Of a stretch of DNA of 64,000 nt, positions 1 to 64,000 are shown piece by piece. The notes below the pieces were generated by a model. The model made no database searches and had not been told where the DNA came from. It saw only the letters and a program-made list of their open reading frames with translations. Every line of letters begins with the position of its first letter. Within the stretch, counting starts at the first letter, position 1. The DNA comes from Arsukibacterium sp. UBA5043 (GTDB taxonomy: Bacteria; Pseudomonadota; Gammaproteobacteria; Enterobacterales; Alteromonadaceae), in NCBI GenBank assembly GCA_002415085.1, contig DIBV01000013.1, positions 186,874 through 250,873 of the forward strand, given 5' to 3'. The position numbers and the translations under genes were made by a program.

Positions 1-195
1 GTATGCCCGCAATGTGCTACTCCCGGCTTCTGGCCGGATAAGGCTCTGCCGGGTTTGCCATGCGAAGCCTGCGGCGTTGCCACCAGTCTGACCAGCGCGC
101 GCCAGGCAGTTTGTCAGCGCTGCGGATATACTGCAACAGAGCCGGTCGCTGCCCGTCACGCCAGTCAACAATATTGTCAGGAATGTAACCCTTGA
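1..195 (+). CDS. DUF6671-type cysteine-rich protein, C-terminal fragment
   Basis: This open frame enters from the left edge and ends at TGA 193-195, so only the last 64 residues are visible. It carries spaced cysteine pairs (CPQC, then CEAC, CQRC and finally CQECNP) around a TPGFWPDKALPGLPC segment. That is the layout of the zinc-ribbon-like tail of DUF6671 proteins, whose function is unknown. The stop overlaps the TTG start of the following tsaC-type gene, which suggests translational coupling. The family call is from memory of the motif pattern; the truncation is only a window edge. Confidence 0.6.
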   Translation, partial: VCPQCATPGFWPDKALPGLPCEACGVATSLTSARQAVCQRCGYTATEPVAARHASQQYCQECNP

Positions 196-1163
196 ATACG
201 TTATTACTTAACGCAGAGTCCGCTGCTGACATTACGCTATGTGCTGATTTACTGCAAAATGGCCGGTTGGTCGCCGTGCCGACAGAGACAGTCTATGGTC
301 TGGCCGCAGATGCATCCAACCCTGATGCTGTCAGGGCTATCTTTGCCGCCAAAGGGCGACCGGCCAATCATCCGTTGATTGTGCATGTGCCGGATATAGC
401 GGCTATCGGCCAGTGGGCAAAAAATGTCAGTAACAGCGCATTTGCGCTGGCAGAAGCCTTCTGGCCCGGCCCGCTTACTTTATTGCTGCATAAGGCCGAT
501 CATGTCAGTTCAGTGGTCACCGGCGGCTTAGACACCATTGGCTTACGAATGCCGTCACATCCGGCGTTGCTTGGCTTGCTGCAGCAGTACCAGCTAAGTG
601 TGGCTGCGCCCTCTGCCAATCCCTATAAAAAGCTGAGCCCAACCTCAGCTCGTCAGGTACTGGCGGGCATGGAAGGTAAAATACCCGCGGTGCTGGATGG
701 CGGCGATTGTCAGTATGGGTTGGAGTCAACCATTGTTGACCTGACCGGGGATAAGCCGGTTATCGTCCGGGCTGGCCCCATCACTGGTGCCCAGATTGCG
801 GCGGTGCTGGGCGAAAGTGTGGCGCAGCCCCGGCAACACAATATTGCAGTACCAGGTAATGTCGACGCCCATTATCAGCCGGATAACATATTGTACTGTT
901 ACCCCACTGCCGAGCTCAGGTTAAAACTGGCCGGGCTGCAACAACCGGTCGCATTACTGCATTACAGTGATATTGCGGTTAATCGGCTGGTCACCTCCTT
1001 TGCTATGCCGGCAGAGCCGGTAAGTTTTGGACGGCAGCTGTATCAGACGTTATTTAGCGCTGATCAGTCAGCAGCAGAAGTTATCTGGTGTGAATTACCA
1101 CCAGAACATGATAACTGGCATGCAGTACATGACCGGTTAAAACGGGCAAGTTGTAACTTGTGA
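192..1163 (+). CDS. L-threonylcarbamoyladenylate synthase, Sua5/TsaC family
   Basis: Makes threonylcarbamoyl-AMP from threonine, bicarbonate and ATP, the first step of the universal t6A37 modification of ANN-decoding tRNAs, in the cytoplasm. Residues 15-200 form the YrdC domain, with PTETVYGLAADA near the start and a KGRPANHPL motif. At 323 residues it is the long Sua5 form with an extra C-terminal domain, not the roughly 190-residue TsaC of E. coli. The TTG start at 192 overlaps the upstream TGA, and an AGGA at 179-182 is suitably placed; no in-frame ATG fits the family N-terminus better. The domain call is firm; the choice between the names Sua5 and TsaC is only nomenclature. Confidence 0.9.
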   Translation: MNTLLLNAESAADITLCADLLQNGRLVAVPTETVYGLAADASNPDAVRAIFAAKGRPANHPLIVHVPDIAAIGQWAKNVSNSAFALAEAFWPGPLTLLLHKADHVSSVVTGGLDTIGLRMPSHPALLGLLQQYQLSVAAPSANPYKKLSPTSARQVLAGMEGKIPAVLDGGDCQYGLESTIVDLTGDKPVIVRAGPITGAQIAAVLGESVAQPRQHNIAVPGNVDAHYQPDNILYCYPTAELRLKLAGLQQPVALLHYSDIAVNRLVTSFAMPAEPVSFGRQLYQTLFSADQSAAEVIWCELPPEHDNWHAVHDRLKRASCNL

Positions 1164-1177
1164 TAGCGAGGCAGCAT

Positions 1178-1206
1178 AAAAAAAGCGCAGGCAAAGCCCC
1201 TGCGCT
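1178..1206 (-). terminator. Rho-independent terminator of the DUF2884 gene
   Basis: An 8-bp perfect stem (agcgcagg at 1184-1191 with cctgcgct at 1199-1206) has a 7-base loop and is preceded on the plus strand by seven A residues, which read as a T tract on the minus strand. It lies 27 bases beyond the stop of the minus-strand gene at 1233. It also faces the end of the plus-strand tsaC-type gene, so it may slow convergent transcription. Confidence 0.85.
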
Positions 1207-1232
1207 AAAGGTTGTGGTTGGGAGTTACCAGG

Positions 1233-2039
1233 TTAGCGGCTAATGCTTACTGTGCTGTCGCCGTTTTTAAATAAATCGTATTGTTGCATCGCGGGTATTT
1301 GCTGCTGGATCCGCGTTTCCAGGGTGTCCAGTTTGGTAACCTGGGCGCAGATGGCTTCGCCACGCTGTTCTAAGGCAGCGGCTTTGATGTCCATCTTCGC
1401 TTCCAGATTTTCACCAAATTTTTCCATTTTCTGGCCAAAGGCTTCCATCCGCTGCTTAAAGCTGCCCTCTCCGCTGGTCATCGCTTTACCTACCAGCATC
1501 ATAATACTGCCCATAGACTGGCTGACGGCTTCTTCAATCGCCTGCTCAAACTCGGGACCGAATGCCTGATCAATGTTTTCTAGCCGGCTGCCATACAGGT
1601 AGGTATTATCCCCGTCCTGCACCACAACCTGGTTGGCAGCGTCACTGATTTTAGCTAACGCCTGTTGCATCGCCGGATATTCGTCCAGTGTTTTACCACT
1701 CAGCTCGCTAACCACGGTGGTCAGGGCTTCGCTGGCCATAATAAGCGCATCTTCCACCAGTGCTACCGTTGCAACGGTCTGGCTGCGAATACCTGCCTGA
1801 TAGTCGCGCAGCAGCAAACGGGTATCATTATTGACGGTTACCGCTTTGCCATTCAGGGTTAACTGACCATCATTGCTGATCTGCCACAGCGTGGCGCCAT
1901 CATCCTGCAACTGCACGCTGCTGCGGTTAATCACTAAATCTTTGTCAAATTCAATATTACAGTGGTTATTCTGATGTGCCATGGCATTCAGGCTGAGGCT
2001 GCTAAGTACAACGGCACTGGCTAAAAGTGAGCTTTTCAT
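1233..2039 (-). CDS. DUF2884 (YggN-like) periplasmic protein
   Basis: A 268-residue secreted protein of unknown function. The N-terminus is a clear Sec signal (MKSSLLASAVVLSSLSL... ending AMA-HQ), followed by a short beta-rich part beginning CNIEFDKDLVI and a long helical C-terminal half with many Glu, Lys and Gln residues. This matches the DUF2884/YggN family of gammaproteobacteria. I place the start at 2039 rather than the longer frame at 2072 because an AAGGA lies 8 bases upstream and the signal peptide begins there. It is transcribed alone and ends at a strong terminator. Confidence 0.8.
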   Translation of the reverse strand: MKSSLLASAVVLSSLSLNAMAHQNNHCNIEFDKDLVINRSSVQLQDDGATLWQISNDGQLTLNGKAVTVNNDTRLLLRDYQAGIRSQTVATVALVEDALIMASEALTTVVSELSGKTLDEYPAMQQALAKISDAANQVVVQDGDNTYLYGSRLENIDQAFGPEFEQAIEEAVSQSMGSIMMLVGKAMTSGEGSFKQRMEAFGQKMEKFGENLEAKMDIKAAALEQRGEAICAQVTKLDTLETRIQQQIPAMQQYDLFKNGDSTVSISR

Positions 2040-2360
2040 AATCGTGATCCTTGTTGTGGTTCTTAATGACAACCTGATAAGGCAAGGCTAATGCCAGTTT
2101 TTAAGTTATTGTTTATCATGAATTAAATTTTAATTGCACGCTCCAAAGATTTTGCGGGTTAGCGTTTTTGGCTATTTTTTAGCGAAATTCTCAGCCACCA
2201 GCGCTTGGCAGAGCAACACAGACAGCGCTATAACCTGGCCGTTTCTGGTCGGTAAATGTGCTTTTAATTACTATTTGGAATAACGCAGAGAGATCCATTC
2301 TTTTACCGGCATACGTTTGGACGGCTAAAATGAAGTTATAAAGTTTATACAGGTGTTTTT
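2040..2360. other. Divergent intergenic region upstream of cysJ
   Basis: This 321-base AT-rich stretch separates the minus-strand DUF2884 gene from cysJ and must hold both promoters. A TAAAAT box at 2326-2331 could be the cysJ -10, but its -35 (TTACCG at 2303-2308) is poor. A weak -35 would suit an activator-dependent CysB-type promoter, which is how cysJIH is controlled in enterics. No CysB site can be assigned by eye, and no small gene or repeat is visible. Confidence 0.35.
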
Positions 2361-4172
2361 ATGCTTTTATCTTCATTAGTGGCGCAGGCCAGTCCGTTGT
2401 CAGAGCAGCAGGTGCAGCAATTACAGGGGCTGGTCAGTCAGCTGAGCCCGATTCAGCAAGCCTGGGTCAGTGGTTATCTGGCGGCCAGTGCCCAACTTGC
2501 GGGCGGTCAGGCTGTAGCGCCTGCCACAGCAACCGCAAGCAGTGCAACGCTGACCATAGTGTATGGCTCGCAAACCGGGAATGCCCGCCATGTGGCAGCA
2601 GCACTGGCCAGTCTGGCCAAGGCGAAGAACATTGCCGCCAAGGTGGTGGATTTAGCCGATTATAAAAGCACTCAGCTGAAAAATGAGCAGTATCTGATTA
2701 TTGTTACCTCGACGTATGGTGAGGGTGAGCCACCGGAGAATGCGGTCAGTTTTTATAACTTTTTATTCAGCAAAAAAGCACCGCAAGTACCGCAGCTGAA
2801 GTTTGCCGTGCTGGGGCTGGGTGATACCAGCTACGAGTTTTTCTGTAAAACGGCTGCCGATTTTGATGAGCGGCTGGCCGAATTGGGTGGCCAGCGCTTG
2901 CAAGCGAGGGCTGATCTGGATGTAGATTACGACGCCGCTGCCACCAGCTGGAATAATGCGTTAATCAGTGTGGTAGAGCCGGAGTTTGCCAGTGCACCGT
3001 CAGCCCAGGTGATTAACTGGCCAGGTCAGGCGCCAGCAGCAGCGGCAAGCCAGTACAACAAGCAGCAGCCCTTTGCCGCTGAGTTATACACTAATCAGAA
3101 AATTACCGGCCGCGACTCAGCCAAAGATGTCCGCCATATTGAAATTTCACTGGAAGGCTCTGGCTTAACCTATTTGCCGGGCGATGCGCTGGGCGTGTAT
3201 TTTGAAAACGACCCGGTCATAGTGGCAGAATTGCTAAGCCTGACCGGCCTGGAAGGTGCGGCGCAGGTAAATCTGGCAAATCAGAGTGTAAGCCTGGCTG
3301 AGGCCCTGACCGGCCAGCTGGAGTTAACCCAGTCTTACCCGGCGTTTGTCGAGAAATATGCTGCTGCCACTGGCAATGCTGCGTTGCAGCAACTGGCCGC
3401 TGATAAAACCGCTTTACGCTCTTATCTGGCGTTACGCCAGATTATCGATATCGTCCGTGATTACCCGGTAACCACAACTGCCATCAATGCCCAGCAGTTA
3501 GTCGATGCCCTGCGCAAACAGCAGCCACGATTATACTCTATCGCCTCCTCCCAGGCGGAAGTCGAGGACGAAGTGCACTTAACCGTGGCTGTGGTGCGTT
3601 ACGATGCCTTTGGTCAGCCGCATTATGGCGGTGCTTCGGGTTATCTGGCCGAACGCCTGGCCGAGGGCGATAAGGTGCGGGTATTTGTTGAGCAGAATAA
3701 CAATTTCCGCTTACCGGCCGATGACGACACGCCTGTTATTATGGTTGGCCCCGGTACCGGTATTGCCCCGTTCCGCGCCTTTTTGCAGGAGCGTGATGCC
3801 CGCGGCGCGACTGGCAAAAACTGGCTGTTTTTTGGCAATCCACATTTTACCCAGGACTTCTTATATCAGACTGAGCTGCAGGGTTATTTAAAGCAAGGGT
3901 TGCTGAGTAAGCTGGATGTGGCATTCAGCCGCGACAGTGCAGAAAAAGTTTATGTGCAGCATAAGTTATTAAAACACGCCGCTGAAGTATTCCAGTGGCT
4001 GGAACAGGGTGCCCATGTCTATATTTGTGGTGATGCTAACCGGATGGCGAAAGACGTCCATCAGGCGCTGCTCGAGATAGTGCAGCAACAGGGTGGCAAA
4101 AACGCCGAACAGGCCCAGCAATATTTAGATGAATTACGGGTAGCCAAGCGTTACCAGAAGGATGTGTACTAA
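2361..4172 (+). CDS. cysJ: Assimilatory sulfite reductase (NADPH), flavoprotein subunit CysJ
   Basis: Passes electrons from NADPH through FAD and FMN to the CysI hemoprotein for six-electron reduction of sulfite to sulfide in the cytoplasm. The 603 residues match the usual length. A flavodoxin domain starts at residue 63 ([12 protein letters not shown]) and includes [12 protein letters not shown]. The ferredoxin-reductase half follows, with the FAD motif RLYSIASS, an NADPH-binding [12 protein letters not shown] and the C-terminal KRYQKDVY. An AGGTG lies 6 bases before the ATG. The stop overlaps the cysI start by one base, so the two are translationally coupled. Confidence 0.97.
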
Positions 4173-5890
4173 TGAGCCAATATCCGATTAAACCCGAGCT
4201 GCAGGTCAGCGGCAAATTATCTGACAACGAGCGGTTAAAGGCCGAAAGTAAACAGCTGCGCGGCACCATCGAGCAGGATTTAAGCGATGAAATCACCGGT
4301 GGCTTTACCGGCGATAACTTTATGCTGGTGCGTTTTCATGGCATGTATCAGCAGGATGACCGCGATATCCGGGCGGAACGGGCAGCGCAGAAGCTGGAAC
4401 CGCTGCACAATGTGATGCTGCGGGCGCGGATGCCAGGTGGCATTATTACGCCAAAGCAGTGGCTGGCAATCGATCAGTTCGCCGCTGATAAGACCCTGTA
4501 TGGCAGTATCCGCTTAACCACCCGTCAGACCTTTCAGTTTCATGGGGTGTTAAAACCGCATATTAAACCAATGCATCAGTTTTTAAACAGCATCGGTATC
4601 GACTCGATTGCTACTGCCGGCGATGTTAACCGCAATGTGCTGTGTACCTCTAACCCGGTGGAATCAGAGCTGCATCAGCAGGCCTATCAGTGGGCGGTGA
4701 AGATAAGCGAGCACTTACTGCCGAAAACCCGCGCCTATGCGGAAATCTGGCTGGATGAAGAAAAAGTCGAAACTACCGAAACCGAGCCGGTGCTGGGCGA
4801 GAACTACTTGCCACGTAAGTTTAAAACCACGGTGGTGATCCCACCACATAACGACATTGATGTGCATGCCAATGATCTGAACTTTGTTGCTATTGCCGAG
4901 AACGGCAAGCTGACTGGTTTTAATGTGCTGGTCGGCGGCGGGCTGGCGATGACCTTCGGCGATAACTCTACCTACCCGCGTAAAGCTGAAGTACTGGGCT
5001 TTATCAGTCTGGAGCATACGTTAAAGGTTGCTGAGCATGTGGTTACGGTGCAGCGCGATTATGGCGACAGGGTTAACCGCAAAAATGCCAAAACCAAATA
5101 CACCATCGACCGGATTGGCGTAGATACCTTTAAAGCCGAAGTGGAACAGCGGGTAGGCGTACCTTTTGCGCCAGCCAAACCGTTTGAATTTACCACGCGC
5201 GGCGATCGCTTTGGCTGGGTAGCGGGCATTGATGGTAAACACCATTTAACCTTATTTATTGAAAATGGCCGGGTGCTGGATTTTCCGGGTAAACCGCTGA
5301 AAACCGGTCTGGCAGCCATCGCCAGTGTGCATCAGGGGGATTTCCGGATGACCGCCAATCAGAACCTGATTGTTGCCGGAGTGCCGCCAGAGCAAAAAGC
5401 GTTAATTGAGCAACTGGCCCGCGACCATGGCTTAATTGATGATGACCATAGTGAGCAGCGCAAAAATTCAATGGCCTGTGTTTCTTTTCCCACCTGTCCG
5501 CTGGCAATGGCAGAAGCCGAGCGTTACTTACCTGAACTGGTAACGAAAGTAGAAGCCTTGCTGTGTAAACATCAGGTTGATGACGACCATATTGTGCTGC
5601 GGGTAACCGGCTGCCCGAATGGCTGTGGCCGTGCCATGCTGGCCGAAGTAGGCTTAGTGGGCCGGGCACCGGGCAAATACAACGTCTATCTGGGTGGCAA
5701 TAAAATCGGCACCCGCATTCCAAAGCTGTATTTAGATAATGTCGGTGAAACGCAAATTCTCAGCGAGCTGGATAAGTTAATCGGCCGCTGGGCGAAAGAG
5801 CGAAACAATGGCGAATGCTTTGGTGATTTTGTGATTCGCAGCGGCGTGGTGGCAGAAGTGAAAGTGTCGAAGACCGACTTTCATGCCTGA
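4172..5890 (+). CDS. cysI: Assimilatory sulfite reductase, hemoprotein subunit CysI
   Basis: Catalytic subunit that reduces sulfite to sulfide at a siroheme coupled to a 4Fe-4S cluster. It has 572 residues. The four cluster cysteines are visible at 436, 442, 481 and 485 ([10 protein letters not shown] and TGCPNGCGR), almost the same positions as in E. coli. Its ATG overlaps the cysJ stop (TAATG). The siroheme it needs would come from cysG at 10.9 kb. Long antisense frames across this gene are compositional shadows. Confidence 0.97.
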
Positions 5891-5962
5891 ACAAAACGGC
5901 AAACAGCTAACTGATTTAACTATTGCAGAATGAGATTGCAGAACAAAATTGCAGGAATATCA

Positions 5963-6730
5963 ATGGTAGCAAACCGCATGATTGACAGTATAACGACCGA
6001 TTACCGGCAGATACTGCAACAGGACAGCGCAACCCAGCAGGCCTGGCTGGCAGAGATTAATCATCTGCTAAGCCCGCTGAGCGCCAGTGAGCGGGTGCGC
6101 TGGGCGCTTAGCAACCTGCCGGAGCAGCCTATGCTCAGTTCCAGCTTTGGCATCCAGGCGGCGGTGATGTTGCATCTGGTGACCGTACAGCGGCCGGATA
6201 TCCCGGTGGTGCTGACCGATACCGGCTATTTATTTCCGGAAACCTATCAGTTTATTGATCAGTTAACCGGACAGCTGGGTCTGAATTTACAGGTATACCG
6301 CGCTGCCTTATCGGCCAACTGGCAGCTGGCGCGCTATGGTGAGCAGTGGCTGACCGCCGAAGGAACCAAACACTACAATCAGCTGAATAAAGTCGAGCCA
6401 ATGCAACGGGCACTGCGCGAACTGCAAGTGGGTAGCTGGTTTACCGGCTTGCGCCGCAGTCAGAGCAGTACCCGGGCGGATAAAGATATTGTCGAAATCA
6501 GTCGTGGCGTGGTTAAAATTCAGCCAATTATCGACTGGAGCAATAAAGACGTCTTCTACTACTTAAAACAGCATAACCTGCCGTACCACCCGTTATGGGA
6601 GCAAGGTTATTTGTCGGTGGGTGACACCCATTCCACTGTGAAGTTTGAGCCGGGCATGAGCGAAGAAGACACCCGCTTTAACGGCTTTGGCCGCGAGTGT
6701 GGCCTGCATATGGATGGCGACGGCATCTGA
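5963..6730 (+). CDS. cysH: Phosphoadenosine phosphosulfate reductase CysH
   Basis: Uses thioredoxin or glutaredoxin to reduce PAPS to sulfite and PAP, the step before CysJI. It has 255 residues. The PP-loop motif [10 protein letters not shown] is near residue 50 and the catalytic cysteine is at 246 in [11 protein letters not shown]. The conserved C-terminal Cys pair of APS reductases is absent, so PAPS is the likely substrate. I prefer the ATG at 5963 over an in-frame ATG at 5930 because AGGA lies 6 bases upstream. It follows cysI by about 70 bases in the cysJIH order of enterics. The PAP product would be removed by CysQ, encoded at 12.4 kb. Confidence 0.96.
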
Positions 6731-6841
6731 TTGTTGCGGGTTGCAAAACTGGTTTAACGGGGCATAATAACGCCAGCTGACATTACTGCTGCACCGGCAG
6801 TGTCTCTCGTTAATCACGTCAAACAGGGAATGGGTTGATAC

Positions 6842-8092
6842 ATGTGGGAATTTGACTTTAGTGCGTTCCAGAGCTGGCTGGAGCAGCACCCTGAAACCAG
6901 ACTATGGCTCAGTCTCGGCTTGCTGCTACTGGTTGCCTGGCTAAGCAATTTCATTGTTAAAAAAGTGCTGATCCGTGGTATTTTCCGCGCGTTGCGGGCC
7001 AGTGTTTATGGCCAGCATCAGGTTATTCAGCATTCTGCTTTTATCGCCAGGCTGGCCAATATTGTACCGGCGCTGATCATTTCCAAAGGTATTACCTTAA
7101 TCGACGGCGTGTCTGAAACTGTCAGCACCATTGTAGTCAATGTCTGCAATGCCTTTGTGGTACTGACCATTGCCCTGGCGATAGCCAATATCCTGACCCT
7201 GATTAATGCCATTTATGAACAGGGCCCTGATGCTAAGACCAAGCCAATTAAGGGCTATGTGCAGGTATTAAAAATAGTGGTGTTTACTATCGCCCTTATT
7301 TTAATGATTGCCGCGCTGGTAGACCGCTCGCCGCTTATTCTGTTATCCGGCCTTGGTGCGATGGCCGCCGTATTAATGCTGATTTTTCAGGATACCATTT
7401 TATCGTTGGTGGCCAGCGTGCAGATATCCTCCAATGATGTGATCCGGGTCGGTGACTGGGTGGAAATGCCGCAGCTGAATGCCGACGGCGACGTGATTGA
7501 TATTGCACTGCATACGGTAAAAGTACAGAACTGGGATAAAACCATCACCACTATCCCCACCCGGCGTTTTATGACCGATGCCTTTAAAAACTGGCGGGGT
7601 ATGCAGCAATCGGGCGGGCGGCGGATTAAGCGCAGCCTGATGCTGGATCAGCAAAGCGTCCATTTTCTGGATGCAGACGAGCGTAAGCATTTAACCCGCT
7701 TCAGTTTGCTGCAGGATTATCTCTCTGAAAAACAAAAGGAAATTGATAGCTGGAACAGTGAGCTGGCTGAACGAGGCCAGGAGCCGGTTAATACCCGGCG
7801 TATTACCAACATAGGGACTTTTCGCGCTTACGTGCAGCGCTATCTGGCCAGCCACCCCGGGGTGCATCAGCACATGACGCTAATGGCCCGTCAGCTGGCG
7901 CCCGGCGCCGACGGCCTGCCGCTGGAAATCTACTGCTTTACCAATACCACGGCCTGGCTGGCATATGAAGGTATTCAGTCTGATATCTTCGATCACTTAC
8001 TGGCCATTTTGCCGGAATTTGGCCTGCGGGTTTATCAACACCCAAGCGGCATGGATATCCGGGCTATTCAGCTGAGCCGTCAGGACGACTGA
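6842..8092 (+). CDS. ybdG: Miniconductance mechanosensitive channel, YbdG/MscM type (MscS family)
   Basis: Inner-membrane channel that releases solutes on osmotic downshock. At 416 residues it matches E. coli YbdG in length and in many blocks, for example LSGLGAMAAVLMLIFQD in the pore helix, GDWVEMP, VQNWDKTITTIPT, RRIKRS, and NIGTFRAYVQRYL in the long C-terminal domain. About five N-terminal membrane helices precede the MscS beta domain. It is transcribed in the same direction as cysH after 111 bases, so it may be read through from cysJIH, but nothing ties it to sulfur metabolism. It is followed by a 12-bp hairpin. Confidence 0.92.
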   Translation: MWEFDFSAFQSWLEQHPETRLWLSLGLLLLVAWLSNFIVKKVLIRGIFRALRASVYGQHQVIQHSAFIARLANIVPALIISKGITLIDGVSETVSTIVVNVCNAFVVLTIALAIANILTLINAIYEQGPDAKTKPIKGYVQVLKIVVFTIALILMIAALVDRSPLILLSGLGAMAAVLMLIFQDTILSLVASVQISSNDVIRVGDWVEMPQLNADGDVIDIALHTVKVQNWDKTITTIPTRRFMTDAFKNWRGMQQSGGRRIKRSLMLDQQSVHFLDADERKHLTRFSLLQDYLSEKQKEIDSWNSELAERGQEPVNTRRITNIGTFRAYVQRYLASHPGVHQHMTLMARQLAPGADGLPLEIYCFTNTTAWLAYEGIQSDIFDHLLAILPEFGLRVYQHPSGMDIRAIQLSRQDD

Positions 8093-8118
8093 TAGCTGGC
8101 TTAAATGAATGGTTAATA

Positions 8119-8151
8119 GGACAAGGCGCTTGAGAATTCAGCGCCTTGTCC
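8119..8151. terminator. Strong hairpin after ybdG, possible terminator
   Basis: A perfect 12-bp stem (ggacaaggcgct at 8119-8130 with agcgccttgtcc at 8140-8151) with a 9-base loop sits 27 bases after ybdG. There is no T tract on either side, so it may be a Rho-linked 3' end or RNA-stabilising structure rather than a classical terminator. It separates ybdG from the ahpC promoter region. Confidence 0.5.
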
Positions 8152-8348
8152 TCATCTACAGGGCTGTGCTGTCAGGTAATCTAAGCGCTAACCACAAATA
8201 TTAGTAACGCTTTAAGCTTTTAATTTATAAAAACGATTAGAGTGATTAATTTAATTCGTTTTAAAAACTTATGATGACTGGCTAAGATAGCCGTTATTGA
8301 GAACGCGGAAATTTACCAACCTATTTATTAACCGAAGGGAGCAAGACA

Positions 8349-8915
8349 ATGTCTTCAATTATCAATACTAAGATTAAGCCATTCAAAGCCACTGCATTTC
8401 ATCAGGGCAAATTTGTACCGGTAACTGAGCAAGACGTACTGGGCAAGTGGGCTGTTGTATGTTTTTACCCGGCTGACTTTACGTTCGTTTGCCCGACTGA
8501 ATTAGGCGATTTAGCTGATTTCTACGCGAAGTTCCAGGAGATTGGTGTTGAAGTATACTCAGTATCAACTGACACTCACTTCACCCACAAAGCGTGGCAC
8601 GATGCGTCTGAAACCATCAAGAAAATCAATTACCCGATGATCGGCGACCCGACTGGTGCCATTACCCGTAACTTCGGCGTAATGATTGAAGAAGATGGCC
8701 TGGCACTGCGCGGTACTTTCGTAATCAATCCGGAAGGCGAAATCAAAGTAGCTGAAATTCACGACTTAGGTATCGGTCGCTCTGCTGGCGAATTGTTCCG
8801 TAAAGTACAGGCTGCTCAGTACGTTGCTAACCATGACGGCGAAGTATGTCCGGCTAAATGGACTCCGGGTGAAGCGACTTTAGCGCCTTCACTGGACCTG
8901 GTTGGTAAAATCTAA
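8349..8915 (+). CDS. ahpC: Alkyl hydroperoxide reductase subunit C (2-Cys peroxiredoxin)
   Basis: Reduces hydrogen peroxide, organic peroxides and peroxynitrite in the cytoplasm. It has 188 residues. The peroxidatic cysteine is residue 48 in [16 protein letters not shown] and the resolving cysteine is residue 167 in [16 protein letters not shown] and the C-terminal helix are as in typical AhpC1. A purine-rich GAAGGGAG lies just before the ATG. AhpF, its reductant, is encoded 211 bases downstream. In E. coli this gene is OxyR-regulated; the AT-rich upstream region could hold an OxyR site but I cannot assign one. Confidence 0.97.
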
Positions 8916-9012
8916 GCAGTGCAACATCTGCAGTTATCTGCAGTGAGAACTGATTACAGCCCCTGTTAAGAAGCTGTACTCAGCTTCTCTCTGCCAGACT
9001 ACGGTTTGGAAC

Positions 9013-9035
9013 CCGGGCAGGCCATGCCTGCCCGG
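9013..9035 (+). promoter_or_regulatory. Intercistronic hairpin between ahpC and ahpF
   Basis: A perfect GC-rich 10-bp stem (ccgggcaggc at 9013-9022 with gcctgcccgg at 9026-9035) closes a 3-base loop. No T tract follows. Its place between ahpC and ahpF suits partial termination or 3'-end protection of an ahpC-only message, which would fit the large excess of AhpC over AhpF known in other bacteria. The effect on expression is inferred. Confidence 0.6.
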
Positions 9036-9126
9036 ACTATCCCGGATTAAATGCTGACAGCCTGTAAGTTCAGGCTGAGGCTTTGTTACGCTGATTTTTT
9101 ATCGTCTTAATTTTTCTGGAGTTTTT

Positions 9127-10671
9127 ATGTTAGATACTAACCTGAAGCAAACGCTTAAAACTTATTTGCAGAACCTGAAAACAGAAGTTGAGCTGGTGGT
9201 ATCTTTAGACGATAGCGCCAAAGCCACTGAAGTAGAACAACTGGCTAATGACATAGCCGGTTTATCAGATTTAGTATCGTTGCGTCGCGACGATGCTGCT
9301 ATGGAGCGTAAACCCGCGATGCTGGTGCGCTCGGTAGCTAAAGATACTCACATTACCTTTGCCGGTGTGCCTCTGGGCCATGAATTTACCTCGTTAGTGC
9401 TGGCATTACTGCATTCCGGTGGCCACCCGATAAAGGTGGAAGCCGATACCATCGAACAAATTCGCCAGTTACCCGGTAAGTTCGAATTTGAAACCTATAT
9501 CTCACTAAGCTGCCAGACCTGTCCGGAAGTGGTGCAGGCGCTGAATATTATGGCCGCCACTAACCCGAACATTACCAACGTGATGATTGACGGCGCCATG
9601 TTCCAGGACGAAGTCAGCGAGCGCAACGTGATGGCGGTGCCATCGGTATTTTTAAACGGCGAGTTATTTTCGCAGGGGGCGATTACCCTGGAGAAAATTA
9701 TCCAGAAAATCGACGTTAACGCTGAAAAACGCCAGGCTGAGGCGCTGAAAAGTAAAGCCGAGTTTGATGTATTAGTCGTCGGCGGTGGCCCGGCTGGTGC
9801 TTCTGCTGCCGTGTATGCCGCCCGGAAAGGTCTGAATACCGGTATTTTAGCTGAGCGTTTTGGTGGCCAGGTGGCTGACACCGTCGGCATTGAAAACTTT
9901 ATTTCGGTTAAATACACCGAAGGCCCGAAGCTGGTAAATGCGTTAGAAGCCCATGTCCGTGAATACGACGTGGATATTATGAATAACCAGCGCGCAGTTA
10001 AGCTGAGTAAAACCGACAAGGTTGAGCTGGAGCTGGCGAACGGCGCGATGTTACGCAGTAAAACCTTAATTCTGGCGCCGGGTGCGCGCTGGAGAGAAAT
10101 GAACGTACCGGGCGAGCAGGAATATCGCGGTAAAGGTGTGGCGTACTGTCCGCACTGTGATGGTCCGCTGTTTAAAGGCAAAAAAGTGGCCGTTATCGGT
10201 GGTGGTAACTCCGGCATTGAAGCGGCAATCGACTTAGCCGGTATTGTCGAGCATGTTACGGTACTGGAATTTGCCGCCACGCTGCGGGCCGATGCGGTGC
10301 TGGTGAAAAAAGCCAATTCAATGGGCAATATTACCATTATTACTGAAGCGCAAAGCACCGAAGTAACCGGTGACGGTAACCGGGTAAACGGTATTAATTA
10401 TACCGACCGCAAAACCGGTGAGTCGCATCATGTTGAGTTGGCGGGTATTTTTGTCCAGATTGGTCTGGTGCCTAATACCGAATGGTTGCGCGGGGCGCTG
10501 GAATTATCGCCACGTGGTGAGATTATTGTCGACGAGCGCGGCCAGACCTCAGTACCAGGCGTATTTGCAGCCGGCGATGCCACTACCGTGCCTTATAAGC
10601 AAATTATTATTGCCATGGGCGCCGGTGCCAACGCCTCGCTGGGTGCGTTTGACTATCTGATCCGCCATTAA
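9127..10671 (+). CDS. ahpF: Alkyl hydroperoxide reductase subunit F
   Basis: NADH-dependent flavoprotein that re-reduces AhpC. It has 514 residues. The N-terminal tandem thioredoxin-fold domain carries the Cys129-Cys132 pair (CQTC), the same numbers as in enteric AhpF. A FAD-binding [12 protein letters not shown] follows near residue 215. The thioredoxin-reductase-like active site is Cys341-Cys344 ([11 protein letters not shown]), and the NADH-binding [10 protein letters not shown] follows it. A TCTGGAG ribosome-binding site precedes the ATG. A strong terminator lies 72 bases after the stop. Confidence 0.97.
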
Positions 10672-10743
10672 TATCTGAGCCGGCATCAATGGCCGGTAGC
10701 AGCAACGCTTTTGCAAAACGGGATACCTCTCTCATCCCTCTTT

Positions 10744-10772
10744 AGCGGTAACTTCGGTTACCGCTTTTTTTT
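10744..10772 (+). terminator. Rho-independent terminator after ahpF
   Basis: A 9-bp perfect stem (agcggtaac with gttaccgct) with a UUCG-type tetraloop is followed directly by eight T residues (10765-10772). This is a textbook intrinsic terminator that ends the ahpCF unit and separates it from cysG. Confidence 0.95.
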
Positions 10773-10938
10773 GCTATCAATGCAGTGGATCAACAAAGGC
10801 TTGAGCCGCTGATTATAAGTCTTAAGTTATTAATAGCTTTTGGTTATATCTGAGCGCGATAAGCTATTTTGCTAAATATGCATGTGGCGCTATGCTAAGC
10901 AGCATTATCAGCTGACGATTTCAGCTTGCGGAGCCGCG

Positions 10939-12360
10939 GTGCAATATCTTCCTTTATTCGTTAAATTAACCGATAAACCGGTGCTTATCGTCGGCGGCGG
11001 TTCGGTGGCGTTGCGTAAAGCCGGCACCCTGCTAAGTGCCGGCGCTAAGCTTTATGTGGTATCGCCTGAATTTGCTCCGGAATTTATTGACTGGCAGCAG
11101 CAGGGTAAAGCCGAGCTTATTAGCGGTTATTTTAGCCCTGAATTATTAGACGGCAAATCACTGGTGATTGCCGCCACCGATAATGACAGCGTTAATGGCG
11201 CGGTGTATGACGCAGCAACAGCGCGCAATATGCTGGTAAACACCGTGGATGATCAGCCCAAATGTGGTTTTATTTTCCCGTCTATTATTGACCGTAACCC
11301 GATTATTATTGCCATCTCCAGTTTTGGCACCGCACCGGTGCTGGCGCGGCGCCTGCGCGAAAAGCTGGAAACCTTATTACCCCAGCATTTAGGGCCACTG
11401 GCGCAGCTGGTAGGCCGCTTTCGCGATCAGGTAAAGGCCAAAATTAGCGGTTTTGCTGCCCGGCGCCAGTTCTGGGAAAAGGTATTTAACTCCGATGTGG
11501 TGCGCGATGTGCAGGCTAATCAGCTGCCGCAGGCGGAACAGCGGCTGAGTGCGCTATTGGCAGAGCCGCAGCAACTGGCCGGTGAAGTCTATGTGGTAGG
11601 CGCCGGCCCCGGCGATCCGGAGCTGTTAACCTTAAAAGCGCTGCAGTTAATGCAGCAAGCTGATGTGGTGGTATACGACTATCTGGTGTCGCCGGAAATT
11701 ATGCAATTAGTGCGTCGTGATGCCGAACTGATTTGTGTCGGTAAAAAAGCCGGCGCGCATTCGGTAGCGCAGCAGGATACCAATCAGATTTTGATTGATT
11801 TAGCCCTGGCCGGTAAAAAAATCTGCCGCTTAAAAGGCGGCGACCCCTTTATTTTTGGCCGCGGCGGCGAAGAAATTCAGGCGTTGCTGGCCCATAATAT
11901 TGCCTTTCAGGTGGTTCCGGGCGTTACTGCCGCCGCCGGCTGCGCCGCTTATGCCGGTATCCCGCTAACCCATCGCGATCATGCGCAAAGCGTGCAGTTT
12001 GTTACCGGCCACTGTCGTAAAGACGGCACTGAGCCTGACTGGCAGAGTATGAGCACCCCTAACCAGACAGTAGTGATTTATATGGGGCTGATGAAAGCGG
12101 CTCATATCCAGCAGCAGCTGATAAGCGCCGGCCGTGCGGCAACCACCCCGGTAGCGATTATTGAAAACGGTACCCGGCTGGAGCAGCGGATTATTACCAC
12201 ACAACTGAGTGAACTGGCCGCGCAGATTGACAACGAGCAGGTAAAATCGCCGGCGCTGCTGATTATTGGTGAAGTGGTCAGTTTACAACAGCAGCTGCAC
12301 TGGTTTGGCGCCCGGCCGCAAACAGCAGTTTTTGCCCAGCCGCTAACCCGGCTGCGCTAA
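10939..12360 (+). CDS. cysG: Siroheme synthase CysG (trifunctional)
   Basis: Converts uroporphyrinogen III to siroheme by methylation, NAD-dependent oxidation and iron insertion, supplying the CysI cofactor. The N-terminal half is the dehydrogenase/ferrochelatase (LPLFVKLTDKPVLIVGGG and NTVDDQPKCGF). The C-terminal half is the methyltransferase (VGAGPGDPELLTLKA, LKGGDPFIFGRGGEE, VPGVTAAAGCAAYAGIPLTHR). I choose the GTG at 10939, because GGAG lies 5 bases upstream and the protein (473 residues) then begins VQYLPLF, like the MDYLPIF start of E. coli CysG. A frame from ATG 10882 would add an unsupported leader. Confidence 0.94.
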   Translation: MQYLPLFVKLTDKPVLIVGGGSVALRKAGTLLSAGAKLYVVSPEFAPEFIDWQQQGKAELISGYFSPELLDGKSLVIAATDNDSVNGAVYDAATARNMLVNTVDDQPKCGFIFPSIIDRNPIIIAISSFGTAPVLARRLREKLETLLPQHLGPLAQLVGRFRDQVKAKISGFAARRQFWEKVFNSDVVRDVQANQLPQAEQRLSALLAEPQQLAGEVYVVGAGPGDPELLTLKALQLMQQADVVVYDYLVSPEIMQLVRRDAELICVGKKAGAHSVAQQDTNQILIDLALAGKKICRLKGGDPFIFGRGGEEIQALLAHNIAFQVVPGVTAAAGCAAYAGIPLTHRDHAQSVQFVTGHCRKDGTEPDWQSMSTPNQTVVIYMGLMKAAHIQQQLISAGRAATTPVAIIENGTRLEQRIITTQLSELAAQIDNEQVKSPALLIIGEVVSLQQQLHWFGARPQTAVFAQPLTRLR

Positions 12361-12424
12361 TTCTGGTAAGCTTGCCAGACGGATTTTTCGCCATTATTTT
12401 CTGACAACTTTCAAGGACGACCCT

Positions 12425-13210
12425 ATGACAGCAACCTTATTGCCGGCCATTATTCAGATTGCCGAACAGGCCGGTTTGGCCATTTTAGCCATTTACGGCC
12501 GTGACCAGGCTGATTTTAATATCAGCGCTAAAAGCGATGACTCACCGTTAACGGCAGCCGATTTAGCTGCGCATAAACTGATCGTGGCTGAACTGACAAA
12601 ACTAACCCCGGATTTGCCCATTTTGTCTGAAGAAGCGGCCGATATCAGCTGGGATATCCGGAAAAACTGGCAGCGTTACTGGCTGGTCGACCCGCTGGAT
12701 GGCACCAAAGAGTTTATTAAACGTAATGGCGAATTTACCGTAAATATCGCGCTGATAGATAACGGCGAGCCGGTGCTGGGTGTAGTGCATGCGCCGGTAC
12801 TGGCCAAAACCTATTACGCGGCCAAAGGCGAAGGTGCTTTTTTAAAGCACGCCGCTGGTGTCAGGCCGATAAAGGTAAACCAGGCCAGCCGCGATCAATT
12901 GGTAAAAGTGGTGGGCAGTCGTAGCCATCCGAGCCCCGATTTAGCCGGCTATCTGGCGCAGTTTACGCAGCATGAAATGGTGCCGGTTGGCAGCTCGCTG
13001 AAGTTTTGTCTGGTGGCCGATGGCACCGCCGATGTGTATCCGCGCTTTGGCCCCACCATGGCCTGGGACACCGGCGCTGGCCATATTGTTGCTACCGAGG
13101 CCGGCGCTACCGTTAGTTTCGATGGTATCAGTAGCAAGGTGTATCAGCGCGAGCAGCTGCTGAATCCGAATTTTATGGTCTCGGCACTCGTCCCGGCAAC
13201 AGGCGACTAA
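12425..13210 (+). CDS. cysQ: 3'(2'),5'-bisphosphate nucleotidase CysQ
   Basis: Hydrolyses PAP, the by-product of CysH, to AMP and phosphate, preventing PAP toxicity and recycling nucleotide. It has 261 residues of the inositol monophosphatase fold. Metal-binding motifs are visible: LSEEAAD near residue 67, DPLDGTKEFI near residue 96 and the second site WDTGAGH near residue 215. It sits 64 bases after cysG, so the two form a sulfur-related pair. AAGGACGA precedes the ATG. Confidence 0.95.
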   Translation: MTATLLPAIIQIAEQAGLAILAIYGRDQADFNISAKSDDSPLTAADLAAHKLIVAELTKLTPDLPILSEEAADISWDIRKNWQRYWLVDPLDGTKEFIKRNGEFTVNIALIDNGEPVLGVVHAPVLAKTYYAAKGEGAFLKHAAGVRPIKVNQASRDQLVKVVGSRSHPSPDLAGYLAQFTQHEMVPVGSSLKFCLVADGTADVYPRFGPTMAWDTGAGHIVATEAGATVSFDGISSKVYQREQLLNPNFMVSALVPATGD

Positions 13211-13260
13211 TTTTTGCCGGTAGGGTACACTAGTCACCTTATTTACAGGTGGCTAGTGTT

Positions 13261-13956
13261 ATGCGTTTAGATAAATATATATGTGATTGTACCGGCCTGA
13301 CCCGCAGCCAGGCCGGCAAAGTTATCCGCCAGAAACTGGTGACGATTAACGGCGAGCTGGTTAAACAGGCGGCGTTGCAGGTTAACAGTGGCGATAAAGT
13401 GGTAATGGATGGCCAGCCGCTGGCGATCATTGGCCTGCGTTATCTGATATTGCATAAACCAGCCGGGTTTCTCTGCGCCAATGACGACCCCGAGCACCCC
13501 ATTGTGTTTAACTTACTGGATGAGCCCTTAGTTGAGCGCTTGCATACCGTTGGCCGGCTTGATTTAGACACCACGGGCCTGCTACTGCTAACCGATGATG
13601 GTAAGTGGTCACACCGGATAAGCTCACCCAAGCATCATATTGCCAAAACCTACCGGGTATGGACTGCCGACCCAATCAGCGATGATGTGGCCAGCCTGTT
13701 TGCCGAGGGCGTAATGCTACGCGGCGAAAAAGATCCTACCTTGCCGGCTGAGCTGGAAATCGTTGCCGAGTCCGAAGCCCTGCTGACCATTCATGAAGGC
13801 CGTTATCATCAGGTTAAACGGATGTTTGCCGCTATTGGTAATAAGGTAGAGCAACTGCACCGCGAAAAAATCGGCGGTTTGCAGTTGCCGGCAGATTTGG
13901 CCGAGGGAGAGTACCGGGCTTTGACAACCGCTGAATTAGCGCTGCTACAGGGATAA
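13261..13956 (+). CDS. rsuA: 16S rRNA pseudouridine(516) synthase RsuA
   Basis: Isomerises U516 of 16S rRNA to pseudouridine. It has 231 residues, the same as E. coli RsuA. An S4-like domain (MRLDKYICDCTGLTRSQAGK) is followed by the catalytic domain with Asp101 in GRLDLDTTGLL and the conserved EGRYHQVKRMFAAIGN block. The start at ATG 13261 fits the family; an in-frame GTG at 13249 would add four residues. AGGTGG lies upstream. The stop is only 4 bases from the next gene, so the two are probably co-transcribed. Confidence 0.95.
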   Translation: MRLDKYICDCTGLTRSQAGKVIRQKLVTINGELVKQAALQVNSGDKVVMDGQPLAIIGLRYLILHKPAGFLCANDDPEHPIVFNLLDEPLVERLHTVGRLDLDTTGLLLLTDDGKWSHRISSPKHHIAKTYRVWTADPISDDVASLFAEGVMLRGEKDPTLPAELEIVAESEALLTIHEGRYHQVKRMFAAIGNKVEQLHREKIGGLQLPADLAEGEYRALTTAELALLQG

Positions 13957-13960
13957 AGTA

Positions 13961-14581
13961 ATGCGCCGGCTGATAGCATGCCTGATGTTTTTAGGTGTCA
14001 GCGCATTTTTAAGTGTGGCTACGGTAGCGCAGGACCACGACTGGCAGCTTTATAAAGCGGAAAGCGGAGTCAGGGTAGAGTACCGCCGTAAAACAGCCAA
14101 CGTACTGGAAATTAAAGCCCAAACAGAAGTTAATTCTGACACAGGCGCTTTTATCCATTTACTGGAAGATACCGGCAATATCGATAAATGGGTCCCCAAT
14201 GCCGACAAAGCTGAGCTGCTCAGTCACCCCGATCCGGCAACCTATATCGTCCACACTTTTTTTAAAGCCTCCTGGCCGGTTTCAGACCGCGATATGGTAA
14301 CCCGCTCGGTCTGGACAACAGACGAAACGAGCGGTGAGCTGATACTGGATGTGCAGGACCTTGGCGATAAATATCCTGAGATAGACGGCTATATCCGGAT
14401 GCAACAGGTGCAGGCACGCTGGACCTTAACCCCGCAGCCCGATGGTAAACTGTTTATCCGCTATCAGGGCCAGGCCGACCCGGCCGGTAGCTTGCCGCAT
14501 TTTCTTGCTGACAAAGTGGCACTAAAGTCGATGTTTAAAACTTTTGAACGCTTGCCCGAGGTATTGGCACAGTATCAGTAA
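13961..14581 (+). CDS. Secreted START-domain protein
   Basis: A 206-residue protein with a signal peptide (MRRLIACLMFLGVSAFLSVA then TVAQ-DHDW) followed by a START/Bet v1-like lipid-binding fold. Recognisable parts are WQLYKAESGVRVEYRRK, IDKWVPNADKAELL and FFKASWPVSDRDMVTRS, the last typical of bacterial START proteins of unknown ligand. It begins 4 bases after rsuA and ends convergent to the DUF4105 gene with a 76-base AT-rich gap that has short AAAACATTT repeats. A periplasmic lipid carrier role is plausible but unproven. Confidence 0.8.
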   Translation: MRRLIACLMFLGVSAFLSVATVAQDHDWQLYKAESGVRVEYRRKTANVLEIKAQTEVNSDTGAFIHLLEDTGNIDKWVPNADKAELLSHPDPATYIVHTFFKASWPVSDRDMVTRSVWTTDETSGELILDVQDLGDKYPEIDGYIRMQQVQARWTLTPQPDGKLFIRYQGQADPAGSLPHFLADKVALKSMFKTFERLPEVLAQYQ

Positions 14582-14657
14582 CCACAAGCATACCAATTAA
14601 AACATTTAAAACATTTAAAACGTCTCAGTTATTTTCATTAGGCTTGTTAAGCCGATA

Positions 14658-16517
14658 TTACCAGTACCAGCCCAAAATTAAGCCAAGTTCAGTTGAATTT
14701 TTATCTTTATTAACGGAGATACGAAAATCCGAATCCTGAGAAACGGCATAGCGGACATTTAACTTTGCCAAATGGTCGCTCAGACCGCCGCTGAAAAATC
14801 GCCGCTCCAGTTCAAAGCGGGATGAAAATTGCTCCGAGATGTACCAGGTTGAAATAAGCTTTGTGCTGAAGTAGCTTCCTGCGCTCTCTAATGTGTTGCT
14901 GAGATAACCTGCGCCAACAAAGCCAGAAATATTAAAAGCTGACAGAGCCTCGAAGCCATAACCTATGCCTGTGTTTGCTTTAAAGGCTTCACAATCAACG
15001 CAGCCGATCTTTGCCTGGGTTGCTCCGATATCCAGGTACCAGGAGTAGTTCTGGTCGCCGGGCAGGCCGGTATAGTTTGCGCTGATATTTTCAATTTTCA
15101 GTAGCGATAAATCTTTTAGAAATAGTTTGGTATTCGTGAATCCCAGAAGCAACTCTCCCATACTCAAGGCTGAAAATCTGACATGACTGTTAGAAGCATC
15201 AAGCGCATCATAATAGGCAGGGCGTAGCTGGAGCTGGCCATAATTTTCATGATCGGAGTGCACAATCTGAATTGAGGAATAACTTGGTTTTCTGCCTAAA
15301 TGAGGTTGGGAATCGGCATTAAACCTGTCAGCCGATTGTCCGGCTGGTAGCCGATAACGCAGTAGTACCGACTGTTTATAGTGGTTGTTATTTTGATCCG
15401 ATAATCCGGCACTTTCTTTACGCATAAATTGGAAATAATCGATTAGCGTATCAACTATTTGCTGTTGCTCAGTTAATTTAAATGCAGCTAAATCGGGATC
15501 CGCCAATAGCTCTGGTTGGTTAACCAGGCTAAACAACTTGTTTTTTTGTTGGCGATCAAGAAGCGAAAAGCGTTGATATAGCCGGCTTTGTCTGGACGGA
15601 TGGTATCTGATTTCTTTAACCAATGGCTTGTTTTTATAGGTGGTAGCAGACAAATTCTGCATAATGGATTGCGGAGTTATCCAAAGGCGCCTGCTGTCTG
15701 TCACCTTAGCGTCTAACAACAGCTGCAATAACTCGCCCATATGAAAAGCACAATTACGGTTAAAGAAATAGTATTGATAATCCGCGTCAAGTAACTCCCA
15801 TATATGTCCCAGTAGCAAGGTTATATCCTGCTGGTCCAGGGCCAGTTCATATTCCCACAGATCCCGCAGTTCAGATTCGCCATAATTTTCAGCATGGTAA
15901 AAATACTTTTGTTGGGTAAATGACGCATCATATTGTCCAATAATACCCTTAATGACATACAGCGCCATATTCTCGTCTGCGGGCACATCAGCGCCATAGT
16001 TTATTGCGGTATCCTGCAGCATATTCTGTTGATTGCTTGTATTACCTGTATTTAACTTCAGTAATAAGTGACCATAGTAAGAGGCTGGGTTGCCAAGGAA
16101 GCCGGTGGCGAAAATTACACTAATTGAATTGACGTCCTGCTGCCTGAGAAACTGATTAAAATTAAGACAATTAATTTCTTTGATACCAAACTCACTGATA
16201 GCAATTTGTTGTTTCAGCCAGTTAAAACGCCCCGCAAACTTACATTGTGGATGTGCTTCCGGGGATTCTTTATCTACAGGGGTTGAAAAGGCAGCTAAGG
16301 TCGCCAGCAATTCGCTTAATGGATCGCTATTCCCACTTTTTGATAAAAAAAAGTGTTCCGATTGGATATAGCTTTGGCCATTATCAGAGTAAACAAGCAG
16401 TTTTTTCCAGGTGGTTGAAGCGGCAATTTGTTCAAGTTCGGGGGTAGCAGTAAAGGTAGATGCCTGAATAAGATTGCAAAAAAAAGCAAGGCAGCAGAGT
16501 AATATCAATCGATTCAT
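14658..16517 (-). CDS. DUF4105 (Lnb N-terminal-like) periplasmic protein
   Basis: A 619-residue exported protein (MNRLILLCCLAFFCNLIQA signal). The DUF4105 part covers roughly residues 100-330, with FATGFLGNPASYYGHLLLKL, YFFNRNCAFHMGELLQLLL and a His/Asn/Cys-rich core. This family resembles the N-terminal domain of lacto-N-biosidase-type proteins. The C-terminal third is beta-rich (LQLRPAYYDALD, GLILGWYW) and ends in W, so it may form an outer-membrane barrel. I prefer ATG 16517; a TTG at 16529 is also possible. It lies downstream of a DUF3015 gene, a pairing also seen in other gammaproteobacteria, with a 12-bp hairpin between them. Confidence 0.75.
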   Translation of the reverse strand: MNRLILLCCLAFFCNLIQASTFTATPELEQIAASTTWKKLLVYSDNGQSYIQSEHFFLSKSGNSDPLSELLATLAAFSTPVDKESPEAHPQCKFAGRFNWLKQQIAISEFGIKEINCLNFNQFLRQQDVNSISVIFATGFLGNPASYYGHLLLKLNTGNTSNQQNMLQDTAINYGADVPADENMALYVIKGIIGQYDASFTQQKYFYHAENYGESELRDLWEYELALDQQDITLLLGHIWELLDADYQYYFFNRNCAFHMGELLQLLLDAKVTDSRRLWITPQSIMQNLSATTYKNKPLVKEIRYHPSRQSRLYQRFSLLDRQQKNKLFSLVNQPELLADPDLAAFKLTEQQQIVDTLIDYFQFMRKESAGLSDQNNNHYKQSVLLRYRLPAGQSADRFNADSQPHLGRKPSYSSIQIVHSDHENYGQLQLRPAYYDALDASNSHVRFSALSMGELLLGFTNTKLFLKDLSLLKIENISANYTGLPGDQNYSWYLDIGATQAKIGCVDCEAFKANTGIGYGFEALSAFNISGFVGAGYLSNTLESAGSYFSTKLISTWYISEQFSSRFELERRFFSGGLSDHLAKLNVRYAVSQDSDFRISVNKDKNSTELGLILGWYW

Positions 16518-16531
16518 GAATAGACTCAAGA

Positions 16532-16559
16532 CAGAATAGGAAGAAAGCTTCCTATTCTG
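16532..16559 (-). promoter_or_regulatory. Hairpin between the DUF3015 and DUF4105 genes
   Basis: A perfect 12-bp stem (cagaataggaag with cttcctattctg) with a 4-base loop fills most of the gap between two minus-strand genes. There is no T tract after it on the minus strand. It could be a leaky terminator or a processing site that sets the ratio of the two products. It also contains the only GGAAG near the downstream start, so it could mask ribosome access. Confidence 0.6.
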
Positions 16560-16567
16560 CTTTTACA

Positions 16568-17050
16568 TTATGCAGAGGTTACAGCACTAATAACAGTGAA
16601 ATAATATTGTTGTGATTTTTCACGCTTATCGGCGGCGTTATAAGATTCATCGGCAATATGCAGACTCATTTGATTGCGAACGTCATCAATGACTTGTGCT
16701 TGTTTAGCAGGTGCTACTTCAAGGATGTTCATCAACGCGGCTAAATGTTCACCTTCGCCACGAGCTGTATCTTCGATGATACTGTCATAAGAGTTTAAGA
16801 TAAATGCGGCAGCATCAACATTTTTTCCTGAGCATGTTTCAGGACTTGCGGTAGCCGAGGTTACAGCAGTAGTACCAATATCCCAGATTACGTTTGACGT
16901 TACTGCCAAAACTTTATGTTCTGGAAATAAAGCGGCACCAATACCACAATCCGAAAATGGATTAGGACCTGAACCAACAGCTTTATCTGCATAAGCAGAT
17001 ACAGACAAAACCATAGACACAGTAAGTGCTGCGATAGCGCTATATTTCAT
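16568..17050 (-). CDS. DUF3015 family secreted protein
   Basis: A 160-residue protein with a signal peptide cut after SAYA, then GSGPNPFSDCGIGAALFP. The family usually has this N-terminal Cys plus a second one (PETCSGKN here), suggesting a disulfide. The block around EGEHLAALMNIL is typical of DUF3015, whose function is unknown. AGGAAT precedes the ATG. The gene leads a two-gene unit with the DUF4105 gene. Both are lower in GC than their neighbours. Confidence 0.8.
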   Translation of the reverse strand: MKYSAIAALTVSMVLSVSAYADKAVGSGPNPFSDCGIGAALFPEHKVLAVTSNVIWDIGTTAVTSATASPETCSGKNVDAAAFILNSYDSIIEDTARGEGEHLAALMNILEVAPAKQAQVIDDVRNQMSLHIADESYNAADKREKSQQYYFTVISAVTSA

Positions 17051-17295
17051 TTCAATTCCTTTGGTTTATTTTTATATTATGATTCGCCTCGTCTAATTGA
17101 GGCGCGTAATATATACCGTTTCTCTAATGGAAAATCCAGAGCTTAAAAAAATTTATGAAAATATATATCAACATTTGTTAATGGGACTTAAGAAATCAAC
17201 TGCTTAGCTCAACATTAAAAGTATCTTCTTAACCAGGCTTTTTTGGTCTATGCTCATTTCAGGTTAATTCGGAATCTTCATGTTAAGGAACTACG

Positions 17296-17538
17296 ATGAA
17301 CTTTATTGCATTTCTAATTATTGGTGCGCTGGCGGGCTGGATTGCCGGCAATATTATGAAAGGTAAAGGCTTTGGCTTGTTAGGCAATATGCTGGTGGGT
17401 ATTGTCGGTGCTTTTATCGGCGGTTTTTTGTTTCGCTTAATCGGCCTGGCGTCATTTGGCTTTATTGGCTCGCTGATTACCGCGACCGTCGGGGCGATAG
17501 TGCTGATTTATGTAGTGAGTTTAATTAAAAAAAGTTAA
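17296..17538 (+). CDS. GlsB/YeaQ/YmgE family small membrane protein
   Basis: An 80-residue inner-membrane protein with three hydrophobic segments rich in Gly, for example IIGALAGWIAGNIMKGKGFG and GNMLVGIVGAFIGGFLF. This is the transglycosylase-associated / GlsB family linked to general stress responses, with no proven biochemical role. AAGGAA lies 7 bases before the ATG. It ends one base from the convergent DUF1289 gene. It is transcribed divergently from the DUF3015 gene across a 245-base AT-rich region. Confidence 0.88.
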   Translation: MNFIAFLIIGALAGWIAGNIMKGKGFGLLGNMLVGIVGAFIGGFLFRLIGLASFGFIGSLITATVGAIVLIYVVSLIKKS

Positions 17539-17539
17539 T

Positions 17540-17782
17540 TCAGAACAAATCCAGTGATTCACCTTGCTCTGGCAGATCCTGGTCTTTTCTTGTTTTAGTA
17601 TTCAGTCTGGCCCGGCGCTGGCTTAGCAGTTTCAGAATATGCGCCCGCTCGGCAGCGGGCTTCTGGTGCCAGTTAAAACGTTCGTCCCGCGAGCGCAGGC
17701 AACCCAGGCAATAACCCCGGTTGTTGCTCTGGCACACCCCGATACAGGGGTTAGGGATGTCGAATAGCTCTAGCTGATCCAT
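17540..17782 (-). CDS. DUF1289 domain protein
   Basis: An 80-residue soluble protein with the DUF1289 cysteine signature NPCIGVCQSNNRGYCLGCLR near residues 11-30, likely a small Fe-S or zinc site. The rest is polar and ends in LDLF. The family is common in Proteobacteria but has no assigned function. It converges on the YeaQ-like gene with a 1-base gap. Confidence 0.8.
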   Translation of the reverse strand: MDQLELFDIPNPCIGVCQSNNRGYCLGCLRSRDERFNWHQKPAAERAHILKLLSQRRARLNTKTRKDQDLPEQGESLDLF

Positions 17783-17882
17783 AGTGCTACTGCGCTGGCT
17801 GCTGAATATACTTAGTGTACGTTGTGGCAGGCTAAAGGTGCAAATAGGTTGCTTCTTCGATTTACTCTTAAGTCGCCAGCGT

Positions 17883-17980
17883 AAACCAGTTTGCCCTAAG
17901 ACAACCGTTGAAGCCCCGGACGGGCGGAAACGAGCCTACAGGGATGTATTCACGGCGTGTCGTCGTGGGCAAACAGGTTT
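17883..17980. repeat. Palindromic repeat element with AGGGAT-loop hairpin (copy 1)
   Basis: A 98-base non-coding element bounded by near-perfect 14-base inverted repeats (aaaccagtttgccc at 17883-17896 and gggcaaacaggttt at 17967-17980). Inside is a small hairpin tac-AGGGAT-gta (17937-17948) flanked by CGAGCC and CACGGCG. Its reverse complement resembles the element at 22.3 kb (both read ACGCCGT, then A-rich, then CATCCCT or TATCCCT, then AAGCTC or AGGCTC). It lies between the DUF1289 gene and the ilv promoter, where an 83-residue open frame across it is not credible. Confidence 0.7.
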
Positions 17981-18031
17981 AAAGCCTACACAGCCGCAAC
18001 TGATTATTTTTTCACAGATCATAAAAAGTGG

Positions 18032-18060
18032 TTGACTTCAGACTGATAGACGGCTATTTG
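18032..18060 (+). promoter_or_regulatory. Candidate sigma-70 promoter of the ilv operon
   Basis: TTGACT at 18032-18037 and TATTTG at 18055-18060 are separated by exactly 17 bases. Transcription would begin near 18067, about 70 bases before the leader peptide. This is the best promoter match in the region and the only one well placed for the leader; the assignment is by eye. Confidence 0.55.
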
Positions 18061-18136
18061 TAATAGGCAATAGCGCTGAAATATGGCGCCCAAAATAAAA
18101 ACGAATTCAACCAAGTAAATAAGTAAGAATCAAATT

Positions 18137-18223
18137 ATGCGTTTAGCTGCTGTTCTGAACATTATTGTCCTCGTGGTCGTGGTGATTATTAATCTCCGCG
18201 GGGGCGGTGTTTTGGAAAAATAA
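18137..18223 (+). CDS. ilvL: ilvGMDA operon leader peptide
   Basis: A 28-residue leader in which 16 residues are Ile, Val or Leu, including the run LNIIVLVVVVIINL. Ribosome speed over these codons would sense charged tRNA for the three branched-chain amino acids. The end of the frame (CGC GGG GGC GGT) doubles as RNA that can pair with the terminator arm. It is followed by an attenuator and then ilvG, as in enteric ilvL. The peptide itself probably has no other role. The ribosome-binding site is weak. Confidence 0.9.
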   Translation: MRLAAVLNIIVLVVVVIINLRGGGVLEK

Positions 18224-18244
18224 AGTAGCTTAAGGCGAAATCCA

Positions 18245-18280
18245 ACAAAACCCCCGCTCCGCAAGGACCGGGGGTTTTGT
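18245..18280 (+). terminator. ilv attenuator (transcription terminator)
   Basis: An 11-bp perfect stem (acaaaaccccc at 18245-18255 with gggggttttgt at 18270-18280) has a 14-base loop gctccgcaaggacc, very like the enteric ilv attenuator. Upstream, gcggggg (18198-18204) and gttttg (18209-18214) can instead pair with cccccgc (18251-18257) and caaaac (18246-18251), giving a competing antiterminator. Stalling on the Ile/Val/Leu codons would favour read-through into ilvG. Confidence 0.9.
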
Positions 18281-18324
18281 CGTTTCAGGGCATGTGAAAA
18301 ATAACGGGTAGCAAGAGGTTTAGA

Positions 18325-19974
18325 ATGAATGGCGCAGAGTTGGTATTAAAAGTGTTGCAGCAGCAGGGGGTGGATACCATTTTTGGTTATCCCGGCGGCG
18401 CTATTATGCCTATTTACGATGCAATTTATGCCAGCCCGGTGAAACACTACCTGTGCCGGCACGAGCAGGGCGGTGCGTTTTCGGCCATAGGCTATGCCCG
18501 CAGCTCGGGTAAGGTTGGGGTATGCCTGGCGACCTCCGGCCCCGGTGCCACCAATTTAATTACCTCACTGGCCGATGCCATGCTGGATTCGGTGCCGCTG
18601 GTGGCGATTACCGGTCAGGTGTCGCAGGCAGTAATGGGTACCGATGCGTTTCAGGAAATCGATGTACTGGGCTTAAGTTTAAGCGTTACCAAACACAGCT
18701 TTATGGTGCGCAGCGCCGATGAGCTGGCTGCCACGTTAAACGAAGCCTTTGCTATTGCCCGCTCCGGCCGTCCCGGCCCGGTACTGGTTGATATCCCGAA
18801 AGATGTGCAGTTAGCCGCGGCTGCTGAACCGAGTGATGCTGCCTCGCCACAAAGCCGCGCGCTAAATACCTCTTTAGCGCAAAGTGGCCCGGCCCGCCAG
18901 CTAATTGCCAATGCCAGCAAGCCGATGGCTTATATCGGTGGTGGCGTGCATATGGCAGGGGCCATGCCGCAGCTGCAGGACTTTTTAACCCAGTGCCCGA
19001 TGCCATCTGTTACTACGTTAAAAGGCATGGGCTCGGTAGCCAAAGACAACCCTTATTACTTAGGCATGCTGGGCATGCATGGCACCCAGGCGGCGAATCT
19101 TGCCGTACAGCAGTGCGACTTATTAGTGTGTTTAGGCGCCCGTTTTGATGATCGGGTAACCGGCAACCTGCAAAAATTTGCGCCTAACGCTAAGGTGATT
19201 CATGTCGATATCGACCCGGCCGAAATTAACAAAGTACGTTTTGCTGAGGTGTCGTTTCTGGGTGATATGCGGCAAATTCTGCCGGCGATTGCCAGCAGCA
19301 CCGATTGCAGCGACTGGTTAGCCCATTGCAGCAGCTTAAAGTTGCAACACGGCTGGCGCTATGATCATCCGGGCGAGCGTATTTATGCGCCGCTGCTGTT
19401 AAAGCAGTTAAGCGAGCGGATGCCGGACAACAGCGTCGTCTGCTGCGACGTCGGGCAGCACCAGATGTGGGTAGCGCAGCATATGCGGTTCAGCCATCCG
19501 CGTAATCATTTATCCAGTGGTGGCCTGGGTACCATGGGTTTTGGTTTGCCGGCAGCGATAGGCGCTAAATTAGCCCGGCCCCAGGACACGGTAATTGCCG
19601 TGTCAGGCGATGGCTCTTTTATGATGAATGTGCAGGAACTGGGCACCATTAAACGCTTCAGGCTGCCGGTGAAAATCGTCATTATCGATAACCAGCGCCT
19701 GGGCATGGTAAAGCAGTGGCAGCAGCTGTTTTTTAACGAGCGCTACAGCGAAACCGATTTATCTGACAACCCCGATTTTGTCGCACTGGCTGCCGCTTTT
19801 GCCATACCGGGCCACTGTATTACCCGCAAAGATGAAGTAGAAAGCGCGCTGGAAGCCATGTTTACCTGGCCCGGCCCCTATTTACTGCATGTAAGAATTG
19901 ATGAAAAAGATAACGTCTGGCCATTAGTACCGCCGGGTGCCGCGAATGAAGATATGATCATGGAGAGCAACTGA
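18325..19974 (+). CDS. ilvG: Acetolactate synthase II, catalytic subunit IlvG
   Basis: ThDP-dependent condensation of pyruvate with pyruvate or 2-ketobutyrate, the first common step of Val, Leu and Ile synthesis. It has 549 residues, full length and without the frameshift of E. coli K-12. The catalytic Glu47 sits in RHEQGG and the ThDP-Mg motif is [15 protein letters not shown] near residue 430. [19 protein letters not shown] is conserved. AGAGG precedes the ATG. The stop overlaps the ilvM start by one base. It is controlled by the attenuator just upstream. Confidence 0.96.
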
Positions 19975-20228
19975 TGAACCATACCCTGAATATCACTGCC
20001 AATAATGAAGCTAGCGTAGTTGAACGTTTATTACAGGTAGCCCGCTATCGCGGCTATCAGCTGGCCGGCCTGGAACTGACCCCGCTGGCAGAAAAGGCCG
20101 GCTTGTCGATCACCTTAACGGTTAGCAGCGACAAGCCGATTCATTTACTGACCAGTCAGTTGCATAAACTGTATGACGTACGCGATTTACAGCTGGCCAG
20201 TGCCGATATTGCAGCGCTGCGCGCCTGA
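19974..20228 (+). CDS. ilvM: Acetolactate synthase II, small regulatory subunit IlvM
   Basis: An 84-residue ACT-domain subunit (LNITANNEASVVERLLQVARYRGYQLAGLEL...) that stabilises and activates IlvG. The ATG overlaps the ilvG stop (TGATG), so translation is coupled. Length and ACT pattern match enteric IlvM. Isozyme II is usually insensitive to valine; this is family knowledge, not visible in the sequence. Confidence 0.92.
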   Translation: MNHTLNITANNEASVVERLLQVARYRGYQLAGLELTPLAEKAGLSITLTVSSDKPIHLLTSQLHKLYDVRDLQLASADIAALRA

Positions 20229-20295
20229 ATTTTTAGCTGGAGCAGCGCTGGTTAGCTATGCTCAATACCCTATTTTTGAATAACGGAGTACCACA

Positions 20296-22146
20296 ATGCC
20301 AAAGTTACGATCTGCCACTGTTACCGAAGGCCGCAATATGGCAGGCGCCCGGGCGCTGTGGCGTGCCACCGGCGTTAAAGATACCGATTTTGGCAAGCCG
20401 ATTATTGCTGTGGTGAACTCGTTCTGTGAGTTTGTGCCAGGCCATGTTCACCTGCGTGATTTAGGCAAGCTGGTGGCAAAAAGTATCGAAGAAGCCGGTG
20501 GTATCGCTAAAGAATTCAACACGATAGCGGTAGACGATGGTATTGCCATGGGTCATGGTGGCATGTTGTACAGTCTGCCCTCGCGTGAGCTGATTGCCGA
20601 CTCGGTCGAGTATATGGTTAATGCCCACTGCGCTGATGCGATGGTCTGTATTTCTAACTGCGACAAAATTACCCCGGGCATGCTGATGGCCGCCATGCGC
20701 TTAAATGTACCGGCCATTTTTATTTCCGGCGGGCCGATGGAGGCTGGGAAAACCAAATTATCAGATCAGATCATCAAGCTGGATTTAGTGGATGCCATGG
20801 TTTCGGCGGCCGACCCTAAAGTGTCTGACAGCGACAGTGAACAGATTGAGCGTAGCGCCTGTCCGACTTGCGGTAGCTGCTCAGGAATGTTTACGGCTAA
20901 TTCAATGAACTGTCTGGTGGAAGCGTTAGGCTTAGGTCAGCCGGGTAATGGCTCATTACTGGCCACTCATGCTGATCGCAAAGAGCTGTTTGTCCAGGCC
21001 GGTTTCAGAATTATGGATCTGTGTAACCGCTGGTATAAAAACGATGATGCCAGCGCCTTACCGCGCAGTATCGGCAATAAAACCGCTTTCGAAAATGCCA
21101 TGATGCTGGATATCGCGATGGGCGGCTCCACCAATACGGTACTGCATTTGCTGGCCGCGGCGATTGAAGCAGAAGTTGATTTTACCATGGCCGATATCGA
21201 CCGTTTATCGCGCATTGTGCCGCACTTATGCAAGGTGGCGCCTTCAACCCAGAAATACCATATGGAAGATGTTCATCGTGCCGGTGGCGTTATCGGCATT
21301 TTAGCCGAGCTGAACCGTGCCGGCTTGTTAAACCCCAACACGCCGCATGTGGCCGGCAGTTCGCTGGGGGCAGTGCTGGAGCAGTGGGATTTAAAAGCCA
21401 GCCCGTCAAAACAGGTGCAGGATTTCTATGCAGCGGGCCCGGCGGGTATCCGCACGACTCAGGCGTTTTCGCAAAACTGCCGCTACCCGTCGGTGGATGA
21501 CGACCGGGTAGACGGTTGTATCCGCAGTAAAGAGCACGCTTATTCGCAAGACGGTGGCCTGGCAGTGCTGTTTGGTAACCTGGCGCCGCAGGGCTGTATT
21601 GTTAAAACCGCCGGGGTAGAGCCAGAGAACTTGGTATTTAGCGGCCGCGCTCGGGTGTTTGAAAGCCAGGATGATGCAGTAGAGGCCATTTTAAAAGGCA
21701 AGGTAGTAGCAGGCGATGCGGTGATTATTCGCTACGAAGGCCCGAAAGGTGGCCCGGGTATGCAGGAAATGCTGTACCCGACCAGTTATTTAAAATCGAT
21801 GGGCCTGGGTAAAGCGTGCGCTTTAATCACTGACGGCCGCTTTTCCGGCGGTACCTCGGGCTTGTCGATAGGCCATGTATCACCGGAAGCGGCCAGTGGC
21901 GGTGCTATCGCGCTGGTGCAGGAAGGCGACACCATTGAAATTGATATTCCACAGCGCAAAATTGGCATAGCGATTAGTGATGAAGAGCTGGCAAAGCGCC
22001 ATGCCCAGATGGATGCCAAAGGTAAACAAGGCTGGAAGCCACAGAACCGGCAGCGGGTGGTCAGTTCTGCATTAAAAGCCTATGCGCTGCTGGCCAGTAG
22101 TGCTGATAAAGGCGCGGTAAGAGATTTGTCGAAACTTGAAGAGTAA
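20296..22146 (+). CDS. ilvD: Dihydroxy-acid dehydratase IlvD
   Basis: Dehydrates 2,3-dihydroxy-isovalerate and -methylvalerate to the keto acids before transamination. It has 616 residues. Fe-S cysteines are seen in [17 protein letters not shown] and [18 protein letters not shown]. Other conserved blocks are [13 protein letters not shown] and [16 protein letters not shown]. It lies 67 bases after ilvM. The transaminase gene ilvE, which sits between ilvM and ilvD in E. coli, is missing here. Confidence 0.97.
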
Positions 22147-22170
22147 CAGCAAGACTTTAGACGAAGGGAC

Positions 22171-22263
22171 AAGGTGTACTTTCGTAGCAGCGGCAGGGAT
22201 GCCGCGGAGGCTGAAAGGGCACAGGGATGTGATCCTTGAAGGCGGCGAAGAAAGTATTTCCTT
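22171..22263. repeat. Palindromic repeat element (copy 2), ilvD-ilvA gap
   Basis: A roughly 93-base non-coding element. Its ends are an imperfect inverted repeat (aaggtgtactttcgtagc at 22171-22188 against gcgaagaaagtatttcctt at 22245-22263). It contains two hairpins with the same loop: gcggc-AGGGAT-gccgc at 22190-22205 and cac-AGGGAT-gtg at 22220-22231. It begins 24 bases after ilvD, so it would be transcribed inside the ilv mRNA. The stems differ while the loop is constant, which argues for structure at the RNA or DNA level rather than coding. Confidence 0.65.
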
Positions 22264-22297
22264 GGCGCTGAGTTTAAATATGAGTTGAAGGCTACAA

Positions 22298-22386
22298 CAG
22301 GTAACAACACGCGGGGACGCCGTAAATATATCCCTATAAGCTCCTCTCCAGCATCCTTGCTGGAGACGCCCCGCTTAGTTGTAACC
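22298..22386. repeat. Palindromic repeat element (copy 3), ilvD-ilvA gap
   Basis: A second element in the same gap. Outer inverted repeats read caggtaacaac then gcgggg on the left (22298-22315) and ccccgc then gttgtaacctg on the right (to about 22388). On the minus strand it has tat-AGGGAT-ata (22327-22338) and a 7-bp hairpin tccagca/tgctgga (22347-22364). Its core is related to the element at 17.9 kb in the opposite orientation. Together with copy 2 it fills the 304-base space between ilvD and ilvA. Confidence 0.65.
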
Positions 22387-22450
22387 TGCCTTCGCTTGAA
22401 ACTTAAGTGTGTCGGTTGGCACAAGCAAAAAATATAGCAGTGGAGCAACA

Positions 22451-24019
22451 ATGAATAACCTGGCAATTGTCCAACCAGAGCAGACAGATAACGATGTGAT
22501 GCAGCAGTATCTGCGCGAAATTCTGCTGTCGCCGGTATACCAGGCCGCTGTTGAAACGCCACTGGACCCGATGCCGAAATTGAGCCAGCGCCTGGGCCAT
22601 AATGTGCTGCTTAAACGTGAAGATAAGCAGCCGGTGTATTCGTTTAAACTGCGCGGAGCTTTTCATAAACTGCACAAAGTAAAATTGCAAAGCCCCGATG
22701 CCAGCGTGGTATGTGCCTCAGCCGGTAACCACGCCCAGGGCGTGGCGTTATCAGCCAGCAAGCTGCAGCTAAAGGCTACTATTGTGATGCCAATTACTAC
22801 CCCGGAAATAAAAATCGCCGCAGTAAGGGCATTGGGCGGCAATGTGGTATTGCATGGCACGGCGTTCGATGAAGCCAACAGCTATGCCATTAAGCTGGCC
22901 AATACCGAAGGCGCTCTTTATATTCCGCCGTTTGACGATAGCGATGTTATCGCCGGCCAGGGCACGGTCGCCAAAGAGCTGTTAAGTCAGCACAACCAGC
23001 TCAATGCCGTGTTTATTCCGGTTGGCGGCGGCGGATTAATGGCCGGCATGGCGGTATATATTAAAGCTATTCAGCCCAATGTGCGGGTAATAGGGGTAGA
23101 GCCTGAAGATGCGGCCTGTTTAAAAGCGGCGATGGCGGCCGGCGAGCCAGTTACCCTGGCGCGGGTAGGCTTATTTGCCGATGGCGTGGCGGTAAAGCGG
23201 ATTGGTACTGAAAATTTTAATCTGGCCAAGCGCTTTTGTGATGAGGTAGTGACGGTTAGCAGCGATGAAATTTGCGCCGCAATTAAAGATATTTTTGACG
23301 ATTTACGCGCTGTAGCCGAACCTGCTGGTGCGCTGGCGTTGGCAGGGCTGAAGAAATACAGCCAGCAGTTAACTAACAGCACTTTAGCTAAACCGCAGCA
23401 GTTTGCGGCGGTGTTAAGTGGTGCCAATTTAAATTTTGATACGCTGCGTTATGTGTCAGAGCGCTGTGAGCTGGGCGAGAAAAAAGAAGCGGTATTCGCT
23501 GTGACTATTCCGGAAGAAAAAGGCAGTTTCCGCCGTTTTTGCCAGACCCTGGGTGGGCGGGCCATCACTGAATTTAACTACCGTTATGCCAGCGATAATA
23601 AAGCCCATATTTTTGTTGGCATTAAGCTACGCCACGGCCAGCAGGAATTAGATACCGTGACCAAGTTGCTGAGCGACGCCGGTTATGATTATCAGGATTT
23701 GTCTGACGACGAACTGGCCAAGCTGCATGTGCGGCATATGGTCGGCGGCATGCCACCACGGCAGTTATCCGAGCAGGTGTATCAGTTTAATTTTCCGGAA
23801 TACCCGGGCGCTTTAATGAATTTTTTAAACACTCTTGGCGAGCACTGGAACATTACCCTATTTCACTACCGCAACCACGGTGCCGCCACCGGCGATGTAC
23901 TGGCCGGTTTTGAAGTGGCGCAACACAGCGATATTGCCGGCCATTTAGATAAGCTGGGCTATCAGTACCAGCAAGTCAGCAATAACCGCAGTTATCAGAC
24001 GTTTTTAACCACGGGTTGA
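22451..24019 (+). CDS. ilvA: Threonine ammonia-lyase, biosynthetic IlvA
   Basis: PLP enzyme that converts threonine to 2-ketobutyrate for isoleucine synthesis. It has 522 residues. The PLP lysine is residue 66 in SFKLRGAFHKL; the phosphate-binding loop is VGGGGLMAGMA. Two C-terminal ACT-like regulatory domains (EKKEAVFAVTIPEEKGSFRR and VYQFNFPEYPGALMNFL) indicate feedback control by isoleucine. The ATG at 22451 has GGAG 5 bases upstream and replaces a longer GTG frame. It is the last gene of the ilv operon. Its 3' end overlaps the convergent nucleotidyltransferase gene by 25 bases. Confidence 0.96.
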   Translation: MNNLAIVQPEQTDNDVMQQYLREILLSPVYQAAVETPLDPMPKLSQRLGHNVLLKREDKQPVYSFKLRGAFHKLHKVKLQSPDASVVCASAGNHAQGVALSASKLQLKATIVMPITTPEIKIAAVRALGGNVVLHGTAFDEANSYAIKLANTEGALYIPPFDDSDVIAGQGTVAKELLSQHNQLNAVFIPVGGGGLMAGMAVYIKAIQPNVRVIGVEPEDAACLKAAMAAGEPVTLARVGLFADGVAVKRIGTENFNLAKRFCDEVVTVSSDEICAAIKDIFDDLRAVAEPAGALALAGLKKYSQQLTNSTLAKPQQFAAVLSGANLNFDTLRYVSERCELGEKKEAVFAVTIPEEKGSFRRFCQTLGGRAITEFNYRYASDNKAHIFVGIKLRHGQQELDTVTKLLSDAGYDYQDLSDDELAKLHVRHMVGGMPPRQLSEQVYQFNFPEYPGALMNFLNTLGEHWNITLFHYRNHGAATGDVLAGFEVAQHSDIAGHLDKLGYQYQQVSNNRSYQTFLTTG

Positions 24020-24333
24020 TAAATGACTTTACCAACCCGTGCTATATGCGACAGTAAATCTTTGTTTTCGATGTCTTGGATCCGGCTGATATCGAAGTTG
24101 TAAGGTAGTAACAAATCATCCAGTGCTGTCAGTAGCTGCAACAGATTTTGGTGGCTAAATTGCTGGCCAATAATAACCATATCAATATCGGAACCAGGAC
24201 GAAAAGAACCAAGAGCCCGTGAGCCATACAGTATGGCTTGTTCAATTGCTGAAAACGATGCAAGACACTGCTTAATTTGCTGCAATGCCTGCTGGCTGAG
24301 CCCATAAACGTCAGCCGGCACTGTGCTGGTCAT
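23995..24333 (-). CDS. MNT-type nucleotidyltransferase (HI0073-like)
   Basis: A 112-residue minimal nucleotidyltransferase. The motif GSRALGSFRPGSDID (residues 37-51) supplies Gly-Ser and the two metal Asp residues 49 and 51; Asp81 in NFDIS is the likely third. Such proteins pair with HEPN proteins, and in characterised MntA/HepT systems they AMPylate the HEPN RNase as antitoxin. The partner gene lies immediately upstream and overlaps it by 23 bases. The 3' end overlaps ilvA on the other strand. Whether this HI0073 subfamily acts as a toxin-antitoxin pair is not settled. Confidence 0.85.
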   Translation of the reverse strand: MTSTVPADVYGLSQQALQQIKQCLASFSAIEQAILYGSRALGSFRPGSDIDMVIIGQQFSHQNLLQLLTALDDLLLPYNFDISRIQDIENKDLLSHIARVGKVIYQPVVKNV

Positions 24334-24727
24334 TTAATACCTGATGTAGTTCGATAAAGGCAGGATAGTATCGCTTCAATACATCATCGGCGACGGCATT
24401 TGCCGTATCCTGATTATAAGTATGAGAGGTTAACGCCCGGCTTTTAATCATATTCATCCACAACTCACCATCGCTGATTAAACCACGGTTAAACGCCAGC
24501 CTGATGGCATCGCGCGAACCCTGAATATCGGTTTCACCCTGAAACTGATAAAAATCTTTGATGCAGTTCCACGCCAATTCGTAGTTGTACTCAAAAGCCT
24601 GAATTAAACCCTGTTGCTCCAGTTTAGTAAGCGGCCGCTGCTTTGTAAGCGCAACTGCCTCACTCAGTTCAGCCAGCGCTTTAGTGAAGTTTGCCAGCCG
24701 TTGTTGCCAGCGAATATCGGTATTCAT
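24311..24727 (-). CDS. HEPN protein, nucleotidyltransferase substrate-binding (HI0074 family)
   Basis: A 138-residue all-helical protein of the HI0074 family, partner of the downstream MNT gene. FEYNYELAWNCIKDFYQFQG and SRDAIRLAFNRGLI are characteristic. The HEPN RNase signature R-x4-H is present as Arg97 and His102 in SRALTSHTYN, so it may be an active RNase held in check by the nucleotidyltransferase. I use ATG 24727; a longer frame from 24808 adds basic residues with no family match. Confidence 0.85.
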   Translation of the reverse strand: MNTDIRWQQRLANFTKALAELSEAVALTKQRPLTKLEQQGLIQAFEYNYELAWNCIKDFYQFQGETDIQGSRDAIRLAFNRGLISDGELWMNMIKSRALTSHTYNQDTANAVADDVLKRYYPAFIELHQVLNDQHSAG

Positions 24728-24846
24728 GCAGTATCCTGATGATGGTGCTGGGCTTATTGTAGAGTGGAAGCTCCGCAACAACAACCGCTGGTGTTTCTTG
24801 CGGCGCACAGTTAAACTTTGCGCGTTTTTTAAACAGGAGAAGATAA

Positions 24847-25092
24847 ATGAGTAAACCAGCGGCAGCCGAGCATGGCCGCGGCGAAATCCGCGATAATGCG
24901 ATTAAGGCCTTAGTTACCAGTAAGTTGTTTCAAACCAGAGTGGTTAAGGCGAAAAAAGGCAAAGGGTCATACAACCGCAAAGGGCGTAATTCAAAAGATT
25001 GCGCTCTCAGTGTTTTGGAGAACTGCACACCGAATTTCTGCTCAACTCTGCTCGCGGTCAATCTTGGCGATAATGCTATCCAGCACCATTAA
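24847..25092 (+). CDS. arfA: Alternative ribosome-rescue factor ArfA
   Basis: ArfA recruits RF2 to ribosomes stalled on non-stop mRNA as a backup to tmRNA. The N-terminal 50 residues match the family: HGRGEIRDNAIKALVTSKLF, then basic KAKKGKGSYNRKGRNSK. The remaining 31 residues do not resemble ArfA, as expected if the functional product ends earlier. A hairpin lies within codons 45-54. In E. coli a structure at this point causes message truncation, so ArfA is made from a non-stop mRNA and is destroyed when tmRNA is active. AGGAGA precedes the ATG. The 3' end overlaps the convergent 57-residue gene. Confidence 0.85.
   Translation: MSKPAAAEHGRGEIRDNAIKALVTSKLFQTRVVKAKKGKGSYNRKGRNSKDCALSVLENCTPNFCSTLLAVNLGDNAIQHH
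24981..25007 (+). promoter_or_regulatory. Hairpin inside arfA coding region (non-stop mRNA signal)
   Basis: Agggcgtaat (24981-24990) pairs with attgcgctct (24998-25007) through ten pairs including two G-U, with the 7-base loop tcaaaag. GTTTT follows shortly at about 25012. The position, just after the GKGSYNRKG motif, corresponds to where E. coli arfA mRNA is cut by RNase III or terminated. It therefore probably generates the stop-less message that couples ArfA to tmRNA failure. Confidence 0.6.
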
Positions 25093-25215
25093 ATCATTCG
25101 CCTTTTCCATATATTCGTCACTGTCTTCATCCAGTTTTAGCAGTTCAGCGCGGCCAGCAGCTATTTGTCTGACCAGGCATAAACGGATATGACGTAATTC
25201 TACATTTGAGAACAT
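25042..25215 (-). CDS. 57-residue protein, candidate antitoxin of the Tse2-like toxin
   Basis: A small acidic two-helix protein (starts MFSNVELRHIRLCLVRQIAA; contains LKLDEDSDEYMEKANDLMVL). It begins 2 bases after the Tse2-like gene and ends inside the arfA 3' region on the opposite strand. Its size, charge and helix-loop-helix layout recall Tsi2, the 77-residue immunity protein of P. aeruginosa Tse2. Sequence similarity is too weak to prove by eye. A toxin-first order is unusual but known. An alternative is an unrelated small protein. Confidence 0.55.
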   Translation of the reverse strand: MFSNVELRHIRLCLVRQIAAGRAELLKLDEDSDEYMEKANDLMVLDSIIAKIDREQS

Positions 25216-25217
25216 AG

Positions 25218-25643
25218 CTAACTTACCTCGGATTTAGGGGGGCTTAAAAAGCTTGGAATTGCGGCAGATTCCAGTTGTTTCAGCTTTTCAATATACAGAT
25301 AGTACGGCATATCTTGCAAAGGTCGAATAGTGAAGTGAAACTTACCTTCTTTGCCGCCTTTGTCTAAGGATATATGCAGGCCGCTCGGTAGTTTTGTACT
25401 TGCAGGAATTTTCCACCACAGGTTACCGAATTTTGGGTTGCGATAGTTAAACAAGGATAAACCACCTGATTTGCTATCGACAAAACTTACACCATCTTTG
25501 TTATAAACTTTAACATCCCAGGTATCTTCTTTCTCATCCCTGGGGGGCGTAGGGCGAATGTAATCAAGTTTGGCCGTGGTCTTCCTGCCTAATCGAAAAA
25601 GGTCTTCTGGTACCACCATAAAAAATTGAATGGGTGTATGCAT
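25218..25643 (-). CDS. Tse2-like ADP-ribosyltransferase-fold toxin (candidate)
   Basis: A 141-residue protein without signal peptide. Its pattern parallels the Tse2 toxin: an N-terminal DLFRLGR, a central DVKVYNKDGVSFV, then GGLSLFN, WWKIPASTKLPSGLHIS, and HFTIRPLQDMPYYLYIEKL near the end. In Tse2 the corresponding elements are a GG-S-F turn, an IP-x-T segment and an H-[FY]-TI-x-P strand. Tse2 is a cytoplasmic toxin delivered by the type VI system and neutralised by Tsi2. No T6SS gene is nearby, so here it may work as a resident toxin-antitoxin pair. AAGGA lies 6 bases before the ATG. The family call is from remembered motifs. Confidence 0.6.
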   Translation of the reverse strand: MHTPIQFFMVVPEDLFRLGRKTTAKLDYIRPTPPRDEKEDTWDVKVYNKDGVSFVDSKSGGLSLFNYRNPKFGNLWWKIPASTKLPSGLHISLDKGGKEGKFHFTIRPLQDMPYYLYIEKLKQLESAAIPSFLSPPKSEVS

Positions 25644-25817
25644 TTTCTATCCTTAGAGTGGGATTCTGAAGCCAGTAACTATACTCCATTAGTTATAAAT
25701 GTAAAATATATTGGGTAAATTGTTTATTTAGTGTTTATTTTGGTGGGTTGGATTGAGCTTTTAATTATTTTTTAGCGGTATCCAGCCAAAAATTTCAGAT
25801 TTAACGGAGATATACCT
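25644..25817. other. AT-rich intergenic region upstream of the Tse2-like gene
   Basis: This strongly AT-rich stretch contains the promoter region of the minus-strand Tse2-like gene. Short TTTAT-type repeats occur at about 25720-25740 but no clear palindromic operator or complete gene is visible. The remnant antitoxin follows on the plus strand. Confidence 0.4.
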
Positions 25818-26005
25818 ATGCCAATCCGCGTAAAAAAGATGACGTGCACAAACTGATAGACTAACTCCCTGCTGGTGCTACCTGGGACGACCTGATGGAG
25901 CAGATATATGTGCGTCAGGCGATAGAGAATGGCCTGCGCGACAGCGAGCAAGGTAAGTTGCAGGCTGTGCAGGAAATCCGCGATAAATATATTCTAATCT
26001 ATTGA
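25818..26005 (+). pseudogene. Decayed small antitoxin-like gene
   Basis: Reading in one frame through an in-frame TAA at 25862-25864 gives KKDDVHKLID, stop, then LPAGATWDDLMEQIYVRQ and IENGLRDSEQGKLQAVQEIR, ending at TGA 26003-26005. This matches small addiction-module-type proteins of the form VHKLIDxLPxGATWDDLMxxIYVRQxIExGLxDS. The ATG at 25818, which has a good ACGGAG upstream, is in another frame, so there is both a frameshift and a stop. No matching RelE/ParE toxin remains nearby. Sequencing error would have to cause two faults and is less likely. Confidence 0.7.
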
Positions 26006-26036
26006 AAGTTCTTTTTTATAAAAATTTAAGTGGGAT

Positions 26037-26774
26037 TTAACTATTAGAGGTACACTCAATAACAAAGTATTTTCCAAGGCTCGTCAGGCAAATTGAATCG
26101 TACCCTTTATCCGTAATTATTGATGCTCCATCTATGGTGATATCGGAGCCAGAGAGACGAAGAAATGTAACACACCTAACTCGCAGTAAATTATCGATAA
26201 CCGCTTCATACTTCCTTCTATTTAATCCATGATATTTCATGATGTCATCTCCGCTGAAGCCTAACCTACTAGGTGAATCTGATTCAGAGAGTTTACCTGC
26301 GGTAACTGAGCGTACGTAATTCCGATAGATGTTGTTTAAAACTGCAACATCTATTGGATCTAATTGCTTAAGTATCTCTATATATGAAGTCTTGGCACTT
26401 TCCCGATCTGGAGTCATCGCATTTGCGAGTAGGTTGACCCAAAGATCTTGAATTGCATCTTCAGATTCCATTGTCGCCTGTTCAATCAAAGGGATAGCAA
26501 ATTTTGGCGGTACGGGACGAGTAAGTCCAGACAGATTTCTTAGCTTTATAATCTCATCTACTTTATCTATTAAACGTAGTTGCCGCTCCCATCTCCAGAA
26601 CCTTATTTTGTCGGACAGCACACCCATCAGATTTTCAGGCGCATCACCTAAAACTCTCGCTAAAAAGCCACCGGCTTTTTCCGCTGCCTGAACGGCAACT
26701 TGAGTAGCGACAGCAGTTTCTTTCACTGCATCACTGACAGCCAGAATTGTCTCTTTAGATGGATCTTCAATCAT
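26037..26774 (-). CDS. Abi-alpha (DUF4393) family protein
   Basis: A 245-residue protein matching the Abi-alpha/DUF4393 family, named after abortive phage infection genes. Typical blocks are VLSDKIRFWRWERQLRLIDK (residues 52-71), PVPPKFAIPLIEQATMESED (87-106) and IQDLWVNLLANAM (108-120), followed by a winged-helix-like C-terminal part. ATG 26774 has GAGGT 6 bases upstream and is preferred to a TTG at 26786. The HEPN gene lies 48 bases upstream on the same strand, suggesting one transcript. The antiviral role is inferred from the family name; the mechanism is unknown. Confidence 0.85.
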   Translation of the reverse strand: MIEDPSKETILAVSDAVKETAVATQVAVQAAEKAGGFLARVLGDAPENLMGVLSDKIRFWRWERQLRLIDKVDEIIKLRNLSGLTRPVPPKFAIPLIEQATMESEDAIQDLWVNLLANAMTPDRESAKTSYIEILKQLDPIDVAVLNNIYRNYVRSVTAGKLSESDSPSRLGFSGDDIMKYHGLNRRKYEAVIDNLLRVRCVTFLRLSGSDITIDGASIITDKGYDSICLTSLGKYFVIECTSNS

Positions 26775-26822
26775 TGGTAACCTCAATACATAAAGTATTT
26801 TTTGTGATTTTAGTCCACTTAG

Positions 26823-27356
26823 CTAAGTAAATATCGATTGATTCACTCTCACCAAATCTGTAAAAAACCTTACTGCCTTATCCAGATCATCCCGCTTTAT
26901 CAAATGTGCATTTTTTGGGTCGTTGCTTTGACAAACTTGATGCACTGCATCCCCCCGCATTTTCAGCCATTTATTTAACCGCTCACGAGCTTCTTTTGGC
27001 GAATAGTTATTCCACCTCCACGACTCAGTGATATCCACATCTAAAAATTCGAGAAAAAGCTTTTTGACTTTATCAGAGGTGGGGTTGTGTAGGCGGTTGA
27101 TCTCATGGTCAAGCCTTCGGCGGATATACGCGGCTGTATACTCGTCATCAGACAGGGCAAGTTTTGCTTCAACCTGCTCTACAGCAAAGGCTTCAATATA
27201 GGTCTCCCACGCTGCGGCGGTCATGACTAAAGCTGCACGTTTCAGCACTTCATATTGCTGACGGTGTTCTTGGGATTCAAGATTGTCAAACAGCTGAATC
27301 AGCTTGGTGACATCCTGCATTCCGGTTTCAAAAATGGCATAAGCTCGGCTGGTCAT
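26823..27356 (-). CDS. RiboL-PSP-HEPN domain protein
   Basis: A 177-residue helical protein with HEPN features: AAWETYIEAFAVEQVEAKL near residue 48 and the R-x4-H catalytic motif at Arg134/His139 (MRGDAVHQV). The RiboL-PSP subgroup of HEPN proteins is found in defence and RNA-cleavage contexts. The ATG has AAGGAA just upstream. It precedes the Abi-alpha gene, so the two could act together, for example RNase plus regulator; this pairing is inferred from position only. Confidence 0.75.
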   Translation of the reverse strand: MTSRAYAIFETGMQDVTKLIQLFDNLESQEHRQQYEVLKRAALVMTAAAWETYIEAFAVEQVEAKLALSDDEYTAAYIRRRLDHEINRLHNPTSDKVKKLFLEFLDVDITESWRWNNYSPKEARERLNKWLKMRGDAVHQVCQSNDPKNAHLIKRDDLDKAVRFFTDLVRVNQSIFT

Positions 27357-27504
27357 AACTTCCTTTTACTACTGCAGGCAGGTAGTCCTTTATTGTGTAA
27401 TTACCTTAACCTAAGCGAAGTAAGAAATAATTCAAAGCATTTTTTGGTACAGATGTTAGTAAGATGCAGCAGACCCCGGAATTCGGAGCCTGCTTAGTAT
27501 GGGA

Positions 27505-28341
27505 TTATTGCAGGGTGAAGTTGTCTGACACTAAAGCCTGTTTGGCAAAGCGGCTGATGCCGGCCTTGTTGTGGTGATCTAGTGTTTGTACACCAAAGGC
27601 TGTCAGATCGCGCTCTATTTCTTTAAAGGCTCCAAGTAAATTCTTGTCGTTGCGGCAAGGAGCTTGTAATGGCAACAAAATATTGTCTTTTTGCAGTACA
27701 TTGTGGTTTACCAAACGCCGGAACCGGCCAAGCCATTGCTCGGCGTGATCAAATAAACGAATAGCCGTTTGCTGGCGAAAGGCGAGTGGCCTGATCACGA
27801 AAACGTCGTTGGTTTTCGCCACCAGCGGCAGAGTAAATTCAGCAAATTTGTCGTGAATTTTCTGCTGCTTAAAATGCGTAAGTTTTTCATCTCTTAACTG
27901 CTGACGGATTACCTTAACCATCAGGCTTTCCTGATACTCTTCGGTAATGAAGGTACGATGCACCAGGCGCTCAAATAACTGCTCAATAACAGCTGCAGGT
28001 TTTTGTTCCAGATATAAAGAGCGCAGCTCTGAGTAGCGCACCAGCGTTTCTCTTGGCCGAACTACTTCCTGCATCTGCTGTGCTAGCTCTTTTGGTGTAA
28101 GACGTGTTACATAGGTTTGTAACCGCTGCAACTCTTGCTCTACCGTTTGCAGCGTCGCTTTGTAAAGTTTGCCTTCAAGATCTTCAAAAAACTCGGTAAC
28201 GCGGGCAAAGCGGCCAGGTGCCAGTCGAAAATCGAATAAACCTAATTCAGGAGCGCACAGTACTATGCCGACGTTAGCAAACTCGCCCGTCTCAACATGC
28301 GGTAAAAACCGTACAATTGCATACTGATAAAGTGTTTTCAT
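27505..28341 (-). CDS. DUF3037 protein, partner of HipA-like kinase
   Basis: A 278-residue protein beginning MKTLYQYAIVRFLPHVETGEFANVGIVL, the hallmark of DUF3037. The rest is largely helical. Its ATG overlaps the stop of the upstream HipA-like gene (ATGA), and GGAGGT lies 6 bases upstream within that gene, so the two are translationally coupled. HipA-like and DUF3037 genes are a recurrent pair in bacterial genomes, with no demonstrated function known to me. Confidence 0.8.
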   Translation of the reverse strand: MKTLYQYAIVRFLPHVETGEFANVGIVLCAPELGLFDFRLAPGRFARVTEFFEDLEGKLYKATLQTVEQELQRLQTYVTRLTPKELAQQMQEVVRPRETLVRYSELRSLYLEQKPAAVIEQLFERLVHRTFITEEYQESLMVKVIRQQLRDEKLTHFKQQKIHDKFAEFTLPLVAKTNDVFVIRPLAFRQQTAIRLFDHAEQWLGRFRRLVNHNVLQKDNILLPLQAPCRNDKNLLGAFKEIERDLTAFGVQTLDHHNKAGISRFAKQALVSDNFTLQ

Positions 28342-29057
28342 ATCAGTACCTCCCAAAATTCATCGCTGTTAAACAAAGATAGTACGTCGTTTATTTCTGC
28401 CAGATGTCCCGGCGCTTCTTCCAACCATGCGGCCGGTAAAGTCGCAGCATACTGGGCAAGCCCTTGCAACGCAATCGCTAGTTTCGCGCTGTAATGCGTG
28501 CGCCAAAGCGCATCATGTTGATCACTGAACCAGACATTGTAAGCTAAGTGGACATTCGCATTACTATTAAAATTATAGCTGCTGTCAAACGCAAGGTTAT
28601 GGTCCAGCACCACATATTGATTGGAGGCCGGCTGGTAAAATAAGTTCGGGTTGCCGCCGTTTTCGGTCATGGTGCGGTCTTCATTTCTAATCCAGTAATC
28701 AAACAGAAAAAGATCACGGGCGTAATGGGCTGGCATGTTAAGCACACTTGTAGGTGTTACTTCTAGCAAGTCAGGTATCAGTTCTGAAGCAAATACCATG
28801 CTATCACTTGCGCCTAAAACACGGCTGGCCGCTTCGTCAAAGCGCAGTATAGCTTGTGGCAAGAAAGCGCAGCAATGCGGTGGCAAACTTAACTGTAAAG
28901 CTCTACCCAGAAATGCACAAACTGCTTCATTGATCAGACCTTTAGTCCCAGCCTGTGGTCCCTTTATGTAATAACGCTTGTCGTCAGATAAACGACATAA
29001 ATAGGGTTCAGTTCTACCCTGACTGGCTTTTTGCTGAATTTCGATCACTTCAAGCAC
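28338..29057 (-). CDS. HipA-like protein kinase (short form)
   Basis: A 239-residue HipA-type kinase core, about half the length of HipA. Lys32 in YYIKGP is the likely ATP lysine, DLFLFDYWIRNEDRTMTENG (residues 115-134) is the catalytic-loop region with Asp120/Asp127, and LDHNLAFD (151-158) is the metal-binding segment. The N-terminal subdomain of HipA and any HipB-like DNA-binding gene are missing. GTG 29057 has GGAGGG 5 bases upstream. It is coupled to the DUF3037 gene, which may replace HipB as partner; that is inference. Confidence 0.8.
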   Translation of the reverse strand: MLEVIEIQQKASQGRTEPYLCRLSDDKRYYIKGPQAGTKGLINEAVCAFLGRALQLSLPPHCCAFLPQAILRFDEAASRVLGASDSMVFASELIPDLLEVTPTSVLNMPAHYARDLFLFDYWIRNEDRTMTENGGNPNLFYQPASNQYVVLDHNLAFDSSYNFNSNANVHLAYNVWFSDQHDALWRTHYSAKLAIALQGLAQYAATLPAAWLEEAPGHLAEINDVLSLFNSDEFWEVLI

Positions 29058-29186
29058 CGGAACCCTCCATGCTAATTATTCTGAATTCCTGGACTAAAAA
29101 ACAGCTTTTAACTTAGTCAGTTAGTGTAGCTATAGCAAGTGGTTTGAGTTTTAGCCAAACGAGGTCAGTTAAGGAGGCCCGCTGAT

Positions 29187-30227
29187 TTATTGCGTTTCCG
29201 CTACCAGCGCTTGCAACAACGCCTGATGAAAACGCTCGGGGGTCTGAATATGCGGCGAGTGGCCTAAGTCGGCAAAGCGGATCAGCTGAGCGTTGGGAAT
29301 GGCAGCTGCGGCTGCCGGGCCGAGTTTGGCATAGTTGCCTAATTTTGGCTGCAGTTCTTTTGGGGCGGCATCTTTACCGATAGCGGTGTTGTCCTGATCG
29401 CCAATCAACAATATTACCGGCATTTTAAGTTGCGGGAATTCGTAAACTACCGGCTGGGTAAAAATCATATCGGCGGTAAGGGCTGAATTCCAGGCGACTT
29501 GTTCGCGGCCTTCGCCGCGGAACATACCAGCCTGCATTTGCACCCAGGGCTCAAATTCATCACGCCATTGGCCGGCATAATAGGTATTGCGCTGGTAGTT
29601 GCGAATGCCGTCGGCAGAGGTATTTAGCGCCCGCTGATACCATTCATCTATCGTCCGATACGGTACACCAAGCGCTTTCCAGTCTTCCAGGCCGATCGGG
29701 TTCACCATCACCAGAGTGTTGGTCATATCTGGATACTGCAAGGCAAACCGGGTAGCCAGCATGCCACCCATTGAGTGGCCCATTACCGTTACATCAGCAA
29801 TTTTCAGCTTATCCAGCAATGCCCTGGTATTGGCGGCTAACTGATGAAAGCTAAACTGATACTGCCTGGGCTTAGCTGATTTACAAAAACCAATTTGATC
29901 CGGGGCAATAACCCGATAGCCGGCGGCGCTCAGGGCTTTAATACTGCCTTCCCAGGTGGCGGCGCAAAAGTTTTTGCCGTGCATTAACACCATGGTTTGG
30001 CCATTAGCAGTACCTGCCTTGGCTGGCACATCTAGATAGGCCATTTCCAGCTGTTGTTGCTGACTATTAGCGGTAAAGTATTTTACCGGATAAGGATAAG
30101 CAAAGTCTTCCAGCTGCGGGCCATACACAGGCTGCCCACTCGTCTCTGGCTCAGCGCCACTAACCGGCCAGGCACTGAAAACAAATAATAAGGCGGTAAA
30201 ACTTAATAATAAGGTGCAGTTTTTCAA
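29187..30227 (-). CDS. Secreted alpha/beta hydrolase
   Basis: A 346-residue hydrolase with a signal peptide (cut after PVSGA). The oxyanion region is VLMHGKNFCAATW near residue 82 and the nucleophile is Ser152 in GHSMGGM. A late ADLGHSPHIQTPE gives the catalytic His. The fold resembles haloalkane dehalogenase / epoxide hydrolase / C-C hydrolase relatives; the substrate cannot be told. AGGAG precedes the ATG. It lies alone on the minus strand between the kinase pair and a divergent gene. Confidence 0.85.
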   Translation of the reverse strand: MKNCTLLLSFTALLFVFSAWPVSGAEPETSGQPVYGPQLEDFAYPYPVKYFTANSQQQQLEMAYLDVPAKAGTANGQTMVLMHGKNFCAATWEGSIKALSAAGYRVIAPDQIGFCKSAKPRQYQFSFHQLAANTRALLDKLKIADVTVMGHSMGGMLATRFALQYPDMTNTLVMVNPIGLEDWKALGVPYRTIDEWYQRALNTSADGIRNYQRNTYYAGQWRDEFEPWVQMQAGMFRGEGREQVAWNSALTADMIFTQPVVYEFPQLKMPVILLIGDQDNTAIGKDAAPKELQPKLGNYAKLGPAAAAAIPNAQLIRFADLGHSPHIQTPERFHQALLQALVAETQ

Positions 30228-30536
30228 ACCAAACTCCTGTTAATTAGCTCTGCTTAAACGGGCATCCCAGCTATCTACCATAGTTCAATTTACTGACCTC
30301 TTCTGTCAGCAACAGACACAACGCCGATAGTAAGCGGTGAACTGTTGCTAAAGATGGGTATGTCGTTGCTGTTGCAATTCCTGATGCGCAGATTTAACGC
30401 TAAAGCTCAGAGCTGTGAGATGGCCATCAATAAATGAAATGCAGGGGCGTAGTTCAACCTGAATGATTACGCAAGTTTTGTTTTTGATAAATTGCGCAAA
30501 ACTTCAGCACATGTTATATTTATGGAACTTTTATGA
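30228..30536 (+). promoter_or_regulatory. Intergenic region with sigma-70 promoter for the 30.5 kb gene
   Basis: This 309-base gap separates two divergent genes. TTGCGC at 30492-30497 and TATATT at 30515-30520 are 17 bases apart and would start transcription close to the ATG at 30537. Nothing else coding or repetitive was recognised; the left part must hold the hydrolase promoter. Confidence 0.45.
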
Positions 30537-31178
30537 ATGCTCAATGTGAGCCAGATGGAAAAGGATCCAGTACTTAGCAAAGAAGAGCGCGGTTATATTG
30601 CGGAATTATTTGCAGACAATATCACCATTGCTTCTGCGGGACAGGGCGGTGCCAGTCATACTATTTCAGTTATCACAGAAGTGCCAGAACTGATAGCCCC
30701 CTTGCTTGGCCAGGCCAAACTTACTTTGTTGGCCGAAGTCGGCAACTATAAGTTATGGTTTCCACTTGAGATGACCCTGGATGAATCTGGCCAGTTTAAC
30801 CCGGTTTTGGGTATTCCTGAGGTGGTTGAATATGTTGGTAAGCAGCGTAGCTGGCGTTCAACCGAACTGGATGAACTAAATATAAGTAGTGACGATCTGC
30901 CGGGTAAGATTGAGTTGCTGTCGTTGTCCAGCACTGGCATGGCATTAAAATTAAATTCGGTTGATAGTGTGAAGCAAATGAGCCGCAACCCCGAATTGAC
31001 TTTGCATCTGCCAGATGGGCAGTTGCTGCAGTTAGGAATGGAACCCGTCAGGCTGCACAACCAGACTTTGGCTGCGAAAATTACTGCCACTAAACCTAAT
31101 CGTGATGCGCTGCGACGTTTTTTATTTCAGCGCCACAGACAGCGCCATCCTTACCTTTATCAAAATATGAAGAACTAA
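30537..31178 (+). CDS. Hypothetical protein, possible PilZ-like domain
   Basis: A 213-residue cytoplasmic protein without membrane segments. The N-terminal half (residues 20-110) looks beta-rich with VPELIAPLLGQAKLTLLAEV. The C-terminal half has IELLSLSSTGMALKL and RRFLFQRHRQRHPYLY, which resemble PilZ-domain proteins (D-x-S-x-x-G core), but the usual RxxxR c-di-GMP motif is not obvious. I do not recognise the family firmly. It stands alone upstream of yjjX. Confidence 0.6.
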   Translation: MLNVSQMEKDPVLSKEERGYIAELFADNITIASAGQGGASHTISVITEVPELIAPLLGQAKLTLLAEVGNYKLWFPLEMTLDESGQFNPVLGIPEVVEYVGKQRSWRSTELDELNISSDDLPGKIELLSLSSTGMALKLNSVDSVKQMSRNPELTLHLPDGQLLQLGMEPVRLHNQTLAAKITATKPNRDALRRFLFQRHRQRHPYLYQNMKN

Positions 31179-31258
31179 GCTGCGGTTGCCTGGCAGGCTT
31201 GAACCTGCCACACTGGCATGTTACATAATGGCTATCTTAAGCAAAACGTATTTTTATT

Positions 31259-31771
31259 ATGTGGACTATTGCAGTTGCCTCGGCCAACCCGGCCAAAATT
31301 AATGCGGTGAAACAGTGTTTTCAAAGCAACTTTCCCAAGCAGGCTTTTACGGTAACTGGCTTTGCGGTGGCCTCGGGTGTGGCAGAGCAGCCGCTAACCA
31401 GTGCTGAAACCTTGCTGGGTGCGCAGAACCGCTTACAGGCGCTGAAACTGCAAACCGCTGCTGATTATTATGTGGCGATAGAAGCCGGCCTGGATATTGA
31501 TATGACCTTTGCCTGGATGCTGATTGAGCACAAAGGCAAGCTTGGCAAGGCGCGTTCGGCCAGCCTGATGTTGCCCCCGGCAGCGCTGCATCTGCTGGCA
31601 GAGGGCGTGCAGCTGGGCGATGCGATGGACCAACTATTTGGCACTACTAACATTAAACAAGTCGGCGGCGCTATTGGCTTGCTTACCCATAACCAGTTAA
31701 GTCGGGCCAGGGTGTATCAGCAAGCGCTAAGCCTGGCGCTGATCCCGTTTTTAAACCCAGAGCGCTTTTAA
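31259..31771 (+). CDS. yjjX: Inosine/xanthosine triphosphatase YjjX
   Basis: Hydrolyses ITP and XTP to keep damaged purine nucleotides out of nucleic acids. It has 170 residues. Family features are VASANPAKINAVKQCF at the N-terminus, SGVAEQPLTSAETLLGAQNR, IEAGLD and the C-terminal SRARVYQQALSLALIPFLN. It converges on the next gene with the two stops overlapping (TTAA at 31768-31771). Confidence 0.92.
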   Translation: MWTIAVASANPAKINAVKQCFQSNFPKQAFTVTGFAVASGVAEQPLTSAETLLGAQNRLQALKLQTAADYYVAIEAGLDIDMTFAWMLIEHKGKLGKARSASLMLPPAALHLLAEGVQLGDAMDQLFGTTNIKQVGGAIGLLTHNQLSRARVYQQALSLALIPFLNPERF

Positions 31772-32649
31772 ACTGCTACCGGTTCAGGCTGGCTGTGATC
31801 TGCCAGGCGGCGTTTTTCCAGATAAGCGTACAGCTGTTCGGTAAAAAAACCGTGCATTAAAAAGCGCTGGCCTAAATTCCAGGGCCCGACCAAATAATGC
31901 GGGTATTTGTTGTAGGCCATTTCGGCCAGTTTTGGCTCGCCCACTAAGTCGCCAATCCGGATAGCGATAGACTGGTCCAGATTAAAACCATTAATGGCAT
32001 CGCGGTATTGCTCGCGGGTTAGCAGTAAACAGAATAAACACATAAACAGGGCATGGGCACTTTCAAAATCGAGCCATTGGCTGCGTTTTTCTGTTAGCTG
32101 AAACTGTTCCATAGCAACCGGTTGCCAGTGCTGCCAGTTAAGTTCCTCCGTTTTTAGCGGCTCTGTCGGATGGTGCCAGCTGCCCAGCTCAGCGAATAAG
32201 CGGAACAGCTCCTGATCATGCTCGACAAAGCTGGCCTGCTGCATCTCGCTTATGCTTTTTGGATACAGGTTTACCGGCGTAAAGTCGCCAGCCGGGCTGT
32301 TCGCCGCCAGAAAATTTAATACATTGGACTCAGTGGCATAGTGGCGCAGGATCAGTAAATTCGCTTCCCTGCTGACAAAGTGAGTGCAGAACCAGCAAAT
32401 TAGTTTTTGTAAGCTGGTGTGGGCGCTAAATTGTGGCAATGGCAGTCGTTTAAAAAACCAGACAATATGCAGCAAAATCGCAAAAATAAACTGCAGCAAT
32501 GGCCGTACACCCCAGCGTAACGGATTTTGTAAATCTTTTGACCAGAGATCCAGCGCCGCTTGCTCAATGGGTAGCGAGTTATCATTAGCGATGGCTTTTA
32601 AAAAGGCACTTGGCTCAGCGTTACTTTTACTGCTGTCATTAATACTCAT
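31768..32649 (-). CDS. Uncharacterised protein, last gene of KAS III/diiron operon
   Basis: A 293-residue protein with one hydrophobic stretch around residues 50-70 (LLQFIFAILLHIVWFF) and a helical remainder rich in Trp and His (SWHHPTEP, NKYPHYLVGPWNLGQRFL). I recall this as DUF6999, but not with certainty; no catalytic motif is evident. Its start overlaps the end of the diiron gene by 11 bases, so it belongs to the four-gene operon. It may anchor or assist the pathway at the membrane. Confidence 0.6.
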   Translation of the reverse strand: MSINDSSKSNAEPSAFLKAIANDNSLPIEQAALDLWSKDLQNPLRWGVRPLLQFIFAILLHIVWFFKRLPLPQFSAHTSLQKLICWFCTHFVSREANLLILRHYATESNVLNFLAANSPAGDFTPVNLYPKSISEMQQASFVEHDQELFRLFAELGSWHHPTEPLKTEELNWQHWQPVAMEQFQLTEKRSQWLDFESAHALFMCLFCLLLTREQYRDAINGFNLDQSIAIRIGDLVGEPKLAEMAYNKYPHYLVGPWNLGQRFLMHGFFTEQLYAYLEKRRLADHSQPEPVAV

Positions 32650-33325
32650 GATCCACTTCTTCTAGTTGTAGGCAATACAGCCTGGCGGTAACCCGGGCGG
32701 TGCGAACTATTGCCGCAAGTTGCGCTGGGCTTTGACACAGCCGGTCGAGCAGCTGATACAATTTTTGCAGATGATCATCATCATTAGCGCCATGATAGCG
32801 CATAAAACGGGTAAAACTTCCATCACCGCCGGTGGCTTTGTCTATCTGAGCTGCCCAGTCGCGGGCCATTTTCTGGCCGAGGCCCTCAATAATCCACATC
32901 GCGCCGACTAAATCGACCGGGTTGCTCTGGCTGGCCCGGTACATTAAAAAACCATGTAACGCTTCGGTACCAATATTGCGCACTGCGTTTTGAATATCCG
33001 CCAATTTTCCGCCCGCGGCAACATAGTCTTGCTCCAGCATTTCATAATCACGGTGCTCTTCGCGGGCGTGGCCGATAATGACCGAGCGCACATCGCTGTA
33101 GTCGCGGTCAAAGCTGGAGGCGCAGCGGCTGATCCAGCGCGAGCCTTCAATCACCTGCTGACGCCAGTTTAGTAGCAGCTGACAATAATCAGCTTTGCTG
33201 AACTGGCCCCGATCTAAGCGCTGCAACAGCGGTACCCGACCGAGCTGGCGTTCAAACTCAAACCACACCCGCATTAGCGCCTGTAAACATTGTTGGCCCT
33301 GCGGGCTTAATACTTGCTCAGTCAT
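32639..33325 (-). CDS. Heme-oxygenase-like diiron oxidase (HDO, TENA-like)
   Basis: A 228-residue helical protein of the iron-containing redox enzyme family. Candidate metal ligands follow the HDO pattern: Glu60 (VIEGSRW), Glu90/His91 (AREEHRDYEM), Glu147 (IIEGLGQ), and His178, Asp182-184, His185 (YHGANDDDH). Characterised relatives such as UndA and BesC use O2 to cleave or decarboxylate fatty or amino acids. The ATG immediately abuts the stop of the ketoacyl synthase (TGAATG). A fatty-acid-derived substrate is inferred from that neighbour. Confidence 0.8.
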   Translation of the reverse strand: MTEQVLSPQGQQCLQALMRVWFEFERQLGRVPLLQRLDRGQFSKADYCQLLLNWRQQVIEGSRWISRCASSFDRDYSDVRSVIIGHAREEHRDYEMLEQDYVAAGGKLADIQNAVRNIGTEALHGFLMYRASQSNPVDLVGAMWIIEGLGQKMARDWAAQIDKATGGDGSFTRFMRYHGANDDDHLQKLYQLLDRLCQSPAQLAAIVRTARVTARLYCLQLEEVDHEY

Positions 33326-34432
33326 TCAGGCTTCCACCACAGTCAGTTGCATATAAGCATTATTAAAGCGGCCACTCTCCGGCACCATACATAAAATGGT
33401 ATCGCCGGTTTTATATTGCTGGGTGCGACGAAACTCGTCCAGCATAATAAAGATAGAGGCGCAGCCGGTATTACCACGCTGATACAGATTGCTGTACCAC
33501 TTATGATCAGCAATACCGACCCCGGCGCGCTGCATCATATCGAAAATTTTACCGCGAAAATAATGTGACGAGTAATGGCACAATACATGGTCGACTTTGT
33601 CTGGTTGCACCCGACCCTCACTGATTAAGCGCAAATAGCCATCGACTCCGAGCTTAACGATATTTTCCAGCAATCGCACATCCTGCCGAATTAGCAGTGC
33701 CCCAGCCGCTTCGGCTTCGGCGTAGGTGGCATAATCCTGCCAGCTGCGTTGCTCACTATTGTCGCCAGGATAGCCCACACTCATACAAACCGGGTAGGCA
33801 TCGGCATGGGAAAAACTGCGGATCCAATCCACCCGGAAACAGCTGCCCCGCGGCTGAGTTTCCAGTAGCAGGGCACCGGCGCCGTCAGACAACATCCAGC
33901 GCAGAAACTCGGCGTTAAAATCCAGCGCGGTACCAGCCGCTTCGTAGCGACTGGCTTTAAATAAACGCGATGTCAGCTCACTGGCTACCACTAAGGCATT
34001 GGTTTGTTCGCCAGCCAGCAAATTGGTATAGGCGGCTTTTAACGCCATCATGCTGCTGGAACAAATGCCATGGCTGCTGTGCAATTCAATATCACTCAGG
34101 CCAAGCTCGGCCTGCAGCATCGAACCAAAACCGGGCAACACCACATCGCCCTGGCTGGTGGCGGCGCTGAGCATTTTTATCTGTCGTTTACCCAGAAAGC
34201 TGCTGCTTAAGCAATGCTCGGCCGCTTTCGCTGCCATGCCGGCATTAGAAATGATGGTGTTATGGTTGGCATCTATAGCGTAGTGGCGGGTTTTAATGCC
34301 GTTTGACTGCAAAATACGCCGCTTTAAACGACTGGGTTTGCCGTGCACTAAACCCAGCAGTGGCTCCATCTGATCATTGCTTATCGGCGGCCCCGGTAAA
34401 AAGTGACCGCTACTGGTAATAAACACGCTCAT
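33326..34432 (-). CDS. Ketoacyl-ACP synthase III family protein
   Basis: A 368-residue thiolase-fold enzyme that condenses acyl units. The triad is present: Cys124 (HGICSSSMMALKAA), His286 (LCHYSSHYF) and Asn321 (RGNTGCAS). The His motif CHYSSH departs from the HQAN of housekeeping FabH, so it belongs to a secondary-metabolite type KAS III such as those acylating or joining fatty chains. ATG 34432 overlaps the upstream stop by four bases (ATGA); the longer frame to 34504 is not supported. A second substrate cannot be deduced. Confidence 0.85.
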   Translation of the reverse strand: MSVFITSSGHFLPGPPISNDQMEPLLGLVHGKPSRLKRRILQSNGIKTRHYAIDANHNTIISNAGMAAKAAEHCLSSSFLGKRQIKMLSAATSQGDVVLPGFGSMLQAELGLSDIELHSSHGICSSSMMALKAAYTNLLAGEQTNALVVASELTSRLFKASRYEAAGTALDFNAEFLRWMLSDGAGALLLETQPRGSCFRVDWIRSFSHADAYPVCMSVGYPGDNSEQRSWQDYATYAEAEAAGALLIRQDVRLLENIVKLGVDGYLRLISEGRVQPDKVDHVLCHYSSHYFRGKIFDMMQRAGVGIADHKWYSNLYQRGNTGCASIFIMLDEFRRTQQYKTGDTILCMVPESGRFNNAYMQLTVVEA

Positions 34433-35001
34433 AGTTTTACCTGCGGATGCTTTAACGCAGTAAATAAACAGCGTAGGTTTTCTTCCAGATACGGCAGCAC
34501 GCAAACTACGGCCATAAAACCCAGATAGTAAGGCAGGTAAGTATCACCGCCATGAGCATAGGGCATTCGTTGCAGGTAAAACTCACCCTGCCAGGCAAAA
34601 CTTATCAGCTTAATAAATACCGGGTAATTAATGACGATGATCAACAACAACATATACATGGGCAAGGTAGCCAGATAGTTATGCGCATGCATTTCCCAGA
34701 CGCTGATATGGCGTTTGGGCGCCGCGTAATGCACGTCGTAATGCGCCACGGCCTCATGTGCCAGCCAGGCAACAATGCAAATCAGCATAATCAGCACATT
34801 AACCTGAAACAGCAGGCATAACAGAATAGGCACTGCCATCTGAATACCCATTAACGAGTGAATAAGCGATTCACGCAGGCCTGAAGTGTATTCAATGCGG
34901 GTTGCGCGGTGGCAGCACCAGTCAATAAAACCGGCAATACCCCACAGCGGTAAAAACACATACAGCATAAGCTGAATTAATAACTGACTGGTTTGCAACA
35001 C
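34429..35001 (-). CDS. Histidine-rich integral membrane protein, first gene of KAS III operon
   Basis: A 190-residue protein with about five membrane helices. Between helices is a His-rich cytoplasmic stretch, LAHEAVAHYDVHYAAPKRHI followed by SVWEMHAHNYL. The spacing recalls membrane diiron hydroxylases and desaturases but lacks a full set of three standard His boxes. I do not recognise a named family with confidence. GTG 35001 has AGGAG 5 bases upstream. It overlaps the ketoacyl synthase gene and leads the operon; a role in modifying or hosting lipid substrates is inferred. Confidence 0.65.
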   Translation of the reverse strand: MLQTSQLLIQLMLYVFLPLWGIAGFIDWCCHRATRIEYTSGLRESLIHSLMGIQMAVPILLCLLFQVNVLIMLICIVAWLAHEAVAHYDVHYAAPKRHISVWEMHAHNYLATLPMYMLLLIIVINYPVFIKLISFAWQGEFYLQRMPYAHGGDTYLPYYLGFMAVVCVLPYLEENLRCLFTALKHPQVKL

Positions 35002-35077
35002 CGCACTCCTGTTGCTGGTTATTGAGCAGGGTACTATATCCTAAGGTTAACAACTTGTAGATTATTTTCTGGGTTGA

Positions 35078-36394
35078 TTAATTTCCGGGGCCGGCTTGCC
35101 AGCGGGCCAGAAAATATAGCGCCGTGCCGAGTAATACAAAAAGTGCTGTGGCGATCACCGACGATAAACTGACCTGCAGCGCCAGCCAGCCACAGGCAGC
35201 AAGGCCCAGCAGCGGAATGGTATAGCCCAGTGGCAGCACAAAACTGTTGCTGACAGCCAGTTTGGGCCGCAGCACGGGCACAGCAGCGCAGGTAAGCCCG
35301 TATAATAATAAACGTGATACCACCGTCGCCGCAGCCAGCCATAAAAATGAGCCATACAGCGCAAGCATCAATGCCAGTACGCCAAAAAACATAATAGAGT
35401 TAGCCGGGGTTAAAAAATGCGGCTGTACCGCCCCAAACCAGCGCGGCAGGCTGCCGTCTTCGGCCAGTGCGAAGCTGGCGCGGGGCGTGGAAAATATTGC
35501 ACCGAGCAAATTAGCCGCCACAGAGGCAACTACGCCCAGCATCAATACCATGGCGCCGGCAGGGCCAAACAGGGCGGCGGCGACATCCAGTAACGGGCTG
35601 CTGGAATTGGCGATATCTGTCACGGCAGCAACACTGACCAGTTGAATGCCAATGTATAGTAGGGTAACCAGCAGTAGGCCCAGGATCAGCGCCCTTGGCA
35701 TATCCCGCGCCGGGTTTTTTGCCTCACCGGCGGGTACCACTACTGATTCAAAGCCAACAAAAGCATAAATCAGTAGTAAGGTCGCCGCCCCAATATCGTA
35801 GGGGCTGTTAAATACCGTTAATGGGTTAAAATCGGGCAGTAGCTTGGTGCCCAATAAGCTGGCGCCGGCAACAACCAACAGCAGCAGTACCGCAAACTTG
35901 ATAACGGTAAGCAGCGCCAGCGAGCGCATGGCCCGCAACGAACCTACGACATTAATCAGAGTAAGGCTGACAATAATGGCTGCCAGTAACATCACACGGT
36001 TAAAACCTGCTATTGCCGCTGGCCAGAAGTAACCGATACTGTCGACTAACAACACACTGTTAGCAGCAAACGACACTAAACGGGCAATGTAATATAACCA
36101 ACCGGCTTGAAAGCCGATAAAAGGGCCAAATGCTGCCGTGCCATATCGCACCGGGCCGCCACTACCGCGAAAATAACTGGCGAGCTCCGCCATGCAGAGC
36201 AAAATGGGCAGAATTAGCAGCGCACAAAACAAATAAATTAACGGACTGTATTCGCCGGCCAGTTTTGCGGCGCCACCTGGCAAACCGAAAATACCGGCAC
36301 CAATTAAGCCATTCACCACCAGCAACCATAGCCCGAATAAGCCCAGGTGACGGGGCAGGGTATTGCCAGTGACAGCGGTTTTCAGATCAGGCAT
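35078..36394 (-). CDS. APC-family amino acid permease
   Basis: A 438-residue inner-membrane transporter with about twelve helices. The signature VNGLIGAGIFGLPGGAAKL lies in the first helix, and GFESVVVPAGEAKNPARDMP and SFALAEDGSLPRWF are conserved APC segments. The amino acid substrate cannot be assigned. I start at ATG 36394, since the longer frame to 36451 adds a non-matching leader. It lies 76 bases upstream of the KAS III operon on the same strand and could be co-transcribed with it. Confidence 0.85.
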   Translation of the reverse strand: MPDLKTAVTGNTLPRHLGLFGLWLLVVNGLIGAGIFGLPGGAAKLAGEYSPLIYLFCALLILPILLCMAELASYFRGSGGPVRYGTAAFGPFIGFQAGWLYYIARLVSFAANSVLLVDSIGYFWPAAIAGFNRVMLLAAIIVSLTLINVVGSLRAMRSLALLTVIKFAVLLLLVVAGASLLGTKLLPDFNPLTVFNSPYDIGAATLLLIYAFVGFESVVVPAGEAKNPARDMPRALILGLLLVTLLYIGIQLVSVAAVTDIANSSSPLLDVAAALFGPAGAMVLMLGVVASVAANLLGAIFSTPRASFALAEDGSLPRWFGAVQPHFLTPANSIMFFGVLALMLALYGSFLWLAAATVVSRLLLYGLTCAAVPVLRPKLAVSNSFVLPLGYTIPLLGLAACGWLALQVSLSSVIATALFVLLGTALYFLARWQAGPGN

Positions 36395-36573
36395 AGCAGT
36401 TATCCAATGTGGGTAAGCCCCTACTATAAAATGAATAAACCCTTGCTGCACGGCTTTGTTTACTATGCGCGCCAGCGCACCGATAAGCCTTTAATAGCGC
36501 GCTACAGTGTGTTAGCCGTGTGTACCATTCCGGTGGCCACCTTATGTTTCAGCACAATGTAAAGGATTAAAAA

Positions 36574-37413
36574 ATGAAAACGTTAACACCGAAGTTACTG
36601 CTTGCTGGTGCTATCACGCTGGCGCTTAGCAGCACAGCCGTTATTGCCAGTGACAAAATGACCGCGAAAGATCTGAGCGGGCCTGTTGTTAATGCCCGCC
36701 AGGAAGCACAGATCTGGACTACCTATACCCTTAGCCCTTATCTGAGATCTAATAATCTCAGCGTGACGGTAGTAGATGGTAAAGCCACCCTTAGCGGCAA
36801 TGTAGAAGAAGATGTCCACAAAGATCTGGCCGGTGCCATTGCGGCCGGCGTCAGCGGCATTGATGATGTCGATAACCAGATAAAAGTGAATGCAGATTAT
36901 CAACAACCAGACCGCAGCAGCCGTGGCTATGGCGATGTGGTGGATGATGCCACTATCACTGCTGCGGTCAAATCGAAGCTGTTATGGAGCAAACACACTG
37001 AAGGGATGGATACCAAAGTCGAAACCAATGCCGGCAAGGTTGAGCTAAGTGGCACGGTGGCAACCAAGCAGGCAAAACAGCAGGCTGAAAAACTGGCGAA
37101 AAACACCGATGGTGTACGTTCGGTTGCCAACAATCTAAAGGTAAGTGATAAACCAGCGAAAGGTAAAAACGCCGATAAAAACGATGCGGACAAAGGCACC
37201 GTTATTGCGGATAGCTGGATCACCACCAAAGTGAAATCTACCTATATGTATTCCAGTAATGTGGCAGGTGCCGATATCTCCGTTAATACCGACAACGGCA
37301 TTGTTACGCTCTCCGGCAAGGTCGACAGTGGTGCAGAACAGGCGCTGGCTATTGAACTGGCGCAAAATATCCGTGGTGTAAAAAGCGTCTCTTCAAAACA
37401 GCTTATTTACTAA
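36574..37413 (+). CDS. Periplasmic protein with three BON domains (OsmY-like)
   Basis: A 279-residue exported protein (signal ends AVIA-SDK) with three BON repeats at roughly residues 45-110, 120-190 and 205-279, each with the V-x-G-x-V-x-L-x-G core (VVDGKATLSGNV, ETNAGKVELSGTV, NTDNGIVTLSGKV). A Lys/Asp-rich linker joins the second and third. BON proteins bind phospholipid and support envelope stability under osmotic stress. It starts the stress-like group that continues to 41.4 kb. Confidence 0.88.
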   Translation: MKTLTPKLLLAGAITLALSSTAVIASDKMTAKDLSGPVVNARQEAQIWTTYTLSPYLRSNNLSVTVVDGKATLSGNVEEDVHKDLAGAIAAGVSGIDDVDNQIKVNADYQQPDRSSRGYGDVVDDATITAAVKSKLLWSKHTEGMDTKVETNAGKVELSGTVATKQAKQQAEKLAKNTDGVRSVANNLKVSDKPAKGKNADKNDADKGTVIADSWITTKVKSTYMYSSNVAGADISVNTDNGIVTLSGKVDSGAEQALAIELAQNIRGVKSVSSKQLIY

Positions 37414-37530
37414 GTTGCTAAGTCGCTACAGCTAGGGTGCAACTTTGCACAATGGCTGCGGTGCAATCCGATCACCCTCAGCCGTAAGTTTGGGCGCCTT
37501 GCTGCAGCCCTTTACCAGCAGGATCTGCAC

Positions 37531-37947
37531 ATGAATACCCGCATTTTTTCAGTGAAAACATCGTCTTTATATCGCCAGGCCCACTATCTCGTGCTGGTCA
37601 GTACCTCAGTATTACTGGCTGCCTGTGCTACTGCCCCTCAAGCCCCAACTGCCCAGCTGTTGACAGCAGAGCAAGCCATTGCCAGTGCCGAGCAGGCACA
37701 GGTTAATCGCTTCACCAGTACTGAACTAAGTACTGCCCGCACCGAGCTAGCCGCCGCACGCGCTGCCATGTTAGCAAAAGATATGCTGCAGGCAGAGCGA
37801 CTGGCTGTGCAGGCTCAACTCAGTGCCAACCTGGCCATGGCCAATGCAGAATTGCTGAAAGCCAGAGCAATTAATCAGGATATGCAGCAAGGCATTCAGG
37901 CATTAACCCAGGAAGCGCAGCGTAACCTGTCGGGAGTCAAACCATGA
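37531..37947 (+). CDS. DUF4398 lipoprotein
   Basis: A 138-residue lipoprotein; the lipobox LLAAC is near residue 32 after a long N-region. The mature part is a helical coiled coil (AEQAIASAEQAQ, STARTELAAARAAMLAKDML) typical of DUF4398. The stop overlaps the next start (ATGA), so it is coupled to the OmpA-like lipoprotein, which has the same helical type in its own N-terminal half. The pair may tether membrane and peptidoglycan. Confidence 0.82.
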   Translation: MNTRIFSVKTSSLYRQAHYLVLVSTSVLLAACATAPQAPTAQLLTAEQAIASAEQAQVNRFTSTELSTARTELAAARAAMLAKDMLQAERLAVQAQLSANLAMANAELLKARAINQDMQQGIQALTQEAQRNLSGVKP

Positions 37948-38906
37948 ACCAAATTAAACCCTTAGTTAAAAACGTTCTGAGCGTAGCGTTAGCCACCGTT
38001 TTTGCTGTCGGTTGTGCCTCGGCACCCAAGGCGCCGGCTGGCTCGGCAGAGCTGCGCCTGCAACTAAACCAGTTACAGGCTGACCCACAGCTGGCGCAAC
38101 AAGCGCCGCTGGCTATTAAAGAGGCTGAGCAGGCGGTCAGACTGACCGAACAACCTGATCCAGATAACAAGCTGACCTCATACCGGCTGATAGTGGCAGA
38201 GCGCAAAGTGGCAATAGCTCGCAGCCTGGCTCAAACCCGGCTGTTAGAAGCACAGCGAACCGCCTTAACTCAGCAACGTGATGATGTAAGATTAAATGCC
38301 CGCACCCGCGAGGCGGCCACTGCCCGCGCCGATGCCAGTGTCGCCCGTCAGGAAGCAATGGCTGCCCGCAGTGAAGCTGAGCAGGCCCGCGAGCAAAGCT
38401 TGCAGGCTGACGGCCAGAAAGATCAAGCGCTAACCGAAGCTGCCCGGGCACGGGATGATGTTCGTGCTGCCCGGCAGCAAGCGGAACAGTCAGTAGCAAC
38501 CGCGGCCGATTTGCGGGCTCAGATTGCTGAGCTTAATGCCAGGCCGACTGAGCTCGGCCTGGTGGTTACCCTGGGTGACATGCTGTTTAGTACCGGCCAG
38601 GCAGAACTTAAAGCATCCAGCAGTAACCATTTACTGAAGCTTGCCGGTTTTTTAACGGCCCAGCCAGAGCGGACAGCGTTGATTGCCGGGCATACCGACA
38701 ATGTGGGTACTGCAGCATTTAATCAGCTGTTATCGCAGCGCCGGGCCGACGCGGTTAAAGAGTTTCTGGTGATGCAGGGGGTTGCTGGCAGCAGGCTCAG
38801 TACAATTGGCAATGGTCTCGACATGCCACTGGCCAGTAACAATACTTCAGAAGGACGAGCGCAAAACAGACGGGTTGAAGTGACGATTTTAAACCCAACA
38901 CAGTAG
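37944..38906 (+). CDS. OmpA-family peptidoglycan-binding lipoprotein with DUF4398-like stalk
   Basis: A 320-residue lipoprotein (lipobox VFAVGC, Cys24). Residues 30-200 form a long Ala/Gln/Arg-rich coiled coil; residues 205-320 are an OmpA C-terminal domain (LVVTLGDMLFSTGQAELK, IAGHTDNVGTAAFNQLLSQR, NRRVEVTIL), including the Asp and Arg that bind diaminopimelate. It would sit in the outer membrane and hold the cell wall. Translation is coupled to the DUF4398 gene. A 7-bp G-U-containing hairpin without T tract follows the stop. Confidence 0.88.
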   Translation: MNQIKPLVKNVLSVALATVFAVGCASAPKAPAGSAELRLQLNQLQADPQLAQQAPLAIKEAEQAVRLTEQPDPDNKLTSYRLIVAERKVAIARSLAQTRLLEAQRTALTQQRDDVRLNARTREAATARADASVARQEAMAARSEAEQAREQSLQADGQKDQALTEAARARDDVRAARQQAEQSVATAADLRAQIAELNARPTELGLVVTLGDMLFSTGQAELKASSSNHLLKLAGFLTAQPERTALIAGHTDNVGTAAFNQLLSQRRADAVKEFLVMQGVAGSRLSTIGNGLDMPLASNNTSEGRAQNRRVEVTILNPTQ

Positions 38907-39016
38907 TCTTTGGCGGTTTTGGCTGTGATGGCGCAGCCGGTCAGCACAGATAGACTATACTGAATATTCCGGCAACGTTGCTAAGGCTAACTTCACCAGT
39001 TACTAACGGAGGTATT

Positions 39017-39382
39017 ATGGAATACTTTACTAAGCAGAATATTAATCAGCATGCCGTTCGCCGTGGCTTAAAAACTGCCAGAGGCAGTTTACACAACGCA
39101 ATCGATAACGTAACAGACAGAGCCGCACCCGCGTTCAGAAGGATGTCTGGCAGAGCATCGCATGCTGTTGACAGAATGGCAGATGGCGCTCACGTGGCTG
39201 CTGATGCTTTATCTCATAAAGGCGAGCAGCTGCATCATCTGCAACAGCAGCTGGTTGCCGGCAGTCGCAGCACAATAAGAAACCGGCCCCTACTGGCGGT
39301 GGGTATTGCCGTCGCCGGCGGCGTACTTTTAAGCTGGTGGTTAAGCCGTCGTAACCGCAACCAGGAAGAGGATGTCAGCTAA
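39017..39382 (+). CDS. ElaB/YqjD/DUF883-like membrane-anchored protein
   Basis: A 121-residue protein with an amphipathic helical body (residues 20-85, many Arg, His and Ala) and one C-terminal membrane helix (LLAVGIAVAGGVLLSWWLSRR). This is the layout of the ElaB/YqjD group of stationary-phase ribosome- or membrane-associated proteins; sequence similarity is modest. ATG 39017 has GGAGGT 5 bases upstream, so I reject the longer frame from 38978. Confidence 0.65.
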   Translation: MEYFTKQNINQHAVRRGLKTARGSLHNAIDNVTDRAAPAFRRMSGRASHAVDRMADGAHVAADALSHKGEQLHHLQQQLVAGSRSTIRNRPLLAVGIAVAGGVLLSWWLSRRNRNQEEDVS

Positions 39383-39434
39383 TATGGTTGTCATATTGTC
39401 CAGGGGTTACTTTATTACAACCCTGTGTGTGGCA

Positions 39435-39500
39435 GCGCACACACTGAATAGCAGTGACACTGTATAGTCGAGCTCTTTGGACAGTTAACGGAGCAAGCTT
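39435..39500 (+). promoter_or_regulatory. Duplicated promoter/leader module, copy A (upstream of GGDEF gene)
   Basis: GCGCACA (39435-39441), 21 bases, TATAGT (39463-39468), 3 bases, GCTCTTTGGACA (39472-39483), then TTAAC and the start ATGTTAGAA. The same motifs at identical spacing occur upstream of the lmo0937-like gene at 41.2 kb. GCGCACA is part of a larger palindrome (gtgtgtggca with gcgcacacac, 39424-39443). The conserved part likely comprises an operator, a -10 box and the start of the mRNA. Confidence 0.6.
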
Positions 39501-40226
39501 ATGTTAGAAGAACCTGAGCATGTTGAATCGCAGCTGCTCAGGAATGTTGTGCTGCAAATTAACTATAATGCCCAGCATGCTGAGCTGGTGCAGCTGCGCT
39601 GTGAGTTTCTATTGCAGCGTAATAGCTGGGATAAACAGCAACATAAATTGCAGCATGCTAACCAGCAGTTATCACAGGCCTTGCAACAGGCCGGCATATT
39701 AAATACCCATACCCAGGTGCAGCTGCATCAGGCAAAGCTGAATAATCAGTATGATGCGTTAACGCTAACCCTGAACCGCAGTGCGATGCTGGACCGGATA
39801 GGTTATGCATTTAGCATGGCGAAACGTCAGCAGAGTCAGTTTGCGTTGTTATTTATTGATTTAAATAATTTTAAGCCGGTAAATGATCAATATGGTCATG
39901 AAGCCGGGGACAAGGTGCTGCAGCAAGTCAGTGCCAGGCTAAAAGCCGCCGTTCGTGATAGTGATGCGGTAAGCCGGCATGGCGGCGACGAGTTTTTACT
40001 GTTGCTGACTGATATAAAAAGCGATGAGGATATCAGCGCTTTCGCTGATAAATTACAGCACATTCTGGCTGAGCCCTATCAGCTGGGCAATAGAAGTGTC
40101 TGGCTGTCTGCCAGCATTGGCATATCGGTATTTCCGCGAGATGCTGCTACCGTCAGCGAGCTGATTGGCTGTGCCGATGCAGCGATGTATCGCGATAAAC
40201 AGCACAGCAAACGTCGCATCGGTTAA
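39501..40226 (+). CDS. GGDEF diguanylate cyclase
   Basis: A 241-residue soluble enzyme that makes cyclic di-GMP from two GTP. The N-terminal 85 residues are a Gln/His-rich coiled coil. The GGDEF domain has LDRIGYAFSMAKR, DLNNFKPVNDQYGHEAGDK, and RHGGDEFLLLL, with an inhibitory I-site RDSD exactly five residues before GGDEF. So it is probably active and product-inhibited. No sensor domain is present; the coiled coil may dimerise it. It carries the duplicated promoter/leader. Confidence 0.92.
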   Translation: MLEEPEHVESQLLRNVVLQINYNAQHAELVQLRCEFLLQRNSWDKQQHKLQHANQQLSQALQQAGILNTHTQVQLHQAKLNNQYDALTLTLNRSAMLDRIGYAFSMAKRQQSQFALLFIDLNNFKPVNDQYGHEAGDKVLQQVSARLKAAVRDSDAVSRHGGDEFLLLLTDIKSDEDISAFADKLQHILAEPYQLGNRSVWLSASIGISVFPRDAATVSELIGCADAAMYRDKQHSKRRIG

Positions 40227-40272
40227 TATCTTTTTTTCCAGTAGCAATTAATGTTACTTTTAGCAGGCTTCG

Positions 40273-41031
40273 TTATGGTTTGCTCGCAGCCCTATAAGAG
40301 GGTAGCAGGCGATCAGTTTCTTTTTTCACCACGGCATAGCATTCGCAGCAAAGTTTTTCCAGCTTGGCGCGGCAGGTAACAGTGATATGACCACGGCTGT
40401 AGTCAATAACGCCTTGTTTATGCAGATGTCCTGCCGCTTCAGTTACTCCTTCACGGCGAACCCCCAGCATGTTGGCAATCAGTTCCTGGGTCATCACCAG
40501 GTGGTTGTCTTTTAACCGGTCCAGCGACAGCAACAACCAGCGACATAGCTGTTGCTCAATACTGTGGTGGCGGTTACATACTGCGGTTTGGGCCATTTGG
40601 GTGATTAGCGCCTGCGAATAGCGCAACATTAAGGTCAGCAACTCGCCATGGCGGTTAAACTCATCTTTCATTCGCTGGCCCAGCAAACAATAACCGTAGC
40701 CGGCACTTTGCACCAGGGCCCGGCTTGTGGTGCTTTCGCCGCCCATAAACAGCGCGATACCAATTAAGCCATCATGGCCCACTACTGATATTTCTGCAGA
40801 CGAGCCGTTTTCCATGACATAGAGCAACGAAACAATACTATCGGTGGGAAAATAAACATAACGCAACACATCGCCGGACTCATAAAGCACCTTGCCCAGC
40901 GGCATTGCCACCAGTTCCAGGTGGGGAAACAGCCGTTGCTGCACTTCTGAGGACAACGTATTCAGCAAATCATTATCCGTCGGTTGATGTTCAGTGGCAG
41001 CAGCGTGCAGCTTTGAAACAGGTTGGGGCAT
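40273..41031 (-). CDS. Crp/Fnr family transcriptional regulator
   Basis: A 252-residue regulator with an N-terminal cyclic-nucleotide-binding fold (VLYESGDVLRYVYFPTDSIV, SAEISVVGHDGLIGIALFMG) and a C-terminal winged helix (MTQELIANMLGVRREGVTEA). It lacks the Fnr N-terminal cysteines and the Crp cAMP residues, so the signal is unknown. It lies among the stress-type genes and is divergent from the lmo0937-like gene, making it a candidate regulator of the duplicated promoter modules. Confidence 0.88.
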   Translation of the reverse strand: MPQPVSKLHAAATEHQPTDNDLLNTLSSEVQQRLFPHLELVAMPLGKVLYESGDVLRYVYFPTDSIVSLLYVMENGSSAEISVVGHDGLIGIALFMGGESTTSRALVQSAGYGYCLLGQRMKDEFNRHGELLTLMLRYSQALITQMAQTAVCNRHHSIEQQLCRWLLLSLDRLKDNHLVMTQELIANMLGVRREGVTEAAGHLHKQGVIDYSRGHITVTCRAKLEKLCCECYAVVKKETDRLLPSYRAASKP

Positions 41032-41151
41032 TACGTCGTCCTTGTCGGCGTGATTTTAGCTCAACAGTATAGTTGAATAAGTTGTTAACTCTGTACGTTG
41101 TCGCACATATAGCTCATCGCTGCTGAAAAAGGTAATGCCCTATGTTAGATA

Positions 41152-41217
41152 GCGCACATATGATTGATTAATCGCCCTGTATAGTAATGCTCTTTGGACA
41201 ATTAACAGGGAAACGTT
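41152..41217 (+). promoter_or_regulatory. Duplicated promoter/leader module, copy B (upstream of lmo0937-like gene)
   Basis: GCGCACA at 41152-41158, a 21-base spacer, TATAGT at 41180-41185, 3 bases, GCTCTTTGGACA at 41189-41200, TTAAC and ATGTTAGAA. All spacings equal those of copy A at 39.4 kb. The spacer bases between GCGCACA and the -10 box differ, while the -10 to +20 part is nearly identical, so selection appears to act on the two end motifs. Confidence 0.6.
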
Positions 41218-41364
41218 ATGTTAGAAACCATCATTGTATTGCTGATTATTTTATGGGCGCTTGGCCTGGTGTCGTCTTACACCATGGGCGGGTTTATCCA
41301 TATTTTACTGGTTGTCGCCCTGGTGGTGGTTGCCATCAGGCTGATTAAAGGCCGCAGAATCTGA
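41218..41364 (+). CDS. lmo0937-like small membrane protein
   Basis: A 48-residue peptide of two membrane helices (LETIIVLLIILWALGLVSS and IHILLVVALVVVAIRLI) with the GG turn YTMGGF between them and a basic end KGRRI. This matches the lmo0937/DUF5670 family of short stress-associated membrane peptides. ACAGGGA lies before the ATG. The upstream sequence is a close copy of that before the GGDEF gene. A bidirectional terminator follows. Confidence 0.85.
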   Translation: MLETIIVLLIILWALGLVSSYTMGGFIHILLVVALVVVAIRLIKGRRI

Positions 41365-41382
41365 AGCCCAATGTTGAAAAAC

Positions 41383-41411
41383 AAACAGGCCGTTATACAA
41401 ACGGCCTGTTT
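41383..41411. terminator. Bidirectional terminator between the lmo0937-like and S9 peptidase genes
   Basis: An 11-bp stem (aaacaggccgt with acggcctgttt) with a 7-base loop lies between two convergent genes, with A-rich and T-rich flanks on the respective sides. It can serve the plus-strand peptide and the minus-strand peptidase. Confidence 0.8.
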
Positions 41412-41439
41412 ATTATCAGTATTTTAAGGTACTTCCGAA

Positions 41440-43368
41440 TTACAAATACTGCTTTAAAAACGCCAGATAGGCTTGCTGCGCTTTAATCCGGTTGCTCTTT
41501 TTCAAAAAGCCATGACCTTCATCATCAAATAACACATATTCAACCGGTACGTCGTTAGCGCGAATGGCCTCGACCATTTCATCGCTTTCCACCTGCAGTA
41601 CCCGCGGGTCGTTGGCGCCTTGTACTACCAGTACCGGCTTTTGCACTTTGTCACCATGAAATACCGGCGATATCCGGCGCAGCCGCTCACCATCTACTGC
41701 CGGATCGCCAAGCTCAGCATAAAGGGATTCACGAAATGACTCCCACCAAGGTGGAATGCTTTCCAGGGTGCGAACCCAGTTGGTTACCCCGAAGATATTA
41801 ATGCCAGCCTCAAACTCATCGGTAAAGGCCATTGCCGCCATCGTCAGGTAGCCGCCGTAACTGCCACCAATTACGCCAATACGTTCGCCCGCCACCCAAT
41901 CGAGGTTTTGCAGATATTTTTTGCCGTACACAATATCCTGTAAGTCATCTTCGCCATGGCGTAAGTCATCCAGATGATAAAAGGTTTTACCATAGCCTGA
42001 AGAACCCCGGTTATTAACTGATAACACCGCATAACCATGATTAACCAGATGCTGGATCATCGGGTTGTAACCGGTACGCGACTGCCCACCCGGGCCGCCG
42101 TGGATCCAGACTAATGCCGGTACCTTAGCATTGGGATCGGCCTGATGCGGCTTATACAGCAACGCCGGTATGGTGACATCATCGAAGCTGTTAAAGCGTA
42201 CTACCTGGCTTTGCACCAGATGTTGCTCGTTAATACTGCTGTCCAGTGCCTGTGTTAACCGTTTGGCCTGTGGGCTGCCCAGCTGCCAGACATATAAATT
42301 AGACGGGCTGTTATCGGCATTTAAATAAAAGCTCATGTATTTACTGTCGTCAGAAAAGCTGACGCCGCGTAAGTCACCCGCCGGCAGGTCGGGCAGCTGC
42401 AAGGCTTTGTCATTTTTCAGATCGGTAATACTGATAACGGTGGACGCATCGGCATTAATGCCTTGCACCCGGTAGCGTTTGTCGTCACTGAAGTAAATAA
42501 AACTGATATCCCAATCAGCGGTACTGTACGCCGAGGTTGCGCCGCTTTGCAGGTTGTAGCTGTAGGCTGCCACAAACTCACTTTTACCATCAGCGCCAAA
42601 CAGTAATGCTTTACTGTCCGGGGTGAAGCCATAAATCTGATGCGAAATATTGCCCTGATGTTCAGTAATTAATACCGGCTTGGGAGTGGCGCTACCAAGG
42701 TCAACCAGAAACAGGTTGTTATCGGCATTATTGCGCTCTTTGCTCAGCGCCAGATAGCGACCATCTTTGCTGACATTACTGATGCTATAACCATCGTCAT
42801 TCTGATAGACCCGCTTGCGGCTGTAGTCTTTGCTGTTGTAATGATAAAGATCGAAAAAACGCGGATCGCGCTCATTGGTAGCAATGTAAAAACTGCCGTC
42901 GTTGTGCCAGCCGGCAAAATAGGCCTTCAGCTTATCACCGGGAGTCAGATCGCGCACAGTGCCGTCGACTTCACGCAGATAAACATGATTTAGCTCATTG
43001 CCGCCCTGATCTGCGGTATACAGCAGCCGGTCATCATTGGGGAACCAGCTGACCGGAAAGGCCGGGTCGGTGGTGGACTGGGTTAACGGTTGCCAGTTTT
43101 TGCCATCCATACTGACCCGATACAGGTTAAACACCCCTGTTTCATCCGACGCCACCAGTATGGCGCTGTTATCATGATTAATATCATTACCAAAATACGT
43201 TTTAGTAGCAAAAAATTGCTCGGCGCTGTACTGCGGCACATTCGTTGACGTATTTTGAGATACGTTGTTGTGGCCGGCTGGTGAGGTTGTATCAGTGGTA
43301 TTATTACAACCGGCTAACAGGGCGCTGATGAACAAAGCAAACAGAGTAAAACAAAGGCGAGATAGCAT
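41440..43368 (-). CDS. S9 family prolyl oligopeptidase-like lipoprotein
   Basis: A 642-residue peptidase with a lipobox (ALLAGC, Cys21), so it is probably anchored in the envelope. An N-terminal beta-propeller (repeated DG-x-Y/F-L blades such as DGRYLALSKE) precedes the catalytic domain. The triad is Ser503 in GGSYGGYLTM, Asp in GANDPRVL and His in DEGHGF. It resembles dipeptidyl/acylaminoacyl peptidases that trim short peptides. It is transcribed alone on the minus strand. Confidence 0.92.
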   Translation of the reverse strand: MLSRLCFTLFALFISALLAGCNNTTDTTSPAGHNNVSQNTSTNVPQYSAEQFFATKTYFGNDINHDNSAILVASDETGVFNLYRVSMDGKNWQPLTQSTTDPAFPVSWFPNDDRLLYTADQGGNELNHVYLREVDGTVRDLTPGDKLKAYFAGWHNDGSFYIATNERDPRFFDLYHYNSKDYSRKRVYQNDDGYSISNVSKDGRYLALSKERNNADNNLFLVDLGSATPKPVLITEHQGNISHQIYGFTPDSKALLFGADGKSEFVAAYSYNLQSGATSAYSTADWDISFIYFSDDKRYRVQGINADASTVISITDLKNDKALQLPDLPAGDLRGVSFSDDSKYMSFYLNADNSPSNLYVWQLGSPQAKRLTQALDSSINEQHLVQSQVVRFNSFDDVTIPALLYKPHQADPNAKVPALVWIHGGPGGQSRTGYNPMIQHLVNHGYAVLSVNNRGSSGYGKTFYHLDDLRHGEDDLQDIVYGKKYLQNLDWVAGERIGVIGGSYGGYLTMAAMAFTDEFEAGINIFGVTNWVRTLESIPPWWESFRESLYAELGDPAVDGERLRRISPVFHGDKVQKPVLVVQGANDPRVLQVESDEMVEAIRANDVPVEYVLFDDEGHGFLKKSNRIKAQQAYLAFLKQYL

Positions 43369-43453
43369 ACATTTTCCTTTTTAATGTTGATATAAGTGAT
43401 CACGACTGCCTTACCTGTGATGGGTTACCTGAGTTTTGCCAGCCAATATGTGG

Positions 43454-43702
43454 CTATTTCAAAAACTTCTTTACATACCAGCAACTGGCATGAATGGTCA
43501 AATCCTGGGCTCTTGCCCATGCCAGGCCGTGGCGCACCAATTTTTCAGCTAAACCCTGGCCCCGCAATTCAGGCGGTACAAAAGTATGGGTAAAATTAAT
43601 GGTATTACCGGCCAGCTGATAATCCAGTTGCGCTTGCTCGCCATCTCCGGCCAGCACGAAACGTTGGTTCCAGGCCTGATGAATGATTTCGTCACTTGTC
43701 AT
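43454..43702 (-). CDS. YjdJ-like small GNAT acetyltransferase
   Basis: An 82-residue GNAT-fold protein of the COG2388 type: FTHTFVPPELRGQGLAEKLV is the acetyl-CoA-binding motif and HASCWYVKKFL the C-terminal signature with its conserved Cys and Tyr. Start ATG 43702 has GGAGGAG upstream. It follows the next gene by 2 bases, forming a two-gene unit. The substrate is unknown. Confidence 0.85.
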   Translation of the reverse strand: MTSDEIIHQAWNQRFVLAGDGEQAQLDYQLAGNTINFTHTFVPPELRGQGLAEKLVRHGLAWARAQDLTIHASCWYVKKFLK

Positions 43703-43704
43703 GC

Positions 43705-43971
43705 TTACTCCTCCTCCAGCCACGGGGTTTGCGGCAGCAAATTTAAATGGCTGACATAGCGTGCCAGATTAAAACTTTGCTGATGTTCAATTACATCGAC
43801 CATTTCCGGCGCCAAAGCACAGGCGATTAGTGCAATTGCATCATCATAACTGTTACCCGTCATGCGCAGGCGCATCAAGGTGGCCTTGACTTCAGTGGGG
43901 TAGTTGTCGGCCAACTGGTTTTCAACCACTTCAAATATCATGGCCTGATCAAGCTGTTCATCCTGCATGCC
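43705..43971 (-). CDS. Small hypothetical protein upstream of the GNAT gene
   Basis: An 88-residue acidic helical protein (MQDEQLDQAMIFEVVENQLA, TLMRLRMTGNSYDDAIALIA, then a Pro-Trp-rich end). I do not recognise the family. ATG 43971 with GGTAACGGC upstream is preferred to the longer frame at 44019. It is coupled to the GNAT gene 2 bases downstream, so it may be its regulator or substrate. Confidence 0.65.
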   Translation of the reverse strand, partial: GMQDEQLDQAMIFEVVENQLADNYPTEVKATLMRLRMTGNSYDDAIALIACALAPEMVDVIEHQQSFNLARYVSHLNLLPQTPWLEEE

Positions 43972-44073
43972 GTTACCTTTTATCTGTTTATCAGCACAGT
44001 AAAACTGTTGCTGCATCATTAATATGCTTAGGCTAAGCTAGCCACCAACAAATAACAATAAGCAGTGTAGACT

Positions 44074-45318
44074 ATGCAAGCTGAGCAACAAGGATGGCGT
44101 GGTCGGGTGCAGGCATTAGGCCCGGGTATTTTAATGGCAACCGCGGCGATTGGCGGCTCGCATCTGGTGGCGTCTACTCAGGCGGGTGCGTTATTTGGCT
44201 GGCAGCTTATCTGGCTTATCTTATTAGTAAATATTTTAAAATATCCGTTTTTCCGCTTTGGCGTGCAGTATACCCTCGAGCATAACGAAAGCTTGCTGCA
44301 GGGTTATCAGCGCAAGGGTAAGGCCTATTTTTACAGCTTTATCGGCCTGAATATTATTGCTGCTGTGGTGAATACCGCCGGTGTGTTACTGCTAACGGCC
44401 AGCCTGTTGCATTACGCCCTGCCATGGCCGGTGGCCGTGCCGCTGCTATGTGCCCTTATTCTGGTGCTGTGCCTGGCGATTTTACTGCTGGGCCATTACC
44501 GGGCACTGGATAACGTCGCCAAGCTGATCATGGTGTTGCTGACGGTAACGACGGTAGCTGCAGCCGTTATTGCCGCCGCCAATGGTGCCAATGCGCCGGC
44601 TGATTTTGTCGGGCCGTCGCCGTGGCAGCTGGTGACTCTTGGCTTTCTGGTAGCGCTAATGGGCTGGATGCCGGCGCCAATTGAAATTTCTGCCATAAGC
44701 TCATTGTGGCTCAAAGCCAAGCTGCGCCAACAAAGCATCAGTCGTCAGCAGGGATTATTTGATTTTAATCTGGGCTACTGGTTAACCGCTGCACTGGCGC
44801 TGGTGTTTGTCAGTCTTGGCGCCCTGGTGCAATACGGCTCCGAGCAGGACATCGCGCTGGCCGGCGCCGCTTTTGCCCAGCAGCTGATTGGCATGTACGC
44901 CAGCACAATAGGCGACTGGGCAAGGCCGCTGGTGGCGCTTATTGCGTTTTTATGTATGTTTGGAACTACCCTGACCGTACTGGATGGCTATGCCCGCACC
45001 TTAAATGAATCTTTTACCTTACTAGGCTGGCAACAGCCGGCTAATCATCATAGTCAGAATATCTGGTTGCTGGCGCAGGCAGCCAGTGGTATGGCGCTGA
45101 TTTTGTTTTTCAGCGCTGCGCTGGGGCCTTTGCTGACCTTTGCCATGACCCTGGCATTTTTAACCACACCGGTATTTGCCTGGTTAAATTACAGTTTGAT
45201 GGCCGGCAAAGGTGCCAATGGTTTAAGCTGGCCGCTGAAATTATTAAGCTGGGCAGGCCTGATTTATCTGACAGGCTTTGCCCTCTTATTTCTGACCTGG
45301 TTTGGTGGCTTTTTATAA
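44074..45318 (+). CDS. Nramp-related transporter with altered metal motifs
   Basis: A 414-residue membrane protein with about eleven helices and the Nramp fold: GPGILMATAAIGGSHLVAST at the position of the first helix, then QAGALFGWQLIWLILLVNIL. Canonical Nramp has DPGN in helix 1 and MPH in helix 6; here those sites read IGGSH and MPAPIEISAIS. The substrate may therefore not be Mn2+ or Fe2+. It is divergent from the small hypothetical/GNAT unit and converges on ilvIH. Confidence 0.8.
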   Translation: MQAEQQGWRGRVQALGPGILMATAAIGGSHLVASTQAGALFGWQLIWLILLVNILKYPFFRFGVQYTLEHNESLLQGYQRKGKAYFYSFIGLNIIAAVVNTAGVLLLTASLLHYALPWPVAVPLLCALILVLCLAILLLGHYRALDNVAKLIMVLLTVTTVAAAVIAAANGANAPADFVGPSPWQLVTLGFLVALMGWMPAPIEISAISSLWLKAKLRQQSISRQQGLFDFNLGYWLTAALALVFVSLGALVQYGSEQDIALAGAAFAQQLIGMYASTIGDWARPLVALIAFLCMFGTTLTVLDGYARTLNESFTLLGWQQPANHHSQNIWLLAQAASGMALILFFSAALGPLLTFAMTLAFLTTPVFAWLNYSLMAGKGANGLSWPLKLLSWAGLIYLTGFALLFLTWFGGFL

Positions 45319-45323
45319 CCTGC

Positions 45324-45815
45324 TTACAACGCCAGGGTTTTCTCGCCGCGGGCAATCCCTGAAACCCCGCTGCGCACCACTTCTAAAATAGCGGTGCCGG
45401 CTAGTGCCTGAATAAAGGCATCCAGTTTATCGCTGGTACCAACTAACTGCACCGTGTAGGTGCTGGCGGTAACATCAATAATCTGGCCGCGGAAAATATC
45501 AGCACAGCGTTTTACTTCATCGCGTGTCGCGCCACTGGCTTTGACTTTTATCAGCATCAGCTCTCGTTCCAGATGCGGTGCATCATTTAAGTCGGTCAGT
45601 TTTACCACTTCAATCAGTTTGTGCAACTGCTTGGTAATTTGCTCAATCACCTGATCATTGCCATGGGTTACCAGAGTTAAGCGCGATAAGGTGGCATCTT
45701 CAGTGGGCGCTACGGTCAATGAATCAATGTTGTAACCGCGCTGGGCAAATAAGCCGACTAAGCGGGCCAGCGCGCCGGATTCGTTCTCCAGCAATACAGA
45801 AATAATATGGCGCAT
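45324..45815 (-). CDS. ilvH: Acetolactate synthase III, small regulatory subunit
   Basis: A 163-residue regulatory subunit with an N-terminal ACT domain (RHIISVLLENESGALARLVG, RGYNIDSLTVAPTED) and a C-terminal ACT-like domain. It activates IlvI and gives valine feedback inhibition in characterised homologues. It starts 2 bases after ilvI ends. This is the second acetolactate synthase of the window, besides ilvGM. Confidence 0.95.
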   Translation of the reverse strand: MRHIISVLLENESGALARLVGLFAQRGYNIDSLTVAPTEDATLSRLTLVTHGNDQVIEQITKQLHKLIEVVKLTDLNDAPHLERELMLIKVKASGATRDEVKRCADIFRGQIIDVTASTYTVQLVGTSDKLDAFIQALAGTAILEVVRSGVSGIARGEKTLAL

Positions 45816-45817
45816 GG

Positions 45818-47557
45818 TTAGGTCCTCTCTGTCTTGCTTAAGAACATGTCATTCATCGAGCCACCCGGGATCTGCATCGGATAAACGTGTTCTTTCGGGT
45901 CAATATGAATATCCAGAAACACCAGCCTGTCTTTCAGGGCAAAGGCTCGCTCCAGCGCCGGAATAAGCTGCTCAGGTTCGGTTACCCTAATGCCGACATG
46001 GCCGTAGGCTTCAGCCAGTTTGACAAAATCGGGCAGGGAATCCATATACGAGCTGGCATAGCGTGACTCGTAATTCATATCCTGCCACTGCTTAACCATG
46101 CCTAAATAACCGTTGTTCAGGTTGATGATTTTGACCCCCAAGCCATACTGCTTGCAGGTCGATAATTCCTGAATATTCATTTGAATAGAGCCCTCGCCGG
46201 TCACACAGACTACATCGGCGTCCGGGTAGTTCAGTTTCACCCCCATCGCCGCCGGCAGGCCAAAGCCCATGGTGCCAAGGCCACCGGAGTTGATCCAGCG
46301 GTTGGGTTTATTAAAGCCATAGTACTGGGCAGCAAACATCTGGTGCTGGCCAACATCACTACAGACATAAGCATTGCCGTGGGTAATTTTACTTAGCTGC
46401 TCAATAACATATTGCGGTTTCAGTAACGGCGCAGCATCGTCGTAGCGGCCGCCATGCACGGCGCGCCATTCCTCAATTTGCTGCCACCATTTTTTCATCG
46501 CGCTGGCGTCCAATTTCTTTTTCTTTTGCTTTAGCAGCTCCAGCATTTCAGTCAGCACCGGCTGCACCAGGCCGACAATCGGAATATGGGCATTGATGGT
46601 TTTACTGATGCTGGCCGGGTCGATATCAATATGGATAATAGTGGCATCGGGACAGAATTTTTTGGTGTTGTTGGTCACCCGATCGTCAAAGCGGGCGCCG
46701 ACAGCCAATATAAGATCGGCGTGGTGCATGGTCTGGTTGGCTTCAAAGCTGCCATGCATGCCCAGCATGCCGATAAATTGCTTATCGCTGGCCGGGTAGC
46801 AGCCCAGGCCCATCAGCGTATTGGTTACCGGCAAATTCAGTAATTGCGCCAGTTCGGTCAGTTCATGCGAGGCGCCACCCATTATTACCCCGCCACCAGC
46901 GTACAAAATTGGTTTTTTCGCCGCGAGCAGCGCCGTAACAGCCTTTTTAATCTGGCCGCTATGGCCTTTTAGTTTTGGCTGATAAGAGCGCAGTTTTACT
47001 TCACTGGGATAGTGGTATGCGAAAGTCTGGCTGGGAATGGTCATATCTTTCGGAATATCAATCACCACCGGCCCGGGCCGGCCGCTCTGGGCGATATAGA
47101 AGGCTTTTTTTATAATAGCCGGGATATCTTGTGGCCGGCGCACCGACATATTGTGTTTACAAATCGGTCGCGAAATACCGAGCATATCGGTTTCCTGAAA
47201 GGCATCATCACCGATTAAATGGCTCATCACCTGGCCGGTTAACACCACCATCGGAATAGAATCCATATAAGCGGTAGCAATGCCGGTTACTGCGTTAGTG
47301 GCGCCGGGGCCTGAAGTCACCAGTACCACCCCGGCTTTGCCACTGGCCCGGGCATAGGCATCGGCCATGTGGGTTGCCGCCTGCTCGTGGCGCACCAGCA
47401 CATGCTTTACCTTGGTTTGCTGAAATAATGCATCATAAATATGCAGTACGGCGCCACCCGGATAGCCATAAAGATACTCTACTCCTTCATCGGCCAGCGC
47501 CCGGATAACCATAGCGGCACCCGATAACATCTCGGTTTGTTTTGTTTGGCTTGTCAT
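45818..47557 (-). CDS. ilvI: Acetolactate synthase III, catalytic subunit
   Basis: A 579-residue ThDP enzyme of the same reaction as IlvG. Catalytic Glu58 is in [26 protein letters not shown] and [15 protein letters not shown] (ThDP-Mg) are present. It is paralogous to ilvG at 18.3 kb; the matching small subunit is ilvH downstream. The pair probably gives activity under different amino acid supply. No leader peptide or attenuator is visible upstream. Confidence 0.95.
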
Positions 47558-47861
47558 GGTGTTGTCTCATAGTTTTTTATAGCAAAAGCGAGTGGCCAAC
47601 GCTGCATAACCAGCATCGGCTCAATAATCTGCAGTACGCGTATGGTACCGCCTGTTTGCTACATGGACGGGTTGTAAACTATGGCGCTCTTGTTGTTGCT
47701 TCTTTTGAAGTCGTATTATCTGAACGCTATAACAACTTACGGGATCTCAGCGCCAATGTCGATGGTTTTTTCGAATTTGCGCCATCCCTTGCAGTGCTTG
47801 TAAAATAGCGCAACCGGCCACATAGTTAGGCCATTATGGCGAAATACAGGACCTGTCAGTT
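47558..47861. other. Divergent intergenic region between ilvI and cnoX
   Basis: This 304-base region separates two divergent genes and must carry both promoters. An 88-residue plus-strand frame across it has no family resemblance or good ribosome-binding site and is rejected. A TAAAAT hexamer at about 47800 may be a -10 box for cnoX. No leader or hairpin was seen on the ilvI side. Confidence 0.3.
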
Positions 47862-48707
47862 ATGCAAAGCCCCATTGTAGAAGTCACTCTCCAAAATGCC
47901 CGTGAAGTGCTGGAGCAATCAAACACCCAACTGGTACTGTTTCAGTTTCATTCAGCACGCAGTGAAGGTTGTCAGCAGCTAACCCCCATTTTAAAGGCGA
48001 TCGTTCAACAGTACCCCAAGCAATTGTTGTTGGCACGAGTAGATTGTGACCAGCAGCAAGACTTAGCCATGCAATTTGGTGTGCAGTCATTGCCCACCGT
48101 CATGCTGATTAAAGATGGCCGTCCGGTAGATGGCTTTGCCGGTGTTGAAACTGAACAAGCAATATTGGCCCGCTTACAGCCTTATCTACCTAAGCCGGAG
48201 GATGAACTGATTGCCCGGGCACAGCAGTTTCTGGCAGAGCAAAACCCGGCTGAAGCGTATCCATTATTTAAACAGGCGCTGGATTTAGCACCACAGCGGG
48301 CTGAGCTGAAAGTCTGGCTGGCGGATACCGCGGTGAGTTTAGGTCAGCTGCCGCAGGCACAAGCTTTACTGGCAGAGGTAAAGCTGGCCGATCAGGACAG
48401 CGTTTACAAAGCGGTTGTTGCTAAACTGGAGTTGGCGATGGAAGCGGCTGATACCCCGGAAATTCGTGCCCTGGAGCAGCAGCTGGCGGCCAAACCTGAT
48501 GACAACAGTATTAAAGAGCAGCTGGCAGTACAATACCAGGCTGCACAGCGCAGCGAAGAAGCGCTGGCGCTGTTGCTGGGAATTTTACAGCAGGACCTCA
48601 ATTACGGTGATAGCAAAAAACTGTTTCTGGATATTCTGGCAGCATTGCCCAAGGGAGATGCCGTTGCCAGTCAATATCGGCGCAAGCTTTACAGTTTGTT
48701 GTACTAG
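47862..48707 (+). CDS. cnoX: Thioredoxin-like chaperedoxin CnoX (YbbN)
   Basis: A 281-residue protein with a thioredoxin domain (residues 1-110) and TPR repeats. The redox site is degenerate: Ser34-x-x-Cys37 (SEGC), with VQSLPTVMLIKDG in the usual cis-Pro region. E. coli CnoX likewise has S-x-x-C, and works as a holdase activated by hypochlorous acid that hands clients to GroEL. The stop overlaps the GTG start of the methyltransferase by one base. Confidence 0.9.
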   Translation: MQSPIVEVTLQNAREVLEQSNTQLVLFQFHSARSEGCQQLTPILKAIVQQYPKQLLLARVDCDQQQDLAMQFGVQSLPTVMLIKDGRPVDGFAGVETEQAILARLQPYLPKPEDELIARAQQFLAEQNPAEAYPLFKQALDLAPQRAELKVWLADTAVSLGQLPQAQALLAEVKLADQDSVYKAVVAKLELAMEAADTPEIRALEQQLAAKPDDNSIKEQLAVQYQAAQRSEEALALLLGILQQDLNYGDSKKLFLDILAALPKGDAVASQYRRKLYSLLY

Positions 48708-49909
48708 TGACTAGCCCGGCTTCGCTGCAGCAGGCTTTTATCGCGTGTAACGCGGTGCTTCAGCAATACCGGCAATACTGGCAGTTGGTGCCTTTTGCCT
48801 GCCAGCAATTGCCCTGGCATAACCCGGCGCTGGCAGAGAAATTGCTGGCGCTGCCAGAGCAAGAGCTGGCAGGTATTGACCAGAGCTCTGCGCTGCAGCA
48901 ACAGCATTTCGGCGAGCTTTTTAACGGCTTATTTCAGCTGGAAAATTATCTGAACGCAGCGGACAACGTATTGCCAGCGACCGAATTAAAGCCGGTGCCG
49001 TTCTGGCTGACTAATGGCATTGCCGGACGTAAGCTGCAGCAGATTGACGCTTTTGCCCGCCAGTTGCCGGCCAGCAAGCTGCCAATGCTGGAATGGTGTG
49101 CCGGAAAAGGCCATCTGGGCCGGTTGCTGGCCTGGCAGTTTAACCGGCCAGTAACCAGTATTGAATGGCAACAGCAGCTCTGTGCTGATGGCAGCGCGCT
49201 GGCTAGTCAGTTTCAGATCCCGCAACGTTTTGTTCATGCTGACGTGCTGACAGTTCAGGGCAGCTCTGTGCTGGCACCGCAGCAGCAAGTGCTGGCGCTG
49301 CATGCCTGTGGTCAGCTGCATATCCAGCTGTTGCAGCACGCGGTTGCGACCGGTAGCCAGCAATTGAATATTGTGCCCTGCTGTTATCATTTAATTGTTG
49401 ATGCGCAGTATCAGCCGCTATCAGCTTTGGCGCAGCAACAGGATCTGCGATTAAGCCAGCATGATTTAAAACTGGCGGTGCAGGGTCAGGTAACCGCCGG
49501 CGCCCGGATTGAAAAACTGCGGCATACCGAAGTGCAGTGGCGTCTGGCCTATCAGGCGCTGCGCGCTGATCTTACCGGTGAGACTGACTACCGACCGTTG
49601 TCGTCCGTTGCCAAGCACTGGTTCAGTGGCGACTTTGCGGAATTTGGCCGCTGGGCGGCGGAGCAGCATCAGCTGCCGCTGCCAGCAGTACCAGACTGGC
49701 AACATTATTTGCAGCAAGGTGCAGCGCATGCCGCGCTGGTGCGACGGATTGAACTGGTCAGGCATTTATACCGGCGGCCACTGGAACTGTGGCTGGTGCT
49801 GGATCGGGCATTATTTTTAGAACAGCATGGCTATCAGGTTAGGCTGGCTGCATTTTGTGACTATCAGGTCACACCGCGCAACCTGCTGTTGCAGGCTGAA
49901 CGACATTAA
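48707..49909 (+). CDS. METTL25/RRNAD1-like methyltransferase
   Basis: A 400-residue SAM-dependent methyltransferase. The SAM loop is LEWCAGKGHLGRLLAWQF near residue 127; LALHACGQLHIQLL and IVPCCYHLI are typical of the METTL25 / RRNAD1 (Methyltransf_32) group. Eukaryotic members are linked to rRNA modification; the bacterial substrate is unknown. It starts at GTG within the cnoX stop (TAGTG), so it is coupled. It ends overlapping the convergent acyltransferase gene by four bases. Confidence 0.75.
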   Translation: MTSPASLQQAFIACNAVLQQYRQYWQLVPFACQQLPWHNPALAEKLLALPEQELAGIDQSSALQQQHFGELFNGLFQLENYLNAADNVLPATELKPVPFWLTNGIAGRKLQQIDAFARQLPASKLPMLEWCAGKGHLGRLLAWQFNRPVTSIEWQQQLCADGSALASQFQIPQRFVHADVLTVQGSSVLAPQQQVLALHACGQLHIQLLQHAVATGSQQLNIVPCCYHLIVDAQYQPLSALAQQQDLRLSQHDLKLAVQGQVTAGARIEKLRHTEVQWRLAYQALRADLTGETDYRPLSSVAKHWFSGDFAEFGRWAAEQHQLPLPAVPDWQHYLQQGAAHAALVRRIELVRHLYRRPLELWLVLDRALFLEQHGYQVRLAAFCDYQVTPRNLLLQAERH

Positions 49910-50853
49910 AGCTGCGGTCCTGCCCGGCAGGCCAGTTGCTGTTCGGTAACAGTTTGCTGCTCTTGCTGGTAAAACGCCTGAATATGTTGATCTTTGCCAT
50001 GCCAGCGCTGATTTAACCACAGCTGGAAGCGCTCGCGGAACATCGGATCATTGAAGTAATCGCCAATCACCTGCTCGTCTACTGCCAGCACATCGGCCTG
50101 AATAACAATACGTTTTAACCGTCCCATCAGCATGTCTAATGCAACATGCTGCTGATTATCCGGGTAAATTAGGGTGACATCTAAAATTGCATTAAACTGT
50201 TCGCCCATACTGGCCAGGGTAAAGGCAATACCGCCGGCTTTGGGGGGCAGTAAGTATTGAAAAGGACTACTTTTTGCCAGGCGTTTTTGCTCGGTACAGC
50301 GGCTGCCTTCAACAAAATTTATAATGGTCGTTGGCACCGTTAAAAATTTGGCACAGGATTTTCGGGTAGTTTCAATATCTTTGCCTTTTAAATGCGGTTG
50401 CTTTGCCAGCGTGGCCGCACTGTAGCGCTTCATATACGGCATATCCAGCGCCCAGCAGCCCGTTCCTAAAAATGGTATCCATTTTAACTGATCTTTTAAG
50501 AAAAACTTGGGCTCAGGAATAAGTTTATGGGCAAAGCCGCTGACTACCGGAATATCCAGCCAGCTTTTATGGTTGCTGATCAGCAAGTACCAGCTTTCCC
50601 GGTCCAGAGCCTGTTCGCCACTTATTTGCCAGTCAACGGCGTTAAATAAATTGATCAGGCCGGTATTAACTTGGGTCCAGCCTCGAAAACAGCCACGGCC
50701 AGCCGTCGCCAGCAGCCGGTGCACAGGCTTAAATGGCAGCAACAGTTTCAGGATGCCCAATGGAGTGACCACGATGCCCCAGAATGCCAGATTTAGCGCA
50801 AAACCCGTAAAACTGAACGGTAGCAGTAACCAACCCGGTAAAAAACTTAACAT
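49906..50853 (-). CDS. YihG-type lysophospholipid acyltransferase (second of tandem pair)
   Basis: A 315-residue membrane acyltransferase of the PlsC/LPLAT family with an N-terminal membrane helix. Motifs: SNHKSWLDIPV (NHxxxxD), RKSCAKFLTVPTTI and FVEGSRCT. It is closely related to the upstream gene, with which it overlaps by one base (TGATG), so a tandem duplication is likely. The C-terminal 15 or so residues are unlike the paralogue. YihG in E. coli helps set phospholipid acyl chains. Confidence 0.85.
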   Translation of the reverse strand: MLSFLPGWLLLPFSFTGFALNLAFWGIVVTPLGILKLLLPFKPVHRLLATAGRGCFRGWTQVNTGLINLFNAVDWQISGEQALDRESWYLLISNHKSWLDIPVVSGFAHKLIPEPKFFLKDQLKWIPFLGTGCWALDMPYMKRYSAATLAKQPHLKGKDIETTRKSCAKFLTVPTTIINFVEGSRCTEQKRLAKSSPFQYLLPPKAGGIAFTLASMGEQFNAILDVTLIYPDNQQHVALDMLMGRLKRIVIQADVLAVDEQVIGDYFNDPMFRERFQLWLNQRWHGKDQHIQAFYQQEQQTVTEQQLACRAGPQL

Positions 50854-51746
50854 CAGCTTACTCCTTTATCTGCCAATGCGGCCAACTCCCGATCTTTCTG
50901 CTGCCATAGCTGGTTTACCCAGAGCTGAAACTGCTCACGGTAGACCGGGTCGTTATAATCGCCAACCAAATCACTGCTGATTGGCAGCACGTTAATGTGG
51001 ACTGTTATATCACGAACCTTACCCGAAATATAATCCCAGAAACTGGGAATGCCCTGTGGATAATAAATGGTAACATTGAGCATTTTATGCAGCTGATCGC
51101 CCATGGCGCCAAGTACAAATGCTACGCCACCGGCTTTTGGTTTTAGCAAGCGCGCAAAGGGTGATTGCTGGATGTCATGTTTAGCTTTGGTAAAGCGGGT
51201 GCCTTCTACAAAATTCATAATGGTAGTGGGTTTAAACTGAAACTTAACACAGGCCTTGCGGGTAGTTTCGATATCTTTGCCCTGCAACTGCGGGTTTCTC
51301 AGCAAAAAGTTCTTGCTATAACGTTTCATAAATGGGAAATCCAGCGCCCACCAGCAAATACCCAGCAACGGCACATAAATCAGCTCTTTTTTCAGAAAGA
51401 ATTTTATAAACGGAATTTTGCGGTTAAAAATATTCTGTAACACCAGAATATCAGCCCATGATTGATGGTTGGCTAGCAGCAGATACCAGTCTTTACGTGA
51501 TAATTGCTCCAACCCCTGTACGTTCCAGCGAATGCGGGTAAATAAACGGGTGGTAAAGTTGTTGACGCTGATCCATGCCACGGCACAGGCATCCAGCAGA
51601 TAAGTCATCCAGCTTTGCCAGCGTTTAATCGGTGGCAATTTCAGCACTGCCAGCAGGGTGACCGGTACAAACCAGAACAAGGTATTTAAGAAATATAATA
51701 ATACCGATATTGTGCCGACAACGGGTTTAGGTAGAAACGAAAACAT
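50853..51746 (-). CDS. YihG-type lysophospholipid acyltransferase (first of tandem pair)
   Basis: A 297-residue paralogue of the downstream gene, with ANHQSWADILVLQ, RKACVKFQFKPTTIMNFVEG and the F-V-E-G-T-R-F-T motif intact. The N-terminal hydrophobic helix anchors it in the inner membrane. It is close to E. coli YihG in length and motif form. Translation is coupled to the second copy. A long perfect hairpin separates it from speA upstream. Confidence 0.88.
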   Translation of the reverse strand: MFSFLPKPVVGTISVLLYFLNTLFWFVPVTLLAVLKLPPIKRWQSWMTYLLDACAVAWISVNNFTTRLFTRIRWNVQGLEQLSRKDWYLLLANHQSWADILVLQNIFNRKIPFIKFFLKKELIYVPLLGICWWALDFPFMKRYSKNFLLRNPQLQGKDIETTRKACVKFQFKPTTIMNFVEGTRFTKAKHDIQQSPFARLLKPKAGGVAFVLGAMGDQLHKMLNVTIYYPQGIPSFWDYISGKVRDITVHINVLPISSDLVGDYNDPVYREQFQLWVNQLWQQKDRELAALADKGVS

Positions 51747-51799
51747 AGCGCACCTGGTTATTTAGTGTTGCCATCGCAGGCAACAGGAAATAAGCTTAA

Positions 51800-51838
51800 G
51801 ACAAGTACAGAGCAGCCCCTGGCTGCTCTGTACTTGTC
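51800..51838 (-). terminator. Long perfect hairpin downstream of speA
   Basis: An 18-bp perfect stem (gacaagtacagagcagcc with its complement) has only a 3-base loop, a very stable structure. It lies 21 bases past speA on the minus strand. Reading minus, it is followed by TTAAGCTTATTT, a weak T-rich run. It probably ends speA transcription before the acyltransferase pair. Confidence 0.75.
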
Positions 51839-51858
51839 CGATCAGTGGCTATTCTAGC

Positions 51859-53745
51859 TTAATCTTCGAAATAGGTATAACCATAAACGCCGGATTTAAG
51901 TTCATCCAGCAACGCTTCTTTCTGATCGGTACTCATGTCCAGTTTAGCCAACTGGTTGCTATATGACGTTAGCAGTTTAGCGGCGTCAAACTGCACATAG
52001 CGCAGTACATCAGCTACCGTGTCGCCCTTGATAATATTGGTCAGCTTGTAACCACCGTTATCATTCAGTTCAACATGCACTGAGTCGGTGTCGCCAAACA
52101 GGTTGTGTAAATCACCAAGGATTTCCTGATAGGCGCCTACCATAAACATGCCCAGTAAATACTGCTCGTCTTCTTTATATACCGGTAGCGGCAGGCTTGA
52201 TTCGATACCGTTGCCGTCAGCATAACTTTTTAACTGGCCATCAGAATCACAGGTTATATCCTGAATAATGGCTCTGTGGTCCAGCGGCTCCAGCATCCGC
52301 TCGAGCGGCATGACCGGGAACAGCTGGTCAATACCCCAGGCGTCGGGCATTGACTGGAACAGTGAAAAGTTAACGAATAATTTATCGGCCAGTTTTTCAT
52401 TCAGTTCGTCGTGAATAGCCCGGTGCGAGCGAGCGGATAAATCTAAGTTAGCTCTTACTTTGTTAATGGTGGCAAAGTAAATTTGTTCCAGCAATGACCA
52501 GTCTTGCAGAGTGAGCAAGCCGTGCACGTATTGGGCATGGGCATCGGTGAAATAGTGAATAGCATCATGATAAGCCTCAACCGCCGAACGTGGCGTCACA
52601 TTCTGGTAGGCCTCCCATAACCCTAAAATAACCGTAGGTGCATCGTCGCTGGGCTCAGGCAAATTGACTAAACCGGGCGCCCTTTCGATATCAATGGCAT
52701 CAGTTACCAATACCGCATGATGCGCAGTCATCGCCCGGCCAGACTCGGTTATAATATTCGGGTGTGGCAGGTCATACTCGTCACATACTTCTTTTAAACC
52801 GTTCACCACATTGCGGGCATATTCCATCATGGTGTAGTTCATCGAACACGCAGAGCGGGATTTCGAGCCTTCGTAATCGACACCTAAGCCACCACCGACA
52901 TCAACGGTGGTGATGGGGACGCCCAGGGTTCGTAATTCGGCGTAATGCCGGGCACATTCACGAATTGCGTTATGAATATCGCGAATGTTGGCAATTTGCG
53001 AACCGATATGAAAGTGCACCAGCTGAAGCAAATCCAGCTTGCCTGCCGCCCGCAGCACGTCAATTGCCTGCAGAACCTGGGTAGCCGTTAAACCAAATTT
53101 GCCTTTTTCACCACCGGTGTTTTGCCATTTACCTTTACCCACTGAGTTTAAACGGATCCGGATGCCAATACGCGGCGCTGCACCTAAGTTATCTATTTCG
53201 CGCAACAGGGTTTTTAATTCAGACAGCTTTTCAACCACCACATAGACGGTATGGCCCATCATCTGGCCAATGGTCGCCAGGCGCAAAAATTCGCTGTCTT
53301 TATACCCATTACAGACAATCTGCAACGGTTTTTCGGTAACCCCTAAAATGGCCATTAGCTCAGGTTTACTGCCTGCTTCCAGGCCTACTTTGCCACTTTC
53401 ATGGCTTATTAAACGTTTAACGACAGAAAACTGCTGGTTTACTTTAATCGGATAAACGGCAGTGTACTGCCCCTGGTATTCTTTTTCGGCCTTGGCATTC
53501 TTAAATGACGTGATCAGGGTATCAACCCGGTGCTGCAATATATCGGTAAAGCGCACCAGCACCGGCAGTGTCAGGCCTTCTTCTTTAAAGCGGTTAGTCA
53601 GCTCAGGAAAACTGATTCCCGCTTTGCTATGATCCTGATCCGGATAGGCAATTAAATTCCCTTTCTGATCAACATCAAAATAGCCTTCACTCCAGACGGC
53701 AACGTTATAAATTGAACGTGCTTTTTCAATACCCCAATCAGCCAT
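51859..53745 (-). CDS. speA: Biosynthetic arginine decarboxylase SpeA
   Basis: PLP enzyme making agmatine from arginine, the first step of the arginine route to putrescine. It has 628 residues. The PLP lysine is residue 101 in AVYPIKVNQQ; VDVGGGLGVDYEGS and the C-terminal CDSDG / GAYQEILGDLHNLFGD motifs are present. It lies divergent from speE across 135 bases, so putrescine and spermidine synthesis may share control. No agmatinase gene is in the window. Confidence 0.97.
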   Translation of the reverse strand: MADWGIEKARSIYNVAVWSEGYFDVDQKGNLIAYPDQDHSKAGISFPELTNRFKEEGLTLPVLVRFTDILQHRVDTLITSFKNAKAEKEYQGQYTAVYPIKVNQQFSVVKRLISHESGKVGLEAGSKPELMAILGVTEKPLQIVCNGYKDSEFLRLATIGQMMGHTVYVVVEKLSELKTLLREIDNLGAAPRIGIRIRLNSVGKGKWQNTGGEKGKFGLTATQVLQAIDVLRAAGKLDLLQLVHFHIGSQIANIRDIHNAIRECARHYAELRTLGVPITTVDVGGGLGVDYEGSKSRSACSMNYTMMEYARNVVNGLKEVCDEYDLPHPNIITESGRAMTAHHAVLVTDAIDIERAPGLVNLPEPSDDAPTVILGLWEAYQNVTPRSAVEAYHDAIHYFTDAHAQYVHGLLTLQDWSLLEQIYFATINKVRANLDLSARSHRAIHDELNEKLADKLFVNFSLFQSMPDAWGIDQLFPVMPLERMLEPLDHRAIIQDITCDSDGQLKSYADGNGIESSLPLPVYKEDEQYLLGMFMVGAYQEILGDLHNLFGDTDSVHVELNDNGGYKLTNIIKGDTVADVLRYVQFDAAKLLTSYSNQLAKLDMSTDQKEALLDELKSGVYGYTYFED

Positions 53746-53880
53746 TACGATTCCTTAAATATTTCTCTGTCAGATAGTGTAAAGCCTATGCCGCTATGCT
53801 GCAGCAAAAAACGATAAAAATTTGTTTGTTGTCGCTCATACAGGCAAAATACGTGACCTATACGTAGAAGGGGAATAAAG

Positions 53881-54744
53881 ATGTCAGTATTCGATGACAA
53901 AAAGTGGTTAACTGAGGTTTTTGCCGACAGCGGCAGCGTATTTGGCCTGGCCATTACCAAAAAGCTGGATGAAGTACAGTCGCCGTTTCAGAAAATTGCC
54001 ATGTATGAAACCAGTCATTTCGGTAATTTAATGGTAATTGACGACGTGATCATGCTCAGTAGCCGTGACAACTTTTTGTATCATGAAATGCTGAGTCACC
54101 CGGTATTATTTACCCACCCTAATCCGAAAAACGTGGTGATTATCGGCGGTGGCGACTGTGGTACCTTGCGCGAAGTGTTAAAACACCCCGGCGTAGAAAC
54201 GGTTACGCAAATTGATATCGATGAGCAGGTTACCCGGATGGCTGAAAAGTACTTCCCGGAACTATGCGAATCAAATAATGACCCTCGTGCCACATTACAA
54301 TTTGCCGATGGTATTCAGTTTATGCGGGATGCAAAAGCAGAATCAGTGGATGTTATTATTGTTGACTCGACCGATCCGATAGGCCCCGGCGAAGGGCTGT
54401 TTAACCGGGCATTTTATGCCAGCTGCCTGCAAGCCTTGCGCGCTGGTGGTATTCTGGTGCAGCAAAGTGAGTCACCGTTAATTCATATGCCATTGTTATC
54501 GGCGATGCGGCAGGCGATGAGCGATGCCGGTTTTGCGGCGCTACAGACCCTGAACTTTCCGCAGATGGTATATCCTTCCGGTTGGTGGACCTGCACCCTG
54601 GCACGCAAAGGCGCAGCGTTCAATGGTTTTCGTGAAGCGGATGCGCAACAGGCTCCTTTTAATACAGAATATTACAATGTTGATATTCATAAAGCAGCCA
54701 GCGCCCTGCCAAACTTTATGAGAAAAGCGCTGGAAGCCAGCTAA
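53881..54744 (+). CDS. speE: Spermidine synthase SpeE
   Basis: Transfers the aminopropyl group from decarboxylated SAM to putrescine. It has 287 residues. The SAM-binding loop is IIGGGDCGTLREVLKHP (GGGDCG instead of the commoner GGGDGG), and the catalytic Asp lies in VDSTDPIGPGEGLF. YETSHFGNLMVIDDVIMLS is typical of the N-terminal part. AAGGGGAA precedes the ATG. The speD gene for decarboxylated SAM is not in the window. Confidence 0.96.
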   Translation: MSVFDDKKWLTEVFADSGSVFGLAITKKLDEVQSPFQKIAMYETSHFGNLMVIDDVIMLSSRDNFLYHEMLSHPVLFTHPNPKNVVIIGGGDCGTLREVLKHPGVETVTQIDIDEQVTRMAEKYFPELCESNNDPRATLQFADGIQFMRDAKAESVDVIIVDSTDPIGPGEGLFNRAFYASCLQALRAGGILVQQSESPLIHMPLLSAMRQAMSDAGFAALQTLNFPQMVYPSGWWTCTLARKGAAFNGFREADAQQAPFNTEYYNVDIHKAASALPNFMRKALEAS

Positions 54745-54810
54745 AGAAAGGTGTAAGCCCGATCAACTAGTTTGCGGCGAGTGAATGGCACAAAATAATT
54801 CTCAGAGAAG

Positions 54811-54835
54811 GCTTGCTAAATTGGCAAGCATTTTG
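54811..54835 (+). terminator. Possible terminator after speE
   Basis: A 6-bp stem (gcttgc with gcaagc) with a 7-base loop is followed by ATTTTG. It is short but lies between speE and the next plus-strand gene, 33 bases before that ATG. It may be a weak terminator or part of the next gene's leader. Confidence 0.4.
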
Positions 54836-54868
54836 TACATTTATTGCTCATAAAAAGGGTGAAGTAAT

Positions 54869-55318
54869 ATGAGATACTTGTCGTTATTGTTTTTTGGGGC
54901 GTTTTCAGCGCAAGCGACGGTGTATAAATGTGAAACTAACGGCGTTGTTGAATTTAGCCAGTTTCCATGTGCCAAGGATGCTGAAGCAGTAGATATGCGG
55001 CCGGTGGGTACGGCCTTGTCAGGTACACCTGGTGAATTTAAACAGCAGGTTGACGCCGTGAAACGTAAAAGCCGGTTTGTCGAGTTTCAGATAGCTAAGC
55101 TTGAGCAGGAAAAAACGCTGTTACTCGAAGAGCTTAAAGCCGAACAGTATAAGTTACGACGCAGTTTCCCGCGGGCAGAAGAAGTGGCAGCCATTGCTCA
55201 GAAGATTGAGCGAACCGAGCAACGTTACGCTGAGCGTATCAGTACAGAGCGTGCTACTTTAAGAGGCTTGCAGGCTCAGGCAGTATCGCTTGAACGGCAA
55301 TACGCCCAAAATCAGTAA
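54869..55318 (+). CDS. DUF4124-like secreted protein with coiled coil
   Basis: A 149-residue protein with a short signal peptide (MRYLSLLFFGAFSAQA) and a DUF4124-like start (TVYKCETNGVVEFSQFPCAK), whose two Cys probably form a disulfide. The remainder is a charged coiled coil (QIAKLEQEKTLLLEELKAEQ and IERTEQRYAERISTE). The function is unknown. A second DUF4124-like gene occurs at 59.2 kb. Confidence 0.7.
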   Translation: MRYLSLLFFGAFSAQATVYKCETNGVVEFSQFPCAKDAEAVDMRPVGTALSGTPGEFKQQVDAVKRKSRFVEFQIAKLEQEKTLLLEELKAEQYKLRRSFPRAEEVAAIAQKIERTEQRYAERISTERATLRGLQAQAVSLERQYAQNQ

Positions 55319-55340
55319 TTAATCCAAAACCGCAATTACC

Positions 55341-55366
55341 AAAAGCCCGCTAGATAGCGGGCTTTT
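55341..55366 (+). terminator. Rho-independent terminator after the DUF4124-like gene
   Basis: An 11-bp stem (aaaagcccgct with agcgggctttt) with a 4-base loop. The T tract is part of the stem, as is common. It lies 23 bases after the stop. Confidence 0.88.
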
Positions 55367-55631
55367 ATCTTTGGTCTGTTTTATGGCTGCAACCTGCCGC
55401 ACAATAGCCCACCCTGTTCGCCGATATCCATATTTAACCAGCCAGATTAGGCCAGCCCTAACACTCAGTTACGCTAACCCGTCGAAATCATCTCCGGTAA
55501 AATATAAATAAAATTCACCTGGCAATATCATTTGTAATTATTTGTAATCCAAATGTGAAAGGGGTGGTTTCTATGCTACACATTTGTGGCTGTCTATGCG
55601 GCAGTACTAACACAAATAAAAAAGGAAGCAT
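55367..55631 (+). promoter_or_regulatory. Upstream region of the TonB-dependent receptor
   Basis: With the preceding terminator, 313 bases separate two genes. It contains a direct repeat ATTTGTAAT at 55530-55538 and 55540-55548, one helical turn apart, followed by CCAAATG that is inverted to the first CATTTG. This could be an operator for the receptor gene. GGAAGC precedes the ATG at 55632. No other feature is visible. Confidence 0.35.
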
Positions 55632-58217
55632 ATGAATACGCTATTTAAATATTCACTTTGTGCGCTGGCAGTCAGTTCTACCGGTTTTAGCTGTGCCAGT
55701 TTCGCTCAGCAGAGCTCAACGGACGCAACTGCACCTCAGGTTGAGCGAATTGAAGTAACCGGCTCACGAATCAAACGTAATGATTTGGAAGGCGCCGCGC
55801 CAATTGATATTATCAGCCGTGATGAAATTGCAAAATCGGGTTTCTCCAACCTGCAGCAACTACTGGAAAGGACACCGGTTGCTGGTACTGGTACATTTTC
55901 TACCCGCGGCAATAACCAGGATTCAACCGCTAATGGTGGCGCGGCTATCAGCTTACGAGGCTTTGGTTCAGATGCGACCCTGGTGCTGATCAATGGCCGG
56001 CGGGTTGCAGTCAGTGCTTTTGCTGAAAATATTGCCAACTCCTTTGTCGATATTAATTCTATTCCGGTTGCCGCGATTGAACGGATTGAAATACTTAAAG
56101 ATGGTGCGTCTGCTGTGTATGGCTCAGACGCTGTGGCTGGGGTGGTTAATATTATCTTACGCAAAGACTTTGATGGTGCTGAACTCAGTGTCAGTCATGG
56201 TGGCACGACCGGGCCATCCTATGATGAAACCTCAGCAAGTCTGGTATGGGGCGCTGAGACAGATGATGCCAACGCAACCCTAATTCTGGATTATTTTAAA
56301 AACACCGTGATTACCGGGGCAGAGATGGGCCGCTTTGGCACGGCAAATCAGGAACCCTACGGTGGTTTGGATTTACGCTCTTCCCGTGGTTTCCCGGGCA
56401 ACTTCATTGTAAATGGTGAAACCCGTATCGACCCGGGTTGCCCGGCTGAAAGAGCATTCGGTCAAACCTGTGTATTTGATTATGGTCCTTTTGGTATGGT
56501 GGTTCCTGCCGCAGAGCGGGTGGGTGCAATTTTTCTGGGGAGTCAGAGCCTTGGCAATGATTTGGAAGGCTATATCGAATTAGCGGTTCAGCATAACCGT
56601 TCCCAGGCAGCAGGGGCGGCAACTCCACTAGATGGCGATGCCGGATTAACAGTTCCTGCTTCGCATCCAGATAACCCTTTTAATGAAGATATTGCGATAA
56701 ACCGCTTTCGTACGGTAGATGCCGGACCGCGGACGTGGGATATAGAGTCTGATTCATTACGACTTGTCGTGGGGTTGCGCGGGCAATTGCAGAAATGGGA
56801 CTGGGATATTTCTGCCCAGAAAGGCCGCAGTGAATCGATGCAAACCGGCAGCAAGCAACAGGGCTGGGTGCGCACTGATTTTCTGCAAGAGCAAATTAAC
56901 TTAGGCAACTATAATCCATTTGGTGGCACCATTAATTCGCCAGAAGTGATTGACGCCATTACGACCTCGTTAGTTCGGCGTGGTGAGTCTCATATTACCG
57001 CATACGATGCCAGTATCAGCGGTGAAGCGTTTGAACTGGGGCAACAAATGGTCTCGTTTGCTGCTGGCGTTGAGTACCGGGAAGAAGATGCCTTTGACCA
57101 GCCGGATGATCAGTTTCAGCGCGGTCTTATTTTCGGTACTGAGTCGGTTTCGGCGCAAGCACAACGCGATCAATATGCGGCTTATGTTGAATTATTAGTT
57201 CCGCTATCTGATGAGCTTGAATTTACTGTCGCCGGTCGCTATGACCACTACAGCGATTTTGGCTCTACCACCAACCCGCAATTAAGTATGAAATGGCGGC
57301 CGCTGGAAAACTTTACCCTGCGTGCCTCATTCGGGCAGGGCTTTCGCGCCCCTTCATTGGCTCAAATTGGCTTGGGGCCATCTCAGGAATCGGTATTTTT
57401 CACAGACACCTTTCGCTGTCCAACGATTGATCCGAGCAATCCAGCCTGCGCAGCAACCGACTACACTATTGTGTTTGTTGGCGCTGAAGGGTTGCAACCA
57501 GAAGAATCTGAAACATTTAATCTTGGCTTTGTCTGGCAGGTAAATGATGAATTTGATGTCACAGCTGATGTCTGGAGCATTACGCAGGACAATAAAATCG
57601 ACAAAAATAATTTTCAGAATGTCTATAACGCCGAATGTAATAACCAGAACAGTAGCATTTGCGTTCGCTTAGACCCCCTGCCAGGCCAAACCCTGGGTGA
57701 GTTGTCCCGCTTATTTAACAGTTATGTCAACATCAGCTCGCAGGAGGCAACAGGCATAGATCTGTCTACTTCATACCGGTTAGCGTTGCAGGATATGGGG
57801 CAAGTTCGCTTTAATCTGGACTGGTCATATATCAGTAAGTTCGAGAAAAATGGCATTGATTACGCGGGCGAATATAATTATCCGCAACATCGTTGGTTAG
57901 CTGCAGCAGACTGGAGTCATGGTGATTGGGGGGTCGTAACCAGCTTAAGCTACATTGGTGAGTTTGAAGACTATGCAGCACCAAGTGATGTTGAAAGTAC
58001 ATCAACACGCTCGATTAGTGCACAAATGCTGTTAGATGTGCAGCTGCGCTATAACCTGAACGATAGCACGCAGTTTGTGCTGGGTATGAATAATGCACTG
58101 GATGAAGATCCGCCGTTTGCAATAGGTGATGGTGATGCCGACTTATACGGCTATGCGTCGCGGGTGCATAATCCACGTGGGCAGTTTGTATACGGAAAAA
58201 TCAGTTATCGCTTTTAA
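55632..58217 (+). CDS. TonB-dependent outer-membrane receptor
   Basis: An 861-residue receptor that imports a large substrate through the outer membrane using TonB energy. A signal peptide ends SFAQQ; the TonB box region is VERIEVTGSRIKRND. The plug domain includes LRGFGSDATLVLINGRRV and LKDGASAVYGSDAVAGVVNI, and the barrel ends YGKISYRF with the terminal Phe needed for assembly. Its plug form is like that of receptors for carbohydrates or peptides in Alteromonadales rather than siderophores, but no substrate gene adjoins it. Confidence 0.93.
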   Translation: MNTLFKYSLCALAVSSTGFSCASFAQQSSTDATAPQVERIEVTGSRIKRNDLEGAAPIDIISRDEIAKSGFSNLQQLLERTPVAGTGTFSTRGNNQDSTANGGAAISLRGFGSDATLVLINGRRVAVSAFAENIANSFVDINSIPVAAIERIEILKDGASAVYGSDAVAGVVNIILRKDFDGAELSVSHGGTTGPSYDETSASLVWGAETDDANATLILDYFKNTVITGAEMGRFGTANQEPYGGLDLRSSRGFPGNFIVNGETRIDPGCPAERAFGQTCVFDYGPFGMVVPAAERVGAIFLGSQSLGNDLEGYIELAVQHNRSQAAGAATPLDGDAGLTVPASHPDNPFNEDIAINRFRTVDAGPRTWDIESDSLRLVVGLRGQLQKWDWDISAQKGRSESMQTGSKQQGWVRTDFLQEQINLGNYNPFGGTINSPEVIDAITTSLVRRGESHITAYDASISGEAFELGQQMVSFAAGVEYREEDAFDQPDDQFQRGLIFGTESVSAQAQRDQYAAYVELLVPLSDELEFTVAGRYDHYSDFGSTTNPQLSMKWRPLENFTLRASFGQGFRAPSLAQIGLGPSQESVFFTDTFRCPTIDPSNPACAATDYTIVFVGAEGLQPEESETFNLGFVWQVNDEFDVTADVWSITQDNKIDKNNFQNVYNAECNNQNSSICVRLDPLPGQTLGELSRLFNSYVNISSQEATGIDLSTSYRLALQDMGQVRFNLDWSYISKFEKNGIDYAGEYNYPQHRWLAAADWSHGDWGVVTSLSYIGEFEDYAAPSDVESTSTRSISAQMLLDVQLRYNLNDSTQFVLGMNNALDEDPPFAIGDGDADLYGYASRVHNPRGQFVYGKISYRF

Positions 58218-58233
58218 TCAGCGTAACTAATAA

Positions 58234-58261
58234 AAAAACAGCGCCTGTTGGCGCTGTTTTT
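58234..58261. terminator. Bidirectional terminator after the TonB-dependent receptor
   Basis: A 12-bp stem (aaaaacagcgcc with ggcgctgttttt) with tetraloop tgtt lies between two convergent genes. It is flanked by A and T runs on both sides and is 17 bases after the receptor stop. Confidence 0.9.
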
Positions 58262-58305
58262 GATTAATTTAAGTTAATTGCTACTTTAACTTAATAGGTT
58301 GATTT

Positions 58306-58938
58306 TTATTCAACAATAGGTTCGATATGGATCTCTACCCGACGGTTTTGCGCTCGGTTAGCATCTGAAGTATTCGGTACTGCCGGATAATTTGGGCCGT
58401 AGCCCTGAGTTTCCAGTCTGACAGACTGCACGTTTTGCGCCATCAAATAGTTTTTAACGGCATCGGCACGGGCCATCGATAAATTCATATTATATTGATA
58501 GGGGCCGGTATCATCAGTATGACCGGCAATGACCAACATGGTTTTTTCATAATCGCGAAGTACTTTAGCTATATCATTAAATACCGGATACAAGTTTGCT
58601 TTAATATCTGACCGGTTAATATCAAAAGTAAGCTGGGCTGGAATTTCTAATTTTAAAATGTCGCCATCGCGGATTACTTTCACTCCTGAGCCGCTTAGCT
58701 CTTCGCGCATGGCTTTTTCCTGATTATCCATGTAGCTGCCAACGGCGGCACCTGCCAGGGCGCCTACAGCGGCTCCGATCACCAGGCGTTTATCTTTATG
58801 ATTACCCGTAGCTTTTCCGGCAATAGCACCGGCAACAGCACCAATAGCGGCTCCTCTGGTGGCATTAGACTGATTAGCACAGCCGGCTAAGATCAGGCTG
58901 GCAACAAGGGTCGTAACAGCAAAAGACATAAACTTCAT
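58306..58938 (-). CDS. OmpA-family lipoprotein, YiaD-like
   Basis: A 210-residue lipoprotein (lipobox LILAGC) with a glycine-zipper segment (GAAIGAVAGAIAGKATG then GAAVGALAGAAVGSYMD) followed by an OmpA peptidoglycan-binding domain (LTFDINRSDIKANLYPVFND, IAGHTDDTGPYQYN, NRRVEIHIEP). This architecture is that of E. coli YiaD. ATG 58938 has GGAG 8 bases upstream; the longer frame to 58974 is not needed. Confidence 0.9.
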   Translation of the reverse strand: MKFMSFAVTTLVASLILAGCANQSNATRGAAIGAVAGAIAGKATGNHKDKRLVIGAAVGALAGAAVGSYMDNQEKAMREELSGSGVKVIRDGDILKLEIPAQLTFDINRSDIKANLYPVFNDIAKVLRDYEKTMLVIAGHTDDTGPYQYNMNLSMARADAVKNYLMAQNVQSVRLETQGYGPNYPAVPNTSDANRAQNRRVEIHIEPIVE

Positions 58939-59162
58939 ATTGGGCTCCTCATAATGATGTACTGAGCTTAACACTGTTCTCTGAATTGCTGCTGAACTTA
59001 ATCATTTACTTAAGTGTATAGGCCTGGTTACTATCTTCCAAAACAGGTCATGTAGATTTTTTGTAAATGGAATTCCCTTTCGCTGCTTTTTTGGGTAAGG
59101 TAGCTAAGTTTTTTGGTAGCAAGAATGGCTGCCAGCACCTTAGACAGTCGGGATAAACTGTG

Positions 59163-59675
59163 ATGATAATAATAATTCGTTGTTTTTGTTTGTTTTTTAT
59201 TTTGGGGCTTGCTCAGGTCGCACACGCCAACGTCTTTAAATGTACTGCAGCAGATGGCAGTGTGGTATTTCAGGGGGCACCTTGTGTTTCAGGTGATCAG
59301 GCCCAGATTGATATGCTGTTCGGTGAGCAGAAAGAGCGCGAGCGGATACCTTTGTTAGAGGGTAGCTGGTGTGAGCTGGGAACCTCTAAAGTGCTGGACG
59401 GCACCGTCTACCGGGATGAATCGCTAAGTAAAACCTGGATATTCGCCAAACATCAGATGACTCAGCACATTCAGCAAGGGCAACGCCAGGATACCTTTAA
59501 TTATAATATCCGCCAACAAACAGGTAACTTTGTGATTGATCATCCGGCTTTTGGCAGCGGCCAGGTGAGTTGGCGCGTACGGCATCACACTGAACAAGAG
59601 CTTATCATCGCGGCGTATGGTAATTTTACCCATCTGACTGCCGGTGAGTGTAACGTTGCTGTAGCGCGCAACTAA
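59163..59675 (+). CDS. DUF4124-like secreted protein
   Basis: A 170-residue protein with a very hydrophobic signal (MIIIIRCFCLFFILGLAQVA, then HA) and a DUF4124-like start (NVFKCTAADGSVVFQGAPCV). The C-terminal two thirds contain a WCELGTSKVLDGTVYRDE segment and a beta-rich end with a further Cys near residue 164. Function unknown. A GTG at 59160 is an alternative start. It lies 64 bases upstream of proB. Confidence 0.65.
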   Translation: MIIIIRCFCLFFILGLAQVAHANVFKCTAADGSVVFQGAPCVSGDQAQIDMLFGEQKERERIPLLEGSWCELGTSKVLDGTVYRDESLSKTWIFAKHQMTQHIQQGQRQDTFNYNIRQQTGNFVIDHPAFGSGQVSWRVRHHTEQELIIAAYGNFTHLTAGECNVAVARN

Positions 59676-59738
59676 ATAAAAATAGACATGTAGACGCCTA
59701 AATCGTAAGCTGCTGCCAGGGTTAAACGGGAGTGGTTT

Positions 59739-60845
59739 ATGGCTTTTTCGTCCTGGCGTCGTATTGTTATCAAAGTAGGCAGTGCATTAATTGCGCCCTC
59801 TGCTCAGGGTTGTTCTACCCGCTATCTGTTAACTATTGCCCATTTTATTGCACAGTGCCGGCTGGCCGAAATAGAGGTGGTGCTGGTCTCCTCCGGCAGT
59901 GTCGCTGCCGGACGCAATGCCATTGTTGCGAAGCAACACCCTTTGCCAATCAATATTAAACAAGCAATGGCTGCGGTAGGCCAAAGCCGGATGATGGCCA
60001 GCTGGAGCCAGCTATTCGACTTTGATTGTGCCCAGATACTGCTAACCCATGATGATCTGCAAGACCGTCGCCGTTACCTGAATATTGATAATACGTTGCG
60101 TACCTTGCTGGCCAATCAGGTATTACCCATTGTTAATGAAAACGACTCAGTGGCGACGGCGGAATTAAAAGTGGGTGACAACGACAACCTGGCCGCGCTG
60201 GTTGCAATAGTGGTAGATGCCGATGCCCTGCTAATCTGCTCTGATATTGATGGTTTATATACGGCGAACCCCAGGCTGGTTGCTGATGCGCAGCATATTG
60301 CTGAAGTGACTCAGATCACCAAGACGATCTATGCCATGGCCGGTGGCAGCCATCATGCTATTGGTACCGGTGGTATGCTGACAAAAATACAAGCCGCCGA
60401 TAAAGCGACGAGAGCCGGAATCGACACCCTGATAATCAATGGTCAGGATGCCAACAGTTTTGCACGACTTCTTGCTGGCGAGCCAACGGGTACCCGCTTT
60501 GTCCGGCAGCTGGAGCGGCTTAGTGCCAAAAAGCACTGGCTGTTAAACAGCCTGAAACAGTGCGGGGCGGTGCAAGTTGATGCCGGCGCCTGTGCGGCGT
60601 TGCAGCAACATGGCGCTTCGTTGCTGGCCAGCGGTATTGTAAGTTGTACCGGCAGTTTTGACAAAGGCGATGCGCTACTGATCACTGGTCCAGAACAGCA
60701 GGCGTTGGCAAAGGGCATTAGCCAGTACAGCTCGCACGAACTAACCAAAATACTGGGGCTGCACAGTAGCCAGATCGCCACTATACTCGGCTATTGCCCC
60801 AGTGAAGAGGTAGTACACCGCAACGATTTAGTGCTGTTAAGCTAA
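59739..60845 (+). CDS. proB: Glutamate 5-kinase ProB
   Basis: Phosphorylates glutamate for proline synthesis. It has 368 residues with the amino acid kinase fold (RIVIKVGSALIAPS, VLVSSGSVAAGRNAI, VNENDSVATAELKVGDND, GTGGMLTKIQAADKA) and a C-terminal PUA domain (AVQVDAGACAALQQHGASLL). The length equals E. coli ProB. Unusually, proA does not follow; the next gene is an FAD oxidoreductase. GGAGT lies 6 bases before the ATG. Confidence 0.93.
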   Translation: MAFSSWRRIVIKVGSALIAPSAQGCSTRYLLTIAHFIAQCRLAEIEVVLVSSGSVAAGRNAIVAKQHPLPINIKQAMAAVGQSRMMASWSQLFDFDCAQILLTHDDLQDRRRYLNIDNTLRTLLANQVLPIVNENDSVATAELKVGDNDNLAALVAIVVDADALLICSDIDGLYTANPRLVADAQHIAEVTQITKTIYAMAGGSHHAIGTGGMLTKIQAADKATRAGIDTLIINGQDANSFARLLAGEPTGTRFVRQLERLSAKKHWLLNSLKQCGAVQVDAGACAALQQHGASLLASGIVSCTGSFDKGDALLITGPEQQALAKGISQYSSHELTKILGLHSSQIATILGYCPSEEVVHRNDLVLLS

Positions 60846-60889
60846 CCAGCTGCGTACTGATTAACGTTACCCGAATAAAAGGAATGCTA

Positions 60890-61966
60890 ATGAAGCTGGC
60901 GATTGTAGGGGGGGGCATTAACGGTTTATCCAGTGCCTGGCAATTGGCGCTGGCGGGCCATCAGGTCACCTTGTTTGAACGAGACAGACTTATGGCGGCA
61001 ACCAGTAGCGCATCGTCTAAGTTACTGCATGGCGGTTTACGCTATCTGGAGCAGGGTGAGTTCCGGTTGGTGCGGGAGGCCCTGCAGGAACGGCGCTGGT
61101 GGCTTAAAAAAGCCCCGCAACTTACCCGCCGACTGCCCATTCTTTATCCTATTTATCATGATTCGCAGCGAAAACGCTGGCAACTAAAAATTGGATTGTG
61201 GCTGTATGATACGTTTGCCGGACGCAAAGGTATTGGCCGTCACCGCTGGCTAACGGCGTCGCAGACGTTACGATGCTCCGCACATTTAAAAGCTGAAGGG
61301 CTGACAGGTGCCTATCTTTTTTTTGATGGCCAGATGGACGACCAGAAATTGGGGCTATGGATGGCCGCGCAATGTACTAAAGCCGGTGTGCAAATTTGCG
61401 AATATACTGATGTACTGCAGGTTGATACGGGTGGCAAGGTATTGCTGGACAATGGTTGGCAATCCTTTGACCGGGTGATCAATGTCGCGGGCCCCTGGAG
61501 CCAGCAGTTGCTAAAGCAGTCAGATTTAGCGCAGCTACCGCTCGATTTAGTTCGCGGCAGCCATTTGCTGCTGCCGGCAAACAGTCGCTATGGCCATATG
61601 CTGGAGGTGCCCGGCGAGACGCGTATCGTATTCGTATTACCGTATCAGGGTAATACCTTACTGGGTACTACCGAGGTCAGGCAGCAATTAAGCGACCCCA
61701 TTACCTGCTCAGACGCCGAGCGAGACTATTTGTTAGCTGTGTATAACCATTATTTTCAGCCTGCAGCAGACCAGAACAGCGTGCTGGCTGACTTTGCCGG
61801 CGTGCGGCCATTGCTGGGTGGCAGTGCTAATGCCAGCAAAGCGAGCCGCGAGTATCGGCTCAACTGGCAGGGGCAATTGCTGACGGTATCGGGCGGCAAG
61901 TGGACTACCGCCCGTGCCCTGGCAAAGCAGGTTAGGCTAGCGGTTGCTAAAAGCGAAACCAAGTAG
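60890..61966 (+). CDS. Short GlpD-like FAD-dependent oxidoreductase
   Basis: A 358-residue flavoprotein related to glycerol-3-phosphate dehydrogenase: LAIVGGGINGLSSAWQLALA binds FAD, and ATSSASSKLLHGGLRYLEQG is the GlpD signature. GlpD is about 500 residues; this lacks the C-terminal domain. It ends normally (GGKWTTARALAKQV is typical of the FAD-domain end), so it is a short subfamily rather than a truncation. The substrate may be G3P or a related hydroxy acid. AAGGA lies 6 bases before ATG 60890. Confidence 0.78.
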   Translation: MKLAIVGGGINGLSSAWQLALAGHQVTLFERDRLMAATSSASSKLLHGGLRYLEQGEFRLVREALQERRWWLKKAPQLTRRLPILYPIYHDSQRKRWQLKIGLWLYDTFAGRKGIGRHRWLTASQTLRCSAHLKAEGLTGAYLFFDGQMDDQKLGLWMAAQCTKAGVQICEYTDVLQVDTGGKVLLDNGWQSFDRVINVAGPWSQQLLKQSDLAQLPLDLVRGSHLLLPANSRYGHMLEVPGETRIVFVLPYQGNTLLGTTEVRQQLSDPITCSDAERDYLLAVYNHYFQPAADQNSVLADFAGVRPLLGGSANASKASREYRLNWQGQLLTVSGGKWTTARALAKQVRLAVAKSETK

Positions 61967-62055
61967 TATTGCGATAATATTTCGCGATAAAAACTCGCAT
62001 TGTCATTTAAATTAAGTATGATTTTGGTCACTAAAATAGCCGTTAAGAGGTAGGC

Positions 62056-63966
62056 ATGTTTTCATCATTTAACAAAATGGCGGTAAAACAGCAATTTGTG
62101 CTGGTACTGGTGCTGTTAATACTAGTCAGTTCAGTACTAAGTGGCGTTCTGGCTTATCGTCAAGCGAAGCAGCTGGTGGTCAACCGGATGCTGCAGCATG
62201 AAATGCCTGCCGTAGTAGGACAGATAGGCGAGACCCTGGAGGCGCAGGTAAGCAAGATGACGATGGCTACCCGACAGCTGGCAGAGAACCCCTATATTTT
62301 ACAGTGGGCAGAACAGGGCTTTCCTCCGCAGGAAGAAGCATTACTGCTGCAGCAAATTCGTAATGTTAAAAATCAGCTTGGTCTTGATGCCGCGTCATGG
62401 GCAGACCGGCAAACCGGCCGGTACTGGAATCAGGATGGTTTTTTAAGGGTACTTAATCAGCAGGAAGACGGTTGGTTTTTTGCTTTCAGGGACTCCGCAG
62501 CCGCCACCAACGTCAGCTTGTTTACCGAACCTGGTGGCAAGGTAAGGATGTTTGTTAACTATCAGCAACTGAACGGGCGTGGTTTGTCAGGGATTGCCGT
62601 ATCGCTGCAACAAATGGTCGATTATCTCCGCGGGCTGCGTATCGCCGACACGGGTCAGGCCTATCTGGCCGATGGTGATGGCAATATCGTGATCCACCCC
62701 GATACCAGTCTGATTGGCCAGCAAACGATGACGCAGTTATACGGCAGCGGCGTAACAGGACAATTAGTATCAGGAAAGGCATTACACACTCAGGTCACCG
62801 ACGATTTACTGCTGGTCAGTGTGCCGGTGCAGGGCACTGTCTGGTCGGTGGTTGCCCAGGTACCGCTGACTGAAGTGCTGGCCCCGGTGCAACAACTGCG
62901 CAATACGTTACTGTTAACCGGCTTGGCGGCCACGCTGTTTGCAGGCTTACTGGCCTGGTTACTGGCCAGCTCCCTCACCCGTCGTTTGCATTCGGTTGCG
63001 GAAACGCTGCAGAACATTGGTGAGGGCGAAGGTGATTTACGCCAGCGGTTGCCAGCCGATGGTGCCCTGGAAGTGCGCCAGATAGGTTCTGGATTTAACA
63101 ATTTTGTGGCGAAAATTCATGGTCTGATCACCCAGCTGCATCAACAAAGTGAGCAATTGCAGCAGTCGGCCGTGCAGGTTAATAGTAGTGCTGATAATAA
63201 CCGGGATCTGGCGCAGGAGCAGCGCGACAGGTTAAGCGGGATTGCTACCGCAATTGAACAGCTGTCTAACACCATCAGTGCCGTAGCAGGTAATGCTGCT
63301 AAAGCAGCCGATACCGCGGAACATACCAACCAAAATGCCAGCCGCGGGCTTGAAGTGATAGGTAACACCAGCCAGAGCCTGCAAAAACTTACCCTGGAAG
63401 TCGACCATATCGCGGCAGTAGTGGCGACCCTCGCTAAAAACAGTGACAAGATCGGCGGCATTCTTAATGTTATCCGCGCTATTTCAGAGCAAACCAACTT
63501 GCTGGCGTTAAATGCGGCTATCGAAGCAGCAAGGGCCGGGGAGCATGGCCGGGGTTTCGCGGTGGTGGCGGATGAAGTGCGGCAACTGGCCCAGCGGGCA
63601 GCAAGTGCTACCGACGAGATTCAACAAATGATTAATCAGTTGAACAGTGAGTCACAGCAGGCAGTAAATGCGGCCGAGCAAGGCAAGCAACAAGCCAGTG
63701 AGAGTGCCCAGGCAATGGTGCAGGCAACTGCTGAGTTACAACATATCGTCGATGGTATTCGTGAGCTGGATCAGCTGAACCGGCAAGTGGCAACCGCTAC
63801 CGACGAGCAAGCGGCGGTAGTACAGCATTTGGGACAAAGCGTGCACAGTGTGGCGCAGCTGGTAGATGACAGCACCAGTTCTGCTACCACGCTGGCCGAG
63901 TTCAGTGTGCAGTTACGTCAGCTGTCAGTTGAATTAAACCGGCTGATAGACCGGTTTATTGTGTAG
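62056..63966 (+). CDS. Methyl-accepting chemotaxis protein
   Basis: A 636-residue chemoreceptor. Membrane helices lie at about residues 13-34 and 285-308 around a periplasmic Cache-type sensor ([17 protein letters not shown]). A HAMP domain follows, then a signalling domain with the hairpin tip [20 protein letters not shown] and [18 protein letters not shown]. It would bind a small ligand and control CheA. The frame closes at 63966 without an obvious CheR-docking pentapeptide at the C-terminus. Confidence 0.95.
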
Positions 63967-64000
63967 TCGTTTTTTAACGCAAGGTGGTGTCGCGGTTTTA

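What the first reader, a model, noticed from the sequence alone, without database searches (positions are those of the whole stretch)
31768..35001. Four-gene KAS III / diiron oxidase operon of unknown product
A His-rich membrane protein, a KAS III with an intact Cys-His-Asn triad but non-FabH motifs, a heme-oxygenase-like diiron protein and an uncharacterised protein are joined by overlaps of 4, 0 and 11 bases. That degree of coupling implies one pathway. KAS III plus an O2-using HDO enzyme suggests making and then oxidatively cleaving or modifying a fatty-acid product (alkene, aldehyde or signalling lipid). I know of no described system with this exact set.
Basis: partly seen in the sequence, partly recalled or inferred. 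Interest (0 to 1): 0.85.

Follow-up and report, generated by a model that had tools for sequence, protein, structure and literature searches.

The report
Ketosynthase-diiron oxidase-DUF6999 lipid module
Four tightly joined genes in a marine-type bacterium turn out to be one form of a widespread but apparently undescribed enzyme set in which a carbon-joining enzyme, an oxygen-using iron enzyme (often fused to it) and a protein of unknown fold travel together, probably making an oxidised, perhaps ring-shaped, lipid.

Summary
The KAS is not FabH-like but kin to the ring-forming StlD/DarB ketosynthases. The unknown protein is Pfam DUF6999. In one 398-genome sample DUF6999, this HDO subfamily and this KAS subfamily mark the same 9 genomes, side by side, with a wide score gap below. 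In 12 fetched loci KAS and HDO form one open frame. The HDO model is confident, nearest 3dde and CADD. Five of six canonical diiron ligands are invariant; the sixth, His of E-x2-H, is Asp in 57 of 57 readable members but His in 13 of 13 outgroup HDOs. DarB-like KASs sit beside a DarA-like gene; 15 of 16 module genomes lack it, and the sixteenth has it beside a second, DarB-like KAS. Best reading: KAS makes a dione-type lipid and HDO, in DarA's place, oxidises it. That chemistry is inferred. DUF6999 found no PDB match; the membrane protein is an accessory of one lineage.

The parts
34429..35001 (-). MEM: orphan His-rich membrane protein, 190 aa, first gene of the operon; lineage-specific accessory, possibly metal-binding (inferred)
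   Evidence: hydropathy peaks; invariant H31 H48 H82 H87 H105 H107 H150 in 12 homologues; no Pfam family over cut-off for the window protein; no useful profile match to the FA desaturase/hydroxylase of other loci; 1 of 185 class genomes, its own
33326..34432 (-). KAS: StlD/DarB-related ketosynthase III, 368 aa, Cys124-His286-Asn321
   Evidence: NCBIfam NF005293 E 1.7e-112 (376 bits, cut-off 450 not reached); PDB StlD 5gk0 E 8.1e-73; invariant columns
32639..33325 (-). HDO: heme-oxygenase-fold oxidase, 228 aa; ligand positions E90, D93 (His in outgroup HDOs), E147, H178, D182, H185; E60 and H86 are further candidates
31768..32649 (-). DUF6999 protein, 293 aa, all-helical model without a PDB match; constant partner of this KAS and HDO
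   Evidence: PF22523 E 1.2e-91; AF2 pLDDT 87; invariant D23 R45 N97 R102 H103 N117 H144 D145 D194 N220 D225 N247 R262 H266 E271 among others in 28 rows

Best explanation
The operon is one form of a conserved three-protein, O2-dependent lipid-synthesis module: KAS, HDO, DUF6999. SHOWN by sequence: the three are constant neighbours in every locus examined; KAS and HDO are fused in two lineages; the HDO keeps a diiron-type set of ligand positions with one fixed His-to-Asp change. INFERRED: (1) the StlD/DarB-related KAS takes acyl units from ordinary fatty-acid synthesis (no ACP or ligase gene belongs to the conserved module) and condenses two chains, by analogy with DarB, into a 1,3-cyclohexanedione or related diketone; (2) the product passes directly to the adjacent or fused HDO, which uses O2 to remove hydrogens or add oxygen, doing for this KAS what DarA does for DarB, and gives a dialkylresorcinol or a more oxidised ring lipid; (3) DUF6999 is needed for the same or the next step; (4) membrane enzymes that vary by lineage (FA desaturase and hydroxylase, or MEM) tailor chains at the membrane.
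For: One 398-genome sample (window genome included): DUF6999 in 9; HDO subfamily at 303-353 bits in the same 9, next score 98; KAS subfamily at 528-612 bits in the same 9, next 405. Of 45 loci found with the HDO alone, 45 have the KAS beside it (L070's is cut by the contig end) and 44 of the 44 that do not end first have DUF6999. The 15 loci fetched because of DUF6999 alone all have KAS and HDO. KAS and HDO in one open frame in 12 loci. KAS nearest StlD/DarB. The DarA-like gene stands in 10 of 10 fetched DarB-like loci, is missing from 15 of 16 module genomes at E 0.001, and in the 16th lies beside its second, DarB-like KAS; 4 of 4 controls positive, one of them the query's own genome. An HDO can desaturate (MboA; PMC13185094, abstract and sections 7 and 10 read).
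Against: No product is known and no test of cyclisation was possible. Module KASs fall below the NCBIfam StlD/DarB cut-off (316-376 vs 450 bits) and their separation from DarB-like KASs is weakly supported (59/49), so the reaction may have changed or may not have. DUF6999 and MEM are not explained by this scheme. Aromatisation need not use O2. The Asp in place of His could weaken iron binding; iron was not tested, and by fold alone TenA, heme oxygenase and PqqC score as well as or better than UndA. The identity of the DarA-like gene rests on position and on the Azoarcus cluster, not on a named model.
Confidence: 0.38

Rival explanations
1. Cleavage route: the KAS makes a long beta-keto acid or alpha-alkyl-beta-keto acid and the HDO oxidatively decarboxylates or cleaves it to an alkene, ketone or aldehyde, as UndA does with a fatty acid.
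Against: KAS is StlD/DarB-related. The best structural matches are 3dde and CADD, and the nearest HDOs by sequence outside the module sit in ligase/SDR operons. The His of E-x2-H is Asp here.
Confidence: 0.22
2. Structural or protective membrane lipid: the module makes a cell-envelope lipid rather than a secreted metabolite; FA hydroxylase, FA desaturase or MEM finish it in the membrane. This says what the product is for and may be true together with the best explanation.
For: No transporter, regulator, ACP or ligase is part of the conserved module; present in 21 of 30 same-genus genomes; a FA desaturase in 8 of 8 and a FA hydroxylase in 7 of 8 loci of one clade.
Against: Patchy: 9 of 398 genomes of the phylum sample, and absent from 9 of 30 same-genus genomes.
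Confidence: 0.25
3. A different O2 reaction: the HDO hydroxylates, epoxidises or desaturates a chain tethered to or released by the KAS; the product is an oxidised linear lipid, pyrone or furanone.
For: HDO chemistry is broad (PMC13185094, abstract); module KASs differ in score from DarB-like ones.
Against: No direct evidence for any such product; no ACP, ligase or thioesterase in the module.
Confidence: 0.12

Closest known systems
DarA/DarB (dialkylresorcinol) and StlD (stilbene) ketosynthase systems
   Same: KAS is homologous to StlD over its whole length with Cys, His and Asn kept; each such KAS has its own partner gene
   Different: Partner is an HDO (fused in two lineages) plus DUF6999; none of the DarA-like, 135-aa or BtrH-like genes matched a module locus; NCBIfam cut-offs for the StlD/DarB and the DarB model not reached
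Heme-oxygenase-like diiron oxidases (3dde, CADD, UndA, HrmI, MboA)
   Same: Fold, and five of six canonical ligand residues
   Different: His of E-x2-H is Asp in all 57 readable members; clade of its own against 13 outgroup HDOs, 100/100 (unrooted, with a long-branch warning); KAS fusion
T_hemolysin - AMP-ligase - HDO - SDR - TPR operon
   Same: Carries the nearest HDO relatives found here; HDO beside an acyl-handling type of enzyme, and in L092 in one frame with the ligase
   Different: Ligase and SDR instead of KAS and DUF6999; His at position 93
UndA
   Different: Stand-alone decarboxylase without a KAS partner (recalled)

Membership tests
StlD/DarB family beta-ketosynthase | NCBIfam NF005293 score of at least 450 bits | tested here: not met
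   376 bits for the window KAS; 333, 316 and 370 for three other module KASs; five DarB-like KASs from other loci score 562-601
StlD/DarB family beta-ketosynthase | Whole-length kinship to StlD | tested here: met
   5gk0 E 8.1e-73, query residues 2-366
DarB proper | NCBIfam NF053539 score of at least 550 bits | tested here: not met
   334 bits; but the five DarB-like comparison KASs also miss it (448-523), so this model does not part the groups
Dialkylresorcinol (dar) pathway | DarB beside the aromatase DarA | tested here: not met
   No match to the DarA-like queries in module loci; none in 15 of 16 module genomes, 4 of 4 controls positive
Dialkylresorcinol (dar) pathway | Forms 1,3-cyclohexanediones or resorcinols | not testable with these tools
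   needs an enzyme assay
FabH | TIGR00747 cut-off 292 bits | tested here: not met
   73.7 bits; the best PF08541 match of the genome is another gene (C13)
HDO superfamily | Heme-oxygenase-like helical fold | tested here: met
HDO superfamily | Residues able to bind metal at all six canonical ligand positions | tested here: met
   E90, D93, E147, H178, D182, H185 in 27 of 27 aligned module HDOs; by alignment, iron binding untested
HDO superfamily | 3-His/3-carboxylate make-up, which PMC13185094 (section 10) gives for most, not all, HDOs | tested here: not met
   2 His and 4 carboxylates at the six positions; H86, invariant in the module, might serve as a third His
UndA-type decarboxylase | Converts a free fatty acid to a terminal alkene | not testable with these tools
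   fold similarity only
PF22523 (DUF6999) | Gathering score 27 bits | tested here: met
   307 bits
FA_desaturase / FA_hydroxylase (for MEM) | Pfam PF00487 / PF04116 match, or profile similarity | tested here: inconclusive
   No such Pfam match and hhalign probability under 1%, but the MEM profile is shallow (Neff 1.6), so distant kinship is not excluded

The most novel reading that the evidence does not exclude
A previously undescribed route to oxidised ring lipids in which a ketosynthase is physically coupled to a heme-oxygenase-like oxidase that has moved from the usual 3-His/3-carboxylate to a 2-His/4-carboxylate diiron site (as in ferritin-like oxygenases), takes over the aromatase job of DarA, and works with a protein of new fold (DUF6999).
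Probability: 0.25. Interest if true: 0.85.

Novelty: new variant of a known kind. Interest (0 to 1): 0.68.

Why it matters
It gives a Pfam family of unknown function (DUF6999) a testable setting, names a ketosynthase-HDO fusion that can be made and assayed as one polypeptide, and offers a natural His-to-Asp ligand change in an HDO, useful for the open question of how ligands steer O2 chemistry in these enzymes. The product could be a new lipid in Rheinheimera, Halomonas, Acidobacteria and others.

Full report
1. Observation. The window lies in contig 14 of a 3.88-Mb genome. The closest named HDO relative is in an Arsukibacterium MAG (97% identity), so the host is probably Arsukibacterium or Rheinheimera (inference).

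2. What the genes are. KAS: 376 bits to the NCBIfam StlD/DarB model, 74 bits to FabH, and E 8e-73 to the solved ketosynthase StlD. HDO: PF14518. Last gene: PF22523, DUF6999. MEM: no family over its cut-off for the window protein.

3. Co-occurrence. Of 30 same-genus genomes 21 have DUF6999, and in all 21 HDO and KAS are adjacent. A scan of the genome collection with the HDO alone, which reaches close relatives only, gave 45 loci: all 45 have this KAS next to it (in L070 only its end, at the contig edge), and 44 of the 44 whose contig does not end first have DUF6999 (L066 ends inside HDO). Organisms named there include Rheinheimera, Arsukibacterium, Alkalimonas, Halomonas, Billgrantia and Acidobacteria. 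Searches by DUF6999 alone gave 9 of 398 genomes of the phylum, 3 of 120 of one family and 6 of 240 of another class, with overlaps; the 15 new loci fetched from them all have KAS and HDO beside it in the same order. Profiles of HDO and KAS over the same 398 genomes single out the same 9 (HDO 303-353 bits, next 98; KAS 528-612 bits, next 405), at adjoining coordinates. Those scans score only the best 5 to 7 candidates per genome. Pseudoalteromonas sp. THAF3 carries all four genes in order on an 801-kb replicon. One of the 14 named control genomes, Caulobacter vibrioides, also has DUF6999; its surroundings were not seen.

4. Fusion. KAS and HDO are one open frame in 12 loci: L067, L068, L070 and L071 (Acidobacteria; L070 lacks the start of KAS at the contig edge) and L072-L077, L084 and L085 (one proteobacterial clade). 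The unmatched stretch between the two parts is 24 to 52 residues. L069 has the same layout with two stops inside KAS. On the HDO tree the fused proteins form two separate groups, so fusion arose twice or was lost; the tree does not force either.

5. Accessories vary. MEM was found in 42 fetched loci, of the Rheinheimera/Alkalimonas/Halomonas/Pseudoalteromonas type. In the eight fused proteobacterial loci a fatty-acid desaturase lies upstream in 8 of 8 and a fatty-acid hydroxylase in 7 of 8 (tblastn with the L072 proteins; Pfam confirms those tested in L072, L073, L074, L076 and L077, while one frame taken from L075 gave none). In the six loci of another class (L078, L086-L090) and the five Acidobacteria loci these queries gave nothing (some of these loci are short). 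So KAS-HDO-DUF6999 is the core.

7. Partner swap. Ten of the 12 lower-scoring KAS places were fetched. Five of these KASs were scanned and pass the StlD/DarB cut-off, though not the narrower DarB one. In all 10 loci the same three gene families (about 305 aa, about 135 aa, and BtrH_N/DUF4872) accompany the KAS. The Azoarcus dar cluster has darA 'DAR-aromatase', darB 'DAR-cyclase' and darE 'BtrH-like' (PMC3949708, passages seen). I take the 305-aa protein as DarA by position and this likeness; it has no Pfam match. A Streptomyces plasmid KAS, 40% identical to the L072 one, is followed by a homologue of this protein. No module locus matched it. Among 16 module genomes it was found only in G429, on contig 19 beside that genome's second, DarB-like KAS, while the module is on contig 17; 4 of 4 control genomes are positive, one being the query's own. 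Thus each kind of KAS keeps its own partner.

8. Mechanism. Shown: a constant three-gene unit, fusion, the ligand pattern, the partner swap. Inferred: KAS forms a dione-type lipid from two acyl chains; HDO oxidises it with O2, in DarA's place. That DarB/StlD form 1,3-cyclohexanediones and resorcinols rests on a title in the reference list of PMC3949708 and on recall. DUF6999's role is open: its model is all-helical, pLDDT 87, with invariant His, Asp, Glu, Arg and Asn in several helices, and no PDB match was found.

9. Verdict. The finding is real and stronger than its author knew; its product guess is the weak part. I saw no paper on it in the searches named under Tried and rejected. Novelty: new variant of a known kind.

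Noticed in passing
L091-L100; plasmids L081 (Citrobacter), L082 (Vibrio), L083 (Pantoea): The nearest HDO relatives outside the module sit in a conserved operon: T_hemolysin (PF12261), AMP-ligase, HDO, SDR and a TPR protein, shared by the 10 fetched loci. In L092 ligase and HDO are one frame. One search listed no paper on it.
   Followed up: partly
L041, L045, L008 (HDO); L065, L018 (DUF6999); L069 (KAS): Stops or frame breaks in single module genes: L041 HDO stop at codon 35, L065 DUF6999 one stop, L069 KAS two stops; L045 and L008 HDO matched in two pieces; L018 DUF6999 one TAG. Decay or sequencing error.
   Followed up: no
G429 contigs 17 and 19 (L073, L109): One genome holds both the KAS-HDO-DUF6999 module and a DarA/DarB-like locus, a natural internal comparison.
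   Followed up: partly
window 27505-29057: Overlapping DUF3037 and HipA-like kinase (PF20613) genes; a possible two-gene unit of unknown role.
   Followed up: no
window 31259-31771: An inosine/xanthosine triphosphatase gene converges on the operon; the 3' ends overlap by 4 bp.
   Followed up: no
L078, 1133-aa ORF downstream of DUF6999: A large ORF whose start resembles an LplT/Aas-type lysophospholipid transporter and acyltransferase (recalled resemblance) and which partly matches an AMP-ligase query; a possible lipid link.
   Followed up: no
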